A DNA stretch of 64,000 bases, taken from assembly GCA_003054665.1 (NCBI GenBank), contig QAYY01000022.1, positions 1 through 64,000 on the forward strand. The letters are read 5' to 3'. The translations under genes and the position numbers were made by a program. The notes beneath the pieces were generated by a model, which worked only from the letters and a program-made list of their open reading frames with translations, was not told the origin of the DNA and searched no databases. This document shows, one piece after another, positions 1 to 64,000 of this stretch; position 1 is the stretch's first letter; every line of letters begins with the position of its first letter. This DNA comes from Opitutaceae bacterium EW11 (GTDB lineage Bacteria > Verrucomicrobiota > Verrucomicrobiia > Opitutales > Opitutaceae).

Positions 1-30
1 CCCAAACTTTGGTGTAGATCCTCCCGCGTC

Positions 31-66
31 CCCCATTCTGCATTCGCCATTCTCCATTCTTCATTA
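31..66. repeat. Low-complexity CATTC-rich spacer repeat
   Basis: This short stretch next to the tRNA consists of irregular copies of CATTCT/CATTC and ends in CATTAGCG. The reverse complement of 22820-22856 inside nasA has the same pattern and the same CATTAGCG end, so it belongs to a dispersed spacer family. No coding potential is seen. Confidence 0.6.
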
Positions 67-81
67 GCGAAGCGCACTGGC

Positions 82-169
82 GGAGAGAGGGGGATTCGAA
101 CCCCCGGTAGGCTGTTACACCTACAACGGTTTAGCAAACCGCCCCTTTCGGCCACTCAGGCATCTCTCC
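82..169 (-). tRNA. tRNA-Ser (anticodon GCT)
   Basis: Read on the minus strand this 88-base segment folds as a class II tRNA. The acceptor strands GGAGAGA and TCTCTCC pair, the anticodon loop carries GCT (bases 133-135 of the plus strand), and there is a long variable arm and a T loop GGTTCGAATCC. The long variable arm and GCT anticodon identify serine. The 3' CCA is not encoded. It stands alone upstream of the spacer repeat and downstream of the chemoreceptor gene. Confidence 0.96.
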
Positions 170-242
170 GGAAGCGTGGGGTGAAGGAAACTTCGGCCTT
201 TGCCGAGCGCAAGGACTTTTCTGAAGAGTCTGCGCCTTCGCT

Positions 243-2147
243 TCAGGCAGGTGTGACAGGGGGAGCGTCCGGTGCGGGCGACTCGGCGATTGCCGATGAC
301 TTCGGCGCGTTTACCGCGACGCCGACTAGGACGGAGAGATCGTGGACGTAGTGCTGCAGCTGTTCGGCTTGGGAGCTCATCGTATGAGCCGCGGCTGACG
401 ATTCCTCGGCGACGGCGGCGTTTCGCTGGACGACTTGGTTCAACGCTTCGATCGCCCGGCTCACTTCGGAAATGCCCGATTTCTGTTCTGTCGACGCGGC
501 CGCCACCTGGCTGATGTACATCGAGAGTTCGCGCGACGCCTCCGAAACCTGGGCGAATTCGGTGTTGGTGGTGCTCGTCTGGACGGCGGCCGTGTTGATC
601 CTGCCGACGCTTCCCTCGATCAGGTTTGTCGTATGTTTGGCGGCTTCAGCCGTCCGCTGAGCGAGGCTCCTGACTTCGTCGGCCACGACGGCGAAGCCCG
701 CTCCGGCCGCGCCGGCGCGGGCCGCTTCGACGGCGGCGTTCAGGGCGAGGAGGTTCGTTTGAAATGCGATTTCGTCGATGGTCTTGACGATCTCCTGCGT
801 CTCTTTGCTTGCGGTCGAAATCTGCTCCATCGAGGTCTTGAGCTCGATCATGCTGGAATTTGCGTTGGAGACCTTCTCGACCGTGGTCACGACGACCGAA
901 TGGGCCTTGCCCAGGTCTTCGGAATTCCGATTCACCATCGACGTGATCTCCTCGACCGCCGAAGCCGTTTCCTCGAGCGCAGAGGCCGATTCGGATGAGC
1001 CTTCCGCGATGTTGCTGCCGGCGGCAGCGACTTCGTTGGCTGAACTCGTCATCTGCTCGGCGGCGGTTTCCAGCCCGGAGATGATCCGCAGAATTGGCCG
1101 TGCGATCTGACGCGCGAGCAACGCGACCACAAACACCACGAGCGCGGTGGCGATCGCTCCGATGACGATGCAGAGGTTCCTCAGATGGACGGCTTCCTCC
1201 AGCATTTGCTCGAGCGGAACGGTGATGACCACGTACCAGGGGGTGCGGCCGATGTTGAAGGGGATACCGATCGCGTAAGCGGGGCGACCGTCCACCAGCG
1301 AACTCACTTCGCCCACGAACTCCTGGCCGGTCTTCTGGCTCTCCAGAATGGGCGAGTCCTTGAGCCGGTCCGCAGCCTTCTTCCCGACCGCGTCGGCCTG
1401 CGGAAACGCGACCAGCGTGCCGTCTGCCGCGACGAGGAAGCCGTATCCAAATCCTCCGACGCGTGCATGGGAAATCAGGCGTTGAAAACTCTCCATCGGC
1501 AGGTCGACGCCGGCGACTCCGACCACTTCGTTGTCGGCGTTGCGGATCGGGGCGCAGAAGCTCACCACCATCACGTCCTTGCCCCCGATCGAGTAGGTGA
1601 ATGGATCGATCACCGCCTCTTGCCCGGACTTCAGCGGCTTCTGGTAGTAGTCGCTGGCTGGAGACGGCTTGTCGTAATCGACGCATCCTTCCAGATGCAG
1701 CCCGCCCACGCGGTTCCAGTACGCCACGTACCGGCCTTGTGCGTCGCTGCCAGGCTTCCCCGCGTAGTCCGCGTCGCGTCCGTCGAGAGCGTTCGGCTCC
1801 CAGACGTTCCAGGCTCCAAGCAGGTCGGGATTCGCTTCCAGGAGTTGGCGAATGAGCTGGTCGACGGCGTTGCGCTCGACGGGGAGCTTGCTCGCCTTGA
1901 GGCCCGAGAGAACTCCGGCGAGATCCCGCGCGACGCCCGCCGCACGGTCCAGTTTGTCTTTCACCTCTCTGGAGTTGGCCACGGCGGTCTCGCGTGTCCG
2001 ATCGATGGAGAGCGCTTTGATCGAGCGCGCGGACGTGCTGGCCACGACGGCCACTGTGACTGCGAACGCCGCGAGGACGGTCCCGCCGATCAGCACGAGC
2101 ATGCGCGTCTGCAGGCCCAGCCGAAACTTCCGCACTTTCGTTTCCAT
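243..2147 (-). CDS. Methyl-accepting chemotaxis protein with periplasmic Cache domain
   Basis: This 634-residue transmembrane chemoreceptor senses a ligand in the periplasm and controls CheA through its cytoplasmic hairpin. A membrane helix lies at about 16-37, a large double-Cache-like domain follows to about 320 and a second helix lies at 324-345. The region after the second helix is too short for a clear HAMP domain. The signalling hairpin contains the classic [15 protein letters not shown] stretch near residues 460-480. The C-terminus is an Ala/Pro tail without an aromatic CheR-tethering pentapeptide, unlike the receptors at 44105 and 54313. The ATG start lies 6 bases after the stop of the outer-membrane protein gene, so the two are probably co-transcribed. 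The ligand cannot be predicted. Confidence 0.93.
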
Positions 2148-2153
2148 GGACTT

Positions 2154-2897
2154 CTAGAAAGAAGCGTTCAGTTGGATGGCGGCGTAGAGCGTGGTGGAGT
2201 CCGTGCCGTAACCGTAGCCCGAGATCGCCTGGCGTGCGTTGCTGCTCAGGGGAAACGAGAATCCGACCTTCGGCTCCAGCGAAAAGGCCTCGGAGAGCTT
2301 GATCGGCAGCGAAGCGGTGATGTCCCCCGAAAAGAGATCGGTGAACTCCTCGCCCTTGTCGTTCACCCCCATGTAGCGGTCCTTGAATACGATTCCCGCG
2401 TTTGCGGCCAGATTCAGGGATACCGAGGGCGAAAACTCGAAGCCGTGCGACACGCCGATCTGGAAATAGGCGCCCTTTCCGTAGGTGGTGTCGACATAGA
2501 GACTGGCCGTGGGAGTGAGGGGCACTTCCTTCAACGCTGCCGTGAGATAGATCTCGTCGCTGTCGTCTCCACCGCGGACGCCGAAATGATTCCAGCCGAC
2601 GTTGAAGTCGGTCTTCGCGGCCGACCACGCCCAGTTCACCGTGCCGTCGACCTCATTGAGCCGTTTCGTATCGAAATCGTAGTTGTGCCAGAGCGTGCCG
2701 GTGAACCCGCCGATCGTGGCGTTTGCGGTGGATTGCCAAACCGGTCCCGTGCTGAACCGGAGTCCTCTCCACATATAACGCGTCCAAACGCCGGTGTTTC
2801 CGGAATAGGAGATGTCCGAGGCGAAGCCTGATGGCGCAAGCGCGACACAGGCCACAGCGACCAATGAAAGCAAGTGCGAGGGGCGGGGTATGAACAT
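2154..2897 (-). CDS. Putative outer-membrane beta-barrel protein (TorF-like porin)
   Basis: This 247-residue protein has a Sec signal peptide (hydrophobic stretch at about 8-26, cleavage probably after GFA). The rest is made of alternating-hydrophobicity beta strands and ends in phenylalanine (NASF), the usual C-terminal signature of BAM-inserted barrels. The opening strand YSGNTGVWTRYMWRGLRFS resembles the start of TorF-family putative porins. It is the first gene of a two-gene unit with the chemoreceptor downstream. A role in taking up the attractant sensed by that receptor is possible but is inference from adjacency only. Confidence 0.7.
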   Translation of the reverse strand: MFIPRPSHLLSLVAVACVALAPSGFASDISYSGNTGVWTRYMWRGLRFSTGPVWQSTANATIGGFTGTLWHNYDFDTKRLNEVDGTVNWAWSAAKTDFNVGWNHFGVRGGDDSDEIYLTAALKEVPLTPTASLYVDTTYGKGAYFQIGVSHGFEFSPSVSLNLAANAGIVFKDRYMGVNDKGEEFTDLFSGDITASLPIKLSEAFSLEPKVGFSFPLSSNARQAISGYGYGTDSTTLYAAIQLNASF

Positions 2898-2904
2898 AGC
2901 TTAC

Positions 2905-2931
2905 TGATCGACCCGGCCACCAACGACTTGA
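2905..2931 (-). promoter_or_regulatory. Weak sigma-28-like promoter before the OMP-MCP unit
   Basis: On the minus strand TCAAG is followed after exactly 14 bases by GTCGATCA, close to the sigma-28 pattern TAAAG-N14-GCCGATAA. The -10 element ends 8 bases before the OMP start codon, so the leader would be extremely short. It is less perfect than the two promoters at 50654 and 60853. Confidence 0.35.
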
Positions 2932-3127
2932 AGCAAAATGGGGCGAAATGCAGAGAAATTTTGTGCTCTTCCGAACGGTTGCGGACGGCGCCTGTGCCGG
3001 GCGGAATCCCGGCAGGATCGGGCAACGGCGACGGTTTGGCTCTTGGGAACCCCAGAAGTTTTTTCTAAGGATACGCCCGCCAGCGTGTCTTTTTCGGTGG
3101 AGGCACTTCGCCTCCGTTGCCCTAACC

Positions 3128-3712
3128 ATGGAATCCTCGGTGTTCGAACGCACGCCATCGCTCCCCGGACCCGGAGAACCGTCCGGCGAGCAGGCTGCGG
3201 CCGGAGCGAAAACGGGCTTTTCGAGTATCGTCGCGTTGTTCGAAACGGAGGAGAGCCCGCTTTTGCGGTTTGCGATCGGTTTGGTGGGACGCCGGAGCGT
3301 AGCGGAAGAGTTGGTACAAGAGACGTTTCTCCGGCTTCACCCGATCTGGAACGAAGTGGAGAACCCGCGCGGCTGGCTCTATCGCAGCCTGCGCAATCTC
3401 GCCCTCAATCACCTTCGCGATCACGCCAGGGAGACCGAACTGAGCGACACGTCCGCCACCACGGAGGAGAGCCTTCCCGTCGAGGTGCTTGGGAGGAACG
3501 AAGCGGTCGGGACTGTCCGGCTTCTGTTATCCGAGATGCCCGACGAGGACCGGCGCCTGGTCGAACTGAAATACCGTGAGAATCTGAAGTACGAGGAGAT
3601 CAGCCGGCGCACCGGACTGAGTGTAGGGAATGTCGGATACCGGCTGCACCACGTTTTGAAATCGTTGGCCGACAGCCTGCGCCGCGCCGGCATCGAAGGG
3701 AGCCAAGGATGA
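3128..3712 (+). CDS. ECF-family RNA polymerase sigma factor
   Basis: This 194-residue sigma-70-family factor of ECF size recruits RNA polymerase to alternative promoters. Region 2 is visible around SVAEELVQETFLRL and PRGWLYRSLRNLALNHLRD. Region 4 carries a helix-turn-helix around KYEEISRRTGLSVGNVGYRLHH. The frame is open further upstream, but the ATG at 3128 gives the normal length and begins just before the conserved part. Its stop overlaps an ATG (ATGA at 3709-3712), and the operon continues with a VWA protein and a giant envelope protein. No zinc-finger anti-sigma gene is adjacent, so the membrane-spanning VWA protein may fill that role (inference). Confidence 0.9.
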   Translation: MESSVFERTPSLPGPGEPSGEQAAAGAKTGFSSIVALFETEESPLLRFAIGLVGRRSVAEELVQETFLRLHPIWNEVENPRGWLYRSLRNLALNHLRDHARETELSDTSATTEESLPVEVLGRNEAVGTVRLLLSEMPDEDRRLVELKYRENLKYEEISRRTGLSVGNVGYRLHHVLKSLADSLRRAGIEGSQG

Positions 3713-3843
3713 ATAACGCACTTTTACGAGCCATCGAAGGCCCTCCCGGAGGGCGGACCTCGTTGTCCGCCGTCATGCGCAAAACCGCCGCGCAGCAGGA
3801 CGGAGCAACGGCCAACAAGATCACGAAAGGAGGCAACCCATGA
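3709..3843 (+). CDS. Possible 44-residue translationally coupled ORF
   Basis: A 44-codon frame starts at an ATG that overlaps the sigma factor stop (ATGA). It ends in a TGA that overlaps the ATG of the VWA gene (ATGA at 3840-3843). No family is recognised and no signal or membrane segment is seen. Its middle is formed by a palindromic spacer hairpin (3752-3771), so it could be a chance frame in an intergenic repeat. The double stop-start overlap is the only argument that it is translated, perhaps merely to carry ribosomes to the next gene. Confidence 0.35.
   Translation: MNNALLRAIEGPPGGRTSLSAVMRKTAAQQDGATANKITKGGNP
3752..3771. repeat. Palindromic hairpin (GGCGGAC/GTCCGCC)
   Basis: A perfect 7-bp stem with a 6-base loop lies between the sigma factor and VWA genes. 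It is similar in layout to the hairpins at 18854-18936 (a GC-rich stem beginning GGGCG, a short loop, and a position between genes). It is probably one member of a dispersed REP-like family. Confidence 0.55.
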
Positions 3844-6548
3844 ATCACGACGAAGGAACTTCGGATATGCAGACTTGGATCGAGCCCGAACTCGAGGCCC
3901 GCGTGGTAGCGTGGGTATCGGGCGAGGCTTCCGCTTTTGAAATCGCCGACCTCGAACGCCTCACCCGCGAAAAGCCGGAACTCGCGGTTTTCAGGCGTCG
4001 AATCGAAGCCGTGCGAGGCCTTGTCGCCGAGGCGGTCCGCCCCGAACAGGCTCCTCTCCGACTTTCCCAGGATCGCCGTGCAACACTGCTTGCGTCGCTG
4101 GGCGGCGGAGGACCGGAATCCGGTCAACCCACGGGCGCTCCCAAACCGGCCGTCTTTCCGGCCCCGCAGAAACGGCGCCGCTGGCGCGGGTATCCCGCTT
4201 GGCTTCTGACGCTCGCGGCATGCGTCTGCTTCGGGTTGTTCGTCTGGGTCGTGTTTCCGCCGATGATTCAGAGCAGGGCGAAACGGTCCGCGCGCGAGGT
4301 CTTGGCGAGCGAAATGCTCGGCGTTGTCGACCGGGGCGTTGCCGACGCCGGATTGACCCAGCGCAGAGCTTCCGAGGAAGTGTCCCGGACGAAGCGGGAG
4401 GCCGAAGCGAAAGCCAAGTTCGATGCCAATCTGCGCTTCAGGGCAGAGGCCGACGCTGCGAATCGCCTCCAGAAAGGGCAAAAAACGTTCTCAGTCCCTT
4501 CCGCGGCGCTTGCCGCGCCGAAAGGGACGGAGCGCCAGAGCTACTCTTATTTCACCCCGGCGGGTGCGCCGGCGCCGAGTTCGCCGGCGGTTGCTTCTCT
4601 CGGGGCGGACAAACTCGCGCTCAAAGATTCGATCGGCGAAACGGAAATCCAAGGGGGCAGAGCTCGGACGCTGCGCGAATCGTCGGTCATTGCTTCCGAG
4701 GGAGGCGCGAACGTCATGAGCTACGGAGCACGTCGGGCTGGCACAGGGGCGTTTCAGGACGGACGGGAAAACCTCGCGGCGCCCTTGGTCGCCAAGGAAA
4801 TCTCCAGCGGATACATCACTGCGCCCGGCCAAACGGAAATGCCGACGGCGGGCGGGATTCAGGACTCCAGCAGCGTGGATTACTACAATGTGCCGAGGGG
4901 CACCGCGAATGCGGAAGCCCGAAAGCAGAACGTCTGGGCATCAACCCGGCAGCTTGCGGCAGACGCGCCTAACTCGGATTCTGATCTGCTTGCGAACGGT
5001 CCCGCTCGGAATTCGGCTTCCTTTGACGTCAACTCGGCAGGCGCGCAGCAGGTCCAGCAGCCTGACGCAACGGGTCAGCTTCCGTCCACGCAGGTGGCCG
5101 AAGCCGTCGAATTGTCGCAATTCACGGTGCAATCTGCGGCGGGACAGGAGCCGGTTGCGGCGGCGAAAGATCAGTCCGATCTGAAGGTCCAGCACCAGAC
5201 GCCTCCGATGGTGTCGCGGGACGAAATAAGCGCGGCGAAAGAACCCGTATCCACGTTCTCCCTGCACGTGAGCGATGTCTCGTTCCGCCTGGCCCAGGCG
5301 GCTCTGGCGCGCGGCGAATTGCCGGACCCGGTGGGCATCCGGCCGGAGGAGTTCTACAACGCCTTCAGCTATGGCGATCCTGCCCCGACGATGGCGGAGC
5401 GCATCTCCTGCCACATCGAGCAGTCGGCGCATCCCACGCTGCAGCAGCGCAATCTCGTGCGGCTGGCAATGAAGGTGCCGGCCACGGGGCGGGGCGCCCA
5501 GCAGCCGCTGCAGCTCACCGTGTTGCTCGACACGTCCGGCTCTATGGAACGTGAAGATCGCGCTGCCTCGGTCCGCAGCGCGATGTCGGTGCTCGTCTCG
5601 CTGCTCGGACCGAACGACCGTCTGACGCTGATCGGCTTTGCCCGGCAGCCCCGCCTGCTCGCGGAGCAGGTGCCGGGCGACCAGGCCGCGGGAGTGCTTG
5701 ACGCGATCTCCCGGACGCCGGCCGAAGGGGGAACCAATCTCGAGGAGGCGCTGCGACTGGGAGGCGAGCTTGCCGAGCGCGATTTCCAGGAGGGAGCCCA
5801 GAACCGGATCGTTTTGCTGACCGACGGCGCTGCGAACCTGGGCAATGCCGATCCGGCGGCGCTCGCCGCCCGGGTGGAGACACTCCGCCAACAGGGAATC
5901 GCGTTCGACGCTTGCGGGGTGGGGCTCGACGGCATCGACGACGCCATGCTCGAGAACCTCACGCGCAAGGGCGACGGACGGTATTACGTTCTGGATACGC
6001 CGGAGGCGGCGGATGCGGGTTTTGCACGGCAGCTGGCGGGCGCCTTCCGCCCCGCCGCCGAAAACGTGAAGGTGCAGGTGCGTTTTAATCCCGCCCGGGT
6101 CGGCCGCTATCAGTTGATCGGTTTCGAGCAACATCGCCTCAACGAGGAGGATTTCCGCAACGACCAGGTGGACGCCGCCGAACTAGCGGCGGAGGAAGCT
6201 GCGGTCGCCCTCTATCAGGTCGAGGTTCTTCCCCAGGGAGAAGGCGAACTCGGCGAAGTGTACGTGCGGTTCCGCGATGCGGCGACGGGCAACATGGTCG
6301 AGAGGTCGTGGACGTTGAGCTACGACCCGAACGTGCGGCCGTTCGACCGGGCCTCGTCGTCGATGCAACTCGCCGGTGCGGCGGCCCTGCTTGCCGAGAA
6401 TCTCCAAGGCGGCCCGGCAGGCGCAGCCGTGCGTCTCGAAGAGCTGGCGCCGGTGATGAATTCATTGCGGGCACATTACGCCCACGAGAGCCGAGTTCAG
6501 GACCTAGCCACGATGTACCAGCAGCTGCGGCGGATCCGCGGCGAGTGA
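3840..6548 (+). CDS. VWA-domain membrane protein, YfbK-like
   Basis: This 902-residue protein has a cytoplasmic N-terminal segment, one membrane helix at about 118-141 and a long low-complexity linker. A von Willebrand A domain spans roughly 558-735 with an intact MIDAS motif (DTSGS, Asp at 564), and a C-terminal domain of the YfbK/DUF3520 type follows. The start is supported by a strong AAAGGAGG site 6 bases upstream. The N-terminal part next to the sigma factor gene, followed by one helix, has the topology of an anti-sigma factor, but no HxxxCxxC zinc motif is seen. The linker contains ELSQFTVQS, which resembles the linker of Opitutaceae TonB receptors. The protein is probably anchored in the inner membrane with the VWA part in the periplasm. 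Its function is unknown. Confidence 0.85.
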   Translation: MNHDEGTSDMQTWIEPELEARVVAWVSGEASAFEIADLERLTREKPELAVFRRRIEAVRGLVAEAVRPEQAPLRLSQDRRATLLASLGGGGPESGQPTGAPKPAVFPAPQKRRRWRGYPAWLLTLAACVCFGLFVWVVFPPMIQSRAKRSAREVLASEMLGVVDRGVADAGLTQRRASEEVSRTKREAEAKAKFDANLRFRAEADAANRLQKGQKTFSVPSAALAAPKGTERQSYSYFTPAGAPAPSSPAVASLGADKLALKDSIGETEIQGGRARTLRESSVIASEGGANVMSYGARRAGTGAFQDGRENLAAPLVAKEISSGYITAPGQTEMPTAGGIQDSSSVDYYNVPRGTANAEARKQNVWASTRQLAADAPNSDSDLLANGPARNSASFDVNSAGAQQVQQPDATGQLPSTQVAEAVELSQFTVQSAAGQEPVAAAKDQSDLKVQHQTPPMVSRDEISAAKEPVSTFSLHVSDVSFRLAQAALARGELPDPVGIRPEEFYNAFSYGDPAPTMAERISCHIEQSAHPTLQQRNLVRLAMKVPATGRGAQQPLQLTVLLDTSGSMEREDRAASVRSAMSVLVSLLGPNDRLTLIGFARQPRLLAEQVPGDQAAGVLDAISRTPAEGGTNLEEALRLGGELAERDFQEGAQNRIVLLTDGAANLGNADPAALAARVETLRQQGIAFDACGVGLDGIDDAMLENLTRKGDGRYYVLDTPEAADAGFARQLAGAFRPAAENVKVQVRFNPARVGRYQLIGFEQHRLNEEDFRNDQVDAAELAAEEAAVALYQVEVLPQGEGELGEVYVRFRDAATGNMVERSWTLSYDPNVRPFDRASSSMQLAGAAALLAENLQGGPAGAAVRLEELAPVMNSLRAHYAHESRVQDLATMYQQLRRIRGE

Positions 6549-6607
6549 TTGCCGGCTCCCGCGCCGGAGGCGGCGCGGCATGCCCATTCCAACTTCATAC
6601 ATATCCC

Positions 6608-9600
6608 ATGCACGCGAGCACGTTGATCGGAGGAGCCGCCCGGCGGCTGTGTAGTGTCGCCGCAATTGCGATTGCGATTGCGAGTGCAGCTGCGGCTCTG
6701 GCCGCAGCGAAACCCACCCCGGAGAGCGCGACCAGCACGACCACTCTTGCGCCCGATGCGGGGCGCATGGTCGTCGATGTGAAAGGTGTGCCTCCGCCTC
6801 CGCCGCTTTTCTATTCCGCGGCGGCGGAGCAGTCGGTGCGGCTCTCTGCCGCGGAGGTCGTGACCGAGGCTCGAGTAAGGCTTCACGTCGTGCAGGGCCG
6901 GCCCGAGCTGTTGACGCTCGGGTTGTCGGGCGAAGGCGAGGTGGTCGGCATCACCGGAGCCGCCCTGAAAGACTGGTCGGTGCGCCAGATCGCGGGAGCG
7001 ACCGGGGGGCGGCTGATCGATCTTCGCCCGCAGTTCGTTACCGGCCAACCCGAGTCGCGTGATTTTGAATACGTGATACTGGTGCGCCGGAACCAACTCG
7101 CGATTCCGGGAAATCTGCCGGTCGCGCTCGTTACGCCGGGCGACGCGGTGGGTTTTGCCTCGCAGATCGCGTTGCGGGCCGACGACGCGATCGACCTCCG
7201 GGTGGTTTCAGCCTCGGGGCTGGTAGCGGTCGGCGAAACCGCGGGTACGCGGGATGTGCAGCGGTATTATGGAACGGGCGACGCGAGGCTCGAGGTGAAG
7301 CTTGCGCGGCGAGGCGCTTCCCAAGCCGACGCGGAGCTGGTGGGCGCCCAACTGGTGGGAAAACTCACCGACGGCGCGAGCAGCGTGGATTTCCATTTGC
7401 GAGGACAACTCCGAGCGCAAAAGGCGGGCGCTCGTTTGCGCGTCCTGTCCGGGCACGCGGCGCTGAGCGAGGGTGCGGCCGGAGACGGCTGGCATGTCGA
7501 GCTTTCTCCGGCGGGCGACGATGGAGCAGGCTACGATCTGGTCAGCGATCGCGCTGGGGTTTTCGCGGTGGACGTCGCGCTCGCGGCGGAGGTCCGGGAG
7601 AATGGCGATTGGCGCCAGCTGGAGTTTTCCATGCCGGCCGGCGCGGTGGTGCCGGTGGTGATCGAAGGCTTGGGCGCAGACGCGACGTTCAAACCGGATT
7701 CGGCCATCGTGCCAGTTGCGGTGGGCGAGACCTGGCAGGGATTCCTCCCCGCTGACGGCGCTGCCTCGCTTGCGTGGCGCAGAACGCGCGAAGCCGGCGA
7801 GGGCACGTTGTTTTTCAGCACGACGGAGCAGACGGAGGTCCGTGTGGGCGTGGGTTTGCTGAGGCAGGCGTCGAGCCTGACGATGCGGGTTCTGCAGGGG
7901 AAACTGTCCGGGCTGCGTTGCCGGTTGGAAGGCCCCGGCGAGATTCTCGGCGTCGACGGCAACAACATCGTGGGCTGGAAACTGGTGCCGGGGCAGGGCG
8001 GACGCTGGCTCGAGGTGCGCTTCAGCCGTCCCGTGGAGACGGAGGGTTCGCTGGTCGTCCGCAGCCAGGCCGAACTCGGCGCGTATCCGGCGCGGGCGGA
8101 GCCGCTGCGGCTGGTTCCCGAGGGAGTCGTGCGCCACTCGGGCTTTCTGCGCGTGGCGAACACCGGAGCAGTGAGGTTGGAGCTGGCGGATGTCTCCGGA
8201 ATGATGCAGCTGGCTCCGGCGCAGTTTCCGGGCGGTCCGATCGATGCGGGCTCGAAACAGGTGTTTGTCTACCGGTTTCCCTCCGCGAGCTATGCGTACC
8301 GTGTACTCGCCAGCCAGATACAGCCCGAGGTCGGCGTTTCCCAGATCGCTCTTTACCAGCTTGGCGAAACCGATCGCGCGATCGCCGCGAGCCTGGAGCT
8401 GGACGTGCGCGAAGCGCCGCTGAAGGACTGGACGATCCAGATTCCCGACGACTACACCGTCGTGTCGGTCGTCGGCGAGCGGGTGGCGGACTACCTGGTG
8501 GAGTCTGTCGCCAACGGCGGCTACCGGGCCCTGAAGGTCATGTTTTCCGAGCCGATCGAGAGCCGGCAGCTGGTTGAGCTGAGACTGGAGAAGAATCAGC
8601 CCGCTGCGGCGGGAGATTGGCAGCTTCGGCCGCTGCGTTTCCCAGGCGCCAAAACGGTGCGCGGGCATGTTGCCGCGGTGTCGACGCCGGGTTACCGAGT
8701 GGCGCCGGCCCGGGTGGATCGTCTCGTCGAGATACCGCTGAGCTTTTTCCCGAATCAGGTCCCGGGACTGCAGCAGGCGTGGCGGTTGCGCGAAGCGGAT
8801 TGGAGCGCCGACGTGAAGATCGAGGCCTTGGGTCAGAGCATTCAGGCCGACGTCTTCCATCTTTATTCGGTCAAGGAAGGCGTCGTCTACGGCAGCGTGC
8901 TCTTGAACTATTTTGTGGTCGGCGCGCCGGCGAGCGAGTGGCGGCTCGAAGTGCCGGCCGGCTTGGGCAACATCGATGTCGTTGGCCAGAACGTGCGGCG
9001 CGACTGGCGGCGAGAGGGGGACCAAGTGGTGGTTTCGCTGCATCAGCCGGTGTTGGGGGCGGCGACTCTTCTCGTGACGTTCCAGCAACCGATGAGCGCG
9101 CGGGGCGGTAGCATCCGTCCGGGCGAAGTCCGCCCGTTGGGTGTGCAGGCGGAACGCGGATTCCTGGAGATCGTTAGTCCGCTTCAGGTGAAGAACGCCG
9201 TGCGCGTTTCCGAAGGTGGCCTCTTGAAACTCGAGCCGGGAGAGCTTCCGGCGGAATTCCGGCTGCTCTCCACGTCGCCGGCTCTGGCCGTCTATCAGTA
9301 CACTGCGCGGCCGTTCAACTTGGAGATGGGGATCGAGTGGTATGCACCCGGCGAGACCGTGGATCAGATCGTCGATTTTGCGAAGCTGACCAGCCAGATC
9401 TCGCGGGATGGCCAGGTGGTGACGGACGTCCAATATTATGTGAAAACTCGCGGTCGGAAGGCGCTGCGGATGGTTCTCCCGCCGGGCGTGAAGCTCTGGG
9501 AGGCGCGTGTCGACAACGAGGTGACGAACGCGCGCGTCGACGGGGAGCAGACGTTGGTCCCGCTCTCGGCGAAGCTGAATCCGAACGAGCCCGTGGCCGT

Positions 9601-12600
9601 ATTGCTTCGCTTGGGACAAACGGCGGGAAGCTCGGCATCGCGTGTGAAGCTTTTGGCGCCGCGGACAACTGCGGCCACCGTGATCAGCGAGTGGACGGTG
9701 AACGGCGACGCGGGCCGTTTTCTTGTTCCAAAAGGCGGGAATGCGGAGTTGACCCGCGCAGCCCTCGCCGAAACGGGCTTCGAATGGGTTTCCAGGCACG
9801 GACGGCTGGCCGTCTCCGTGCTGATAACAGCGCTTGCGCTGGCGGCATTCGCGGTTCGCTCCGATTCGAGAGTGCGACGGGCCGGAGGGCTGCTCCTCAG
9901 CCTGATCTGCGCGGGCGGCGCGGCGATTCTGCTGGAGACGGTCGCCGGTTCGGGCCGGACAAATGCGCCGCAGCTTGTGTACTCGGCGACGATGGTACCG
10001 GCGGGACAGGCAGTCTCGATCGACGTCGCCAATGTGGGCGAAATCGGAGTGATGGTGACGGGCTGGGGCATTGCCGTCGGCTTGGTCGGTCTCGCTGCAC
10101 TGGCCCTGGCGGCGCGGGGAAGAGGACTTCTGTCGGTGCGTGCCTTGCGCGGATTCGCGACCACGCTGGGCGTGATTCTGCTCTCGGCTGGTCTCCTGGC
10201 GCAGCGCGGCGGTGCGGTCTATTTCTTCGGTATCCTTACCCTAGCGATCGCTGTGTTTCTTGTTTTCCCTGCGGTGAAGGGACTGACCCGACGACCCGAG
10301 GATGAGCAACCGCCGACGCCGGGACCCGGCATGCCGGGAGTGACGCCTTTGCTGTTGCTTGGAACGTTGGTGGGGGCGATCGCGCTCGCCTCGGGCACAT
10401 CCCTTCGGGCGGAAAAGCCCGCTGTCTCCACTGCGTGGTTACAGCACGGCGAGCGTGCGGCCCAGTCCGTCGTTCAGACCTGGTCGGTGCGCGGCGACCG
10501 GCTGTTTGCCGAGGCGGAGTTCACCGTGCGCGGCGGCCCGGGAGACAGTTTTCTCCTGCTCAAGGCGCCGGCGGTGCTGACGGAGTTCAAGGGGGACGGA
10601 TTGCGTGTGGGGAAAGTCGACCGCGACGGCCAGCCGGCGTATTTCGTCGCGCTGGAACGCGAGGGCGTGCTGGTCGCACGGGCGAAGTTTGAGATGCCGT
10701 TGGGCGATCGCTCGCGGGGCATCGCCGTGCCTACCGGACCGGCGGCCGCACAGCGGGTCACCCTGGAACTCGACCAAGGCGGCTGGGAATTCGGCTCGTC
10801 CGCGGCGGTGAAGATTCTTCCCACGGCCGGGCTCGGGGAGAAAAAGAGCGGCGCGACGCTGGTCCTGGCACCAACGGCAGCGCCGGTGATCCAGCTCATT
10901 CCGAAGCGCCGCGACATCGCCAGCGAGGCGACCCAGTATTTCGCCGAAGTCGCGAACCTTTACGTGCCCGGTCCCGGCGCGGTGAACGGTTATGCCCGGG
11001 TGACGATTCGCCCGGTGCAAGGGCGTGTATCCGAGATTCAGATCGATGTGCCGAAGGGCCTCACGGTGGGCGACGTCGGACGCGGCCCGGTGGGGGCTTG
11101 GCGGTTCGATCCGGAAAAACGCCGGCTGCACGTTTCCATCGAACCTGCTCAATCGCGCGCTTTTCGTTTCGATCTCGAAACGCAGCTGGGGGCAGGCGCG
11201 TTGCCGTTCGATCTTGGATTGGAGCCGTCCCGTGTCGTTGGCGCGGCTGGCGACGTCGGCTTGATCGGCCTCGCGTTTGGCGGCGATGCACAACCGGAGG
11301 CGGTGCGAGCGAAAGACCTCTCGGCGGTGAGCGTGCAGGACTTCGATGCCTCGCTTCTGCCTCGTGCAAGAGACGGAGCGGCGGTCTCGGTCCAACAAGT
11401 ATGGCGGTACGGCCAATCTGGCGGCCGCGTTGACTTGCGGATTGCCCCGGTCGCGCCGGAAGTGCGAGTCGCGAGTCGTCAGGTGATTTCGCTCGACGAC
11501 GATCGTTTGGTGATGGCGACGGACTTGAACGTCGCGATCACCCGCGTGGGCCTTTTCAAGTTGAGTTTCGCCTTGCCGGAGGGACTCGAAGTGGAGGCGT
11601 TGAGCGGCGCGGCCTTGAGCCACTGGACGGAGGCGCAGGATGGCGCTCAGCGCATCGTCACCCTGCATCTCAACGGGAGCACGCTCGGTGAGCAGAGTTT
11701 CGCGATCACACTCGCGGGCGCGGCGCCGCACGCCCAGACCTCCTGGCCGGTGCCGCGGATCTCCGTGCGCGAAGCGACGCGGCAGACGGGCGAAGTGCTG
11801 ATCGTGCCGGGCAAGGGGATTCGTCTTCGCGCCGTGGACCGCGAGAAAGTCACCCAGCTGGATCCGCGTTCCGTCGGCGGACTGCAACCGGGCACGCTGG
11901 CGTTTCGATTGCTGCAGGAGGATTGGCTGCTCCGTTTGGGAATCGAGTCGCTTGATCCTTGGGTGACGGTGCAATCGCTCCAGGAGATCACGCTGCGCGA
12001 AGGGCAGACGCTCACGCGCCTCGCTCTCCGGTACCGGGTGGAAAACGCCGCCGTCAAAGTCGTCCGCGTGAGACTGCCGGGTATCGGCGAAGATCGGGCC
12101 AGGACTGTCCGTGCGACGGGGCCGGCCGTGAGCGAGATCGTCAGAGTTCCTGACAATCCGGAGCTGTGGGATGTGCATTTCCAGCGCGGCATTGCCGGAG
12201 AAACCGAGGTGCAGATCGAGTTTCAAGGACCGGCTGCGCAGGAGAAGCCGCGCGAGTCGGTGACGACGCCGGAGTTCCCCGGCGCCCGGCAGGCCGTGCA
12301 GTTCGTTTCTCTTCGGGCCGGCGGGCGTCTGGACCTGGACGCGGGCGAGCTGCCGCGCGGTTGGTCGCGGATCGACTGGTCGGCCGTCCCGGCGCATCTC
12401 CAGAATCGGAGCGATCGGAGTGTGCCGGCGCTGTGTTACCGAGTGGCCGAGCCCGAGGGACCGCTCGACGTCGCGGTTCGCAGACATGAGGTGGCCGACG
12501 CCCTGAAGCTGCGCGTCACGCGTGGCGAACTGACGACGCAGTTTTCGCCCAACGGCGATTCGCTGACGGCAGTGGAACTGCAGTTCGACGTGCTGGAGAA

Positions 12601-13573
12601 GAGCACTCTGCGGGTGCGGCTGCCCGAGCGTGCCCGGTTGTTCAATACGTTCGTCAACGGCGAGAGCGTCTCAGTCGTGCGGGAGAGCGACGCGTACCTG
12701 TTTCACGTCACACCGAGCACGGGAGACCGTGCCGCGACGGTGCGGCTCGTCTATTCCGCTGAGGGCAAGTCGGGTGGCATCGCCCTCGAAGGGCCGCGTT
12801 TGAGCGTCCCGCTGGAGAACGTTCAGTGGAGGGTGATCCTGCCGCCGGGCTACGACCTGAGGAGCTACGCCGGAGGACTTCGCCTCGAAGCGCAACAGGC
12901 GCTCGGTCGTTACGGCTTGGACGAGTACCGCTCGATCATGCTCTCGAAACGCTCCGCCGAATCGCAGCAGGCCGCCGCGCTGTTGCAGGAAGCGAGTTCG
13001 CTCCTGCAGCGAGGCGACCAGAAGAAAGCGGGCGAGGTGCTCAGCCGCGCGTCAAACGCTCCGACGCTCGATCTGGCGACCAGCGAGGACGCCCGGGTGC
13101 AGCTGAGAAATCTGAAGACCCAGCAGACCGTTCTCGGGCTGAACACACGCCGTCAGCGGCTGTATCTCGATAACCGCGTCGACGCGGCGCGGAACGAGCA
13201 GCTCGAACAGGCCGCCAGCCTGAATCCCTTCATGCAGGGCAAGGAGAACTTCGACCCGCAGCAGGTGGATCAGCTCTTGATGGGCAACACCGTCGAGGAG
13301 AACACCGCCTTGCGCGGAATCGCAGCCCGTCTCGTCGACCAGCAACTCAGCGCCGAACCGGCGCCTGGGGCGATCGATGTGACGCTGCCGCAGGCCGGCC
13401 GCGTGCTGACGTTTACGCGGAGCGTGCAGGTCGACGGAGGCGCGCCGCTCGCGCTTGCGCTCAAGCTGAAGAGAACCGCCGCGACAAACGTCGTATTCAG
13501 CAGCCTGATGCTGCTTGCACTCGGCGCGATCACGCTCCTGCCGTTCGCGAAGCAAACGCGGTCCGAAGCGTGA
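6608..13573 (+). CDS. Giant envelope protein of unknown function (2321 aa)
   Basis: I do not recognise a named family. From the ATG at 6608 the product has a signal peptide (hydrophobic stretch at about 13-33) and a long beta-rich periplasmic half (about 35-1060). Several membrane helices follow between about 1062 and 1267, then a second beta-rich half (about 1275-2290) and a final helix at about 2294-2314. Near 2110-2190 there is an Ala/Gln/Leu-rich alpha-helical stretch. A motif of the form P-x-G-x-x-V-x-x-V-x-G-x-x-V-x-x-W recurs many times in both halves, suggesting tandem beta-sandwich modules. The frame is open for another 300 bases upstream but overlaps the VWA gene; the chosen ATG directly precedes the signal peptide. 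It lies 59 bases after the VWA gene and is probably co-transcribed. Confidence 0.8.
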   Translation: MHASTLIGGAARRLCSVAAIAIAIASAAAALAAAKPTPESATSTTTLAPDAGRMVVDVKGVPPPPPLFYSAAAEQSVRLSAAEVVTEARVRLHVVQGRPELLTLGLSGEGEVVGITGAALKDWSVRQIAGATGGRLIDLRPQFVTGQPESRDFEYVILVRRNQLAIPGNLPVALVTPGDAVGFASQIALRADDAIDLRVVSASGLVAVGETAGTRDVQRYYGTGDARLEVKLARRGASQADAELVGAQLVGKLTDGASSVDFHLRGQLRAQKAGARLRVLSGHAALSEGAAGDGWHVELSPAGDDGAGYDLVSDRAGVFAVDVALAAEVRENGDWRQLEFSMPAGAVVPVVIEGLGADATFKPDSAIVPVAVGETWQGFLPADGAASLAWRRTREAGEGTLFFSTTEQTEVRVGVGLLRQASSLTMRVLQGKLSGLRCRLEGPGEILGVDGNNIVGWKLVPGQGGRWLEVRFSRPVETEGSLVVRSQAELGAYPARAEPLRLVPEGVVRHSGFLRVANTGAVRLELADVSGMMQLAPAQFPGGPIDAGSKQVFVYRFPSASYAYRVLASQIQPEVGVSQIALYQLGETDRAIAASLELDVREAPLKDWTIQIPDDYTVVSVVGERVADYLVESVANGGYRALKVMFSEPIESRQLVELRLEKNQPAAAGDWQLRPLRFPGAKTVRGHVAAVSTPGYRVAPARVDRLVEIPLSFFPNQVPGLQQAWRLREADWSADVKIEALGQSIQADVFHLYSVKEGVVYGSVLLNYFVVGAPASEWRLEVPAGLGNIDVVGQNVRRDWRREGDQVVVSLHQPVLGAATLLVTFQQPMSARGGSIRPGEVRPLGVQAERGFLEIVSPLQVKNAVRVSEGGLLKLEPGELPAEFRLLSTSPALAVYQYTARPFNLEMGIEWYAPGETVDQIVDFAKLTSQISRDGQVVTDVQYYVKTRGRKALRMVLPPGVKLWEARVDNEVTNARVDGEQTLVPLSAKLNPNEPVAVLLRLGQTAGSSASRVKLLAPRTTAATVISEWTVNGDAGRFLVPKGGNAELTRAALAETGFEWVSRHGRLAVSVLITALALAAFAVRSDSRVRRAGGLLLSLICAGGAAILLETVAGSGRTNAPQLVYSATMVPAGQAVSIDVANVGEIGVMVTGWGIAVGLVGLAALALAARGRGLLSVRALRGFATTLGVILLSAGLLAQRGGAVYFFGILTLAIAVFLVFPAVKGLTRRPEDEQPPTPGPGMPGVTPLLLLGTLVGAIALASGTSLRAEKPAVSTAWLQHGERAAQSVVQTWSVRGDRLFAEAEFTVRGGPGDSFLLLKAPAVLTEFKGDGLRVGKVDRDGQPAYFVALEREGVLVARAKFEMPLGDRSRGIAVPTGPAAAQRVTLELDQGGWEFGSSAAVKILPTAGLGEKKSGATLVLAPTAAPVIQLIPKRRDIASEATQYFAEVANLYVPGPGAVNGYARVTIRPVQGRVSEIQIDVPKGLTVGDVGRGPVGAWRFDPEKRRLHVSIEPAQSRAFRFDLETQLGAGALPFDLGLEPSRVVGAAGDVGLIGLAFGGDAQPEAVRAKDLSAVSVQDFDASLLPRARDGAAVSVQQVWRYGQSGGRVDLRIAPVAPEVRVASRQVISLDDDRLVMATDLNVAITRVGLFKLSFALPEGLEVEALSGAALSHWTEAQDGAQRIVTLHLNGSTLGEQSFAITLAGAAPHAQTSWPVPRISVREATRQTGEVLIVPGKGIRLRAVDREKVTQLDPRSVGGLQPGTLAFRLLQEDWLLRLGIESLDPWVTVQSLQEITLREGQTLTRLALRYRVENAAVKVVRVRLPGIGEDRARTVRATGPAVSEIVRVPDNPELWDVHFQRGIAGETEVQIEFQGPAAQEKPRESVTTPEFPGARQAVQFVSLRAGGRLDLDAGELPRGWSRIDWSAVPAHLQNRSDRSVPALCYRVAEPEGPLDVAVRRHEVADALKLRVTRGELTTQFSPNGDSLTAVELQFDVLEKSTLRVRLPERARLFNTFVNGESVSVVRESDAYLFHVTPSTGDRAATVRLVYSAEGKSGGIALEGPRLSVPLENVQWRVILPPGYDLRSYAGGLRLEAQQALGRYGLDEYRSIMLSKRSAESQQAAALLQEASSLLQRGDQKKAGEVLSRASNAPTLDLATSEDARVQLRNLKTQQTVLGLNTRRQRLYLDNRVDAARNEQLEQAASLNPFMQGKENFDPQQVDQLLMGNTVEENTALRGIAARLVDQQLSAEPAPGAIDVTLPQAGRVLTFTRSVQVDGGAPLALALKLKRTAATNVVFSSLMLLALGAITLLPFAKQTRSEA

Positions 13574-13795
13574 GCCAGTCGAGGGAGAAATCGGCCGGGC
13601 ACACCTGCTGGCGCTGCCTGGTGACCGGGCCGGGTGAAAAACTCTCGGCCCCCTGGGTAGATGGAGGTCGAGGGGTCAGCCTTCCGATCATCGCCCGCCA
13701 AAGCAGGCGCGCCGTCCGACTTCAGCGAGATCGCCACATGCACGGGAGGGGTGTGTCACCAACCACCAACTACAAAATTCCAACTCCCAACTTCT

Positions 13796-13813
13796 CCGGC
13801 GCGTCCGCGCCGG
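13796..13813. repeat. GC hairpin between convergent genes
   Basis: CCGGCGC and GCGCCGG form a perfect stem between the end of the giant gene and the end of speA. Just before it, 13759-13792 holds irregular CCAAC/CAACT repeats. No T-run follows on either strand, so a termination role is uncertain. Confidence 0.5.
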
Positions 13814-13814
13814 C

Positions 13815-15755
<1,941 letters not shown>

Positions 15756-15847
15756 CGCAGGAGGATAGCTGGCTGGGTTATGGCTTGCTTTTTCAGCCGT
15801 GGATTAAGTTAAGTGCGTGTTTCTTTTTTCAAATTCCTCAACACGCA

Positions 15848-16213
15848 ATGACGAAAATAGCTCCTCTGTTTGACGCATCTTCATTTCTAGCTCAGGCGGC
15901 CGCTCCGGCGAGTGGTCCTTCGGGCGCACAGGGGCTGATGGGATTCCTGCCGATTATTCTGATGATGGCGGGCTTTTGGTTCCTCGTCATCGCGCCGCAG
16001 CGCAAGAAACAAAAGCAGCTGCAGAAGTCGATCGATGCGCTGGAGGCCGGCGACGAGGTCATGACCTCGGGCGGCATTTTCGGCGAGATCACGAACAAGA
16101 AGCAGGATCGTTTCGTCGTGCGCATCGCGGACAACACGAAGGTGGAGGTTGGCCGTGGCTTCATCCAGGCAGTGGTGAAGAAGGCCGACGGTTCGGACTC
16201 GGCGAAGAAGTAA
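15848..16213 (+). CDS. yajC: Preprotein translocase subunit YajC
   Basis: This 121-residue inner-membrane protein is an accessory to the Sec translocon. It has a single hydrophobic helix (LMGFLPIILMMAGFWFLVI, about 30-49) followed by PQRKKQK and the conserved GDEVMTSGGIFG segment, the family hallmark. The ATG at 15848 gives the standard length; the frame is open further upstream but would extend past the divergent speA start. It is followed 85 bases later by the SecDF fusion, the classical yajC-secD-secF arrangement. Confidence 0.95.
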   Translation: MTKIAPLFDASSFLAQAAAPASGPSGAQGLMGFLPIILMMAGFWFLVIAPQRKKQKQLQKSIDALEAGDEVMTSGGIFGEITNKKQDRFVVRIADNTKVEVGRGFIQAVVKKADGSDSAKK

Positions 16214-16298
16214 TCCGGTCGTTCCTCCCCGAGGGCCTGCGAGCGTGAGCGCGCAGGCCTCAGCTACCCCAGCAAGCCCCTTTAAACCCAAACCAACC

Positions 16299-18851
16299 AT
16301 GTTCAAACGCAACCTGCTGAAGCTCGTACTGAGCTGCGCAATTGTCATTTGGGCTGTCTTCACGCTTCTGCCCCTGAAAGACCGCCCATTCCCGGACTAC
16401 GCGAAATCGCAAGCCCGGGCCAAGACAGCGGAATTCGCTGCGCTGCTCAGAGAGGCCGGCGATCGTCGCGAGACCGGGAAAGCGCCCAGCGTGTACGTCG
16501 GTCTGAGCCAGATCGCGAAAGAGCGGAAGATCGATCTTTCGCAGTTCTTTCCGAACCTCGATCTGGGCGACGTGAAGAACGTCGAGCGCAAGAACGCCAT
16601 TCTCCTCGAACACCTGCTGAAGGAGTCCAAGGGCAAGCTTCAGCTCGGCCTCGACCTCAAAGGCGGCGTCGGATTCACCCTCGAAGTCGACGAAAAGGTC
16701 GCCGCTCGCGTCGACGAGCGTGAGCGTTCGGAGAAGCTTTCCAAGGCGGTCGAGATCATCGGCACCCGCATCAACGGTCTCGGTGTGGCCGAGCCCCTCA
16801 TTCGACCGGTCGGCAACAATCGCATCGAAGTCCAGCTTCCCGGCGTCAATACGAAGGACAATCCGGAGGTGGTCGACAGCGTGAAGAAGCCGGCCCGCCT
16901 GGATTTCCGGCTCGTCCATCCGAGCCTTGCGCCGAACGCGGTCGCTCCCGGCGACATTCCCCCTGGCTATGAAGTCATGACCCTCGACTACGAGGGCCGT
17001 GGCGGCGAAACCAACGTCGAAGAGTTGTTCGTGAAGCGCATCCCGGAAATGACCGGCGAATCGATTTCGGAGGCCTATCCGCGCTGGGACCAGTACGGAA
17101 AGCCGGAAATCATCCTCCGCTTCACCAAGGAAGGACAAAAGCGCTTTGCCGAGGTCACCCGTACGATCGCCGAAGAAGGTCAGCGTGCCGGGCGCCTCGG
17201 CCGCTTGGCCATCGTTCTCGACGGTAAACTTTATTCGGCCCCCACGGTGCGCGAGGAGATCAACAGCGACAGTGCTCAGATCACCGGCACGTTCACGGAC
17301 CGCGAAGCCCAAGATCTGGCAAACGTCCTCAACAACCCCCTCGATCTGCCGCTCCAGATCAAGGAGCAGTATGAGGTGGGACCGAGCCTGGCGCAGGACG
17401 CGATCAGCAGCGGCGTGAAGGCCTCGATCATCGGCACGGTGCTGGTCGCCGCGTTCATGATTACCTACTACACCGCTGGCGGTTTGATCGCCGTCGTTGT
17501 GCTCGGCGTCAACATGCTCGTCCTTTTCGGCACCATGGCGAGCATCCACGCCACTCTGACGATGCCGGGATTGGCCGGTATCATTCTGACGGTCGGTATG
17601 GCAGTCGACGCCAACATCCTGATTTTCGAACGCATGCGCGACGAGCTGTCGCTGGGCAAGAGCCTCAAGGCCGCCCTCGTCAGCGGTTACGACAAGGCTT
17701 TCATCACCATCGTCGACGCCCACATCACCCAGGTGCTGATCTGCGCGATCATGATCATTTGGGGCACGGGCCCGATCAAGGGCTTCGGCGTCACGCTGGC
17801 GATCGGTGTTTTCTCCACGCTCTTCAGCACCCTCGTGGTCAGCCACATGATCTTGGAAGTGCTGATCGAGAAAGAGATCCTGAAGAAGCTGCCGATGCTC
17901 CACCTCTTCCACTCGGTGAAGACGGACTTCGTCAAATGGGGCAAACCGGCCTTCATCGCCTCGTGGGCGGTCGTGGCCGTGGGCGTCGGCGTTGTCCTCT
18001 ACAAGGGCAACGCGATCTACGGTATCGACTTTGTCGGTGGCGACGAACTGACCGCTTCCTACAGCAAAAAGCTCGAGTTGAGCGAGGTCCGCGCGGTCGC
18101 CGCCCGGAACGCCATCGGGGAGGTCAATCCCTCGTACCAGAAGTCGCTCAGTACCGATCAGGAGATCCTCAAGCTCGAAACCGCATTCGGAAAGGCGGAC
18201 CCGCTCTTCTCCGCCCTTCAGAAGGCTCACCCGGAAGCCGGCCTCTCCGTGATCGGCCGCAACAACATCGGCCCTTCGATTGGTGCTGAGATCAAATGGA
18301 ATGCCGTGGTTTCGACCTGCCTCTCGCTCGTCGTCATTCTGCTCTACATCGCGTTCCGATTCGAATTCGGCTTTGCCATCGGCGCGGTGGTTTCGACCGT
18401 GCACGACATTCTGATGACGATCGGCGTGTTCGTGCTCGTCGGGCACCAGTTCTCCGCGCCCATGGTGGCGGCGATCTTGTGTATCGCCGGCTACTCCATC
18501 AACGACACGGTCGTCGTGTTTGACCGAATCCGCGAAGAGTTGCGGTTGAATCCGAACATGGGGCTCCGCGACGTGATCAACCTCTCGATCCAGCGCGTGT
18601 TCTCCCGGTCGTTGATGACCAGCATCACCTCGTTCCTCGCCGCTTTTGCCCTCTGGGTGTTCGGCGGTGGCGTGATCCACGACCTCTCGTTCACCTTCCT
18701 CGTCGGTATCGTTACCGGTACGTTCTCCTCGATCTTCATCGCCAGTCCGATCTTCTACTGGTGGCACAAGGGCGAGCGGAAGAACGTCGAGAAACATCAG
18801 GACGTTAAGCCGACGTACGAGTGGACTGGCGCCAGCAAGGCATCCCAGTGA
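16299..18851 (+). CDS. secDF: Protein translocase subunit SecDF (secD-secF fusion)
   Basis: SecD and SecF use the proton gradient to help pull proteins through the SecYEG channel. Here they are one 850-residue chain. The SecD half has a first membrane helix, a large periplasmic domain beginning with LQLGLDLKGGVGF, and the helical bundle with MAVDANILIFERMRDEL. The SecF half starts near GIDFVGGDELTASYSKK and carries ILCIAGYSINDTVVVFDRIRE. A GTG at 16245 is also in frame, but the ATG at 16299 directly precedes the basic-hydrophobic N-terminus (MFKRNLLKLVL) and is preferred. Such fusions are known in several phyla. Confidence 0.94.
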   Translation: MFKRNLLKLVLSCAIVIWAVFTLLPLKDRPFPDYAKSQARAKTAEFAALLREAGDRRETGKAPSVYVGLSQIAKERKIDLSQFFPNLDLGDVKNVERKNAILLEHLLKESKGKLQLGLDLKGGVGFTLEVDEKVAARVDERERSEKLSKAVEIIGTRINGLGVAEPLIRPVGNNRIEVQLPGVNTKDNPEVVDSVKKPARLDFRLVHPSLAPNAVAPGDIPPGYEVMTLDYEGRGGETNVEELFVKRIPEMTGESISEAYPRWDQYGKPEIILRFTKEGQKRFAEVTRTIAEEGQRAGRLGRLAIVLDGKLYSAPTVREEINSDSAQITGTFTDREAQDLANVLNNPLDLPLQIKEQYEVGPSLAQDAISSGVKASIIGTVLVAAFMITYYTAGGLIAVVVLGVNMLVLFGTMASIHATLTMPGLAGIILTVGMAVDANILIFERMRDELSLGKSLKAALVSGYDKAFITIVDAHITQVLICAIMIIWGTGPIKGFGVTLAIGVFSTLFSTLVVSHMILEVLIEKEILKKLPMLHLFHSVKTDFVKWGKPAFIASWAVVAVGVGVVLYKGNAIYGIDFVGGDELTASYSKKLELSEVRAVAARNAIGEVNPSYQKSLSTDQEILKLETAFGKADPLFSALQKAHPEAGLSVIGRNNIGPSIGAEIKWNAVVSTCLSLVVILLYIAFRFEFGFAIGAVVSTVHDILMTIGVFVLVGHQFSAPMVAAILCIAGYSINDTVVVFDRIREELRLNPNMGLRDVINLSIQRVFSRSLMTSITSFLAAFALWVFGGGVIHDLSFTFLVGIVTGTFSSIFIASPIFYWWHKGERKNVEKHQDVKPTYEWTGASKASQ

Positions 18852-18853
18852 TC

Positions 18854-18936
18854 CGGTAGGGCGGGTTATTCGTAACCCGCCGTCCGCGGCCGCCATCGGG
18901 TGTGCCGCGGCGCGTTGGTGACAACGCGCCCTACCG
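18854..18936. repeat. Composite palindromic (REP-like) element
   Basis: The outer arms CGGTAGGGCG (18854-18863) and CGCCCTACCG (18927-18936) are inverted copies. Within them are two perfect hairpins, GCGGGTTA-TTCG-TAACCCGC (18861-18880) and GGCGCGTTG-GTGA-CAACGCGCC (18909-18930). The element fills the gap between secDF and recJ, and the recJ start follows 10 bases later. It may act as a transcription or mRNA-stability barrier or be a mobile BIME-like repeat. Confidence 0.8.
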
Positions 18937-18945
18937 TCCCGCCCC

Positions 18946-20664
18946 ATGCGCTGGATCTACACGCCGCTGCCAGCCGACCAGGTTGAGGCACTCAGCCGCC
19001 GCGCGGGCGTAAGCCCCGTGCTCGCGGAGCTGCTTCTCCGCAACGGCATCAGCGATCCGGAGCTTGCCGCGAAGTTTCTGCGGCCGGCCCTGGGCGAACT
19101 GCAGGATCCGTTTTTACTCCATAATCTGGATACGGCGGCGACGCGCCTGCGCACCGCCATTGCCAATCGCGAGGAGATCGCGGTGCTCGGCGACTATGAC
19201 GTCGACGGCGTCAGCAGCACCGCCCTGCTCGTCAGCATCCTGCGGCGCTTCGGCCTGTATCCGAAGTTCGTCGTGCCGCGGCGCATGGAGGACGGCTACG
19301 GCCTGTCCCGCAGCGCGATCGACCGGGCGCTCGAGATGGGCAAGCCGAGCCTGTTCATCGCGCTCGACTGCGGCACGAATTCCCACGACGAGGTGGGCTA
19401 TCTCCGCGAACGCGGGATCGACGTCATTGTCATCGACCACCATCGCTCCAAGGAGCGTCCGCTGGAAAACGGGATCCTGATCAACCCTCACGTTTTCAGC
19501 GGCCCCGATGACGCCGCGTGGCGGCACCTCTGCACCGTCGGCCTCGTTTTCAAACTCGCCCATGGCCTGCTCAAGCAGCTGCGCGCGGAGAACCATCCCG
19601 TCGCTTTCCGGATCAAGCTTCGCGACTACCTCGACCTGGTCGCGCTGGGCACCGTGGCGGATCTGGTCCCGCTTCACGGTGAGAACCGCATTCTCGCCCG
19701 GCAGGGACTGAAGATTCTCCAGTCGACGCAGCGCCCCGGGCTCCGCGCGCTCATGCAGGTGGCGGGAGTCAAACCCGAGCACGACATCCTTCCCGTCGAT
19801 ATTTCCTTCCGCCTCGGACCTCGCATCAACGCCAGCGGACGCCTGGCCGACGCGGCCATCTCGGTGGAGCTCATGCTGAGCGAGGACGAGACGTTCTGCC
19901 GGGAAACCGCGCAGCAGCTCGATGCCTTCAACCGCGAGCGGCAGGAAATCGAGCGCCTGATCACGGAAGAGGCGGAGCGTCTGATCGAGACGCAGTTTGC
20001 CGATTCTCCGGGCATCGTCCTTTTCGGCGAGAACTGGCACCCCGGCGTGGTCGGCATCGTCGCCGGCCGGGTCACGCGCAAGTACAACCGCCCGTGCGTT
20101 GTCCTGGGCAACGAAGGCGAATTTGCCAAGGGTTCCGGCCGAAGCATCGACGGCGTGAATCTCGTGGAGGTCCTGGGGTCCTGCTGCGAACACCTGACGA
20201 GTTGGGGCGGCCATCCGATGGCGGTCGGCGTATCGCTGACCAAGCTACAGGTGGACGTCTTCCGGCAGAGGTTCGCCGAGGCGGTGCGATTGCACGTGGG
20301 AGCCGACGTGGTCGCGCGCCGTCTCGAACTCGCGGCCTGGCTCGCGCCGGAACAGATACGCGACCGCTTGATGGACGAGATCTGCTCGCTCCATCCCTTC
20401 GGTCAGGGCAACCCCGAGCCCGTCTTCGGTATTCGCAGCGTGGTGCTGCGGCAGCGTCCGGAGGTGTTCAAGGGCCAGCATTTCCGTTTCAACTTCGACG
20501 ACAGCCGCGGCCGCCGGCTCTTCGGCGTCGCCTGGAAAATGGCGGATCGCATCCCGCCGATGGGCGAACCGATCGATCTCGCGGTGGAGCTGACCTGGAA
20601 CCATTTCAACGACCGAAAACTGCTCCAGCTGGAGCTGATCGACTGGCGTTTGGCCGCGGGTTGA
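18946..20664 (+). CDS. recJ: Single-stranded-DNA-specific exonuclease RecJ
   Basis: This 5'-3' single-strand exonuclease acts in recombination and mismatch repair. The 572-residue length is normal. The DHH-family metal-binding motifs are intact: GDYDVDGVSSTALL, ALDCGTNSHDE, VIDHHRSKERP and LGTVADLVPL. The DHHA1 region carries HPGVVGIVAGR and GGHPMAVG, and an OB-like C-terminal domain follows. The ATG lies just after the palindromic element. No operon partner is obvious; a 104-base gap separates it from satD. Confidence 0.96.
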   Translation: MRWIYTPLPADQVEALSRRAGVSPVLAELLLRNGISDPELAAKFLRPALGELQDPFLLHNLDTAATRLRTAIANREEIAVLGDYDVDGVSSTALLVSILRRFGLYPKFVVPRRMEDGYGLSRSAIDRALEMGKPSLFIALDCGTNSHDEVGYLRERGIDVIVIDHHRSKERPLENGILINPHVFSGPDDAAWRHLCTVGLVFKLAHGLLKQLRAENHPVAFRIKLRDYLDLVALGTVADLVPLHGENRILARQGLKILQSTQRPGLRALMQVAGVKPEHDILPVDISFRLGPRINASGRLADAAISVELMLSEDETFCRETAQQLDAFNRERQEIERLITEEAERLIETQFADSPGIVLFGENWHPGVVGIVAGRVTRKYNRPCVVLGNEGEFAKGSGRSIDGVNLVEVLGSCCEHLTSWGGHPMAVGVSLTKLQVDVFRQRFAEAVRLHVGADVVARRLELAAWLAPEQIRDRLMDEICSLHPFGQGNPEPVFGIRSVVLRQRPEVFKGQHFRFNFDDSRGRRLFGVAWKMADRIPPMGEPIDLAVELTWNHFNDRKLLQLELIDWRLAAG

Positions 20665-20768
20665 CAGGGGGAAGGGCGGCCGGCTTGATGGCGCCAACGC
20701 GTCTGCCCCGGGCGCCAATGGGTGGCGTTCCGCGGGCGAGCGATGCCGCCCCGCACGATTCGAGCTGT

Positions 20769-21425
20769 ATGAAGATTTCTCCTACCAAGCGATATGCGGT
20801 GCTGACGGGCGACATCGTTGGGTCGTCGGACTTGTCGAAGGACGAGCGCCAGGCGCTCCCGGACTGGATCCGGCAGGCGGCGCGCGAGACGCGGAAAACA
20901 TTCCCGGAGGCGGTGCCGCTCGAGATCGACATCTTTCGCGGCGACAGCTGGCAGCTCTTGCTGACCGACGTTGCCCGCTGCGTGCGGATCGCGCTGTTTT
21001 TGCGCTGTTGGCTGCGCGCGATCGGAAACGTGGATACCCGAATCGCCATCGGCATGGGCGGTGTGGATTTTGTGCCGAAGGATCGCGTTTCGGAAGGCGA
21101 CGGCGAGGCCTACCGTGCCTCCGGCAAAGCGCTCGAGACGCTGAGCGCAGGGCGAAATCCTCCGTCGCTGGGCATGGATTCGGCGCCGGACGAAGTCCGT
21201 GTGACGCTTCGGTTGATGGACGCGCTGGCGCAGGGATGGACGGCCAAACAGGCGCGAGCGGTCGGCGGCGCGCTCCGCGGCTGGATCCAGGAAAAGATCG
21301 CGCAGGATTGGCCTGAGACGATTTCGCAGCAGGCGGTGACCAAACATCTCGCCACCGCTCAATGGCCGGCCGTGCAGGAGGCGTTGGAATACCTCGAGCG
21401 TCGATATTCGGAAGAGGGGAAATGA
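20769..21425 (+). CDS. SatD-family protein
   Basis: This 218-residue protein begins with the SatD-type sequence YAVLTGDIVGSSDLSKDER. It has a predicted nucleotide-cyclase-like N-terminal fold (FRGDSWQLLL, RIAIGMGGVDF) and a C-terminal part that looks like a helix-turn-helix (AQGWTAKQARAV, TISQQAVTKHLATAQWP), which could bind DNA. SatD proteins are commonly encoded next to DUF3307 membrane proteins, as here. The family was named from a streptococcal secretion/acid tolerance locus, and its biochemical role is not settled. The ATG at 20769 is chosen because the family motif follows immediately. The leader-like element at 21425-21477 separates it from its partner. Confidence 0.8.
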   Translation: MKISPTKRYAVLTGDIVGSSDLSKDERQALPDWIRQAARETRKTFPEAVPLEIDIFRGDSWQLLLTDVARCVRIALFLRCWLRAIGNVDTRIAIGMGGVDFVPKDRVSEGDGEAYRASGKALETLSAGRNPPSLGMDSAPDEVRVTLRLMDALAQGWTAKQARAVGGALRGWIQEKIAQDWPETISQQAVTKHLATAQWPAVQEALEYLERRYSEEGK

Positions 21426-21477
21426 ATACAATATTAGGAGGTTGTTATGTGTCAAAACAACCTTTAGAGGTTGTATT
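21425..21477 (+). promoter_or_regulatory. Structured satD-DUF3307 intercistronic leader with mini-ORF
   Basis: AGGTTGTT (21439-21446) pairs perfectly with AACAACCT (21456-21463). The latter can instead pair with a second copy AGGTTGT (21468-21474), so the two hairpins exclude each other. AATACAA (21425-21431) and TTGTATT (21471-21477) can close the whole structure. A strong AGGAGG (21436-21441) precedes a six-codon ORF (ATG at 21447, TAG ending at 21467) lying inside the structure. The repeats could equally be a protein-binding operator. Confidence 0.55.
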
Positions 21478-21507
21478 TCAGGGCGCCTGTGATCGGAGGA
21501 ACACAAC

Positions 21508-22278
21508 GTGAACTTGGGCCCTGTTCCGCTCGGACTGGATCTTGCGACGGCTTTGCTCGCTGCGCATTTGCTGGGCGATTTCGTCTTTCAAACAGCCTGG
21601 ATGGTGCGGGAAAAGCGCCGACTCTCGGTTCTCACGCTGCATTCGCTGGTCGTCGCGGCGCTGTCGTATGCCCTCGCCGGCCGGTTCGAGATCTGGTGGC
21701 TCCCTGTCGTCGTGTTTCTGACGCACGCGCTCATCGACTTCGCCAAAGTGGAGTGCGGCAAAGGCGGGCAGTTGGCCTTTGTGCTCGATCAGCTGGCGCA
21801 CGCGGCCGTCATTGCGGCGATGGCTTGGGCAGCTGGGTACTTCGGTCTGCATTCATATTGGCTCCAGCAGTGGGGGCGAAGCTGGGTCGGAATACTCACC
21901 ATCCTTTCCGGCCTGATTCTTTCGGTCAGGGTGGGCAGCTTGCTCGTCGGGTTCTGGGTTCAGCCCTACCTGGACGAGATCCAGCGGCGCCGTCCGCCGT
22001 CGGCCGACGCCGTTTCCCAACCATCCCGGGGCCTTACCACCGGCGGACGGGTGATTGGCCAGTGGGAACGCGCTCTCATCTTCCTCTTCGTGGGCCTGGG
22101 TCAGTCGGCCTCGATCGGCTTTCTCGTCGCCGCCAAATCGATCTTTCGTTTCGGCGAACTGAAGGACCGCGAGAACCGGATGGAAGCGGAGTACATCACG
22201 ATCGGAACCCTGATGAGTTTCGGCTGGGCCCTCGCGATCAGTTACGCGACCTGGTTCATCGTGCGGTCGGGATTCTAG
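21508..22278 (+). CDS. DUF3307-family integral membrane protein
   Basis: This 256-residue polytopic membrane protein starts with the DUF3307 hallmark AAHLLGDFVFQTAWMVREKR and contains THALIDFAKVE, another conserved segment. About six to seven hydrophobic helices are visible, with a basic loop near 150-185. Translation starts at a GTG (21508) with a good GGAGGA seven bases upstream. It is the usual partner of SatD, whose gene precedes it. Function is unknown; a transport or stress role is only a guess. Confidence 0.82.
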   Translation: MNLGPVPLGLDLATALLAAHLLGDFVFQTAWMVREKRRLSVLTLHSLVVAALSYALAGRFEIWWLPVVVFLTHALIDFAKVECGKGGQLAFVLDQLAHAAVIAAMAWAAGYFGLHSYWLQQWGRSWVGILTILSGLILSVRVGSLLVGFWVQPYLDEIQRRRPPSADAVSQPSRGLTTGGRVIGQWERALIFLFVGLGQSASIGFLVAAKSIFRFGELKDRENRMEAEYITIGTLMSFGWALAISYATWFIVRSGF

Positions 22279-22338
22279 AGGGTTCGAAGCCGGAGTCCGG
22301 AGGGCGTGGCTCGGTCTCACGACCGACGGGGCCGCGAC

Positions 22339-24702
22339 CTACGGATTGGCGACACGCCCGATTCTCACCGCGCAGGCTTTGTAGCTGGGCTGACGCGAGT
22401 GCGGATCGAAGGCCGGAAAGGTCAGTTGATTCACGGTCTCGAAATGCATGGGCATAAAAACCTGGCCGGGCTGCACGGTGGGAGTGATCAGCACCACCGC
22501 GAGTGCGTGGCCTCGCCGGGACTCGACACGCACGCCGACGCCTTGACCGAGCTTCAGGCGCTCCGCATCGGCCGGATTGATTTCAACGTACAACTCCCGC
22601 GGAGCCAGACGGCGAAGGACTTCGCTCTTGTTGGTCCGCGTGCCGGTGTGCCACTGCGCTGAAGAGCCGCGACCCGTGAGCAGAAAAAACGGATACTCGC
22701 TGTCCGGCATTTCGGGCGGCTCCCTCGGCGCATCGAAGTAAAAACGAGCACGCTCGTCCGGCGTGAAAAAGCGTCCATCCTCGAACAGCCGGCGGCCTTT
22801 GCGCGGCGCGTTTGGCGCCGCTAATGGAGAAGGAAGAATGGAGAATGTAGAATGAGGATGCGACGGGCCCGAGGCGGGAAGAATGGCGGGGTTCGCTCCA
22901 GAACGTTCCGGTGGTGGAGCTCCTCCTTCCGAATTCTTCCTTCTGCCTTGCTCATTCTCCGTTAGGAGCGCATCGCGCTCCGTAAACGGCCACTGGATAC
23001 CGCCGAGTTCGTCGAGGTGCGCATAGTCCCTGATGCCGCTGAAATCGCAGGGGCGGCCGGCGGAGAGGCGCTTCAGCAACTGGAAGGTCGCCTCGGGGGA
23101 CGACCATTCGGTGAACAGGTCGCCGCAGCCCCACGCCGCTGCGATCAGTTTGAAAATCGCGAAGTCGTTCAGCGCCTGGCCGGGGGCGCGAGATACCTTC
23201 CGCACGCGTCCGATGCGTCGCTCGGAATTGATCATCACGCCGTCCTTCTCGCCCCAGCCGGCGGCGGGGAGGACGAGGTCGGCGAGCTGGGCTGTCTCCG
23301 TCGTGGCGTACATGTCCTGGACGACGAGAAATTCGAGTTTCTCACGCAGCCGCCGGAAACGGTTCTGATCGATCCAGGAATGAGCGGTATTCGTCGCGAT
23401 AACCCAGAGGCCCCGAATTTCTCCACGCTCGATGCCGTCGACGATCTGGTCGTAGGCCAGACTGGGCGCGTCGGGGATGAGCGCTGCGTCGATGCCCAGC
23501 ACGGAGGCGACGTGCGCGCGGTCGGAAACCCGATCGAAGCTGTATCCGCCCAGAAGCGACGTGGCGTTCCCAAAGAGCCGGGAACCCATGGCGTTGCACT
23601 GCCCGGTGATGGAATTGGCGCCGGTGCCCCGCCTGCCGATGTTACCCGTCATCAGCGCGAGATTGATGATGGCCTGGGCGGTGCGGGTGGACTCGTGCCC
23701 TTGGTTCACGCCCATCGTCCACCAGAACGAGACGCGCTCGTGATCGGCGATCAGGGAGCAGAGGCGTTCGAGCGTTTCGGCGGATATGCCGGTGGATGCA
23801 CTGACGACCTGGGGAGTGAACCTGGAAACGAACGCGGCGAACGCTTCGTAGCCCGAGGTGTGGGCGTCGACGAACGCGTGGTCGACGGCGTCGCGCAGCA
23901 CCAGAAGGTGCGCGAGCCCGTAGAGCAGAGTCAGGTCGCTTTTCGGCCGCAGCGGGACATGCAGCGTGGCGGCCATCGCTGTCTCGGTTGCGCGCGGATC
24001 GAGGACCACGATCTTCGGATTGCGCCGGTTCATCATCACGCGCTGCCAGAGGATCGGATGAGCGATGCAGGGATTGGCTCCGATAAAAAACAGGACATCG
24101 CTTTCCTCAAAATCCGAGTAGGCGAACGGCGGCGCGTCGAAGCCGAACGACTGCTTGTACGCCACGTGCGAGGTCGCCATGCACTGCCGCGTGTTCGAGT
24201 CCAGGTGGCTCAAGCGCATGCCGAACTTCGCCAGTGCACCGAGCAGCGCCATCTCTTCCATGACGATCTGCCCCGTGCTTAGCACGGCGACGGCGGCGTT
24301 GCCGTGGCGCTGCTGGATGGACTTGAACCGCTCGACGAACGCGGCGATCGCGCTAGGCCAGTTCGCCGGCCTCAACTCGCCCGTGCCGTCGCGCTGCAAC
24401 GGTTCCGTCGCCCGGTCCGCCGCATGCAGGGGCGCGAGTGCCTCCCAGCCTTTGGGGCACGCCATGCCTTGATTGACCGGATACGTGGGGTTGGCGGTGA
24501 GGTTGATCGCTTCTCCGGCGGAGTTGAGATGCGCCCGCAGGCCGCAGCCCGTGCTGCAGAATCCGCAAACGGTGTCCGCCGTCGCATCCGGATGCAGGCG
24601 CGTCGGCAGCTGCCCGAGGCCGAAGTCCGCCGGCTTGAGCAGCAGCTCTTGGGTCATCGGGCCCTGTCGGGCACGGAGCCACGGTTCCAGGCCGGTTGTC
24701 AT
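22339..24702 (-). CDS. nasA: Assimilatory nitrate reductase catalytic subunit (molybdopterin)
   Basis: This cytoplasmic molybdoenzyme reduces nitrate to nitrite. In 787 residues it has the N-terminal [4Fe-4S] motif CGFCSTGC with the fourth Cys in MACPKG, the molybdopterin oxidoreductase domain with the probable Mo-ligand Cys in NTRQCMATS, and the C-terminal dinucleotide-binding domain ([18 protein letters not shown]). The ATG at 24702 overlaps the stop of the DmsB-DmsC gene by ATGA. Between [14 protein letters not shown] and [18 protein letters not shown], normally a short linker, it carries about 50 extra low-complexity residues encoded by a spacer-repeat insertion (22821-22965) that keeps the frame. 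It is the last gene of the nitrate operon. Confidence 0.92.
22821..22965. repeat. MITE-like spacer element inserted in nasA
   Basis: This segment is bounded by imperfect inverted repeats CTAATGGAGAA (22821-22831) and TTCTCCGTTAG (22955-22965). It is rich in GGAGAAT/CATTCT units and flanked by small hairpins (GGCGC..GCGCC on the left, GAGCGC..GCGCTC on the right). Its left part matches the spacer repeat at 31-66 in inverted orientation. It lies in frame inside nasA at a domain linker. Confidence 0.6.
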
Positions 24703-26318
24703 GCGGACGGACCTCCCGGCATTTTCGGAGCCACCACGGCCCGGAAGAACAGGTACCGTTCCGCGAGTTCGCCGGATAGAGCCAGCGCGGGGATGAGCCA
24801 ACGGGCGAACGTCGTTGGCGCACCGGCGGTGAAGGCGACTGCGCAGGCCGCCAGGCCGAGCGCAGAGAGCATGCGGAGTGAAAAGACCGGCCGGAGCGCA
24901 CCTGTGAGCAGGAGCGCCGTTTTCCGGTCGGTCGAGGGACGATCCTCGTCTTCGTCCTCGTCGAGGACGCGCAGCGTTCGTAGTTCGAGGGCGACCTTCG
25001 CCAGGGCGACCCCACCTGCGCTGATCGCCGCGGCTATCGTAGGCTGGACGGCAAAAGCCGCGGCGCAGCCAAACAACGCTGCCGTGCCGAAGAAACGCGG
25101 AGCCGTTTGACTCAGCCGCCAAAACCGGCGGTGCGTATCCACGTAGATCATCACGGAGCAGGCGAGACCAACGACTCCCAGGCCGATGGCGGCGATGCCG
25201 ACCGGCGCGGCGAGCCGAGAGGCCGACGGATGGCCGGCGGCGGTCAATCGAAACGCCGCGAAGACGAGAACGAACGGAAACCAGACTCCGAACACCACTG
25301 CTTCCCGACTGAGCCAGGAGCGTCGGAGTCCCAGGAAAATCCGCCACGCCCGTCTGGGCTGCCCGAGATGGAAGACGCTCGCGGCGAGCCCGAGAACGCC
25401 TGCCAGCGTCGCAATCAGGGCCAGGCGCGGATCAGCTCCGGCGGAAATCGCGGGCGCCAGCGTCCCGACTGCCATCGGAATGAAAGTCAGCATGATCACA
25501 AGGGGCCAATGCGCCGGCTGGGGACGGAGAGCAGCCGCGTCGGCAGGCGCAGCGTTGGCGGGCATCGTTCGCCGGCTGATGTAACGCGTGGTCGGCTGCG
25601 TATAATCCGGCGACGGCGCCAGAGCGAGAAAGGCCGAGGTGTCCACGCTCGGCGTTCCAGACGTGCGATCGACCTTGGCGGTCGCGATGCGAATCGCCTG
25701 GGTCGGGCACGCCTGGACGCAGGCCGGCGCTTCACCCGCGGCGAGTCGTCCGTGGCAGAGATCGCATTTGCGGACGATGCCCAGCCGTCCGCTGTATTTG
25801 GGGACGTCATACGGGCATTTGAGCACGCAGTACTGGCAGCCGATGCACTGGTCGTCGAGATGCCGGACGATGCCTGTGACCGGATCCTTTTCGTACGCCA
25901 GCACGGGGCAGCCGTTGAGGCATCCCGGATCGGCGCAGTGATGGCAAGCGGTTGTGATCGTCTGCTGAAACGGCTGCGAGCGCGTCCCTCCGACGACGAG
26001 GCCGACGTCCCGCCAGGTTTCGTCCTCGTCGAGACCGTTGAGCGAATGGCAGCCGGCGACGCAGGCTTTGCAGCCGGTGCAGCGATCCAGATCGACTTCG
26101 AAAGCGTATTGCTCTCCCGGAGACGGACGGCTGAGCGGAATCAACTCGCTCCAGGAGGTCGCCGATCTCTCCGCGCGATCGAAAGCCTCGGATGCGCGTT
26201 GAACCGGGGTCTGGAGCCGCTGTTGCTCGGCGAGGTAGTCGTCGACGAGCGTGCGTGTGAAACGGGAGGACGAAGCTTCGCTCGGCAGGGTGGAGTCGTC
26301 AGTAGACGTCCCGGGCAT
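24699..26318 (-). CDS. DmsB-DmsC-like fusion: ferredoxin plus membrane quinol subunit
   Basis: This 539-residue electron-transfer protein joins two subunits. Residues about 75-235 form a DmsB-type ferredoxin domain with four cysteine clusters: [11 protein letters not shown] at 80-90, [24 protein letters not shown], and the CDLC with later ACVQAC. Residues about 270-535 form a DmsC-like anchor with around eight membrane helices, the type that oxidises menaquinol. In DMSO reductases these are separate proteins. Here the fusion sits directly upstream of nasA (ATGA overlap) and overlaps the 3' end of the CysJ-like gene by 20 bases, so it probably feeds electrons to NasA. The N-terminal 70 residues are an unassigned helical extension. 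No twin-arginine signal is seen, so the iron-sulfur part should face the cytoplasm. Confidence 0.85.
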
Positions 26319-28056
26319 AACGCTTCGCTGCCTTCAGTTGAGCGACGTAGTCGGCGGCCTGTTCCGCGGTTTTTCCCCCGGCGAGCTGGACGACGCGGTG
26401 GAGGGCGGCGTCGACGTCCTTCGCCATCCGTGATGCATCGCCGCAGACGTAGAAGTGCGCCCCGGCCTCCAGCCAGGCGAAGAGTTCGGCGGCGTTTTGC
26501 TCCATCCGGTGCTGGACGTAGATCTTTTCCGTCTGGTCGCGCGAAAAGGCGGTATCCAGACGAGTGAGCAAGCCTTCGCTCCGAAGCTGCTCCAGCTCCT
26601 CGCGATAGAGGAAGTCGGTCGCGGCTCGTTGGTCGCCGAAAAACAACCAGTTCTTTCCTCGAGCGCCGCGGGCACGCCGGTCGTGGAGAAACGCACGGAA
26701 GGGGGCGATCCCGGTGCCGGGGCCGACCATGATCATCGGCTTCTCGCCGTCGGACGGAGGGCGGAATGCGGTGTTGCGATGGACGAAGATGCCTACGCGG
26801 CTTTCGCCGGCCACGACGCGGTCGGAAAGAAACGTCGAACAGACGCCCTTGCGGCCGCGGCCGTTCAGATCGTAGCGCACGGTGCCGACGGTCAGGTGGA
26901 CTTCTCCGGCATGTGCCGCTGGGCTCGACGAGATGGAATAGAGGCGCGGCTGGAGCTTTTTGAGCCCGCGGACAAACTGCACGGGCGGAAGCTTTGTCTC
27001 CGGATGCGCGAGAAGGACGTCGATCACGTGATGGAATGCGACCGCCACGGAAACGCCGCCGGCGCCGCCCGCGAGCGAGGTTACCTCGGAGATCAGTTCC
27101 GGACTGGGCTTCCCCAGATCGTACGACGCGAGCAGCGCGCGCCGGAGCGAGGTGGTGCTCCCGTCGGGCGCGGGAACGGCTTCCTCGCCGTCGCAGCCGA
27201 GCAGTCCCAGGATGTCGGATACAAGCTCGGGGCAGTTCTGGGGCGTCACGCCCAGAGCGTCTCCCGCCTCGTAGATCAGGCCTGAGTTCTCCAAGGCAAG
27301 CACCACGTGGCGCACCTCTTTCGCGGAACCGTCGCCGTTGAGCTTGTCCGAGCGTACGAGCAGCGCGGAATAGGGATTCTTCCGGGAGTAGCCGCTCTCA
27401 AGCGGAATCTCTGCCTTGGTCTCGGCGGGAACCGCGTGGACCGCGGCCTGTGCCGCCGGCGCTGCGCCGCTTTTGTCGAAGGAGGAGAGAGACGTATCAA
27501 GCCAGCGGGTGAACTTATCCTCATACTCCAGATCACAGTCGACCCGCTCCGCGACGCGCTTTGCGCCGAGCTTTTCCAGGCGGGCGTCGAAATCTTTCGC
27601 GCATTGGCAAAAGTGAACGTAATTCGTGTCGCCCAAGCCGCAGACTGAGTACTGGAGCGCGCCGAGCGGAGTTCCACCGGCCTGTCCAAGTGCGGTCCAG
27701 AGCGTCTTGGCATTGTCCGGCGGCTCGCCTTCGCCGTAGGTGCTCGTGATGACGAGCAGGTGTTTTTCTCCGCTGAGCCGCGGCAGATCGGTCTGGCTCA
27801 TATCGAGCACCGTGGGAGCGAAACCGCGTTTGCCCGCCTCCTTGGCTGCGCGTTTGGCGAGACCCTCGGCGGTGCCGGTCTGTGAGCCGAACAGAATCGT
27901 GAGCGGTGTCAGCGTAGCCGCAGCCGGCGAGCCGGCCGGTGCCGTCGCGGAAATCGGCGCGCGAGAGTAGAGGCCTGCCAGAAAGCCGTTGAGCCACGCC
28001 CGTTGGTCGGGGGAGAACGGTGCCGTCTCAGGAATGAAGGGAGCGAAAGGTTGCAT
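26299..28056 (-). CDS. CysJ-like diflavin reductase
   Basis: This 585-residue protein has the sulfite-reductase flavoprotein layout. A flavodoxin domain (FGSQTGTAEG near 56-65, then TYGEGEPPDN) is followed by a connecting/FAD domain (RLYSISSSPA) and an NADPH-binding domain (GPGTGIAPFRAFL) ending in RYARDVY, as in CysJ. It should pass electrons from NADPH via FAD and FMN to a partner. In this operon the partners available are the NirA-type nitrite reductase upstream and NasA downstream. A role in sulfite reduction cannot be excluded. An N-terminal helix FSPDQRAWLNGFLAGL precedes the flavodoxin domain and resembles the N-terminus of the neighbouring NirA. Confidence 0.9.
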   Translation of the reverse strand: MQPFAPFIPETAPFSPDQRAWLNGFLAGLYSRAPISATAPAGSPAAATLTPLTILFGSQTGTAEGLAKRAAKEAGKRGFAPTVLDMSQTDLPRLSGEKHLLVITSTYGEGEPPDNAKTLWTALGQAGGTPLGALQYSVCGLGDTNYVHFCQCAKDFDARLEKLGAKRVAERVDCDLEYEDKFTRWLDTSLSSFDKSGAAPAAQAAVHAVPAETKAEIPLESGYSRKNPYSALLVRSDKLNGDGSAKEVRHVVLALENSGLIYEAGDALGVTPQNCPELVSDILGLLGCDGEEAVPAPDGSTTSLRRALLASYDLGKPSPELISEVTSLAGGAGGVSVAVAFHHVIDVLLAHPETKLPPVQFVRGLKKLQPRLYSISSSPAAHAGEVHLTVGTVRYDLNGRGRKGVCSTFLSDRVVAGESRVGIFVHRNTAFRPPSDGEKPMIMVGPGTGIAPFRAFLHDRRARGARGKNWLFFGDQRAATDFLYREELEQLRSEGLLTRLDTAFSRDQTEKIYVQHRMEQNAAELFAWLEAGAHFYVCGDASRMAKDVDAALHRVVQLAGGKTAEQAADYVAQLKAAKRYARDVY

Positions 28057-28142
28057 GAAAAAGGGGGAAGGTTGTGCGGGTTGCGATCGCGGACCTCTGA
28101 CCCGCAGCCCCTGGTGGGCGGGCGGTCCGCGTTTCCGGAGCG

Positions 28143-29951
28143 TTACTGCGATAGCATCTCCTGGAGCTGGCCGACGGTGTGACGGCGGCTCCAGCCGACG
28201 AACGTCTCTCCGGGGTGTTTGTTCGCGTTGTAGGCTCCCAGTATTTTCTCGACCAGGGGAGAGACCTCGTCGGCTCTCACGCCGCGAAATACCTCTCGGG
28301 CGATGCCTTGTTCTTCGCCCATGCCGCCGCCGAGCACGACGTGATAGCCTTCGGAGCCGTCGGCGAGTTTTGCCCCGACGAACCCGATGTCGCCGCAGTA
28401 GTGCTGGGCGCAGGAGTGCGGGCAGCCGGTGAAGTGAATGTTGACCGGGTGTTCAACCTCGACGCGGTGTTTGGCGAGCGCTTTGGCCAGCGCGACGGCG
28501 TGCCCCTTCGTATCCGCGGCGGCGTACTTGCAGCCGAAATTGCCGGTGCACGCGACGATCCCGCTGGTCGCGCTCGAAGGCTCCGTCACGAAACCCATCC
28601 GCTGCAGCGAGCGTTTGGCTGTCTCGACAAAGGCGTCGGGCACATGCGGGATGAGGACGGATTGCCAGACGGTGAGACGAAGTTCGCCCTTTCCATAGTT
28701 CGTCGCGACGTCGGCGAGCATGCGCATCTGTTTCGGTGTAAGGCGGCCGACAGGCACGCCGACGCCGAGCGAAGTGAAGCCCTTTTGAGCCTGTTTGTAC
28801 GCGCCGACCCAACCGTGCTTGATGAACGGGCGCCGCGGCTCGCAGGCGTCCGCCGGAAACCGCATGCACGGAAAGGCCAGCTTGCGTTCCGACTCGGCGA
28901 CGAACTTATCCGGACCCCATTTTTCAAGCAGGTATTTGAGCCGCGCCTTTTTCCGGTTGGTGCGGTCGGCGTTCTCGCTGAAAACCCGTATCATCGCGGC
29001 GGCGACAGCGACGACTTCGGACGGCTTTAGGAGCAGTCCTGCGTCGCGAGCGAAATCCTGATGGCCGGTGATTCCGCCGAGGTGGACGCGAAAGTACACC
29101 CCCGGCTCGGGTCGAACGGTCCCGGCCGGCGCTTTCTCGGCGGCGGCCGCGGTCACGCGCACCGCCATAAACCCGATGTCGTTGGTATCGGCCGCGGCGG
29201 AGAGGGTGCCCCCGCTGTCGAACGCGACGTTGAACTTCCGAGGGAGGCCGTAGAGGTCGCGATGGTTGAGAATGTAATGGTGCAGCGCTTTGGCGTAGGG
29301 CCGGACGTCGATCAGTTCATCGGGATCAAAACCGCTGTTTGGGGAGGCCGTGATATTGCGGATGTTGTCCGCGCCCGAGCCCCGAGAGGTGAGGCCGAGC
29401 TCCTGGAGCCGCACGAGCACCCGTACGATGTCGCGCGGGCGAAACTCGCGGACCTGAAGGTTGGCCCGGGTGGTGATATGGGCGTAGTTGCCGCCCCATT
29501 CGGCGATTTCGGCGACGCCGCGAAGCTGTTCCGCAGTGAGTTCGCCGGCGGGAATCCGCAGCCGAATCATGAAACTGTCCTGAGTCGGTGCGACGTAGAA
29601 AAGTCCGTGAAACTTGAATCGAAACGTGTCGGCCTCGTCGGGAAAACGGTCCGCTTCGGCGTGGGCGACGAGCTTGTCCCAGATATCGAGCGGGTTCTCG
29701 TCGTATTTCCAGCGTTCGGGTTTGCAGAGTTCGGAGAGCGGCGTCCCGAAGACCGTTTCCTCCTGAGGCGCAGCGGGCGCCGGTGCGGCGAGATTCTGCG
29801 CGCCGGGAGAGGGCGAGGCGGTCAGCTGTCCCGCGGCGTTGACCCCGACGAACGGCGGCAGCTGCGCGAGCGCGGCGAAAAAACCCTCGAGGTACTGCTT
29901 TTGCTCGCTGGAGAACCCGGCCGGAGAATCGGAGAGCAAGGGTGTGGGCAT
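28143..29951 (-). CDS. nirA: NirA-type ferredoxin/flavoprotein-dependent nitrite reductase
   Basis: This 602-residue siroheme and [4Fe-4S] enzyme reduces nitrite to ammonium with six electrons. The two tandem half-repeats of the nitrite/sulfite reductase family are present. The cluster/siroheme cysteines are in ACTGNFGC (C-x5-C) and GCPHSC (C-x3-C). Family members also include sulfite reductases; placement between a formate/nitrite channel (3-base gap) and nitrate reductase genes favours nitrite. The N-terminus has an extension with FSSEQKQYLEGFFAAL that is shared with the diflavin reductase encoded 86 bases downstream, perhaps a docking element between the two. Confidence 0.88.
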   Translation of the reverse strand: MPTPLLSDSPAGFSSEQKQYLEGFFAALAQLPPFVGVNAAGQLTASPSPGAQNLAAPAPAAPQEETVFGTPLSELCKPERWKYDENPLDIWDKLVAHAEADRFPDEADTFRFKFHGLFYVAPTQDSFMIRLRIPAGELTAEQLRGVAEIAEWGGNYAHITTRANLQVREFRPRDIVRVLVRLQELGLTSRGSGADNIRNITASPNSGFDPDELIDVRPYAKALHHYILNHRDLYGLPRKFNVAFDSGGTLSAAADTNDIGFMAVRVTAAAAEKAPAGTVRPEPGVYFRVHLGGITGHQDFARDAGLLLKPSEVVAVAAAMIRVFSENADRTNRKKARLKYLLEKWGPDKFVAESERKLAFPCMRFPADACEPRRPFIKHGWVGAYKQAQKGFTSLGVGVPVGRLTPKQMRMLADVATNYGKGELRLTVWQSVLIPHVPDAFVETAKRSLQRMGFVTEPSSATSGIVACTGNFGCKYAAADTKGHAVALAKALAKHRVEVEHPVNIHFTGCPHSCAQHYCGDIGFVGAKLADGSEGYHVVLGGGMGEEQGIAREVFRGVRADEVSPLVEKILGAYNANKHPGETFVGWSRRHTVGQLQEMLSQ

Positions 29952-29954
29952 GGT

Positions 29955-30803
29955 TCAGGCGCGAGCGGTTTCGCTGGTCTCTTCCGAAGCGACCGTTTCG
30001 GCCGCCGGCGCCGCGCTGCGGGCCGGACCGTAAGTCCAGTAGAGGAACAGGCCGGTGAAGAGAAATCCCCCCACGAGATTGCCGAGCGTGACCGGCAGCT
30101 GATTCCACAGCCACCATTGCGCCACGCTGACCTTGGCGCCGAGCAGCATGCCCGTCGGGATCACGAACATGTTGACCACGGAGTGTTCGAAGCCCTGCCC
30201 GAAGAAAGTCAGGACGGGCAGCCAGGCGGCGACGATCTTGCCCATCGTCGACTGCGACGTCATCGCCATGACCACGCCGAGGCAGACCATCCAGTTGCAG
30301 AGTATCGCCTTGGTCACTACGGCGCCCATGCCGGCCCAGCCGTGGGCGGCGTACGCGACGGTTTTCGCCTCGGCGATACCGACGATCTTTGCGACGAGCG
30401 GGGAGGGGAGTTCGGCTCCGAAGCTGGTGAGCGCGCCGGCGAGGAGCGCGCCATAGAGAACGCTTCCCAGGAGGTTCCCCAGGAACACCCAGCCCAGGTT
30501 GGCGACCACGGCGGCCCACGAACGGCGGCCGTCGACCCCCGCGAGCATCACGACGGAGAAGTTTCCGGTGACCAGCTCGAGCCCAAGCAGCACGATCATG
30601 ACGAAGCCGACGGGAAACACCGCCGCCCCGACGATCGGCTGGCCGGTCTGCAGGGTGGCGACGACGGCGAGGCTGGTGGCGAAGCCGAGGATTGCGCCGG
30701 AGAGCACGCCCCGCAGGAGCAGGTGCTTGGGCGAAAGGTCCGCCTTGGCGGCGCCGGCAGCGAGCATGGTCTTCACGACCTCGGTGGGCTTAACGTAGTC
30801 CAT
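29955..30803 (-). CDS. Formate/nitrite transporter family channel
   Basis: This 282-residue FNT-family inner-membrane channel has six helices, and GLELVTGNFS matches the conserved L[FE]TxN-type filter region. Being the first gene of the nitrate/nitrite operon, it probably moves nitrite or nitrate (NirC-like). The frame allows a GTG start at 30833, but the ATG at 30803, which opens directly on DYVKPTEVVKTM as in family members, is preferred. No other nitrate importer is seen in the window. Confidence 0.88.
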   Translation of the reverse strand: MDYVKPTEVVKTMLAAGAAKADLSPKHLLLRGVLSGAILGFATSLAVVATLQTGQPIVGAAVFPVGFVMIVLLGLELVTGNFSVVMLAGVDGRRSWAAVVANLGWVFLGNLLGSVLYGALLAGALTSFGAELPSPLVAKIVGIAEAKTVAYAAHGWAGMGAVVTKAILCNWMVCLGVVMAMTSQSTMGKIVAAWLPVLTFFGQGFEHSVVNMFVIPTGMLLGAKVSVAQWWLWNQLPVTLGNLVGGFLFTGLFLYWTYGPARSAAPAAETVASEETSETARA

Positions 30804-30894
30804 GGTGGGAACGTATTGAAAAATAGGATGCACCCGGCCTTTAGCGGTGCTTGTGCCATCGGTTGCGGGCGGCCGTTTAAAAACCGCTCGAAAT

Positions 30895-30922
30895 GTTCAT
30901 GCGTTCGATGAACCGCGTTCAT
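30895..30922. promoter_or_regulatory. Candidate LysR-type operator at the nitrate operon promoter
   Basis: GTTCAT (30895-30900) and ATGAAC (30908-30913) are inverted around a 7-base spacer, and a third GTTCAT follows at 30917-30922. The TTCAT-N7-ATGAA layout fits a LysR-type recognition box. It lies about 90-120 bases upstream of the FNT start codon. A close relative of the same sequence lies in front of the lysR gene (31154-31169). Confidence 0.55.
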
Positions 30923-31153
30923 TGTCCCAAAAAACGCACAGGCGGCTGACGCTCAGGAGACGTCGGCCACCGGTCGGGGCGCATGCCTCTTTGCCAGCCC
31001 CTTGAAATGTCCGGGAATCCGAAGGATGAATCCGATTTCTGCGTGCCAAAGCGGCGTCAGGAGGATGCAGGCGAGCGGGGGTTCAAACCGATGTGCTTCC
31101 CCTGGGCGAAGTTCTCTCATCGATTTGGCGCAATTACTGCTGCGCACCGGCTC
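30923..31153. other. Divergent intergenic region, no gene seen
   Basis: The 378-base space between the FNT gene and lysR contains no convincing ORF. Apart from the inverted repeats at its two sides I see no recognisable RNA or repeat. Confidence 0.5.
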
Positions 31154-31179
31154 TCATATAACGCATGAAGCCGCTTCAT
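31154..31179. promoter_or_regulatory. Candidate autoregulatory LysR boxes
   Basis: CTCAT-N7-ATGAA (31153-31169) repeats the layout of the box at 30895. A perfect palindrome ATGAAGC-C-GCTTCAT (31165-31179) overlaps it and ends two bases before the lysR start codon. A regulator bound here could block its own transcription or translation start. Confidence 0.5.
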
Positions 31180-31181
31180 CC

Positions 31182-32105
31182 ATGAACTCGGTGTTGGACG
31201 CCCGTCAGCTTCTGGCCTTTGCCACAGTCGCGCGCCGCTCGAGTTTCACTCTGGCGGCGAAGGAACTCTATCTGACCCAATCGGCCGTGAGCCACGCCAT
31301 GAAGGCGTTGGAGGACGAACTGGGCTGCAGGCTTTTCGACCGCCTGGGAAAGAGAGTACTGCTTACCCAAGCAGGAGAACAGTTTCTAGAACACGCGGAG
31401 AAGATCCTTCGCGAGATGGAGGCTGCGCGGGCGGGTTTGGAAGCGCTGAACAACGAGGGTCGCGGCCGTCTGCGGGTTGGGGCGAGCACCACCGCCTGCC
31501 AGTACATCGTGCCGTCGGTGTTGCGCGAATTTAAGCAGCGGCTGCCGAAGTGCGTGATCAAAATTGAGCCGGGCGATCATTCGAGGCAGCTGGAGCTCCT
31601 TCACCGCCACGAAGTCGACCTCGCGTTCATGCTTCAGCCTGACGGCGAGTCGAAGCTCAATTTCGTTCCGCTGTTTGAGGACGAACTCCGGTTTCTGGTG
31701 TCGCCGGTCCACCCGTGGGCAAAAGCGGGAAGGGTGATCCGCGAGGAGATCGCGACCCAGACCCTGGTCTTGTACAACAAGGCCAGCTACACCTTCCGGC
31801 TCGTGTCGGACTATTTCCGGACGGAAGGGGTCACGTTGAGCAATTTCATCGAGCTCGGGAGCATGGAAGCGATCAAGGCTCTGGTGAAGTTGGGGCTGGG
31901 CGCGGGCGTATTGGCTCCCTGGATCGCGCAGCCGGAGTTGGAAAGCGGCGCGCTGGTGTCGTATCCGCTGGGACCGCGGAAGCTGTCGCGCACCTGGGGT
32001 GTCGCGTATCTGAAAGGCCGGCGTCTGCCCCCCGCCGAAGAAATGTTTATCCAGCTCTGCCGCGCATCGACCAAGGGATTTGGAGCCGAGGCTCAACTTC
32101 TATAG
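31182..32105 (+). CDS. LysR-family transcriptional regulator
   Basis: This 307-residue regulator has an N-terminal winged helix-turn-helix (about 8-65, AAKELYLTQSAVSHAMKALEDELGCRLF) and a periplasmic-binding-like effector domain from about 90 onward. It is divergent from the nitrate/nitrite operon. LysR regulators in this position (for example NtcB or Nac types) commonly control nitrogen or sulfur assimilation, so it is the likely regulator of that operon. The ATG at 31182 directly follows a palindrome and gives the standard length. The effector is unknown. Confidence 0.9.
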   Translation: MNSVLDARQLLAFATVARRSSFTLAAKELYLTQSAVSHAMKALEDELGCRLFDRLGKRVLLTQAGEQFLEHAEKILREMEAARAGLEALNNEGRGRLRVGASTTACQYIVPSVLREFKQRLPKCVIKIEPGDHSRQLELLHRHEVDLAFMLQPDGESKLNFVPLFEDELRFLVSPVHPWAKAGRVIREEIATQTLVLYNKASYTFRLVSDYFRTEGVTLSNFIELGSMEAIKALVKLGLGAGVLAPWIAQPELESGALVSYPLGPRKLSRTWGVAYLKGRRLPPAEEMFIQLCRASTKGFGAEAQLL

Positions 32106-32306
32106 AGCAGGGCAGGGCAAGCGGACGTGGGTCGGCCCGTGTGCTGGGGCTCCGCGCAAAAACGAGCTTGGATCCACGTGCTCGTCCGAGCTCGTACGTC
32201 GCGTTGCCAAGCTCCGCAACCGGCGGTGAGTTTCCGGCCGCAAATTTCCCCGAAATTATCGCTTGCACTCAGGTCCGTTTCCTTGCTTCTTCTCGCGCTC
32301 TGCCAC

Positions 32307-32383
32307 GCAGCCGTAGCTCAATTGGATAGAGCATCTGACTACGGATCAGAAGGTTTGGGGTTCGACTCCCTACGGCTGCGCCA
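32307..32383 (+). tRNA. tRNA-Arg (anticodon ACG)
   Basis: This is a 77-base tRNA with paired acceptor strands GCAGCCG/CGGCTGC, a normal D arm and an anticodon stem CTGAC/ATCAG-type around ACG (32341-32343). It has the T loop GGTTCGACTCC and an encoded CCA end. It is the left boundary of the accessory stretch. tRNA genes are frequent integration sites, but no repeat of its 3' end was found further right in the window. Confidence 0.96.
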
Positions 32384-33193
32384 ATTTCGACGGTTTTAGT
32401 GACGACCGAGTGACTACAAATCCCCGGGCGATGCGCTCAGAAAACAGAATAGCACGGGGCTCGCTGAGTAGAGACGAACGTTGGGGATCTGATAACCTAG
32501 AAGAGGTCAACGTTCCGCAGGTGCGTTTTGTCTGCGAACAAGACGGGTCGCCTGAACGTGAACTCAAGACACGTTTAGCCGACATCTCCGGCGCGATCAG
32601 AGCGTGAAAATGGCGTATCTGGTGCGTGTTGCGTACGGCGAATCTGCTCGGAAAGGTGTGGCGCTTTGTTTGAGAACGCAATGTGGCGCTGATCCTGGCC
32701 TGGCTGAGAAGATGGGCAGAGTGCCTCGATGTTCGGACGTGATCGGCACCTCGACATCGTTTTTGTGATGCCAGAGCAGGACGCTCCATTGGTGAGGCTA
32801 TGTGGGCCGTTTTTCCCGACGCAACGACGGGGGGCGGCCAACAGCGATTGAATGTCTGCACTCACCTTACTGGGCCGCGCGCCCGTTCCTGCGCCTTGGA
32901 GATCGACACATAAAAACCGCTTCTGGGCGACGGCCGCGAATGACTCAGACGAGCCGCGACTAGGACCTCGTCGACGACATTGCCTGGGAGACGCACGCTC
33001 TGCTCGACCTTCCCGCCGGGGCGGATCAGCCGGCGAACGCTTCGCGCGTTTGCTAATTCCGCTCTAGTGTGACCGTTTGCTTTAGCTCCTCCGAACACTG
33101 CCGCAAATCTCCGTCGACCCCCGAAACGATCGCCGGGATGCTCCACGAAGATGCGGCGTGCATCGCCTGGGAACCACCATGCTTTTGCCGGCT
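32384..33193. other. Degenerate region after tRNA-Arg, no intact gene
   Basis: About 800 bases hold only short, mutually overlapping frames on both strands without codon bias or recognisable motifs. It may be eroded genes from an old insertion; nothing can be named. Confidence 0.45.
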
Positions 33194-34306
33194 TTACACT
33201 GCTGCAGCCAGTCTTTCAGCGAAGTCAGGCGAGACGGGAACGTGTCTGCCCCGCAGAACGTTAGAATAATAGATCAAATGGCGATGTACGACATAGTCCC
33301 AATTCATGGTCCGCTCAGCGAATGATCGTGCGGCCGCTGACTGCCGTTCCCGGTGTCCTCGATTGATGAGCAGTCTCTCCAAGCACGCAATCGCCGCATC
33401 GTCTGAGTTGTTTTCAACCAAGTCTACGCCTGCACCGGCGTAGCTTCGCATGCCTCCAACGTCCGTCGTCACGATCGGCGTGCCTGTCGTCAACGCTTCA
33501 ACGATCGCGTTGCTGGCCGTTACATTATTGTACGGCATGAACATTGCGACGCTCTGTCGATAGAGGGACCGAAGGTCCTCCGGTGACAGATTTCGCAACA
33601 GCTGAAATCGCGCCTTGGGCAAAGCCAATTCCAGGTCGCGCGGCAGTTCAAAACCAGGATTTACCACCCAGCGAAAAGTGAGACGCGGGTGCCGTTGCAG
33701 CATGCGCTCTGCAACTCTGACGAGCATCGGAAAATTCCGCATGTATCGTCCCACGCTGCAGATGACCGGCTCGTCGTGCCGCACGTCCAGAGTTGGGTTG
33801 GGAGCCCAGAATTTGGTATCAACTCCATGCGGAATGAATTCAGCACAAAGCCCAGGATATCGGGCCAATACTTCCTGCGCTTCCCTCTCCGCCATACAAA
33901 GGACACCCCTGAAGTTTTTCAAACTAGCCCAAAAGTAGTCGGACCAAAGCTCCATCGGCTGGTGAACTGTGACGATTGCCTGCTCGGGGCGTGTGATGTT
34001 GCCGACCACCTCGTCACCCCAAATGAAATGGAACAGCGAGTTCCGGTGGATCCTGCTTTGAATGCCAAATACTACTTCCTGAAAATTGGGAGTCCGGCGG
34101 CTCGTTAATCTACAGAATGCAGCGGATGCTTTCAGCAGCAGCCGCTGCGAAACGGAGTGCTTGTAGCCAATTGCTGGTATTTCTGCGGTATCACGTAGAC
34201 GAGTTGCCAACAGGGAATGCCCCTGAACGGCTCCGCTCAACTCCGTCCAAATGATGCGAACAGGCTTTCGATTGTTTAGGACCGAACATCCCGATTTCAC
34301 GACCAT
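33194..34306 (-). CDS. GT4-like glycosyltransferase
   Basis: This 370-residue protein is predicted to transfer a sugar from a nucleotide donor. The C-terminal half has the GT-B/GT4 pattern: VICSVGRYMRNFPMLV, the loop around FIPHGVDTKFWAP, PYNNVTASNAIVEALTTGTPIVTTDVGG and a C-terminal helix. The first 100 residues are short for the family. It stands alone, without other polysaccharide genes. It is flanked by degenerate DNA and mobile-element remnants, and its base composition looks less GC-rich than its neighbours, so it was probably acquired by transfer. Substrate is unknown. Confidence 0.8.
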   Translation of the reverse strand: MVVKSGCSVLNNRKPVRIIWTELSGAVQGHSLLATRLRDTAEIPAIGYKHSVSQRLLLKASAAFCRLTSRRTPNFQEVVFGIQSRIHRNSLFHFIWGDEVVGNITRPEQAIVTVHQPMELWSDYFWASLKNFRGVLCMAEREAQEVLARYPGLCAEFIPHGVDTKFWAPNPTLDVRHDEPVICSVGRYMRNFPMLVRVAERMLQRHPRLTFRWVVNPGFELPRDLELALPKARFQLLRNLSPEDLRSLYRQSVAMFMPYNNVTASNAIVEALTTGTPIVTTDVGGMRSYAGAGVDLVENNSDDAAIACLERLLINRGHRERQSAAARSFAERTMNWDYVVHRHLIYYSNVLRGRHVPVSPDFAERLAAAV

Positions 34307-34618
34307 AAGCAGCCGAGCTAGACGTGCTTACGCGACTTGTGCAGCAATCTTGCATCAGGTCGTCGAACCTAGCCGTGCCGCTCATAACTCGGAGCAAACC
34401 GGCTAATGCGATGGCGTCGACCGCACGCGCAGGTCCGAGCAAGGCTGTCCATCTGCATTGCTACATTCATCCACGACTTTGGAGAGTGGATGATGTGGTA
34501 GAACTCTTCTCGACGAGCTTCTCGATGGATTCTCTGAAGCGAGAGATCTAGGCTCGTCGGGCGTCGCCGAGAGAGTGGCGGTATTCAGCCCGGAATTACT
34601 TCTTTGCGATCATACTCA
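34307..34618. other. No recognisable gene
   Basis: Only short frames are seen between the glycosyltransferase start and the transposase remnant. A frame of about 75 codons on the plus strand (34324-34551) has no recognisable features. The promoter of the glycosyltransferase should lie near 34310-34400. Confidence 0.4.
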
Positions 34619-34860
34619 TCATCCTGCTACGTGGTGATCTCGCTTGAGGGAAACCTGGTCCCTGAATTCGGATGTAACGGCAAAGTGGCCAAACGCTTGC
34701 TTCCAAGTAACGGCCGGCGCTTACGATTTCTTGGTGATATTGCAGGGCCAGGTACAGCAGTTTCGAAGCCGCCTCGTCGCAGGGGGAGTGCCCTCGGTTT
34801 TTTAGGATTTTCCTCAGCTGCATGCGCAGGCTCTCGATGGCGTTGGTCGTTAGGTCCTTC
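34619..34860 (-). pseudogene. IS256-family transposase C-terminal remnant
   Basis: On the minus strand the sequence encodes LTTNAIESLRMQLRKILKN and DEAASKLLYLAL, the conserved C-terminal block of IS256 (mutator-type) transposases. After LYLAL the match continues in another frame (NITKKS, a stop codon, then APAVTWKQAFGHFAV), so the gene has a frameshift and a nonsense codon. The catalytic N-terminal two thirds and terminal inverted repeats are missing. Confidence 0.85.
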
Positions 34861-34925
34861 GCGCAGATAGGTCTTCTCAACCTGCTCGACATCCCCAAGT
34901 CAGCCCAAGCCAAACCATCCCCTTA

Positions 34926-35003
34926 GGAACCGCCGGTTGCGTGAACCGCACTTCCGGTGGTGTGAGAGCTGGGGGGCCTGTCGTCCCCCCCCGGGCTACT
35001 CGA
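34926..35003 (+). mobile_element. 3' end of a group II intron (domains V-VI)
   Basis: Bases 34926-34963 form a domain V hairpin: ACCGCCGG pairs with CCGGTGGT, a bulge follows, and TGCG-TGAAC-CGCA caps it. Next comes TGTGAGAG, a C/G-rich domain VI hairpin and the typical intron 3' end CTACTCGAT. No upstream ribozyme domains or reverse transcriptase gene are present: the IS256 remnant abuts it on the left. This is therefore a truncated, presumably inactive copy. Confidence 0.8.
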
Positions 35004-35612
35004 TGACACGCCGAGAACGGCGATGCCGCAAATGGCGAATGATCGACGCCCCGGGCCTGAATGTACCTAGCCGATGCTCGTGGCTGATTGTTCGGACGGT
35101 GGACTAAAGGGATCCGACGCACCGCTGCGGCGCGAGAGGGCGTCGTCTACGGAAGGCGCGGGCCAGCGATTCGTGCGCGATGATTTTTGAGTCTCAACGC
35201 GCTTCCTGCGGATGCACGACGACGTGACCGTCACCGATTGTGCGTCTCGTGATTCTTCGTGCGACGTGAACGCTGCGCTCGGCGCATTCCTGTACGGTTC
35301 TCTTCCAGGAGCGCCAGCGCCTTCGACGATCGCGCACTCTTCTCGTGAACCTACGCAAATAATTCACCCGTTCGAGTGATATGGGCGAAGGGCGACTGCT
35401 GGTAGCATGCAACTGTTGCTTTTGTCTCGGTTTGGGCCTCCCCCGGACCTTTTACCCCGCCTGTTTCATCCCCTGATTTCATTGAGCCAGTATTGGTCTC
35501 CTTCGTCTGGCGAATGCACTCCCCGGTTTCCCCACTGATCTTTCAGTGACGGGACTGTTTTTTTTCCTGCGTATTCAGTTGTTCGGGTACCTCCCGACGA
35601 CCCACAAATCCC
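35004..35612. other. Intergenic region upstream of the TonB receptor
   Basis: No gene is recognised in these 600 bases. A small hairpin CACTGA-TCTT-TCAGTG (35533-35548) followed by an eight-T run (35558-35565) lies about 50 bases before the receptor start. It could be a weak terminator or part of the leader. Confidence 0.45.
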
Positions 35613-38600
35613 ATGAACCCCAAGCAAATCAAACCCGCCTCGGACGGCTCCTGGAAGCTGCCCGGGACTCTCGCCCTCGCTGCGCTCGTAGCGTGGACGC
35701 CGGTGTTGCCGGCTCAGACGGCGCCACAGCCGCCTGCCGACAAGACCGATCAAACGGACACCGAAGAACTCATCACGCTGTCGCCGTTCGAGGTTAATTC
35801 CTCGAAAGACAACGGCTATGCGGCGAGTTCTTCGCTCGCTGGTTCCCGCCTCAACACCGAACTCCGCGACGTAGCGGCTGCGGTGCAGGCCATCACGCCG
35901 GAGTTCATGAAGGACATCGGCGCGACGAACCTTCAAAAGCTCCTCGTCTATACGACGAACACGGAAATCGCCGGCATCGGCGGCAATTTCTACGGCGGTA
36001 ACGCCTACGATAAGGGTTACTCGCGGGGCATGCTGATGGAGCCGCAGAGGACCACGCGTATCCGTGGACTGAATGATGCGGACATCACGCGGGACTACTT
36101 CCCGTCCGACGTTCCGATGGACTGGTACAATCTCTCGCGCGTGGACATCAGCCGCGGACCGAATTCAATCCTTTTCGGTCTGGGCAGCCCCGCCGGCCTC
36201 GTGAACAACACCCTCAAGGTGGCGAACCTGAGGAAGAGCGCGGGCTCGGTGGAACTCACCGTGGGTCGTTACGGCTCCGTCCGGGAAATGGTTGACATCG
36301 ACCAGATGATCCTTCCCGGCACGCTCGGCATTCGTGTCGTCGGCCTGAACGACGAGGCGAAATTCCGGCAGGACTTCACCTTCAATCACGACAAGCGCAT
36401 TTATGTCGCGAGTCGGTGGGAGCCGAAGCTGTCCGAACACATCTTCACCCAGGTCGACGTGCAGGTGGAATCGGGCCGGATTAACGCCAATCGCCCCGTA
36501 TCCCAAACTCCGAGCGACTTCCTCTCGAACTGGTTTGGTCCGGCGAACAGGCTTGCGATTCCCAACGACGAATACTGGACGACCCCGGGCTTCGTGGAGG
36601 ATCTGTATGCCTCTCAAACCATCGGCGGTCAGCTGTGGGACGATCATCCCGTAAGCTTCTTCAGCGAAGCTAACAACCCGGCGGTCGGCCTGCCCGGCGG
36701 CAACACAACGCAGGCGATGCTCCTGCGCGGCGCGCACAACGTGAACGGCGGCGGCTGGGGCAGCTGGGTTGGCATGCTCAACCCGAACTCGATCGGCCTC
36801 GCGGCTCATCCGAAGAATTCGAAGGAGTACTTCGCCAACAACCCGACGGTCGCCGCGATCATCAGCGACTACGAGTCGAAGACCGGAAAGACATTCCGCG
36901 GCTTCGGCCAGGGCATGTGGCCGACGCAGATGATGGTGAGCGGGCCTCTGGCGGACATGATGTTCGACCAGAATCTGATCGGCCCGAACAAGAGCGAACA
37001 CAATTACTTCGACAACGTAAATGTGTCGTTCACGCAGTCCTACTTCGACGGGCGGCTCGGCATCAACGGCGCGTACAATCGGCAGTCGTACCGCACTGGA
37101 TACTCCAACCTCATGGAAGGCCTTTGGGGCAACAACATGATCTCGGTGGACGTGAACCAGACGATGCGCGGCAGCACGACTCCGAATCCGAACTACGGCC
37201 GGCCCTTCACCATTGGCGAGGGTCGCGGCGGCGTGTTTGAACGCGATCGTGAGAACTGGCGCGTGACGGGCTTCGGCGTCGTCAAGGCGACCGACTTCTT
37301 CAAGCGCGACAACTGGTTTACCGACATCGTCGGCGAACATACCTTCACCGGAGTCAAATCAGCTCAGCGGTACCACAATTTCGACCGCTACTATGCGCTG
37401 TATCGGTGGACGCCGGACTACCTGCAGACGGTCGACAAGTGGAACGGCTACGCCACCTGGCGCGGCCTGCACTACCTCGGCGGCAGCATCCTCAATACGC
37501 CCACGATCAACGACGTTTCGCTCACGGGTGTCCGCACGATCCAGACGCCGCCTCTCACGCAGAACGTCTGGTACGACAACCAGGGCACTTGGATGCAGTC
37601 GCAGTTCAACCTGATCACGTCGGATAAAGACATCGACAAGCTCTATGATGGAGCCAACGAGGGTTACGACGACACCTCCTCCAAGGTTTTCGTTTGGCAG
37701 GGCAAGATGTTGAAAAACGTGATCGTCCCGATCTTCGGCTGGCGCCAGGACGAATACACGCGCTGGAACAAACCCAGCACGACGATCAAGGACCCGACCT
37801 ACGGCTATGTGCTGCCGTTCAGCCCGGATTGGAATTACGACAAGGTCACTCCGATCTACGCGAAGGAACAGCGCCGCAGCTGGAGTATTGCCGTGCACGG
37901 CAAGGAGCTGATGGAGCTCTTCGGTCGTCCGCTCCCGAAGGGAATGGACATCACGCTGCTCTATAACAAATCCAGCAGCTTCCGTCCGTCCGACGTTTCC
38001 GTCAGCGTCTACAACAAGCAGGAACCCAACCCGTCCGGAGAGACGAAGGACTACAGCTTGCTCGTGTCGGCCTTCAACGACCGCGTGTCGCTGCGTATCA
38101 CCAGATACAAGACGGTCCAGCACAACACGCCGTACAGCGGCCCCCAGCCGGACTTCGGTTGGGCCAAGGCCAATATCGGCCGTTCGATGGACGGCATGAT
38201 GTGGGAAATCGGACCGTGGGCGGGTAATGACCCGACCAAGCGCGTGCAGCCGACCCCTGAGTGGCTGGTCAACCGCTGGATGTTTGGCGACAACTACGAC
38301 AAGACGATCGCCAGCCAGCCGCTGCCGACCAACTGGCGCTCCGACCCGAATATCATGAACCAGCCTCTGCGCATCCGTCGTTCCGCCGTCCCCGGCTCAC
38401 CGACGTATGTTGCCGAAGGCACGATCGACCCGGATCAGAATCGCCCCTATATTGCGCCGCCGCTCGACGCGGAAGAAATCGAGTACCGTACGGAGTGGTA
38501 CAAGGCCCGCACCGACGCCCAGTGGTCCCGCCCGGTGGACCAGCAGTTCTGGAGCGCCATGGGTTTCGCCCGCGACTACAGCGCTCAATGGGGTGGCTTC

Positions 38601-39368
38601 TGGGAACTCAATGCCTGGCAGCGTCCGCAGAACCTGAGGAGCCTGAACGACCTCGAGTCCAAGGGCACGGAATACGAACTCACCGCGAACCCGACGCCGA
38701 ACTGGCGCATCACGCTCAACGCTTCCAAAGCCGAGGCCGTGCGCTCGAACGTGCTGACCTCGTGGGACGAGTTCATCGCGAACAACAAGGAGTTCTTCTT
38801 TGACGGTGGATACGGTGTCGGCGACACCCCTGCTTCCAATTACTGGAACTTCAAGGGCTACTACGACATCCCGCAGACCCCCGGCAATCCGCTGGATCCC
38901 AACGGCCGCCTCGGTACGAACTTCAATAACACTGTCTACAATCCGTACTACCAGGCCAAGGCCACCGCAGACCAGGCGGTGAACGAGCTGCGGAAGTGGC
39001 ATTGGAACGCGATCACGAACTACAAGTTCACTCGCGGCTTCATGAAGAACGTCGGCATCGGTGGTGCAGTCCGCTGGGAAGACAAGCCCACGCTCGGCTA
39101 CTACCCGATGTTCAACGCCAATGCCAACTCGTGGGTGATCGACCTGAGCAAGCCGATCCGCGGCAGCACCGAGATCCACTACGATGCTTGGATCTCGTAC
39201 GAGCGGAAGCTCACCCGGAAGATCAACTGGAGCGTTCAGCTCAACGTGTACGACATGTTCGCGAAGAAAGAGCTGATTCCGATCCAGGCCAACCCGGACG
39301 GCACGATCGCGCAGGTGCGCGTTCCGAGCCTGATGAGCTGGAGCCTGCGCAATACGTTTAGCTTCTAG
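35613..39368 (+). CDS. TonB-dependent outer-membrane receptor
   Basis: This 1251-residue outer-membrane active transporter has a signal peptide (about 18-35, ending in PAQT). A short linker carries EELITLSPFEV, which probably serves as or near the TonB box. The plug domain starts near residue 70 (SRLNTELRDVAAAVQAITPEFMKDIG) and is followed by a long beta barrel ending in LRNTFSF with the C-terminal aromatic residue. The size and linker are typical of Opitutaceae receptors. It is an orphan: no glycoside hydrolase, sulfatase, transporter or regulator gene flanks it, so the substrate cannot be inferred. A strong terminator follows directly. Confidence 0.93.
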   Translation: MNPKQIKPASDGSWKLPGTLALAALVAWTPVLPAQTAPQPPADKTDQTDTEELITLSPFEVNSSKDNGYAASSSLAGSRLNTELRDVAAAVQAITPEFMKDIGATNLQKLLVYTTNTEIAGIGGNFYGGNAYDKGYSRGMLMEPQRTTRIRGLNDADITRDYFPSDVPMDWYNLSRVDISRGPNSILFGLGSPAGLVNNTLKVANLRKSAGSVELTVGRYGSVREMVDIDQMILPGTLGIRVVGLNDEAKFRQDFTFNHDKRIYVASRWEPKLSEHIFTQVDVQVESGRINANRPVSQTPSDFLSNWFGPANRLAIPNDEYWTTPGFVEDLYASQTIGGQLWDDHPVSFFSEANNPAVGLPGGNTTQAMLLRGAHNVNGGGWGSWVGMLNPNSIGLAAHPKNSKEYFANNPTVAAIISDYESKTGKTFRGFGQGMWPTQMMVSGPLADMMFDQNLIGPNKSEHNYFDNVNVSFTQSYFDGRLGINGAYNRQSYRTGYSNLMEGLWGNNMISVDVNQTMRGSTTPNPNYGRPFTIGEGRGGVFERDRENWRVTGFGVVKATDFFKRDNWFTDIVGEHTFTGVKSAQRYHNFDRYYALYRWTPDYLQTVDKWNGYATWRGLHYLGGSILNTPTINDVSLTGVRTIQTPPLTQNVWYDNQGTWMQSQFNLITSDKDIDKLYDGANEGYDDTSSKVFVWQGKMLKNVIVPIFGWRQDEYTRWNKPSTTIKDPTYGYVLPFSPDWNYDKVTPIYAKEQRRSWSIAVHGKELMELFGRPLPKGMDITLLYNKSSSFRPSDVSVSVYNKQEPNPSGETKDYSLLVSAFNDRVSLRITRYKTVQHNTPYSGPQPDFGWAKANIGRSMDGMMWEIGPWAGNDPTKRVQPTPEWLVNRWMFGDNYDKTIASQPLPTNWRSDPNIMNQPLRIRRSAVPGSPTYVAEGTIDPDQNRPYIAPPLDAEEIEYRTEWYKARTDAQWSRPVDQQFWSAMGFARDYSAQWGGFWELNAWQRPQNLRSLNDLESKGTEYELTANPTPNWRITLNASKAEAVRSNVLTSWDEFIANNKEFFFDGGYGVGDTPASNYWNFKGYYDIPQTPGNPLDPNGRLGTNFNNTVYNPYYQAKATADQAVNELRKWHWNAITNYKFTRGFMKNVGIGGAVRWEDKPTLGYYPMFNANANSWVIDLSKPIRGSTEIHYDAWISYERKLTRKINWSVQLNVYDMFAKKELIPIQANPDGTIAQVRVPSLMSWSLRNTFSF

Positions 39369-39392
39369 TTCCTAGTTCCTTGCTTGTCTCGC

Positions 39393-39429
39393 GCGAGGCA
39401 TGCGGCAACGCATGCCTCGCTTTTTTTTT
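39393..39429 (+). terminator. Rho-independent terminator of the TonB receptor
   Basis: A perfect 12-bp stem GCGAGGCATGCG-GCAA-CGCATGCCTCGC is followed by nine T residues, 24 bases after the receptor stop codon. Confidence 0.95.
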
Positions 39430-39546
39430 CGCCCGGAGGCGGCAGCTCTGGCGCGGGAACGGATGCTGCGAAGCGGCGCATGTAGGCCAACACCGTCCAG
39501 CCTGCCCGGCGTCTGCAGTGCGAATGTCGCGAATCCTCCGATACGT

Positions 39547-39580
39547 GAAAGCCGCCAACCCATCAGAGCTGGCGGCTTTC
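39547..39580 (-). terminator. Possible terminator of chemotaxis cluster A
   Basis: GAAAGCCGCCA and TGGCGGCTTTC form an 11-bp stem with a 12-base loop, 23 bases beyond the last gene of cluster A. There is no clear T-run on the minus strand, so it may be a weak or Rho-assisted terminator. Confidence 0.5.
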
Positions 39581-39603
39581 AGTCTCGCGCGGCCATGAGG
39601 TGC

Positions 39604-41592
39604 TCAGAGCCTGGCTGCGCAGCTGCGGTTCGGCCGGGAAGCGATGATCCGGGCGACCGCGCCGAGCAATTGGTCCGACGTGTACGGTTTGGGCAGAAGG
39701 GCGGCGATGTTCAGGCCGCGGAGTCGCTGCGCCGCTTGTTCATCCGATTGGCTTGCGACGGCAATCGACGGGAGGTTTGCGTTCATCCGCTGCATCGCCT
39801 GGACGAGCGTGTAACCGTCCATCACGGGCATCGAGAGTTCGGTCACGACCAGCGCGTACGCCTCCGGCTCCCGCGCAAGGTGAAGGAGTGCCTGCGCGCC
39901 GTCGGCCGCGAGCCTCACACGATAGCCATGGGATTCGAGCACGTAACCGGTGGCGGCGCGGATCGGTTGGTCATCCTCCACCACGAGTACGAGCTGGTCG
40001 CTGCCGCGCGCGGCCGGGCCTGAGTCGGCCGGCGGTTCCACGCACGTGCCGACGCGTGCGGGGATGAAAACGGAAAAGGTCGTGCCCCGGTTACCGTCGG
40101 AAGAGATTTCGACCCAGCCGTGGTATTCGGCGGCGGTGGAGCGAACGCTGGAAAGCCCCTCGTTCGCGCCGGCTGACCCGTTCGTCGCGGAGAACAACGG
40201 CTCGAAGATGCGATCGCGCAGCGCTTCCGGAATGGGATTCCCCGAATCTGCCACGGTGAACACGACGTAGCTCCCCGGACGCGCACCCCGATGGAGAAAG
40301 GGATGGGTGTGATCGAGCACGCGGTTTTCGGCCGCGAGGAGGAGGCTTCCGCCCTCCGGCATCGACTCCCGGGCGTGCAGGCAGAGCTTGAGCAAGGCTT
40401 GGTGGAGTTTCAGCGTGCCGGCCTTGGCACGCCAGACTCCGCCGTCCACCCGGCTCGTCACGGCGATGTCCTTGGAAACCGTCGTTCTGGCGAAGCGTTC
40501 CAGGTCATGCACGAGGAAGACGGGATCGGTTTCGGTTTCGTAGGAGTCGATTCCGTGGACGAAACTGAGAATCTGACGGATCAGTTCGCCGCCGTGCTGG
40601 GCGCTGGTTTTGACGGAGGAGAGCAGCTCGCGCACGGCCGGGTCCGTATCCATCTTCCCCATCACGCCGGCGGCGACGGTGAGCGGCGTGAGCAGGTTGG
40701 TCAGATCGCGAGCGATGCCGCCGGCCGTGGCGCCGATGCTTTCGAGGTACCGGGCGCGCAGAAGCTCGGCCTCGATCTGGCGTTTTCCACTGACGTCGGT
40801 TTCGACCGAAACAATGCCGGCGGGATGGCCGCGCTCGACCCGGACCAGTCTCCAGCGGGACCGCACGAGGATCCGGCTATGGTCTTTCGTGAGGTGGCCC
40901 ATCTCGCCCTCCCAGGAGCCGGAATCCAAGACGCAGGCGCGCGCTTCGGCGTACTCCGCGGGATCGGAGTGAATCAGGCTGAGCACGTTCTTTCCCACCG
41001 CCTCCGAGACCGTCCATCCATAGAGGCGCTCGGCGCCGCGGTTCCAGAAACGCACCTGTCCGTCGAGGGAACGCACAACGATGGCGTCGCTCGTTTCCTC
41101 GACGAGGCGCGCCTGCATCTGGAGGCGTTTCTCGTTCTCGACGCGGGACGACACGTCGCAGAGCCCGCCGATCATGCGGACCGCTTCGCCGGCCGCGTTG
41201 CGCACGAATCGAGCTCGCGCCCAGACATGGGCGTAGCTGCCATCGGGTCGGCGGACGCGATAGTGGTCTTCCCACGTCATCCGGGACGAGGCCACCGCGG
41301 TGCGGAGGCAGCTCACGACCGCCTCTCGATCGAGCGGGTGGATACGAAGCTCCCAGTCGCAGGTGTTCGGGGTGAGATCGGTCGGATCGCCGAGCAGGTT
41401 GATCGCTCCTTCGCTCCAGTGCGCGGCCCCGCGGACGAGATCGCAGTCCCAGATCACCGAGTTCGTCGCTTCGGCGGCGAGGCGGAAGCGATCTCTCTCT
41501 AGTTCTGTGGGCGCGGTTTCGGCCGGGGGCGGCACAGGCGTGCCGGCTTTGGCAGAAGGAAGCTTCGGAGGAGGTGTGGCAGAGTATTTCAT
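39604..41592 (-). CDS. PAS-PAS hybrid sensor kinase homologue lacking catalytic residues
   Basis: This 662-residue protein has two PAS domains (about 36-150 and 155-275), a histidine-kinase core (about 280-510) and a C-terminal receiver (about 535-655). The H-box reads [11 protein letters not shown] where active relatives have GGIAHDFNNLL, so the phosphoacceptor His is Arg295 (codon CGC). The N-box is [11 protein letters not shown] instead of LNLxxNARDAM. G1 is ADSGNPIP instead of DTGxGIP, and the GLGL motif is EGLSS. The receiver reads VVTELSMP, with Glu585 where the phosphorylated Asp should be. The frame is intact and overlaps cheB by ATGA, so it is probably expressed as a non-catalytic PAS signalling or scaffold protein. 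Cluster B has no counterpart. Confidence 0.88.
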
Positions 41593-42713
41593 GCCAAGGG
41601 GAACAGAGTGCGGCCGGCAACGGCGCCGGGCGCCACATCGCAGGCAGCGATCTGGGCTGCCATGTGCGAGAGCGGAAGCACCCGGCAAGCTCCTCCGAGT
41701 TTGATCGCTTCCGCCGGCATGCCGAAGACGACGCAGCTGGCCTCGTCCTGGGCAAACGTCGCTGCGCCGGCGTCGCGCATTTCGCGAAGGCCTTTGGCGC
41801 CGTCGTCGCCCATTCCGGTAAGAATGACGCCGAGCGCGTTCTGCCCGGCGTATCGGGCCACGGAGCGGAAGAGCACGTCCACGGAGGGCCGGTGCCGGTT
41901 CACGAACGGACCGTCGCGGACCTCGACGAAATACCGGGCGCCGCTTCGGCGAAGCATGAGGTGCTTGTTGCCGGGAGCGATGAGCGCCTGGCCTCGGAGC
42001 ACCGTATCGCCGTCGGCCGCCTCCTTGACTCCGACTCGGCAGAGGCCGTTCAGCCTCTCGGCGAAACGCGCGGTGAAAACCTCAGGCATGTGCTGCACGA
42101 TCACGATTCCCGGCGAATCCGCCGGGAGCGCCTCCAGGACGACGCGCAACGCCTCCGTTCCGCCCGTCGAGGCGCCGATGGCGACGATCTTCTCCGTCGT
42201 TTGGACCATCGCGCCGGAATTCGGCTTCGGCATCAGCGCATCGGCGTTCAGCTTGGGCGGAACGCGCGCCGGCTTCGGCGCCACATGGCCCCGCCGGCCG
42301 GCGAGCGCGGCCGATTTCACAGTATCGCAAATCCGGATGCACGATTCGTGGAAGAACTGGCGCGTCCCGAGTTTGGGTTTGGTGATGATGTCCACCGCGC
42401 CCTTGTCCAGTGCGGCAAGCGCGGTCTGCGATCCGGCGTCGGCCAGCGTGGAGCAGATCACGACGGGAATCGGATGCTGCGCCATGATCCGGTCGAGAAA
42501 CGTCAGACCGTCCATCCTGGGCATCTCCACGTCGAGCGTGATGACGTCCGGCACCTGCTCCGCGATGCGCTGCACGGCGACGAACGGGTCGGCCGCGGCG
42601 CCGATCACCTCGATTTCGGGATCGGTCGAGAGCACGGAGGTGAGCGCCTGCCGCACGGATGCGGAGTCGTCGACCACCAGGACGCGGATGCGTGGGTTTC
42701 GTTCCAAGTTCAT
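41589..42713 (-). CDS. cheB: CheB protein-glutamate methylesterase, cluster A
   Basis: This 374-residue enzyme removes methyl groups from receptor glutamates (and deamidates glutamines) when phosphorylated by CheA. The N-terminal receiver has DDSAS and the acceptor Asp in ITLDVEMP; a linker of about 50 residues follows. The esterase domain has the Ser in [11 protein letters not shown], the His in QHMP and the Asp in MGDDGAKG, so the triad is complete. The ATG overlaps the cheR stop by ATGA, and the 3' end overlaps the pseudo-kinase start by ATGA. It closely resembles the cluster B copy except for the linker and C-terminus. Confidence 0.95.
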
Positions 42714-43570
42714 TTCATTCGATAGACGGCCGGAGCCACCATGCGCACAGGCACGTTGAGGCTGGCCAGGGACTCGGAGTGGCCGATGAAAAGAAAGCCA
42801 CCGGGCCGGAGGTGCTCGCAGAGCCGTGTGACCACTCGCTCCTGGGTCGCCTTGCTGAAGTAGATCATCACGTTCCGGAAGAAGATCGCGTCGAAGGTGT
42901 CCGAGATCCGGTACTCCGGCCCGACGAGGTTGAGGGTGGAAAATCGCACCCGGGAACGGAGCGCAGGAACGATGCGGTAAAGGTCGTCGGCCGGATTGCG
43001 GCTGCGCATCAGATAGCGCTTTCGCAACTCCTCCGGAATAGGCGCGATGAGCGGTCGCTCGTAGATCGCGTCCATCCCGGCCTCGAGCACGCGTTGGGAG
43101 ATGTCCGTCGCCAGGATCGAATAGTCGAAGTTGCCGCGGATCAGGCCGTGCTCCGAGAGCACCATTGCCAAGGTATACGCTTCCTCTCCCGTCGAGCAGC
43201 CGGCGGACCAGACACGGACGTTCCACGAGCGATCTGCCGCGGGATCCAGAGCCGGTAGGACGGTGGACGTCAGATAGGTGAAGTGCTGGGGCTCGCGGAA
43301 GAAGTCGGTCTTGTTGGTCGTCACCGCGTCGAAAAACGCGGAGCGTTCCTCTGCGCCGGCCGGAGAGGAGAGGAGTTGGTGGTAGGCCTCGAGGGAATCG
43401 AGCCCGAGAACTCGCAGCCTGCGCGCGAGCCGGCTCTGCAGCATGGGAACCTTCGCATCCGACATCTTGATACCGAGTTCCTGGGTGATGTACTCGGCGA
43501 GTGCGCGGAACCCGGGCGGAATGACCTCCCGGGCCGCGGCGGCTGAGGATGGCTGCGCGACGACGGACAT
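42710..43570 (-). CDS. cheR: CheR chemoreceptor methyltransferase, cluster A
   Basis: This 286-residue SAM-dependent enzyme methylates receptor glutamates. Its N-terminal helical domain ([18 protein letters not shown]) is followed by the Rossmann-like catalytic domain. That domain carries [29 protein letters not shown] (SAM motif), [12 protein letters not shown] and FFRNVMIYF. It should tether to the receptor at 44105, whose last residues DFQQY fit the aromatic pentapeptide pattern x-[FYWH]-x-x-[FYWH]. It is separated from cheW by 9 bases. Confidence 0.95.
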
Positions 43571-43579
43571 GGCGAACCG

Positions 43580-44080
43580 TCAGGCGGCGGCGGGTTTGGC
43601 CGCGGCGGCGCTATCCTGGACGAGGAGAACGTCGTCGGAGGAGAAGACGGCGTTGATATCGAGGAGGATGATGAACTGGTCGCCGCGTTTGCCCATGCCC
43701 TGGATGAACTCGCTGCGCCAGCGCATGGCGAGGGTGGGAGGCGGATTGATCTGGCTGGGTTCGAGTTCGATGACCTCGTGGACGGAGTCGGCGAGACCGC
43801 CGAGGACGCAGAGTTCGGAGCCGAGCATCAGTTCGAGGACGACGATGCGGGTGTTGACGGTGTCGGCGACGGGAGGGAGGCCGAACTTTTGTCGAAGGTC
43901 GACGACGGGGATGGCGTTGCCGCGGACGTTGACGACACCGCGCATGTAGGCCGGGGCGGTGGGCACCTTGGTGACGTGGGAGAGGTCGAGGACCTCGCGG
44001 ACCTGCGAGACGTTGATCGCGAAGAGCTCCGCCCCGAGGCGGAAGGTCAGGTACTGACCGGGTTCAGTGATGGCATTCAT
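43580..44080 (-). CDS. cheW: CheW coupling protein, cluster A
   Basis: This 166-residue protein is an SH3-like adaptor that links receptors to CheA. It shows the family core [22 protein letters not shown] and [21 protein letters not shown]. It differs from the cluster B copy at only about four residues, and the DNA of the two genes is almost identical at synonymous sites as well. The encoded proteins end in an Ala-rich tail. The gene lies between the receptor and cheR genes. Confidence 0.96.
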
Positions 44081-44104
44081 CGGCTGATACGTGTCGTGCG
44101 CGAC

Positions 44105-45826
44105 TCAATACTGCTGGAAATCGCGGTCCTTGGAATCGGGGCCTGCGCCGTTTTCGAGGGCGATCGCGACGCCGTTTTTCCCGAGCCGGTTGTGGCCGTT
44201 GTTCTGATGATCGGCGACGGGGGCCTGAACCGGGGCCGCCTTGCGGGCGACTGCGGCAGGAGCGACGTGGCTGACCACGGTTTTGCCGGACTTGGCGGTC
44301 TTGGCGGCCGCTCCACCGGCCTGCGGGCGATCGCTGAGGCGGAAGAAGGCGATGGTCTGCTGGAGCTGCTCGGCCTGGCTGGAGAGTTCCTCGGCGGTGG
44401 AGGCCATCTCTTCGGAGGCGCTGGAGTTCTGCTGAATAACTTGGTCGAGCTGCTGGATCGCCTTGTTCACCTGCGCGGCGCCGGTGGTCTGCTCGGCGCT
44501 CGAGGCGGCGATTTCCTGGACCAACTCGGCGGTCTTGCGGATGTCGGGCACCAGTTTGGTGAGCATTTCGCCGGCCTGTTCCGCGACCTTCACGCCATCG
44601 ACGGTGAGTTTGCTGATTTCGGCGGCGGCCGTCTGGCTGCGTTCGGCGAGCTTGCGAACCTCGCTGGCGACGACGGCGAAACCCTTTCCGTGTTCGCCGG
44701 CCCGGGCGGCTTCGACCGCGGCGTTGAGGGCGAGGAGGTCGGTCTTGCGGGCGATCTCTTCGATGATGGAAATCTTCTCCGCGATCTCGCGTATTGCGGC
44801 GACGGTCTGTGCGACCGACGAACCGGAGGACTTGGCGTCTTCGGCGGCCTTCGAGGCGATCTTGTCGGTCTGTTTGGCGTTGTCCGCGTTCTGCTGGATG
44901 CTGGCGGCCATCTCCTCCATCGAGGAAGTGCTTTCCTCGGCGGCGGCGGCCTGCTCGGTCGAACCCTGCGAGAGTTGCTGGGCGGTGGCGCTCATTTCTT
45001 CGCTGCCGGAGGCGACGTTGGCGGTGGCCGTGGTGACTTCGCCGATGACGCCGCGAAGGTTCTCGATCATCTTGTTCATCGCGGCGCAGATCTGGCCGAC
45101 CTCGTCCTTCGTGTTTACGGCGATGTTGGCCGTGAGGTCCCCATCGGCGACCCGGTCGACGGCCGAAACAGCGAGGGCGATCGGGCGGGTGATGCTCCGC
45201 GTAATGAGAATCGCGATACCAATCGCCAGCAGGGCCCCAAAAATGAGTCCGACGAGCACGCCGGACTTCGCCGTGCCCACGGCGTCGGAGATGTTGGTGC
45301 CTGCTTGATCTGCCGCCTTTTTGTTGAACTCCACGATTTCAGCGAGCGCCCTCATGTAGGCGTTGTAGGCCGGATCAGTCTCGGTGTTGAACGCCTCCAT
45401 GGCTTTGTCCTTCTGCCCCTGCCGGCTGAATTGGACGACGCGTTCGAAGGTGTTCTTGTAGTTGGCTCGGGCGGCGAGGACGGCGTTGAACAGTTCGCGG
45501 TCGCGTGCGGCCACGATTGTCGCTTCGTATTCCTTCAGCACCTTGCCGTTTCGCTCGCCGTTCTGAACGTTCTCTTCCTCGACCTTCTGCATCGTTTCGG
45601 CGTCCCTCGCGATGATGTGATGGAGGAGGATGATGGTGTTCTCGCGCGCATTGGCCTCGATCCGACCAAGGAGGTAGAGCCCGGGGACCGAGTCGTTTAC
45701 GATCTTCTTGCTGTCGCCGTCGATGACGTTGAGGCGCAGCGCGGCGAAGGCGCTCAGCCCGATGGTGATGAGGATCAGGGCGGCAAAGCCGATCGTGATC
45801 CGAGTTCCGATTTTGAGGTTTTTCAT
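44105..45826 (-). CDS. Membrane chemoreceptor (MCP), cluster A
   Basis: This 573-residue receptor has a first membrane helix at about 11-30, a periplasmic four-helix-bundle-type sensor at about 31-187 and a second helix at 188-209. A HAMP domain (about 210-262) and the signalling domain follow, with the hairpin [19 protein letters not shown]. The last residues, DFQQY, match the CheR/CheB tethering pentapeptide. The ATG at 45826 is chosen because the start [19 protein letters not shown] is identical to the paralogue at 54313. The signalling halves of the two are nearly identical whereas the sensor bundles differ, so they should respond to different ligands. Confidence 0.95.
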
Positions 45827-45849
45827 AGTTAGGGGTAGCGTTGGGCCGC

Positions 45850-47880
45850 TTAGGCTGCGGCGTGGGTTAAGGGGGAGGAGTTCAGGGTCGGACGTTCCAG
45901 TTCGATCGCGGCGGTCTGCGCCCGAAGGAGACCGGCGACGTCGAGGATCAGCGCCACGCGGCCGTCGCCCATGATCGTGGCGCCCGAGGCCACTTCGATG
46001 TCCCGGTAGAAGCGCCCGAGGGACTGGATGACGGTCTGGTGTTTCCCGATCACGCGGTCTACCGAAAGGCCGACTCGCTGGCCGTTGTGCGCGACGATCA
46101 CGACTTTCTCCAGGCGTGGGCGGCCGCCCGGGATTTCGAAGAGGTCGCGGAGGCAGATGTACGGGACAAGTTCCCCACGGACGGCGACGGTGTTTTGCGC
46201 GCAAATGCGTCCGTCGCGCTCGGAGGCGATCTCCACGTTCTCCAGCACGGCGGACAGCGGGACGACAAACTGGTCGGAGTTCACTTCGACCAGAAGCCCC
46301 TCGATGATCGCCAGCGTGAGCGGCAGGGTGAGGCGGATGGTCGTGCCGCGACCGCCCGCACTGGAAATCTCGATGGAGCCGCGGAGGGCCTCGAGCTGAC
46401 GTTTCACCACGTCCATGCCGACCCCGCGACCCGACACGCTTGTCACCTCCTTGGCGGTGGAGAAGCCGGGCAGGAAGATGAGGTCGAAGGTGTCTTTCTC
46501 CGAAAGAGTGGTGTTCGGCTCGATGAGTTTTTTCTCGATCGCTTTCTGGCGGACTGCCTGGACATCGATGCCGCGTCCGTCGTCGGCGATCTCGATCACG
46601 ACGTGCGAGCCCTGGTGCGAGGCGGAGAGCCGAACCGTGCCGGTGGCGCTCTTACCCGCTTCCCGGCGCGCATCCGGTGTTTCGATACCGTGGTCGACGC
46701 TGTTGCGGATAAGGTGGACGAGCGGATCTCCGAGTTGATCCAGCACCGTCTTGTCCAGTTCCGTTTCGCCGCCCTCGGTGACGAGGTCGACCTTCTTGTG
46801 GAGCTCGTGGGAAAGATCGTGAACGAGGCGTTTGAAACGTCCGAACGTGGAGCCGATCGGCGTCATGCGAATGCCGAGAACGCTGTCTCGCATCTCCGCC
46901 ACGAGCCGTTCGAGTGCCTCCACTGGCCCGACCAGGTCGGCGGAGTCGATTTTCGCCGAAACCTGGGCGAGGCGGGATTGGTTGATGACGAGCTCGCCCA
47001 CGAGGTTCACCAGACGGTCGAGCTTCTCCGAAGACACGCGCACGATGCCGGTGTTGGCACCGTGCGCGTGCATTTCGGACGGGCGCGCGCTGCCGGCGAC
47101 GACGGGAGCGTCAACCGTCTTCGCCTGAACGGGCGCCGCGTCTGGCGCGCTTTGTGGAGCGACGGGCTGGATCGTGATCACGCTTTCGTCTTCCACAAAA
47201 ATGAATACGTCCCGGATTCGGTTGAGCTCCTGGGCGGTGCTCAGCTCCAGATCCCAAGCGACGTAGCAGCGCTCCGGATCGAGGACGGAAAGGACAGGCA
47301 CGGCCTGGGTGTCGACCGAGACCGAAAGACTTCCAAGCGAGCGCAGCTCGGTGAGAAGAGTGGCGGGGTCGAGACCGGTGGCGGCTATCCCGGGCCCGGG
47401 TTGAAACCGGATGCGGTAGTGTGTCTCCGAGGCGCCGCAGGACCTTGCGGACATCTGCGGCGCGGGAGCGGAATTCTTCGCGACAGTTGAAGCGGAAGAG
47501 TCGGGCAGGAATACCCTCAGCTGATTCTCCAGGTCGTGCGATTTCGCCTCGTGAAGCGGGTCGGCTGCGCCGCGGAACGCGAGCAGGGCCTTGATATGGT
47601 CGCGAGCGGCGAGGACGAGGGCGATCAACGGCGGGGTAACCGTTACGCGTCCGCCACGGACGTGATCGAGCACGGTCTCGACGTGGTGTGAAAACCCGGA
47701 TACGGCCGAAAAGCCGAACATCGCACCCGAGCCCTTGATGGTATGGAAAGCCCGGAAAAGGCGGTGGATGGCCTCGACGTCGTCGGGACGATTTTCCACC
47801 TCGAGGAGTGTGTCCTCGACCTGGTTCAGCAGGTCGTCGGCCTCGACGAGAAACGTTTCTGCTGGATCCGGCGTGTTCAT
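45850..47880 (-). CDS. cheA: CheA histidine kinase, cluster A
   Basis: This 676-residue chemotaxis kinase has an HPt domain with His46 in FHTIKGSG and a CheY/CheB-binding-like middle region (about 170-290). A dimerisation helix pair, an ATPase domain with intact [19 protein letters not shown] and [10 protein letters not shown] motifs, and a C-terminal CheW-like domain ([15 protein letters not shown] onward) follow. It should phosphorylate CheY, CheB and perhaps the separate regulator at 50777. The ATG at 47880 overlaps the cheY stop by ATGA. The open frame upstream of it overlaps cheY and is not used. Confidence 0.95.
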
Positions 47881-48266
47881 GCCTGTGCGGGAACGGCGAT
47901 GCGGCCGAGGACCTTGTTCACCACGGCGACGAGCTGCTCCGGCGTGAAAGGCTTTACGATCCACCCCGTGGCACCGGCGGCGCGGCCTTCCTGCTTTTTC
48001 GCGGGCTCCGATTCGGTCGTCAGCATGAGGATGGGCAGGAATCGGCAGCGCGGGTCGGCCCGGACGCTGCGGATCAGCGTGATGCCGTCCATCACCGGCA
48101 TGTTGAGATCGGTGACGATCAGCTGGATGTCGTGGCGCTTGAGGGTCTCCAGCGCGGCGCTGCCGTCGGGGGCCTCGATCACTTCGCAACCAGCTCGACG
48201 GAGCGTGAGTCCGACCATCTGGCGGATGCTCGGCGAGTCATCGACGGTGAGAACGGTGGGATTCAT
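47877..48266 (-). CDS. cheY: CheY-like response regulator, cluster A
   Basis: This 129-residue single-domain receiver has the acidic pair DD near residue 9, the acceptor Asp in IVTDLNMPVMDG, the Thr in LMLTTESEP and the Lys in IVKPF. It is the probable phosphorylated output signal to the flagellar motor. It sits between the STAS gene (TGATG overlap) and cheA (ATGA overlap). Confidence 0.94.
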   Translation of the reverse strand: MNPTVLTVDDSPSIRQMVGLTLRRAGCEVIEAPDGSAALETLKRHDIQLIVTDLNMPVMDGITLIRSVRADPRCRFLPILMLTTESEPAKKQEGRAAGATGWIVKPFTPEQLVAVVNKVLGRIAVPAQA

Positions 48267-48586
48267 CAGGAGTGGCTCGCTTCGATTCCCACCTGCTCCG
48301 GCGGGAAACCGGCGGTGGCGCAGGCGGCGAGAATCGCCGGCGAGGGGTGGAGGATGCGGAAGCGTTTTCCGCACTGCAGGGCAGCGCGAAAAGCCGAGTG
48401 CAGCAGTTGAACGCCAATCGTGTCGCAAGCCTGCACGCTGCGGAGATCGAGCGACGGCTGAGGGCTCGTCTCGACGAGCGTGATCAAAACGTTTCTCCAA
48501 GAGGCAGCCGTCGCGATGGTGAGGATGGGATGCTCGTCGGTGGTGCGGCCGAGTCCGGGAGTGGGCGTCTCATGTGGGGAGTTCAT
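48266..48586 (-). CDS. STAS-domain protein, cluster A
   Basis: This 106-residue protein is a lone STAS domain (anti-sigma-factor-antagonist fold). The conserved loop reads LDLRSVQACDTIGVQLL, with Thr in the position that is Ser in SpoIIAA-type proteins and could be phosphorylated. Proteins of this kind occur in several chemotaxis clusters, where their partner is unclear. It follows the receptor-like gene by 3 bases and overlaps cheY. Confidence 0.85.
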   Translation of the reverse strand: MNSPHETPTPGLGRTTDEHPILTIATAASWRNVLITLVETSPQPSLDLRSVQACDTIGVQLLHSAFRAALQCGKRFRILHPSPAILAACATAGFPPEQVGIEASHS

Positions 48587-48589
48587 GGC

Positions 48590-50527
48590 TCAAAAGAGTT
48601 CGACGTTGTCGCCAAGCGACGGAGTGCTTTCCGGCGCGGCGACGGAGGGACCGTCGGCGCGTGCAACCGTCGCCGACAGGGTATTTCCGTCTGAAACTTC
48701 GCTGGCCGTCGCGACGACGGCCTCCGGTTCGCCGCCGATCACCGTTGCGTGGATCCGGCGCTCCTCTTCCGTCGTGTAGCGGCGAGAGTGGCGGAAGAGA
48801 CTCGCGGCGAGGTGGCCGTCCACTTCGCCGGCGGCGGGATGGTCCTCGCAGGCGTCCGCTGTCTCGAGCAACGACGTTCTCAACGCTTCCAGCGGAGCGC
48901 TGACCGCGTCTTGGGGGCGAAGGGAGATCCACCGGGATGCCTGCTCGCGAAGTCGCACGCTGCTTCCCTGTAGACGGTCGAGCCCGGCGAGGGCGGAGTC
49001 CCGGTGGATCGAAAGTTGTTCCTCGAGGCGCCGCCCCTCCGTATCCAGGAGCTGGGCACGCGCGGTCGTCGTTGTGTCGGCCTCAAGGCACTCCTGGGCG
49101 AACTCGCGCAGCCGTGCATGCACCTCTTGGAGGTGTTTTGCCACATCGCGGGAAACCTCGCCGATTTCGTCGGAGGCAAGGCACGTCTGCTGTGCGAGCA
49201 CCTCGAGAGAGCCGCCGTTGTCGACGTGTGCGGCTTGGACCTGGGCGTTGATGGCGATGAAACGGATTTCGGTCGCAAGGGTGTCGGTCGTGCCGGCGAT
49301 GGTGCGCGTGAGTTCAGCGAAGGATTTCACGCCCTCGGCCGTGCGGCGGGTTCCGAGATGCGCGGCGGCGGCGAGGGCTCGGAGCTCGGCGATGGTGGCG
49401 GACAACGTCTCGGTGGCGTGGGTCAGACCGGCGCGGAGAGGCTCCGCGTCGCGGCGGGAGCCGAGCGCGGCCTGAAGATCGGTGAGCGATCCGAGAATTC
49501 CGGAGGAACCCTCCCGGAGGTGCGCGTCCGTGGATTCAAAGTCGTCGTTCACACCGTCCAGTTGACTCGCCTGGAGCCGGCATGCCTGGCCGACGCCTCG
49601 CAGCGCTCCGAGCGTATGCGACTGCAGCGCGCGACCGTCGACTAGGTCCTGGAGCGCATGCTGGACGTGCTCCATTTTCTGCCGGGTGATATCCTGATAT
49701 TGGAGGCTCATGACCAGCACGCTGGTGTGCCGATCGACGACGGAGGTGATCTCGTCGACCGCGGACTGTTGCTCGTCGTGCACCCGCTGGCTTCGCTCCA
49801 GTTCGGCCAGTGTGGCTTCGATCGCGTCGCGGCGGGAGCGGGCACGCTCGTGGTGCTGCCCGAGGAGCGAGGTCACGTGCTGCGTGAGATCGGCGATCAC
49901 CTGTTTCACCGTCGCGACGCACTCGAATTCCTTGCCGAAACTGGCCTCGGCCTGGACCTGAAGATCGGCCATGCCCTTGCTCAGGGAGGCGAACACGCTC
50001 TGCACTTCGATGGGGAGCGTGGCGGTCTCCACCTTGAAAAAGATCTCGATCGTGCGAAGGCAGGAGAACGCCCGTTCGAGTTCGGTCCCGCGATGCTGGA
50101 GCCTCTGGATGTGTTCGGCGCAGGCGGTGAGTCCTTCGAGGAGTCGAGCGGTGGAGTCGGCCCATTCATCCACGGCGTCGAGGGATTCCCGAATCAACCG
50201 GATCGCGGCGGGCACCGGCGAGTCGGACGTGAGCCGCCGGAGCGCTGAGGTCTCTTGCTTCAGTTCGTCCGTGATCCGGACCGTGGCCTCGAGCTGTGCA
50301 CCGATCTGAGTGAACTCCTGCTCGACCAGCGCCGCCAGTTCGGCGAGCGCACCGTGCTTCTTCTCGAGCGACTTCAAATGCCGTCGCACTGAACGCCGTG
50401 CGCTCCAGGCACTGGGCGACAGTGCCTCGCCGCGGATCCAGCTTCCGAGCGGGGCGGCGGAGTGCGGCAGGATGCGAAGGGTTCGCACCAGGCGGCGCTT
50501 GAGGAAAGTTGTGGGGTCGATGCTCAA
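48590..50527 (-). CDS. Cytoplasmic receptor-like coiled-coil protein with CheZ-like motif, cluster A
   Basis: This 645-residue protein is mostly alpha-helical and has no membrane helix. YQDITRQKMEHV (Asp279, Gln283) matches the FQD-x-x-x-Q pattern of the CheZ phosphatase active helix. IAINAQVQAAHVDNGGSLEVLA near 425-450 resembles a degenerate MCP hairpin tip. The chain ends in LGDNVELF, an acidic-hydrophobic tail reminiscent of the CheY-binding end of CheZ. All these are shared with the paralogue at 58771. The start is taken as a TTG at 50527, because the open frame further up runs through the leader terminator, and the paralogue has a TTG at the equivalent place. A role as CheY-P phosphatase or signalling scaffold is inference. 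Confidence 0.75.
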   Translation of the reverse strand: MSIDPTTFLKRRLVRTLRILPHSAAPLGSWIRGEALSPSAWSARRSVRRHLKSLEKKHGALAELAALVEQEFTQIGAQLEATVRITDELKQETSALRRLTSDSPVPAAIRLIRESLDAVDEWADSTARLLEGLTACAEHIQRLQHRGTELERAFSCLRTIEIFFKVETATLPIEVQSVFASLSKGMADLQVQAEASFGKEFECVATVKQVIADLTQHVTSLLGQHHERARSRRDAIEATLAELERSQRVHDEQQSAVDEITSVVDRHTSVLVMSLQYQDITRQKMEHVQHALQDLVDGRALQSHTLGALRGVGQACRLQASQLDGVNDDFESTDAHLREGSSGILGSLTDLQAALGSRRDAEPLRAGLTHATETLSATIAELRALAAAAHLGTRRTAEGVKSFAELTRTIAGTTDTLATEIRFIAINAQVQAAHVDNGGSLEVLAQQTCLASDEIGEVSRDVAKHLQEVHARLREFAQECLEADTTTTARAQLLDTEGRRLEEQLSIHRDSALAGLDRLQGSSVRLREQASRWISLRPQDAVSAPLEALRTSLLETADACEDHPAAGEVDGHLAASLFRHSRRYTTEEERRIHATVIGGEPEAVVATASEVSDGNTLSATVARADGPSVAAPESTPSLGDNVELF

Positions 50528-50531
50528 ATTC

Positions 50532-50592
50532 GGGAAAACAAAAAGGCACAGCCCATGAGCGACTCTTGTCGCAGACATGTGCTGTGCCTTTT
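50532..50592 (-). terminator. Leader terminator/attenuator, cluster A
   Basis: AAAAGGCACAGC and GCTGTGCCTTTT form a 12-bp stem with an extended inner helix (CATG and GCGAC/GTCGC segments), followed on the minus strand by TTTTTGTTTT. It ends only a few bases before the TTG start of the receptor-like gene, so it must be read through for that gene to be expressed from the sigma-28 promoter. Confidence 0.85.
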
Positions 50593-50650
50593 GCCAGTGG
50601 GCCCAGAGTCCCACTGAAAAATGCTGCCCCCACCGAGTGGGAGTCTGCCT
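50593..50650 (-). promoter_or_regulatory. Structured leader between promoter and attenuator, cluster A
   Basis: The transcript has hairpin P1 CUCCCAC-UCG-GUGGGGG (50627-50643) and hairpin P2 CAGUGGG..CCCACUG (50595-50616). P2 can extend by pairing the upstream U-run with the AAAA of AAAAGGC, which would open the terminator stem. P1 and P2 share the CCCAC/GUGGG sequence and could exchange partners. About 36 bases including P2 and the terminator's 5' arm are almost identical in cluster B. Confidence 0.65.
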
Positions 50651-50653
50651 CCG

Positions 50654-50680
50654 TTAACGGCCCGGTTTTTTCCGGCTTTA
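50654..50680 (-). promoter_or_regulatory. Sigma-28 (FliA-type) promoter, cluster A
   Basis: On the minus strand TAAAG (50676-50680) and GCCGTTAA (50654-50661) are separated by 14 bases. The sigma-28 consensus is TAAAG-N14-GCCGATAA, so only one position differs. Transcription would start near 50647. Confidence 0.8.
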
Positions 50681-50776
50681 GCGAAATCCGCCGGGCCGGC
50701 CGATTACAAATCGGGGAGACGCGCCGGGGCGCATCGGCAAGGGAGGCGCAGGGACGCGCTCCTTCGCCCACCATTC

Positions 50777-51526
50777 CTACTGGTCGCCGTTTCCGCTCTC
50801 CTGGAGGCTGAGGAGGGTCTCCAGGCGTTCCCGCAGTTGCCCGAGCTCCTTCGACTTGAACGTGCGTTTGGTGGCTTCGAGCACCGAAATCGTTTCCCGC
50901 ACCGCTTTTTCGAGTTCGAACGACCGGAGATTGCTCACGCCGCCGGGAGAGGCCGCCAACACCGCAACCACCTCCCCGACGTCGTGCAGCGACGAGGTGA
51001 GGTTTTGGAGCGAGAGTTCGATGAAGGCGTGGGCCGCCGGAATGTCGGTGGCATTGCGCTGGCCGGAAAGGAGCGAGGTGAGTTTCTCGAGGTCGCGCAT
51101 CCACTCCTTAAGCCGGGAGAGACTGTGCTCCACGGCCTTGCGCGCCTCGTACTGCCCGAGCGATTGCTGGATCGTGAGCAGCAACTGTTCCGCTTCCGGA
51201 GGCTTCACCAGGTAGGCGGTGGCGAGGCTGAAGGACTGGATGGCCGTATCGAGCGTGGGAAAAGCGGTGAGCAGAATCACCGGAAGACCCGGGTACAGGC
51301 GGTTTATGTCGCGGAGGAACCGGAGGTTCTCGTTGCCCGGCATCTGGATGTCGGAAATCACGAGCGAGATGTCACCGGCTTCGAGCTGCTGCAGTCCCTG
51401 CTCGGCGGATTCCCCCTCGACCGGTTCGAAGCCCGCTGCGCGGAGGAGGCTTCCGCAGGTGTTGCGGATCATGGGCTCGTCGTCGACGACGAGGATCTTC
51501 AGCTTCCGTTCGGCCTGGGGTGTCAT
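50777..51526 (-). CDS. Response regulator with unfamiliar C-terminal domain, cluster A
   Basis: This 249-residue protein has an N-terminal receiver (about 8-125) with VVDDEP, the acceptor Asp in LVISDIQMPG, and Lys in LVKPP. The remaining 120 residues are helical, not a recognised DNA-binding or enzymatic output domain. They contain a conserved C-terminal block LEATKRTFKSKELGQLRERLETLL and the block RSFELEKAVRETISVLEA. The paralogue at 60941 shares the layout. It is encoded upstream of the sigma-28 promoter, so it can be transcribed separately from the rest of the cluster. Function is unknown. Confidence 0.85.
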   Translation of the reverse strand: MTPQAERKLKILVVDDEPMIRNTCGSLLRAAGFEPVEGESAEQGLQQLEAGDISLVISDIQMPGNENLRFLRDINRLYPGLPVILLTAFPTLDTAIQSFSLATAYLVKPPEAEQLLLTIQQSLGQYEARKAVEHSLSRLKEWMRDLEKLTSLLSGQRNATDIPAAHAFIELSLQNLTSSLHDVGEVVAVLAASPGGVSNLRSFELEKAVRETISVLEATKRTFKSKELGQLRERLETLLSLQESGNGDQ

Positions 51527-51814
51527 CGATCGAAAACGACGCGGGTTCGTTCTGGAGACAGAATGCGCTGGACGTACTCTGGGCGCGAATACGCAGGCTG
51601 CTCACGCCGGTTGCTGGAGGGACTGCGAGCGGAGGCCGGCCGGCGCTTCGTGCGAACGAAGATTAGTCCGGCGCCACATCGATTGTCAGCCCCGAATCGG
51701 GAAACTGCCGCTTGCTTTGCCTTGACGGGGCCGAAATCCGTACGGTTGGACCAGGCAAGAAACGGTGCAGTCGGGCTCCCGCGCCCGAGCCTGCGGACGC
51801 AGGCCCATTTGGGC

Positions 51815-52903
51815 TCAACCAGCGCGCAGCGCGCCGATCGCCGCAGCCATTTGTTGCAACGGCAGCACCTTGGCGGCTGCCCCGAGCTTGATCGCTTCCT
51901 GGGGCATTCCGAACACGACGCAGCTGGCCTCGTCCTGCGCGATGGTGGCGGCCCCGGCCTCGCGCATTTCGAGAAGACCGCGGGAACCGTCGTCGCCCAT
52001 GCCGGTGAGGATGATGCCGAGGGCGTTCCGACCGGCGTACCTTGCGACGGAACGGAACAGGACGTCGATCGACGGACGGTGGCGCGTCACAAGCGGACCG
52101 TCTCGCACCTCGACGTAATACCGTGCGCCGCTGCGTCGGAGCATGAGGTGGCGGTTGCCGGGGGCGATCAGAGCCTGGCCGCGCAGGACGGTGTCGCCGT
52201 CCGCCGCCTCCTTCACCGTCACCCGGCAGAGGCTGTCGAGGCGTTCGGCGAACCGGGCCGTAAACAGCTCCGGCATGTGCTGCACGATCACGATCCCGGG
52301 GCTGTCCGACGGTAGTGACTGAAGCACGACGCGAAGCGCCTCCGTTCCGCCGGTGGACGCGCCGATGGCGACGATACCATCGGTGGTCTGCACCATCGCG
52401 CCGGATCCCGGCTTGGGCAGCATCGCGTCGGCATTGAGCTTCGGAGGCACGCGGTTCGGCGGGAGCGAGGGACGAAGGTGATGCCGGCCGACGCGCGCGG
52501 CGGATTTCACGACGTCGCAGAGCCGCACGCACGATTCCTCAAAGAACTGCCGGGTGCCGACCTTGGGCTTGGCGATGATCTCGACGGCGCCCTTTTCCAG
52601 GGCCGCCAGCGCGGTTTCCGACCCCGCTTCGGCCAACGTCGAACAGACGACGACGGGGATCGGGCACTGCGCCATGATTCGGTCGAGAAACGTCAGTCCG
52701 TCCATCCGGGGCATCTCCACGTCGAGCGTGATCACATCCGGCACCTGCTCCGCAATGCGCCGCACCGCGACGAAAGGATCCGCCGCGGTGCCGATCACTT
52801 CGATCTCCGGATCTGTCGAAAGCACCGACGTCAGCGCCTGCCGAACGGAAGCGGAGTCGTCGACGATCAGAACTCGGACTCTCGACGCGGGCTTTGCGTT
52901 CAT
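51815..52903 (-). CDS. cheB: CheB protein-glutamate methylesterase, cluster B
   Basis: This 362-residue enzyme is last in cluster B. The receiver acceptor Asp is in ITLDVEMP, and the esterase triad Ser ([11 protein letters not shown]), His (QHMP) and Asp (MGDDGSRG) is complete. The ATG at 52903 overlaps the cheR stop by ATGA; the open frame upstream belongs to the cheR region. The C-terminus is shorter than in cluster A. Downstream, GCCTGC-GGAC-GCAGGC and a second small hairpin (around 51790-51815) may mark the end of the transcript. Confidence 0.95.
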
Positions 52904-53778
52904 GGCTCGCCCGTGAGTGCCTGCCGGTAAACCGCCGGCGCGACCATCCGGACCGGTACGTCCAGTCCGGCGAGCGATTCGGAGTGGCCGATGAAGAGAT
53001 ACCCTCCGGGCCGAAGATGCCGGCAGAGACGGCAAACGACGCGCTCCTGCGTCGGCTTGTCGAAATAGATCATCACGTTTCGAAAGAAAATCGCCTCGAA
53101 GGACTGCGATACGCGGTACTCGGGTCCGACGAGGTTGAGGGTGGAAAACCGCACGCGGGAGCGGAGGGCTGGCACGATGCGATAGAGTTCGTCCGCCGGA
53201 TCCCGACTGCGCAGGAGGTAGCGTTTGCGCAGTTCTTCCGGGATCGGCGCGATGAGCGGCTTCTCGTAGATCGCGTCCATGCCGGCCTGAAGCACGCGCT
53301 GCGAAATGTCGGTCGCAAGGATGGAGAAGTCGAAGCGCTGCCGCGCGGCGCCAAAGTCGCCCAGCGTCATGGCGATCGTGTAGGCTTCCTCTCCCGACGA
53401 ACAGCCGGCTGACCAGACCTGTGCGTTCCAGAAGCGGTCCGAACCCGGATCGAGCGAGGGCAGCGCGGACTCCACAAGGTACCGGAAGTGCTGCGGTTCG
53501 CGAAAGAAGTCGGTCTTGTTGGTCGTGACTGCGTCGAAGAACGGCGGACGCTCGGCCGCCCCTTCCGACGACACGAGGTACCGGTGGTACTGTTCGAGCG
53601 AATCCAGTCCCAATGCCCGCAGCCTGCGCGCGAGCCGGCTTTGCAGCATGGGAACCTTTGCATCCGACATCTTGATACCGAGCTCGCGGGTTATGTACTC
53701 GGCGAGCGCGCGGAACCCAGGCGGAGCCGCCTCGTTGGAAGACCGCCGGGTGTTCAGTGGAGCCTCTCCCGTCATCAT
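52900..53778 (-). CDS. cheR: CheR chemoreceptor methyltransferase, cluster B
   Basis: This 292-residue SAM-dependent receptor methyltransferase has the same architecture as the cluster A enzyme: helical N-domain, [41 protein letters not shown] and FFRNVMIYF. The N-terminal 20 residues and the stretch around [15 protein letters not shown] differ most from cluster A. Its likely anchor is the DFQQY tail of the receptor at 54313. Confidence 0.95.
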
Positions 53779-53788
53779 GTTCGAACCG

Positions 53789-54289
53789 TCAGGCGGCGGC
53801 GGGTTTTGCGGCGGCGGCGGTATCCTGGACGAGGAGGATGTCGTCGGAGGAGAAGACGGCGTTGATATCGAGGAGGATGATGAACTGGTCGCCGCGTTTG
53901 CCCATGCCCTGGATGAACTCGCTGCGCCAGCGCATGGCGAGGGTGGGGGGCGGATTTATCTGGGAGGGTTCGAGTTCGATGACCTCGTGGACGGAGTCGG
54001 CGAGACCGCCGAGGACGCAGAGCTCGGAGCCGAGCATCAGTTCGAGGACGACGATGCGGGTGTTGACGGTGTCGGCAGTGGCCGGGAGGCCGAACTTTTG
54101 TCGAAGGTCGACGACGGGGATGGCGTTGCCGCGGACGTTGACGACGCCGCGCATGTAGGCCGGAGCGGTGGGCACCTTGGTGACGTGGGAGAGATCGAGG
54201 ACCTCGCGGACCTGCGAGACGTTGATCGCGAAGAGCTCCGCCCCGAGGCGGAAGGTCAGGTACTGACCGGGTTCAGTGATGGCATTCAT
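53789..54289 (-). CDS. cheW: CheW coupling protein, cluster B
   Basis: This 166-residue SH3-like coupling protein is nearly identical to the cluster A CheW. The visible changes are PPV to PAT, one Val to Ile and one Ser to Thr. The ATG at 54289 is chosen to match cluster A, although the frame is open for nine more codons. Because the products are almost interchangeable, the receptors and kinases of both clusters may form mixed arrays. Confidence 0.96.
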   Translation of the reverse strand: MNAITEPGQYLTFRLGAELFAINVSQVREVLDLSHVTKVPTAPAYMRGVVNVRGNAIPVVDLRQKFGLPATADTVNTRIVVLELMLGSELCVLGGLADSVHEVIELEPSQINPPPTLAMRWRSEFIQGMGKRGDQFIILLDINAVFSSDDILLVQDTAAAAKPAAA

Positions 54290-54312
54290 CGGCTGAGGGT
54301 GTCGTGCGCGAC

Positions 54313-56010
54313 TCAATACTGCTGGAAATCGCGGTCCTTGCCGTCCGCCGGAGCGGCTTCCTCGAGTTCGATGGCCGTGCCATTCTTTCCGATCCGATTG
54401 TGGCCGTTGGCGCCGGGGTCCGTTGCGACGGCTTTTGCCGGAGGACTCTTTCGCTGAGTGGGGGTGCGGTTTTGTCCCGTGCGTCCGCTGCGGGAGGCGC
54501 TGGCCTGCGGGCGATCGCTGAGGCGGAAGAAAGCGATGGTCTGCTGGAGCTGCTCGGCCTGGCTGGAGAGTTCCTCCGCGGTGGAGGCCATCTCTTCGGA
54601 GGCACTGGAATTCTGCTGGATAACCTGGTCGAGTTGCTGGATCGCCTTGTTCACCTGCGCGGCGCCGGTGGTCTGCTCGGCGCTGGCCGCAGCGATTTCC
54701 TGGACCAACTCGGCGGTCTTCCGGATATCGGGCACCAGCTTGGTCAGCATGTTGCCGGCCTCTTCGGCGACCTTGACGCCGTCGAGGGTGAGTTTGCTGA
54801 TTTCGGCGGCGGCCGTCTGGCTGCGCTCGGCGAGCTTGCGGACCTCGCTGGCGACGACGGCGAAGCCCTTGCCGTGTTCGCCGGCGCGCGCGGCCTCGAC
54901 CGCGGCGTTGAGGGCGAGGAGGTCGGTCTTGCGGGCGATCTCTTCGATGATGGAAATCCTCTCCGCGATCTCGCGCATGGCGGCTACGGTCTGCGAGACG
55001 GAGGATCCGGAGGACTTGGCGTCCTCGGCGGCCTTCGAGGCGATCTTGTCGGTCTGTTTGGCGTTGTCCGCGTTCTGCTGGATGCTGGCGGCCATCTCTT
55101 CCATCGACGAAGTGCTCTCCTCCGCGGCGGCGGCCTGCTCGGTGGCGCCCTGGGAAAGCTGCTGGGCGGTGGCGCTCATTTCTTCGCTGCCGGAGGCAAC
55201 GTTGGCGGTCGCGGTGGTGACCTCCCCAATGACACCTCGGAGGTTTTCGACCATCTTGTTCATTGCGGCGCAGATCTGGCCGACCTCGTCCTTCGTGTTC
55301 ACGGCGATGTTGGCCGTGAGGTCGCCGTTCGACACGCGCTCCACCGCGCCGACGGCGCTGGCGATCGGACGTGTGATGCTCCGCGTGATGAATACAGCGA
55401 TGACGAGGGCAATCAGTGCTCCCGCGATCAGGCCGGCGACGACGCCCGTCTGGGCTTGATGAATCGCGTTCGAAATCCGGACGCCGGCTTTGTCGCCGTT
55501 CTCCTTGTTGTAGTCGACGAGCTTGCCGATGGTGTCCAGGTAGCGGTCATACGCGGGAACGAGTTTTTCCCGATAGAGGGCCACGGCCTTTTCGGTCTGC
55601 GTGGCGCGGCTCAACGCCAGCACGTCGGGAGAAATGGCGTTGTAGGCGCTCCGCGCCGCCTGGACGTCGCTGAAGAGCTCCTTCTCGTGCGGGTCGGCGA
55701 TCAGGGCCTCGTACGATTTGAAGATCTTGTTGTTTTGCTCCCGGTTGACCTGCATCCGCGATTCGACCTCGGACATGTCTTTGGCGTCGACCGAACCGAT
55801 ATGACGCATGGTGAGTCTCCCGTTTTCGCGCGCATTGGATTCGATTTGTCCCATCGCGTAGATGCTCGGCAGGAAATTGCCGACCACGTCGTGGGCGTTG
55901 GAGGAGATGCGCGAGAGCCTTTCGAAGGAGAAGGCGCTCAACGCGACGGTAATAAGGATCAGCGCGGCGAAGCCGATGGTGATCCGGGTCCCTATCTTGA
56001 GGTTTTTCAT
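54313..56010 (-). CDS. Membrane chemoreceptor (MCP), cluster B
   Basis: This 565-residue receptor has the same start ([19 protein letters not shown]), HAMP domain, signalling hairpin ([19 protein letters not shown]) and DFQQY tail as the cluster A receptor. Its periplasmic four-helix-bundle sensor (about 31-185) is quite different (for example [21 protein letters not shown]). The ATG overlaps the cheA stop by ATGA. A different ligand from the cluster A receptor is likely. Confidence 0.95.
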
Positions 56011-58058
56011 GGTAGTTCAGTGCCCCGGCGGACTGCCGCGGCGGATGAGAGAGAAGGTGCGCGGTGGCGAAGCAGCGACTCGCGTTCGGCGGAGGCCGCC
56101 CTGAGCAGCCCGGCAACGTCCAGGATCAGAGCGACGCGCCCGTCGCCCATGATCGTGGCGCCCGAAGCGACCTCGACGTGCTGATAAAAACGCCCGAGGG
56201 ACTGGATGACGGTCTGGTGTTTTCCCAACACCCGATCCACGGAGAGGCCGACACGCTGGCCGTTGTGCGAGACGATCACGACTTTCTCGTGGGCGGGTCG
56301 CTCACCGGAGATCCGGAAAAGTTCGCGAAGGCAGAGAAAGGGGACGAGTTCGCCACGGACCGCGACGGCGTTCTGGCCGCAGAGCTTCCCTTCCCGGACG
56401 GTGTCGATCTCCACGTTCTCGAGCACGACAGACATCGGCAGGACAAACTGGTCCGAGTTCACCTCGATCAAGAGCCCTTCGATGATGGCGAGGGTGAGCG
56501 GCAGCGTGAGCCGGATGCTCGTGCCTCGACCGATCGCGCTCGAGATCTCGATCGTGCCGCGGAGCGCCTCGATCTGACGTTTTACGACGTCCATTCCCAC
56601 GCCCCGTCCGGAAACGCTGGTGACGGATTTGGCGGTGGAGAGTCCGGGCAGGAGAATGAGGGCAAAAACGTCTTTCTCCGAAAGCGAGGCAGCGGGATCG
56701 ATCAACCGCTTCTCGATCGCCTTCCGCCGGACGGCATCCGCGTCGATGCCTCTTCCGTCGTCCTCGATGGCGATGACGACGTGTGACCCCTGATGGGACG
56801 CGGCGAGCCGAACGACCCCGGCCCTCTGCTTGCCGGCGGCGACACGCGCATCCGGTGTTTCAATACCGTGGTCGATGCTGTTGCGGATGAGGTGGACGAG
56901 CGGCTCGGCGATCTGGTCGAGGACGGTCTTGTCGAGCTCCGTCTCGGCGCCCTCGGTGACGAGCTCCACGTCCTTTCCAAGCTCCGGCGCCAAATCGTGC
57001 ACGAGCCGTTTGAAGCGGGCGAAGGTGGACCCGATCGGCATCATCCGGATGCCGAGCACACTGTCCCTCATCTCGGCGACGAGCCGCTCGAGCGCCTCGA
57101 CCGGCGCGTGCAGGTCGGCGGAGTCGATCTTGGCCGCCACCTGCAGCAGGCGCGACTGGTTGATCACCAGCTCACCGACCAGGCTGACGAGGTGATCGAG
57201 TTTTTGCGATGGCACGCGCACCACCGAGGATTTCCCCGCGCCCGAGGACGACGGGGCGAGCGCTCTGTCCGGAGACTCGGGTGGGGGAGTGGACACCTCG
57301 CGGGCTTGAGGCGCCACCACAGGAATCGAGCACGGTTCAATCCGAAGCTCGCTCGTGTCTTCGACGAAAACGAAAACGTCCCGCACCCGATTCAGATCGT
57401 GGCAAGTGGCGAGAAGCACCTCCCAGCCGAGGTAACACCGCTCGGGATCGAGGGCCTCCAGCGGAGGGACCGCGCCGAGGTTGGCCGCGACGTCACAGGC
57501 GCCGAGCGTTCGCAGTTCGGCGAGCAGGGATGCCGGATCGAGGCCGGTCGTGGCGATGTCGGGCGCCGGCCGGAAATGGATTCTGAAACCTCGTTCCTCG
57601 GAGCCGCCGCCGCTGGCGTCGGCAGCGGCAGCGGTGGTGCACTCGGAAGGTGGAACCGGCCGCAGGGCGGAGGCTGAATCGGGAAGCAGTGCTTGGAGCT
57701 TGCGCGTCAATTCGGCGGACTTGGCCTCGAGTTGTGGATGCCGGCCCTTGCCCCGCTCAAGCAGGGCTTTCAGGTGATCGCGCGCGGCGAGGACGAGGCC
57801 GACGAGTTCGGTGGAGATCGCGAGGGTCCTGTCCCGGAGCCGGTCGAGCACGGTCTCGACATGGTGGGCGAAGTCCGAGATGGCGCTGAAACCGAACATC
57901 GCGCCGGAGCCCTTGAGCGTGTGAAACGCACGGAAGAGCCGGTGAACCGCTTCGGCGTCGTCGGGTCGTTCCTCGATTTCGAGCAGCGTTTCCTCGACTT
58001 GGTTGAGCAGGTCCTCGGCCTCGAGGAGGAAAGTCTCCGATGGGTCCGGCGAGTTCAT
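56007..58058 (-). CDS. cheA: CheA histidine kinase, cluster B
   Basis: This 683-residue kinase has its HPt His at position 46 (FHTLKGSG). The ATPase motifs [19 protein letters not shown] and [10 protein letters not shown] are intact and the CheW-like domain is C-terminal. The linker between HPt and the middle domain and the Ser/Pro/Ala-rich linker before the dimerisation helices differ from the cluster A kinase. The ATG at 58058 overlaps the cheY stop by ATGA, and the 3' end overlaps the receptor start by ATGA. Confidence 0.95.
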
Positions 58059-58438
58059 GCGAGCGATCCTGTGCGTGCGAGGACCTTGTTGACCACGGCC
58101 ACCAATTGTTCGGGCGTGAAAGGTTTCAAGATCCACCCCGTGGCTCCTGCCGCCCGTCCTTCCTGTTTTTTTCCCGGCTCCGATTCCGTCGTGAGCATGA
58201 GGATCGGAACGAACTTGTTCTGAGGGTCGGCGCGAAGCGTCCGGATCAGCGTGATCCCGTCCATCACCGGCATGTTGAGGTCGGTGATCACCAGCTGGAC
58301 CGGTGCGGAAACGATGGCCGACAGCGCCTCCTGCCCATGGATCGCCTCGGCAACCTCGTAACCGGCCCGCCGCAGCGTGAAGCCGATCATCTGCCGGATG
58401 CTGGCCGAATCGTCGACCGTCAGAATTCTCGGTTTCAT
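58055..58438 (-). CDS. cheY: CheY-like response regulator, cluster B
   Basis: This 127-residue single-domain receiver has DD near position 9, the acceptor Asp in VITDLNMPVMDG, LMLTTESEP and ILKPF. It closely resembles the cluster A CheY. It overlaps the STAS stop and the cheA start by ATGA at each end. Confidence 0.94.
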   Translation of the reverse strand: MKPRILTVDDSASIRQMIGFTLRRAGYEVAEAIHGQEALSAIVSAPVQLVITDLNMPVMDGITLIRTLRADPQNKFVPILMLTTESEPGKKQEGRAAGATGWILKPFTPEQLVAVVNKVLARTGSLA

Positions 58439-58761
58439 GGCTTGGGGGGCAGATCGAGAGCGATATCCGAGGGGCGGATACCGGTTTTGTCGCACGCCTC
58501 GATCACGCACGGCGCAGCGCGAACGATTCGCAGAGGCGTTCCGGCCTTGCGCGCCGTGACCGCGGCGGATCGCAGAAGCTGGACGCCGATCGTGTCGCAC
58601 GCCTCCACGGCCCCGAGGTCGAGCGTTGGGACGCCGCCGCTCTTCACCACCTCGAGGAGAATCGCTCGCCAGGTCGCGGCGTGGGCGATCGTGAGGTCGG
58701 GTTGCCCGGACCTGTCGGAGGAAGGATACCCGGAGGATGAGTGAGACGCGGCTGCTGACAT
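58435..58761 (-). CDS. STAS-domain protein, cluster B
   Basis: This 108-residue lone STAS domain has the loop LDLGAVEACDTIGVQLL, the same Thr at the potential phosphorylation site as in cluster A. The N-terminal 20 residues are diverged. It follows the receptor-like gene by 9 bases and overlaps cheY by ATGA. Partner protein is unknown. Confidence 0.85.
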   Translation of the reverse strand: MSAAASHSSSGYPSSDRSGQPDLTIAHAATWRAILLEVVKSGGVPTLDLGAVEACDTIGVQLLRSAAVTARKAGTPLRIVRAAPCVIEACDKTGIRPSDIALDLPPKP

Positions 58762-58770
58762 CGTTGGCCT

Positions 58771-60717
58771 CTAGAAAAGTTCGACGTTTTCGCCCAGCGC
58801 CTCCGCCGGTGCCGTGGCCCGCGCGTCAGAGACGAGAGCTGCGTTCGGCGCGATGGTCTGGGACGGGGCATCGAGGGAAAGCGTTGCCGCCGAGACATCG
58901 GGGCGGGGGAGTCCGGCCACCCGCCGGTGGATTCGGCGCTCCTCTTCGCTCGTGTAGCGATGGGCGTGGTCGGCGAGCGAGTCTTCCGGGACCTGCGAGT
59001 TGTCGCGGACGAGACCGTCGCGCTCGCACTCAGCGGCATATTCCACGAGGAGCGCCCGAAGCCTTGCGAGCGACCCGGTCGCCGTTGGGGCGTGGTACTC
59101 TCCCTGCCAAGCGTGGGCGTGTTCCGTGAGTGTCGAACTCGTTTGGCGGAGTGCGTCGATCGCCTCGATGGCAGTTTCTCGCTGGGCCCGAAGCTGGCCG
59201 GGGAGCCGGAGAGTCTGAACTTCGAGCAGACCCCGCCGCTCCTCCGTCGCGCGCTGGAACTCGCCGCATTGCTCGGAGATCTGCCGGAGCTGGCCGTTCA
59301 CCTGGGCGACGTCCCCGCTGACGGACTGCGAGAGCTCTCCGACGTGGATCGCGATCCGAGAAGTTTCCTGCGCAAGCACCTCGAGGGACCGTCCGTTGGC
59401 GACGAGCGCGGCCTGGACCTGTGTGTTGAGGGCGATCAAGTGAATGTCCATTGCCAGCGAGCCCGCGCGGCTGGCGACGTTGTCGGCGAGCTGTGAGAAG
59501 GATCCCACGGCCTCGACTGCGGATCGCGCAGCGGCGTCGGCTGCGGAAACGAGTTCACGAAGCCGCTCGAGCAACCCGAGGAGCGTCGAAGCGGTTTCGT
59601 CGAGGGCATCGACGACGCCGTTGCGCGCGTCGTTCTCCAGCACGGTCTCGAGCCCGCGCAGTTCCGCCAGAATGGCCTCGGCACCGGACCGCAGTCCGTC
59701 GTTGGCCTGCTCGAGATTGTCGATGATGCCAGTCAGCTGTTCGGCTTCGAGGCGCGCCGTCTGCTCGGCTTTCGGCGAGCTGGTGGGGAGCTCGGAGGCC
59801 GAGGACTCCGACGAATCGAGCGTCTCCAGGGCCGCCTGAACGTGCTCCATTTTCTGGCGCGTGATATCCTGAAACTGGAGACAAAGGACGAGGGGCGCGG
59901 TTTGGTTGCCGATCGCCTCCGTTGCCGCCTGAAACGCGCGCTGCTGGTCCAGCTGCCGGCTCTGCACCGCGCTCAGCCGATGCAGTGCCTCCTCGATTTC
60001 CGTCCGGCTCGAGTCGGTTTTCTCGCGCTGCTGGCCGACGACCCGGGCCCATTCCTCGGACAAAAGCGAAAGCGTGCGCCGCGTCGCGGCCAATCTCTCG
60101 AATTCCTGGCCGAAGCCAGTCTCCACCAGCACCTGCAGGTTGGCCATTCCGGCGGTGAGCGTGAGGAAAACGCCCCGCGCTTCCGGCGGCAGCGACGCGG
60201 ACTCCACCCGGAAGAACACCTCGATGCTTCGCAAGCTGGAGAAGCCCCGCTCGAGTTCCGCGGCCTGGTTTTGCAGACGCGCGATCTCCGTCTCGCAGCT
60301 CCGGACGCCCTCCAGGATCTGTTCGCTGTGCCGCACGCTTCGTTCGACGAATTCAAGCGATTCGCGAACCAGCCGCGTCGCGTTATCCACTGGATTGTCG
60401 GCGCCGCCGAATACGTCGGCCAGCCGCCGGCCGGAATCGACCAGGCGGGCGCAACCGGTCGAGGTCGCTTCGAGGCGGTCGCCAATTCCGAGAAATGTCC
60501 GCTCGATCTCGCGTGCCACCGCGGGAAGGTCCTGCCGCAACGCGGCGATTTCACGGTTGAGTTCGACGAGCCGCGTTGCGGGCGCGGTATTACTGCCGTC
60601 GCGGGATAGGCCGCGTCCGCCGCGAAACCGACGGGGGAGAGTGGTCAACACGTCCCGGATCCGCCGCTCGGCGGCGCGGAGAAGTGTCGGACGTGGAGTT
60701 GGAGCGGTGCGTCGCAA
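58771..60717 (-). CDS. Cytoplasmic receptor-like coiled-coil protein with CheZ-like motif, cluster B
   Basis: This 648-residue paralogue of the product at 48590 is much more diverged than the other cluster pairs. FQDITRQKMEHV (Asp284, Gln288), the hairpin-like LIALNTQVQAALVANGRSLEVL, the RYTSEEERRIH block and the tail LGENVELF are conserved. No membrane helix is seen. The TTG at 60717 is taken as start, directly after the leader terminator; the same context (TTTTCC.AA.TTG) occurs in cluster A. Conservation concentrated in the DxxxQ helix, the hairpin and the tail suggests these are the functional parts. Confidence 0.75.
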   Translation of the reverse strand: MRRTAPTPRPTLLRAAERRIRDVLTTLPRRFRGGRGLSRDGSNTAPATRLVELNREIAALRQDLPAVAREIERTFLGIGDRLEATSTGCARLVDSGRRLADVFGGADNPVDNATRLVRESLEFVERSVRHSEQILEGVRSCETEIARLQNQAAELERGFSSLRSIEVFFRVESASLPPEARGVFLTLTAGMANLQVLVETGFGQEFERLAATRRTLSLLSEEWARVVGQQREKTDSSRTEIEEALHRLSAVQSRQLDQQRAFQAATEAIGNQTAPLVLCLQFQDITRQKMEHVQAALETLDSSESSASELPTSSPKAEQTARLEAEQLTGIIDNLEQANDGLRSGAEAILAELRGLETVLENDARNGVVDALDETASTLLGLLERLRELVSAADAAARSAVEAVGSFSQLADNVASRAGSLAMDIHLIALNTQVQAALVANGRSLEVLAQETSRIAIHVGELSQSVSGDVAQVNGQLRQISEQCGEFQRATEERRGLLEVQTLRLPGQLRAQRETAIEAIDALRQTSSTLTEHAHAWQGEYHAPTATGSLARLRALLVEYAAECERDGLVRDNSQVPEDSLADHAHRYTSEEERRIHRRVAGLPRPDVSAATLSLDAPSQTIAPNAALVSDARATAPAEALGENVELF

Positions 60718-60721
60718 GTTT

Positions 60722-60780
60722 GGAAAACGAAAAAGGCACAGCTCCTCGGAAACGTGCGTATCCGACGTGCTGTGCCTTTT
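60722..60780 (-). terminator. Leader terminator/attenuator, cluster B
   Basis: The same AAAAGGCACAGC/GCTGTGCCTTTT stem as in cluster A carries a different inner helix (CGGA..TCCG) and is followed on the minus strand by TTTTTCGTTTT. It ends a few bases before the TTG start. The conserved stem with a variable apical part argues for a selected structure. Confidence 0.85.
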
Positions 60781-60850
60781 GCCAGTGGGCCCAAAGTCCC
60801 ACCATAAAAAGCTACCCCCCACCCGGTGGAGAGCCTGCCTGCCTGGCTTG
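60781..60850 (-). promoter_or_regulatory. Structured leader between promoter and attenuator, cluster B
   Basis: P1 is CUCUCCAC-CGG-GUGGGGGG (60815-60833). P2 is UGGUGGG..CCCACUG (60783-60804), where changes relative to cluster A keep pairing through G-U. The U-run before P2 can again pair with the AAAAG of the terminator arm. In this copy the conserved block is out of frame with the gene, so conservation is at the nucleic acid level. Confidence 0.65.
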
Positions 60851-60852
60851 TC

Positions 60853-60880
60853 TTAACGGCTCTGCCGTCCGCGGGCTTTA
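60853..60880 (-). promoter_or_regulatory. Sigma-28 (FliA-type) promoter, cluster B
   Basis: TAAAG (60876-60880) and GCCGTTAA (60853-60860) on the minus strand are separated by 15 bases. This is the same pair of elements as in cluster A, with one extra spacer base. Confidence 0.75.
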
Positions 60881-60940
60881 GCGGATTCGAGAAACAACTA
60901 CGGCCGGCCCGTTCAGCGTACCGGACCCTCCACTACGCCG

Positions 60941-61669
60941 TCACGGCGGCGACAGAAGGGACTGGAGGCGATGGCGCAGTTCGCCCAGCTCCTTCGATTT
61001 GAAATTCCTGCGGGTCGCTTCGAGGACCGCCACGGTCTCGCGCACCGCGTTCTCCAATTCGAGCGAGCGCATGTTCCTGGAGCTGCCCGGCACGGAGGCC
61101 AGGGTGGAGACGACCCGGCACAAGTCCTGGAGCGACGCGGCCAAGTTATGGACAGAAATGTCCACGTAGGCCTGGGCGGCGAGACGATCTCCGGCTCCTG
61201 CCGGCGCGCTGGCGAGCGAGGAAAGCTGCTCCAGATCGCGGGTCCAGGTCTTCAGCCGGGAAACGTTCTGCTCCACCACCTGGCGCGTTTGGTACTGGTC
61301 CAGCGCCTGGCGGAGCGTCGACAGCAGTTTCTGGGAGTCGACCGGCTTGATGAGGTAGGCGGCGGCCAACCCGAACGACTGGACGGCCGAATCGAGCGAC
61401 GGATGAGCGGTGAGCAGTACGACGGGCAGCCCTGGAAATCGGTGTGCGAGTTCCCGCAGGAAGCCGAGATCCTGGTTCCCCGGCATCTGGATGTCGGAGA
61501 TGACGAGCGCCACCGGGTTGTCGGCGAGAAGCTCAAGGGCTTGCTCCGCGGAGTCGGCTTCGACCGGTTCGTAGTCCGCGGCCCGCAACAGGGCCGCGCA
61601 AGTGGAGCGGATGAGGGGTTCGTCGTCCGCGATCAGGATTCGGGGCTTGGATTCTCTCAGCGTGCTCAT
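60941..61669 (-). CDS. Response regulator with unfamiliar C-terminal domain, cluster B
   Basis: This 242-residue paralogue of the regulator at 50777 has the receiver acceptor Asp in LVISDIQMPG and Lys in LIKPV. The C-terminal helical domain with LENAVRETVAVLEATRR and FKSKELGELRHRLQSLL is shared. The ATG at 61669 is chosen over an in-frame ATG 24 codons upstream because it matches the paralogue. It is the first gene of cluster B and diverges from the permease gene at 61864. Confidence 0.85.
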   Translation of the reverse strand: MSTLRESKPRILIADDEPLIRSTCAALLRAADYEPVEADSAEQALELLADNPVALVISDIQMPGNQDLGFLRELAHRFPGLPVVLLTAHPSLDSAVQSFGLAAAYLIKPVDSQKLLSTLRQALDQYQTRQVVEQNVSRLKTWTRDLEQLSSLASAPAGAGDRLAAQAYVDISVHNLAASLQDLCRVVSTLASVPGSSRNMRSLELENAVRETVAVLEATRRNFKSKELGELRHRLQSLLSPP

Positions 61670-61863
61670 CGGTAGCGGTCGGGGTAAACGGGCCTGGCGT
61701 GGAGAAGTCTGGAACATTCCCACCCAATATGCTGTAGGCAACTGGCGAATACGTCCGCCCGCGAAGTCCTTGCTGGACCGACAATCGACCGGCCGCCGCC
61801 GGTCGGTTCGCCGCCCAACAAGACAGTTGTCAGGGTCCCAGCGGGCTGCACGATGGCCGCACG

Positions 61864-63003
61864 GTGCGCCTCCTCGACCGCTACATTTTCCGCCAGGTTC
61901 TGTGGTCCTGCCTCGGGGCCATCGGCTTTTTCACGTTCGTGCTGCTCACGGCCAACGTGCTCAAGGACCTGCTGGCGTTTCTCCTGGCCGGTCAATTGAC
62001 CATCGAGACCGCTCTGCCGTTGATGGCCCTGCTCGTGCCCTTCGTGGTGGTTTACACACTGCCGATGGGAATGCTGTGCGGAATCCTCCTCGTGCTCGGC
62101 CGAATGTCGGCCGAAAGCGAGACCGTGGCGATGCGGGCGAGTGGAATGAGCCTGGCGCGGATCGCGGCTCCGATCTACGTCCTTGCGTGCCTGGGCTGCA
62201 TCCTGGCCATGGCGATCAACCTCTACTACATGCCGATCGCGCGGACGCAGCAGAAGCAGCGGTTGGCGGCGATTGTCCGGGGCGATCCGCTGAAAATGAT
62301 CGTTCCCAAGACGTTTGTCCGGGATTTCCGGAACTGCGTTGTTTACGTCAGCGAGAAGAACGGCACGGAGCTGAAGGATATCTGGATCTGGGAAATGGAT
62401 CGCGAGCAGCGCGTGCGGCGGTTTGTCCGGGCGGAGTCCGGTCGTCTGGAACTCGACGAGCCGAACAACCAGCTGATCATCACGCTCAACAACGCCGCCG
62501 GCGAGATGCGAGACGCCAAGGATCCGGAGAATTACTACCAGTCCCCCGTGACCGCGCAGTGGGGCAACATGAGCCGGACGCTCTCACTCGATTGGCTCTT
62601 CGGGAAAAACAGCTTCCGGAGGAAACTCGATTGGATGACCTGGGGGGAACTCCAGGCGGAGAAAGCGAAATGGGAGAAGCCGCAGGCCGACGTCGCGGAG
62701 GACGAGCGCGTCCGTCAACTCGGGAAGGTGCGCTTCATCATCCAGGACAAGCTGACGACGGCGTTCACCGTCTTTTCCTTCGCGATGATTGCGGTGCCGC
62801 TGGGGATCAAGGTCTCCCGCCGGGAGACCTCGGCCAACCTCGGCTTGGCCCTGATTCTCGCGCTTTCGTATTATTTCCTGACGATCATGGTGCAGTGGCT
62901 CGACAAGATGCCGCAGCTGCGGCCGGACCTTCTTCTCTGGCTGCCCAACCTCATCTTCGTGGGGATGGCGCTTTGGCTTCACCGCAGGGCCGAAACCGCC
63001 TGA
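61864..63003 (+). CDS. LptF/LptG-family lipopolysaccharide export permease
   Basis: This 379-residue inner-membrane protein of the YjgP/YjgQ family is part of the LptB2FG transporter that extracts LPS for export. Three membrane helices lie near the N-terminus (starting LLDRYIFRQVL) and three near the C-terminus, with a periplasmic beta-jellyroll domain between (about 125-270). The start is a GTG at 61864 preceded by no clear ribosome binding site. Whether it is F or G cannot be decided, because no partner gene is adjacent. Confidence 0.9.
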   Translation: MRLLDRYIFRQVLWSCLGAIGFFTFVLLTANVLKDLLAFLLAGQLTIETALPLMALLVPFVVVYTLPMGMLCGILLVLGRMSAESETVAMRASGMSLARIAAPIYVLACLGCILAMAINLYYMPIARTQQKQRLAAIVRGDPLKMIVPKTFVRDFRNCVVYVSEKNGTELKDIWIWEMDREQRVRRFVRAESGRLELDEPNNQLIITLNNAAGEMRDAKDPENYYQSPVTAQWGNMSRTLSLDWLFGKNSFRRKLDWMTWGELQAEKAKWEKPQADVAEDERVRQLGKVRFIIQDKLTTAFTVFSFAMIAVPLGIKVSRRETSANLGLALILALSYYFLTIMVQWLDKMPQLRPDLLLWLPNLIFVGMALWLHRRAETA

Positions 63004-63100
63004 ACCCCGGGACGTGGGAGTGAGGCTCTCCTCGACTGCTGTCTGCCGCCCGACTGGCGACTCGTTTCGGAGGATCCGGAATTCGCGACCCCTGAAAACG

Positions 63101-63129
63101 AAAACGCCCGCCGGCGGATCCGGCGGGCG
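63101..63129 (-). terminator. Terminator of the hibernation-factor gene
   Basis: CGCCCGCCGG (63105-63114) and CCGGCGGGCG (63120-63129) form a 10-bp stem. Read on the minus strand it is followed by TTTTCGTTTTC, so it terminates the hpf transcript. It may also slow transcription from the permease gene on the other strand. Confidence 0.85.
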
Positions 63130-63151
63130 CGACGCGAAAAAGAACGGTAAT

Positions 63152-63526
63152 TTAGACTGCTTTGGGCAACTCCACCTGGAGCTCCACGGCGTGCGGGTGT
63201 TTCCGTTTCACCTTATGGAGCCGGGCGCGGCGGCGAAGCATGCGGTCCAGTTTGTCCGTCAGCAGGCAGATCGCCTTGTGGCAATCGTCGGAAGCGACGG
63301 ATGCGTTCATGTCAGGTCCGTAGATGATAATCTGACCTTTCACCAAGAAACGTCTCGAGACATCCTGTTTGGGATCACACTCCAGATCCACGCGGAGCCG
63401 AACGATGCGCTCCTCGTGACGAAACAATCGCTGGGTCTTCTCCCGAACGAACTCCTTGAGCGAGGGGGTGAGTTCGAGATGAATGCCAGAAACGATCAGT
63501 TCGTGCGAGTGGTTATCACTGTTCAT
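63152..63526 (-). CDS. hpf: Ribosome hibernation-promoting factor / RaiA family
   Basis: This 124-residue protein of the HPF/YfiA family binds the 30S decoding centre and silences ribosomes in stationary phase. It has the beta-alpha-beta-beta-beta-alpha layout with SGIHLELTPSLKEFVREKT and ASDDCHKAICLLTDKLDRML, followed by a short basic tail. It lacks the C-terminal dimerisation domain of long HPF. The ATG at 63526 has GAAAGAAG upstream, and a terminator follows the gene. Confidence 0.92.
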   Translation of the reverse strand: MNSDNHSHELIVSGIHLELTPSLKEFVREKTQRLFRHEERIVRLRVDLECDPKQDVSRRFLVKGQIIIYGPDMNASVASDDCHKAICLLTDKLDRMLRRRARLHKVKRKHPHAVELQVELPKAV

Positions 63527-64000
63527 GACTTCTTTCGTTGTTGGGTTTACTAACCGGGAAAAACCAAACTTCCTCCCCGTTTGGGCTTCGCTGCGCGAAG
63601 CGCTCAAAAACGTGCGTCTTTTGACCATCACCAGTGGATCTTCCGATTCAGGAAAATCGTTCATTGAGCTAGGCAGAAAGTGGGACGAGCCCTGCTGTTT
63701 TGCAACTCCCGGCAGCGTGTCGAGAGCATGGGTTCAGTTGAGCTTAAGCTGCGCCAGCCGTCCTGGACGCATTGGCGCCTGGGGACGGACTGCAGCAGAG
63801 GGGCCGACGTTATTAACGATGCTTAACCAGGAGGGGACGACTGGTCGCGTACGGCTCATCAACATGGTCAGAATCGGCACGGAGGGCCGGCCGCTTGAGC
63901 GCGTTTTCGACCACGGGCTGGGCGAAACCGTAGGGATTTTTCCCCGGGCGCCTGGAAAGTCTCGCGGACTTTGTAGGGCGACTGGCACTACGGCTTTGGC
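63527..64000. other. Right end of window, no confident gene
   Basis: The promoter of hpf should lie just right of 63526. Beyond it only short frames occur. A minus-strand frame running off the window edge (63734 onward) could be the end of a gene, but no family features are visible and the competing frames look equally plausible. Confidence 0.35.

Follow-up and report, generated by a model that had tools for sequence, protein, structure and literature searches.

A leader RNA inside a chemotaxis gene cluster (leader A, reverse strand of positions 50535–50650 of the window, that is, of the whole 64,000-nt stretch analyzed) is, judging by sequence comparison and folding, probably a member of a new family of cis-acting RNAs, in which a transcription attenuator is joined to a sigma-28-type promoter. 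Alignment of the relatives shows that the promoter, two hairpins (P1 and P2), an intrinsic terminator, and a strand preceding P2 and complementary to the 5' arm of the terminator are conserved. Devices of this type, transcription attenuators, are known; the family is classed as new, and its coupling to a sigma-28-type promoter as unusual. The control of sigma-28 genes is commonly placed at the step of initiation; the conserved RNA appears to add a post-initiation checkpoint common to chemoreceptor, CheY/CheW, and porin genes. The features of leader A and of its paralogue, leader B (60723–60840, reverse strand), are collected in Table 1.

Table 1. Features of leaders A and B and of the adjacent genes, in window coordinates.
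Feature	Position	Strand	Remark
Leader A, sigma-28-type promoter, TAAAG-N14-GCCGTTAA	50654..50680	-	sole exact match of the N14 pattern in the window
Leader A, P1 hairpin, 7 bp, UCG loop	50627..50643	-	
Leader A, P3 5' strand GCAUUUUU, antiterminator strand	50617..50624	-	pairs with 50586-50592 in the truncated fold
Leader A, U-run	50617-50621	-	read from sequence
Leader A, P2 hairpin, 7 bp, 8-nt loop	50595..50616	-	
Leader A, AAAAGGC, both P3 3' strand and terminator 5' arm	50586..50592	-	
Leader A, intrinsic terminator and U-tract	50535..50592	-	
TTG after the leader A terminator	50525-50527	-	sequence
P0001 open frame, receptor-like, all-helical	48590..50614	-	probable start at or after the TTG at 50527
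CheA-type kinase, downstream in cluster A	45850..48189	-	
Response regulator gene adjoining leader A upstream	50777..51526	-	
Leader B, sigma-28-type promoter, TAAAG-N15-GCCGTTAA	60853..60880	-	
Leader B: P1, P3, P2, terminator	60723..60840	-	same RNA family as leader A
P0002 open frame downstream of leader B	58771..60822	-	paralogue of P0001

The earlier note had described leader A as a sigma-28-type promoter followed by P1, P2, and a terminator that ends before a TTG codon, and both the sequence and the folding agree with this description. For the 126-nt RNA, the folding energy is –60.8 kcal/mol (z = –5.16), and none of 200 shuffled sequences is equally stable. The promoter matches the pattern exactly; with up to two mismatches allowed, two matches are observed in the window against 1.46 expected, so that only the exact N14 match is informative. 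As the response regulator gene adjoins the leader upstream, leader A lies inside the cluster. The P0001 frame extends back into the leader as far as a GTG at 50614, its residues 1–35 and 45–63 being modeled with low confidence. The P0001 protein is predicted to be all-helical (structure model, pLDDT 76.1) and has no Pfam match. In 14 aligned members of its family, residues Q305, D308, and Q312 are kept within the motif LQxQDIxRQK, which in our view resembles the CheZ phosphatase motif. Both P0001 and P0002 carry QDIxRQK and terminate in NVELF, which resembles a docking tail.

A paralogous chemotaxis cluster, 10.2 kb from cluster A, has the same promoter–leader arrangement at 60880–60715. The promoter of leader B has spacing 15 and hence was missed by the N14 pattern scan; for the leader B RNA, z = –4.45. 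In their own genome, no good copy besides leaders A and B is found, either by DNA search or by the covariance model R2 described below (two matches). The two clusters share 88 bases at 100% identity (44000–44087 and 54209–54296) and 300 bases at 93%, against 70–81% in the remaining long repeats, which suggests gene conversion between the clusters.

A plain DNA search with the leader in 57 genomes yielded, beyond the own genome, only six short matches of 21–30 bases (E 0.017–0.093). Relatives of P0001 are present in 30 of 200 genomes of the bacterial family, the own genome counted, and reading upstream of 27 of these relatives revealed two leaders (L016 and L017, later L113 and L114) with the same plan in different letters. 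A covariance model (R1) built from leader B and these two leaders, with leader A held out, recovers leader A at 70.1 bits (E 7e-22). As A and B are paralogues, matches in the wider family weigh more than this recovery. A plasmid search with P0001 gave no match, and a contig scan with it gave one distant protein locus (L045), at which no R1 match is found up to E 10.

At E up to 0.1, R1 matches, weak ones included, are found in 44 of 252 family genomes. From the 48 matches, three opposite-strand mirrors and ten low-scoring matches (L105–L112, L115, L116), plain terminators by eye, were dropped, and L103 was also kept out; the resulting alignment A5 (34 rows) served as the source of the full-length model R2, which regained the absent L103 at 59.1 bits. 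R2 identifies 47 elements scoring from 112.7 to 29.7 bits in 29 of the 252 family genomes and 15 of 49 genera. This set was obtained from 62 matches by dropping 15, namely 13 opposite-strand mirrors and two matches outside the family (L159 and L160, 27.3 and 24.5 bits), and the count excludes family matches below 29.7 bits (mirrors and weak places). At a laxer E of up to 0.01, R2 matches, again including weak ones, are found in 60 of 252 family genomes. An aptamer-only model (R3) adds two elements, L196 and L197, giving 49 in total; two R2 matches in the family that had fallen under the 29.7-bit limit (24.5 and 23.8 bits) were raised again by R3. Outside the family, the best R2 score is 27.3 bits in 372 genomes of the order and 26.7 bits in 288 genomes of the phylum (family members included in both samples), and in our sample the RNA thus seems restricted to a single bacterial family.

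The pairing of P1, P2, and the terminator, whose lack of conservation in related genomes the earlier note had named as refuting its proposal, is conserved in the relatives with covariation. In the 34 rows of A5, 90.9% of cells pair, with 98 two-sided cells compared to 29.1 after shuffling (none of 500 shuffles as high), and the covariation score is 0.402, compared to 0.204 in shuffled and at most 0.130 in slid controls. Two-sided changes are observed at all nine consensus P1 pairs, none of the nine terminator pairs is missing from more than two of the 34 rows, and RNAalifold, unaided, recovers the same three helices.

The earlier note had also suggested that the U-run before P2 competes for the AAAA of the terminator 5' arm. 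A competing antiterminator, P3, is indeed seen, with the pairing corrected to GCNUUUU/AAAAGGC, reaching the GC-rich 5' arm of the terminator. In the family consensus, GCUUUC, located before P2 in most leaders, is complementary to GAAGGC of the terminator 5' arm; the particular variants are GCAUUUU/AAAAGGC with one mismatch in leader A, GCUUUUU/AAAAGGC in leader B, GCUUUU/AAAAGGC in L103, and GCCUU/AAGGC in both L094 and L096. For P3 taken alone, 90.2% of the cells in the 34 rows are paired, and neither the number of paired cells (38/500) nor the score (127/500) clearly exceeds the shuffles. With 47 rows, 85.3% of P3 cells pair vs. 82.5% in shuffles (3/500), and the score is 0.201 vs. 0.165 (9/500), slid controls giving at most 0.145; two measures out of five do not rise above the shuffles (373/500 and 370/500), and a one-column slide yields 12 two-sided cells vs. 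8 in the true register. As P3 is nearly invariant, its covariation is modest, which counts against the attenuator reading.

Apart from the helices, an AG preceding P1 is conserved, and in alignment A8 conserved unpaired positions (0.73 to 1.0 weighted) are observed near P3 and P2 (C45, G46, A69, G70) and in the P2 loop (A53, G60–G62). An extension of P1 sequestering the P3 5' strand was considered and rejected (1.26 expected pairs vs. 1.40 with a shuffled 5' flank). The strand swap between P1 and P2 via shared CCCAC/GUGGG, also proposed in the earlier note, did not stand: a complementary run of at least six is found in only two of 47 relatives, so the swap is local rather than conserved.

The sigma-28-type (FliA) promoter, TAAAG / GCCGATAA, accompanies most members of the family. 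In a scan of 78 bases around the element start, matches to TAAA-N14..16-GCCGATAA in at least 9 of 12 positions were found at 37 of 47 elements; among 1410 windows drawn at random from the loci of the elements, the share is 3.8%. All 37 promoters are localized 1–14 nt before the element, the spacing is 15 in 26 of them, and the fifth base of the –35 box, which was not scored, is G in 30. A FliA protein above the TIGR02479 cut-off is encoded in the own genome and in 23 of 29 genomes carrying the element, vs. 114 of 223 non-carriers (Fisher p 0.005, uncorrected for kinship). In six of the 29 carriers no FliA reaches the curated cut-off, which counts against the attenuator reading and against a strict FliA rule; one of the six, G149 (L082), is 99% complete and retains both the element and a GCCGATAA promoter.

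The genes behind the elements are of few kinds, 45 of 49 elements being upstream of a gene on the same strand. These are 17 chemoreceptors (one, at L148, a fragment), four members of the receptor-like P0001 family, six CheY-type proteins (one, at L156, seen by its first residues only), one CheW, one STAS protein, 15 outer-membrane channel proteins, and one carbonic anhydrase; the remaining four elements have no such gene or reach the contig end. Downstream frames were picked by length and third-position GC, so the exact starts are approximate. The channels belong to the Pfam families OprB (3), Porin_O_P (4), Alginate_exp (1), Phenol_MetA_deg (2), and OEP (1), with a weak Porin_4 match below the cut-off at L155 (E 0.0043) and no Pfam match at L088, L147, and L153. 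The last two are 53% and 60% identical to the first, whose low-confidence model (pLDDT 52.7) has 16 strands and finds general porins as its best structural matches (E 8e-15). The setting extends beyond the chemotaxis operon proposed in the earlier note, as porin genes also carry the element.

In one genome (G228) we observe six elements: three lie before chemoreceptors, and one each before an OprB porin, a Porin_O_P protein, and an OEP protein. At L091, two elements, 7940–8063 and 8684–8800, are 744 bases apart and precede a CheW and a carbonic anhydrase gene, respectively. Two strong elements, L083:5043-5160 (75.1 bits) and L089:4973-5092 (98.5 bits), have no close gene on the same strand and are candidates for free-standing RNAs; these 2 of 49 count against the attenuator reading.

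The switch behavior was assessed by folding truncated RNAs that end after the terminator 5' arm, for which 45 of 47 rows were scorable (all except L154 and L156). In the truncated transcripts, the mean P3 pair probability is 0.69, exceeding 0.3 in 36 of 45 leaders (0.56 in leader A, 0.96 in leader B); the nine leaders below 0.3 count against the attenuator reading. In the full-length RNA the mean drops to 0.03, P3 being lost in 44 of 45 leaders and kept only by L103. When the letters of the P1–P2 linker are shuffled, the truncated P3 falls to 0.066, the observed value exceeding the control in 40 of 45 leaders. In the 44 full-length leaders in which P3 was locked, the median penalty is 7.8 kcal/mol (range 0 to 19.4), so the terminator is predicted to win without help. 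In the folding model, this is the pattern expected of a metastable antiterminator needing help to persist. By folding and comparison, 36 of 45 leaders thus combine a 5' leader terminator with a mutually exclusive antiterminator.

Three leaders retain the P3 strands without the terminator. In L154 and L156, the promoter, P1, P2, and the P3 strands are present and a CheY-type start follows directly; in L156 only the first CheY-type residues are visible, followed by a stop near the contig end. L197, one of the R3 finds, precedes a 4HB chemoreceptor and has P3 of the form GCCCUU/GAGGGC, with no terminator starting there by eye; L196, the other R3 find, reaches the contig end. The P3 strands therefore are not a mere by-product of the terminator. 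In the truncated fold of L156, UUUUC pairs with GAAAA around P2, while P3 is absent from that of L154, which counts against the attenuator reading. Both leaders (L154:5085-5186 and L156:80-181) contain ACCUCC between P3 and the start codon, presumably the letters of the 16S anti-Shine–Dalgarno end.

These data support the earlier proposal of a riboswitch-like or protein-controlled attenuator, and a possible course of events is as follows. After initiation, the RNA would fold P1, P2, and then P3, which closes around P2 and would act as an antiterminator. Unless P3 is held, the terminator hairpin would invade via the common strand and transcription would stop after approximately 105–115 nt, making OFF the default state. 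A small molecule or protein that stabilizes P1/P3/P2 would let the polymerase pass, with the expression of a chemoreceptor, CheY/CheW, or porin; both the signal and the direction, in which binding means ON, are our inferences. Initiation (sigma-28, the motile cell) and elongation (the putative signal) would then form an AND gate. We tentatively consider that P1/P3/P2 may be an orphan riboswitch class for a small signaling molecule or nutrient metabolite, gating chemoreceptors and outer-membrane pores in swimmers, although we would sooner doubt this specific assignment than assert it. If it is true, sensing and uptake during foraging would be gated together by one RNA-read signal.

The element might instead be a trans-acting, sigma-28-dependent sRNA of approximately 110 nt, whose position ahead of genes would reflect common promoters or read-through of an sRNA gene. 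The earlier note had offered a small RNA of about 115 nt as an alternative, and such an RNA would have its own promoter and a strong terminator, as here; elements without a close same-strand gene (L083, L089) and the known sigma-28-dependent sRNAs of Escherichia coli (described in PMC10578931) point the same way. The alternative is weakened by the 45 of 49 elements preceding same-strand genes of few kinds, by the six copies in G228, every one before a gene, by the copies that have no terminator at P3, and by the conserved strand that complements the element's own terminator, and we regard it as unlikely.

A constitutive leader, whose hairpins and partial terminator serve only to fix the level of expression or to shield the RNA, without any switching, would fit the modest covariation of P3 and the advantage of the terminator fold (again the median of 7.8 kcal/mol), but leaves the linker strand conserved though unneeded for P1, P2, and the terminator; given, moreover, that shuffling of the linker abolishes P3 (from 0.69 to 0.066) and that the P1/P3/P2 strands persist where the terminator is missing, this seems rather improbable. 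We find it very hard to credit that the target of the domain is translation or RNA decay and not termination, the terminator being secondary: L154, L156, and L197 do precede chemotaxis genes with no terminator at P3, but the nine terminator pairs are almost universal, the terminator 5' arm is itself a P3 strand, and the consensus includes neither a start codon nor a ribosome-binding site. If the attenuator reading is true, the element is an orphan regulatory RNA whose regulon is coherent and whose signal can be sought with a clear test set of 49 leaders, including the terminator-less variants; it would also suggest RNA co-regulation of chemotaxis and outer-membrane uptake in this bacterial family.

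Comparison with Rfam 15 at the gathering threshold identified only two tRNAs in the window. All scores of leader A alone and of L077 alone are far below gathering, and nothing matches the element at 12 relative loci. Accordingly, no Rfam family comes near the threshold, in line with the earlier observation that leader A does not match the c-di-GMP-I aptamer. The motifs of the 2017 survey of 224 candidate RNAs are reportedly in Rfam. Among the papers listed in the literature search, judged by title and opening of the abstract, no publication deals with this RNA element, and PMC11109978 and PMC2864571 contain no mention of Opitut-, Verrucomicro-, chemotaxis, porin, or methyl-accepting.

Riboswitches for c-di-GMP precede early flagellar genes in Clostridioides difficile and have a known c-di-GMP aptamer; the one in the flgB leader is said to work by termination. 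They are similar to our element as leader RNAs gating motility genes, but here no Rfam c-di-GMP match is found.

The leaders recognized by ANTAR proteins, as described in PMC3369931, also have two hairpins before an intrinsic terminator and an antiterminator competing with it. Their hairpins have hexanucleotide loops with A at position 1 and G at position 4, and the second hairpin overlaps the terminator, whereas here P1 has mostly 3-nt and P2 7–10-nt loops (A8, by eye), and the terminator is overlapped by a separate helix, P3. By inspection of A5 and A8, the P1 and P2 loops lack the A1/G4 hexaloop of this description, and ANTAR leaders were rejected as candidates. The ANTAR domain (PF03861) is present in one of 29 carriers and none of 30 hand-chosen non-carriers, and absent from the own genome, so ANTAR proteins cannot be the general regulator.

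The E. coli RNAs UhpU, MotR, FliX, and FlgO are likewise short and sigma-28-dependent; they differ from our element in being described as trans-acting, Hfq-bound, and UTR-derived (PMC10578931). The nearest analogue in setting is merRNA of Bdellovibrio (PMC3627812), a riboswitch-type RNA in a swimming-phase transcriptome: it is an RNA of 445 nt from the FliA-governed attack phase and contains a c-di-GMP riboswitch. In that paper, merRNA has no conserved downstream gene and is not marked with a FliA promoter in the table, whereas our element is approximately 110 nt long, is followed directly by genes, and has no Rfam c-di-GMP match. The Bdellovibrio FliA consensus reported there, TTAAG-N16-CCGATA, is close to the promoter observed here.
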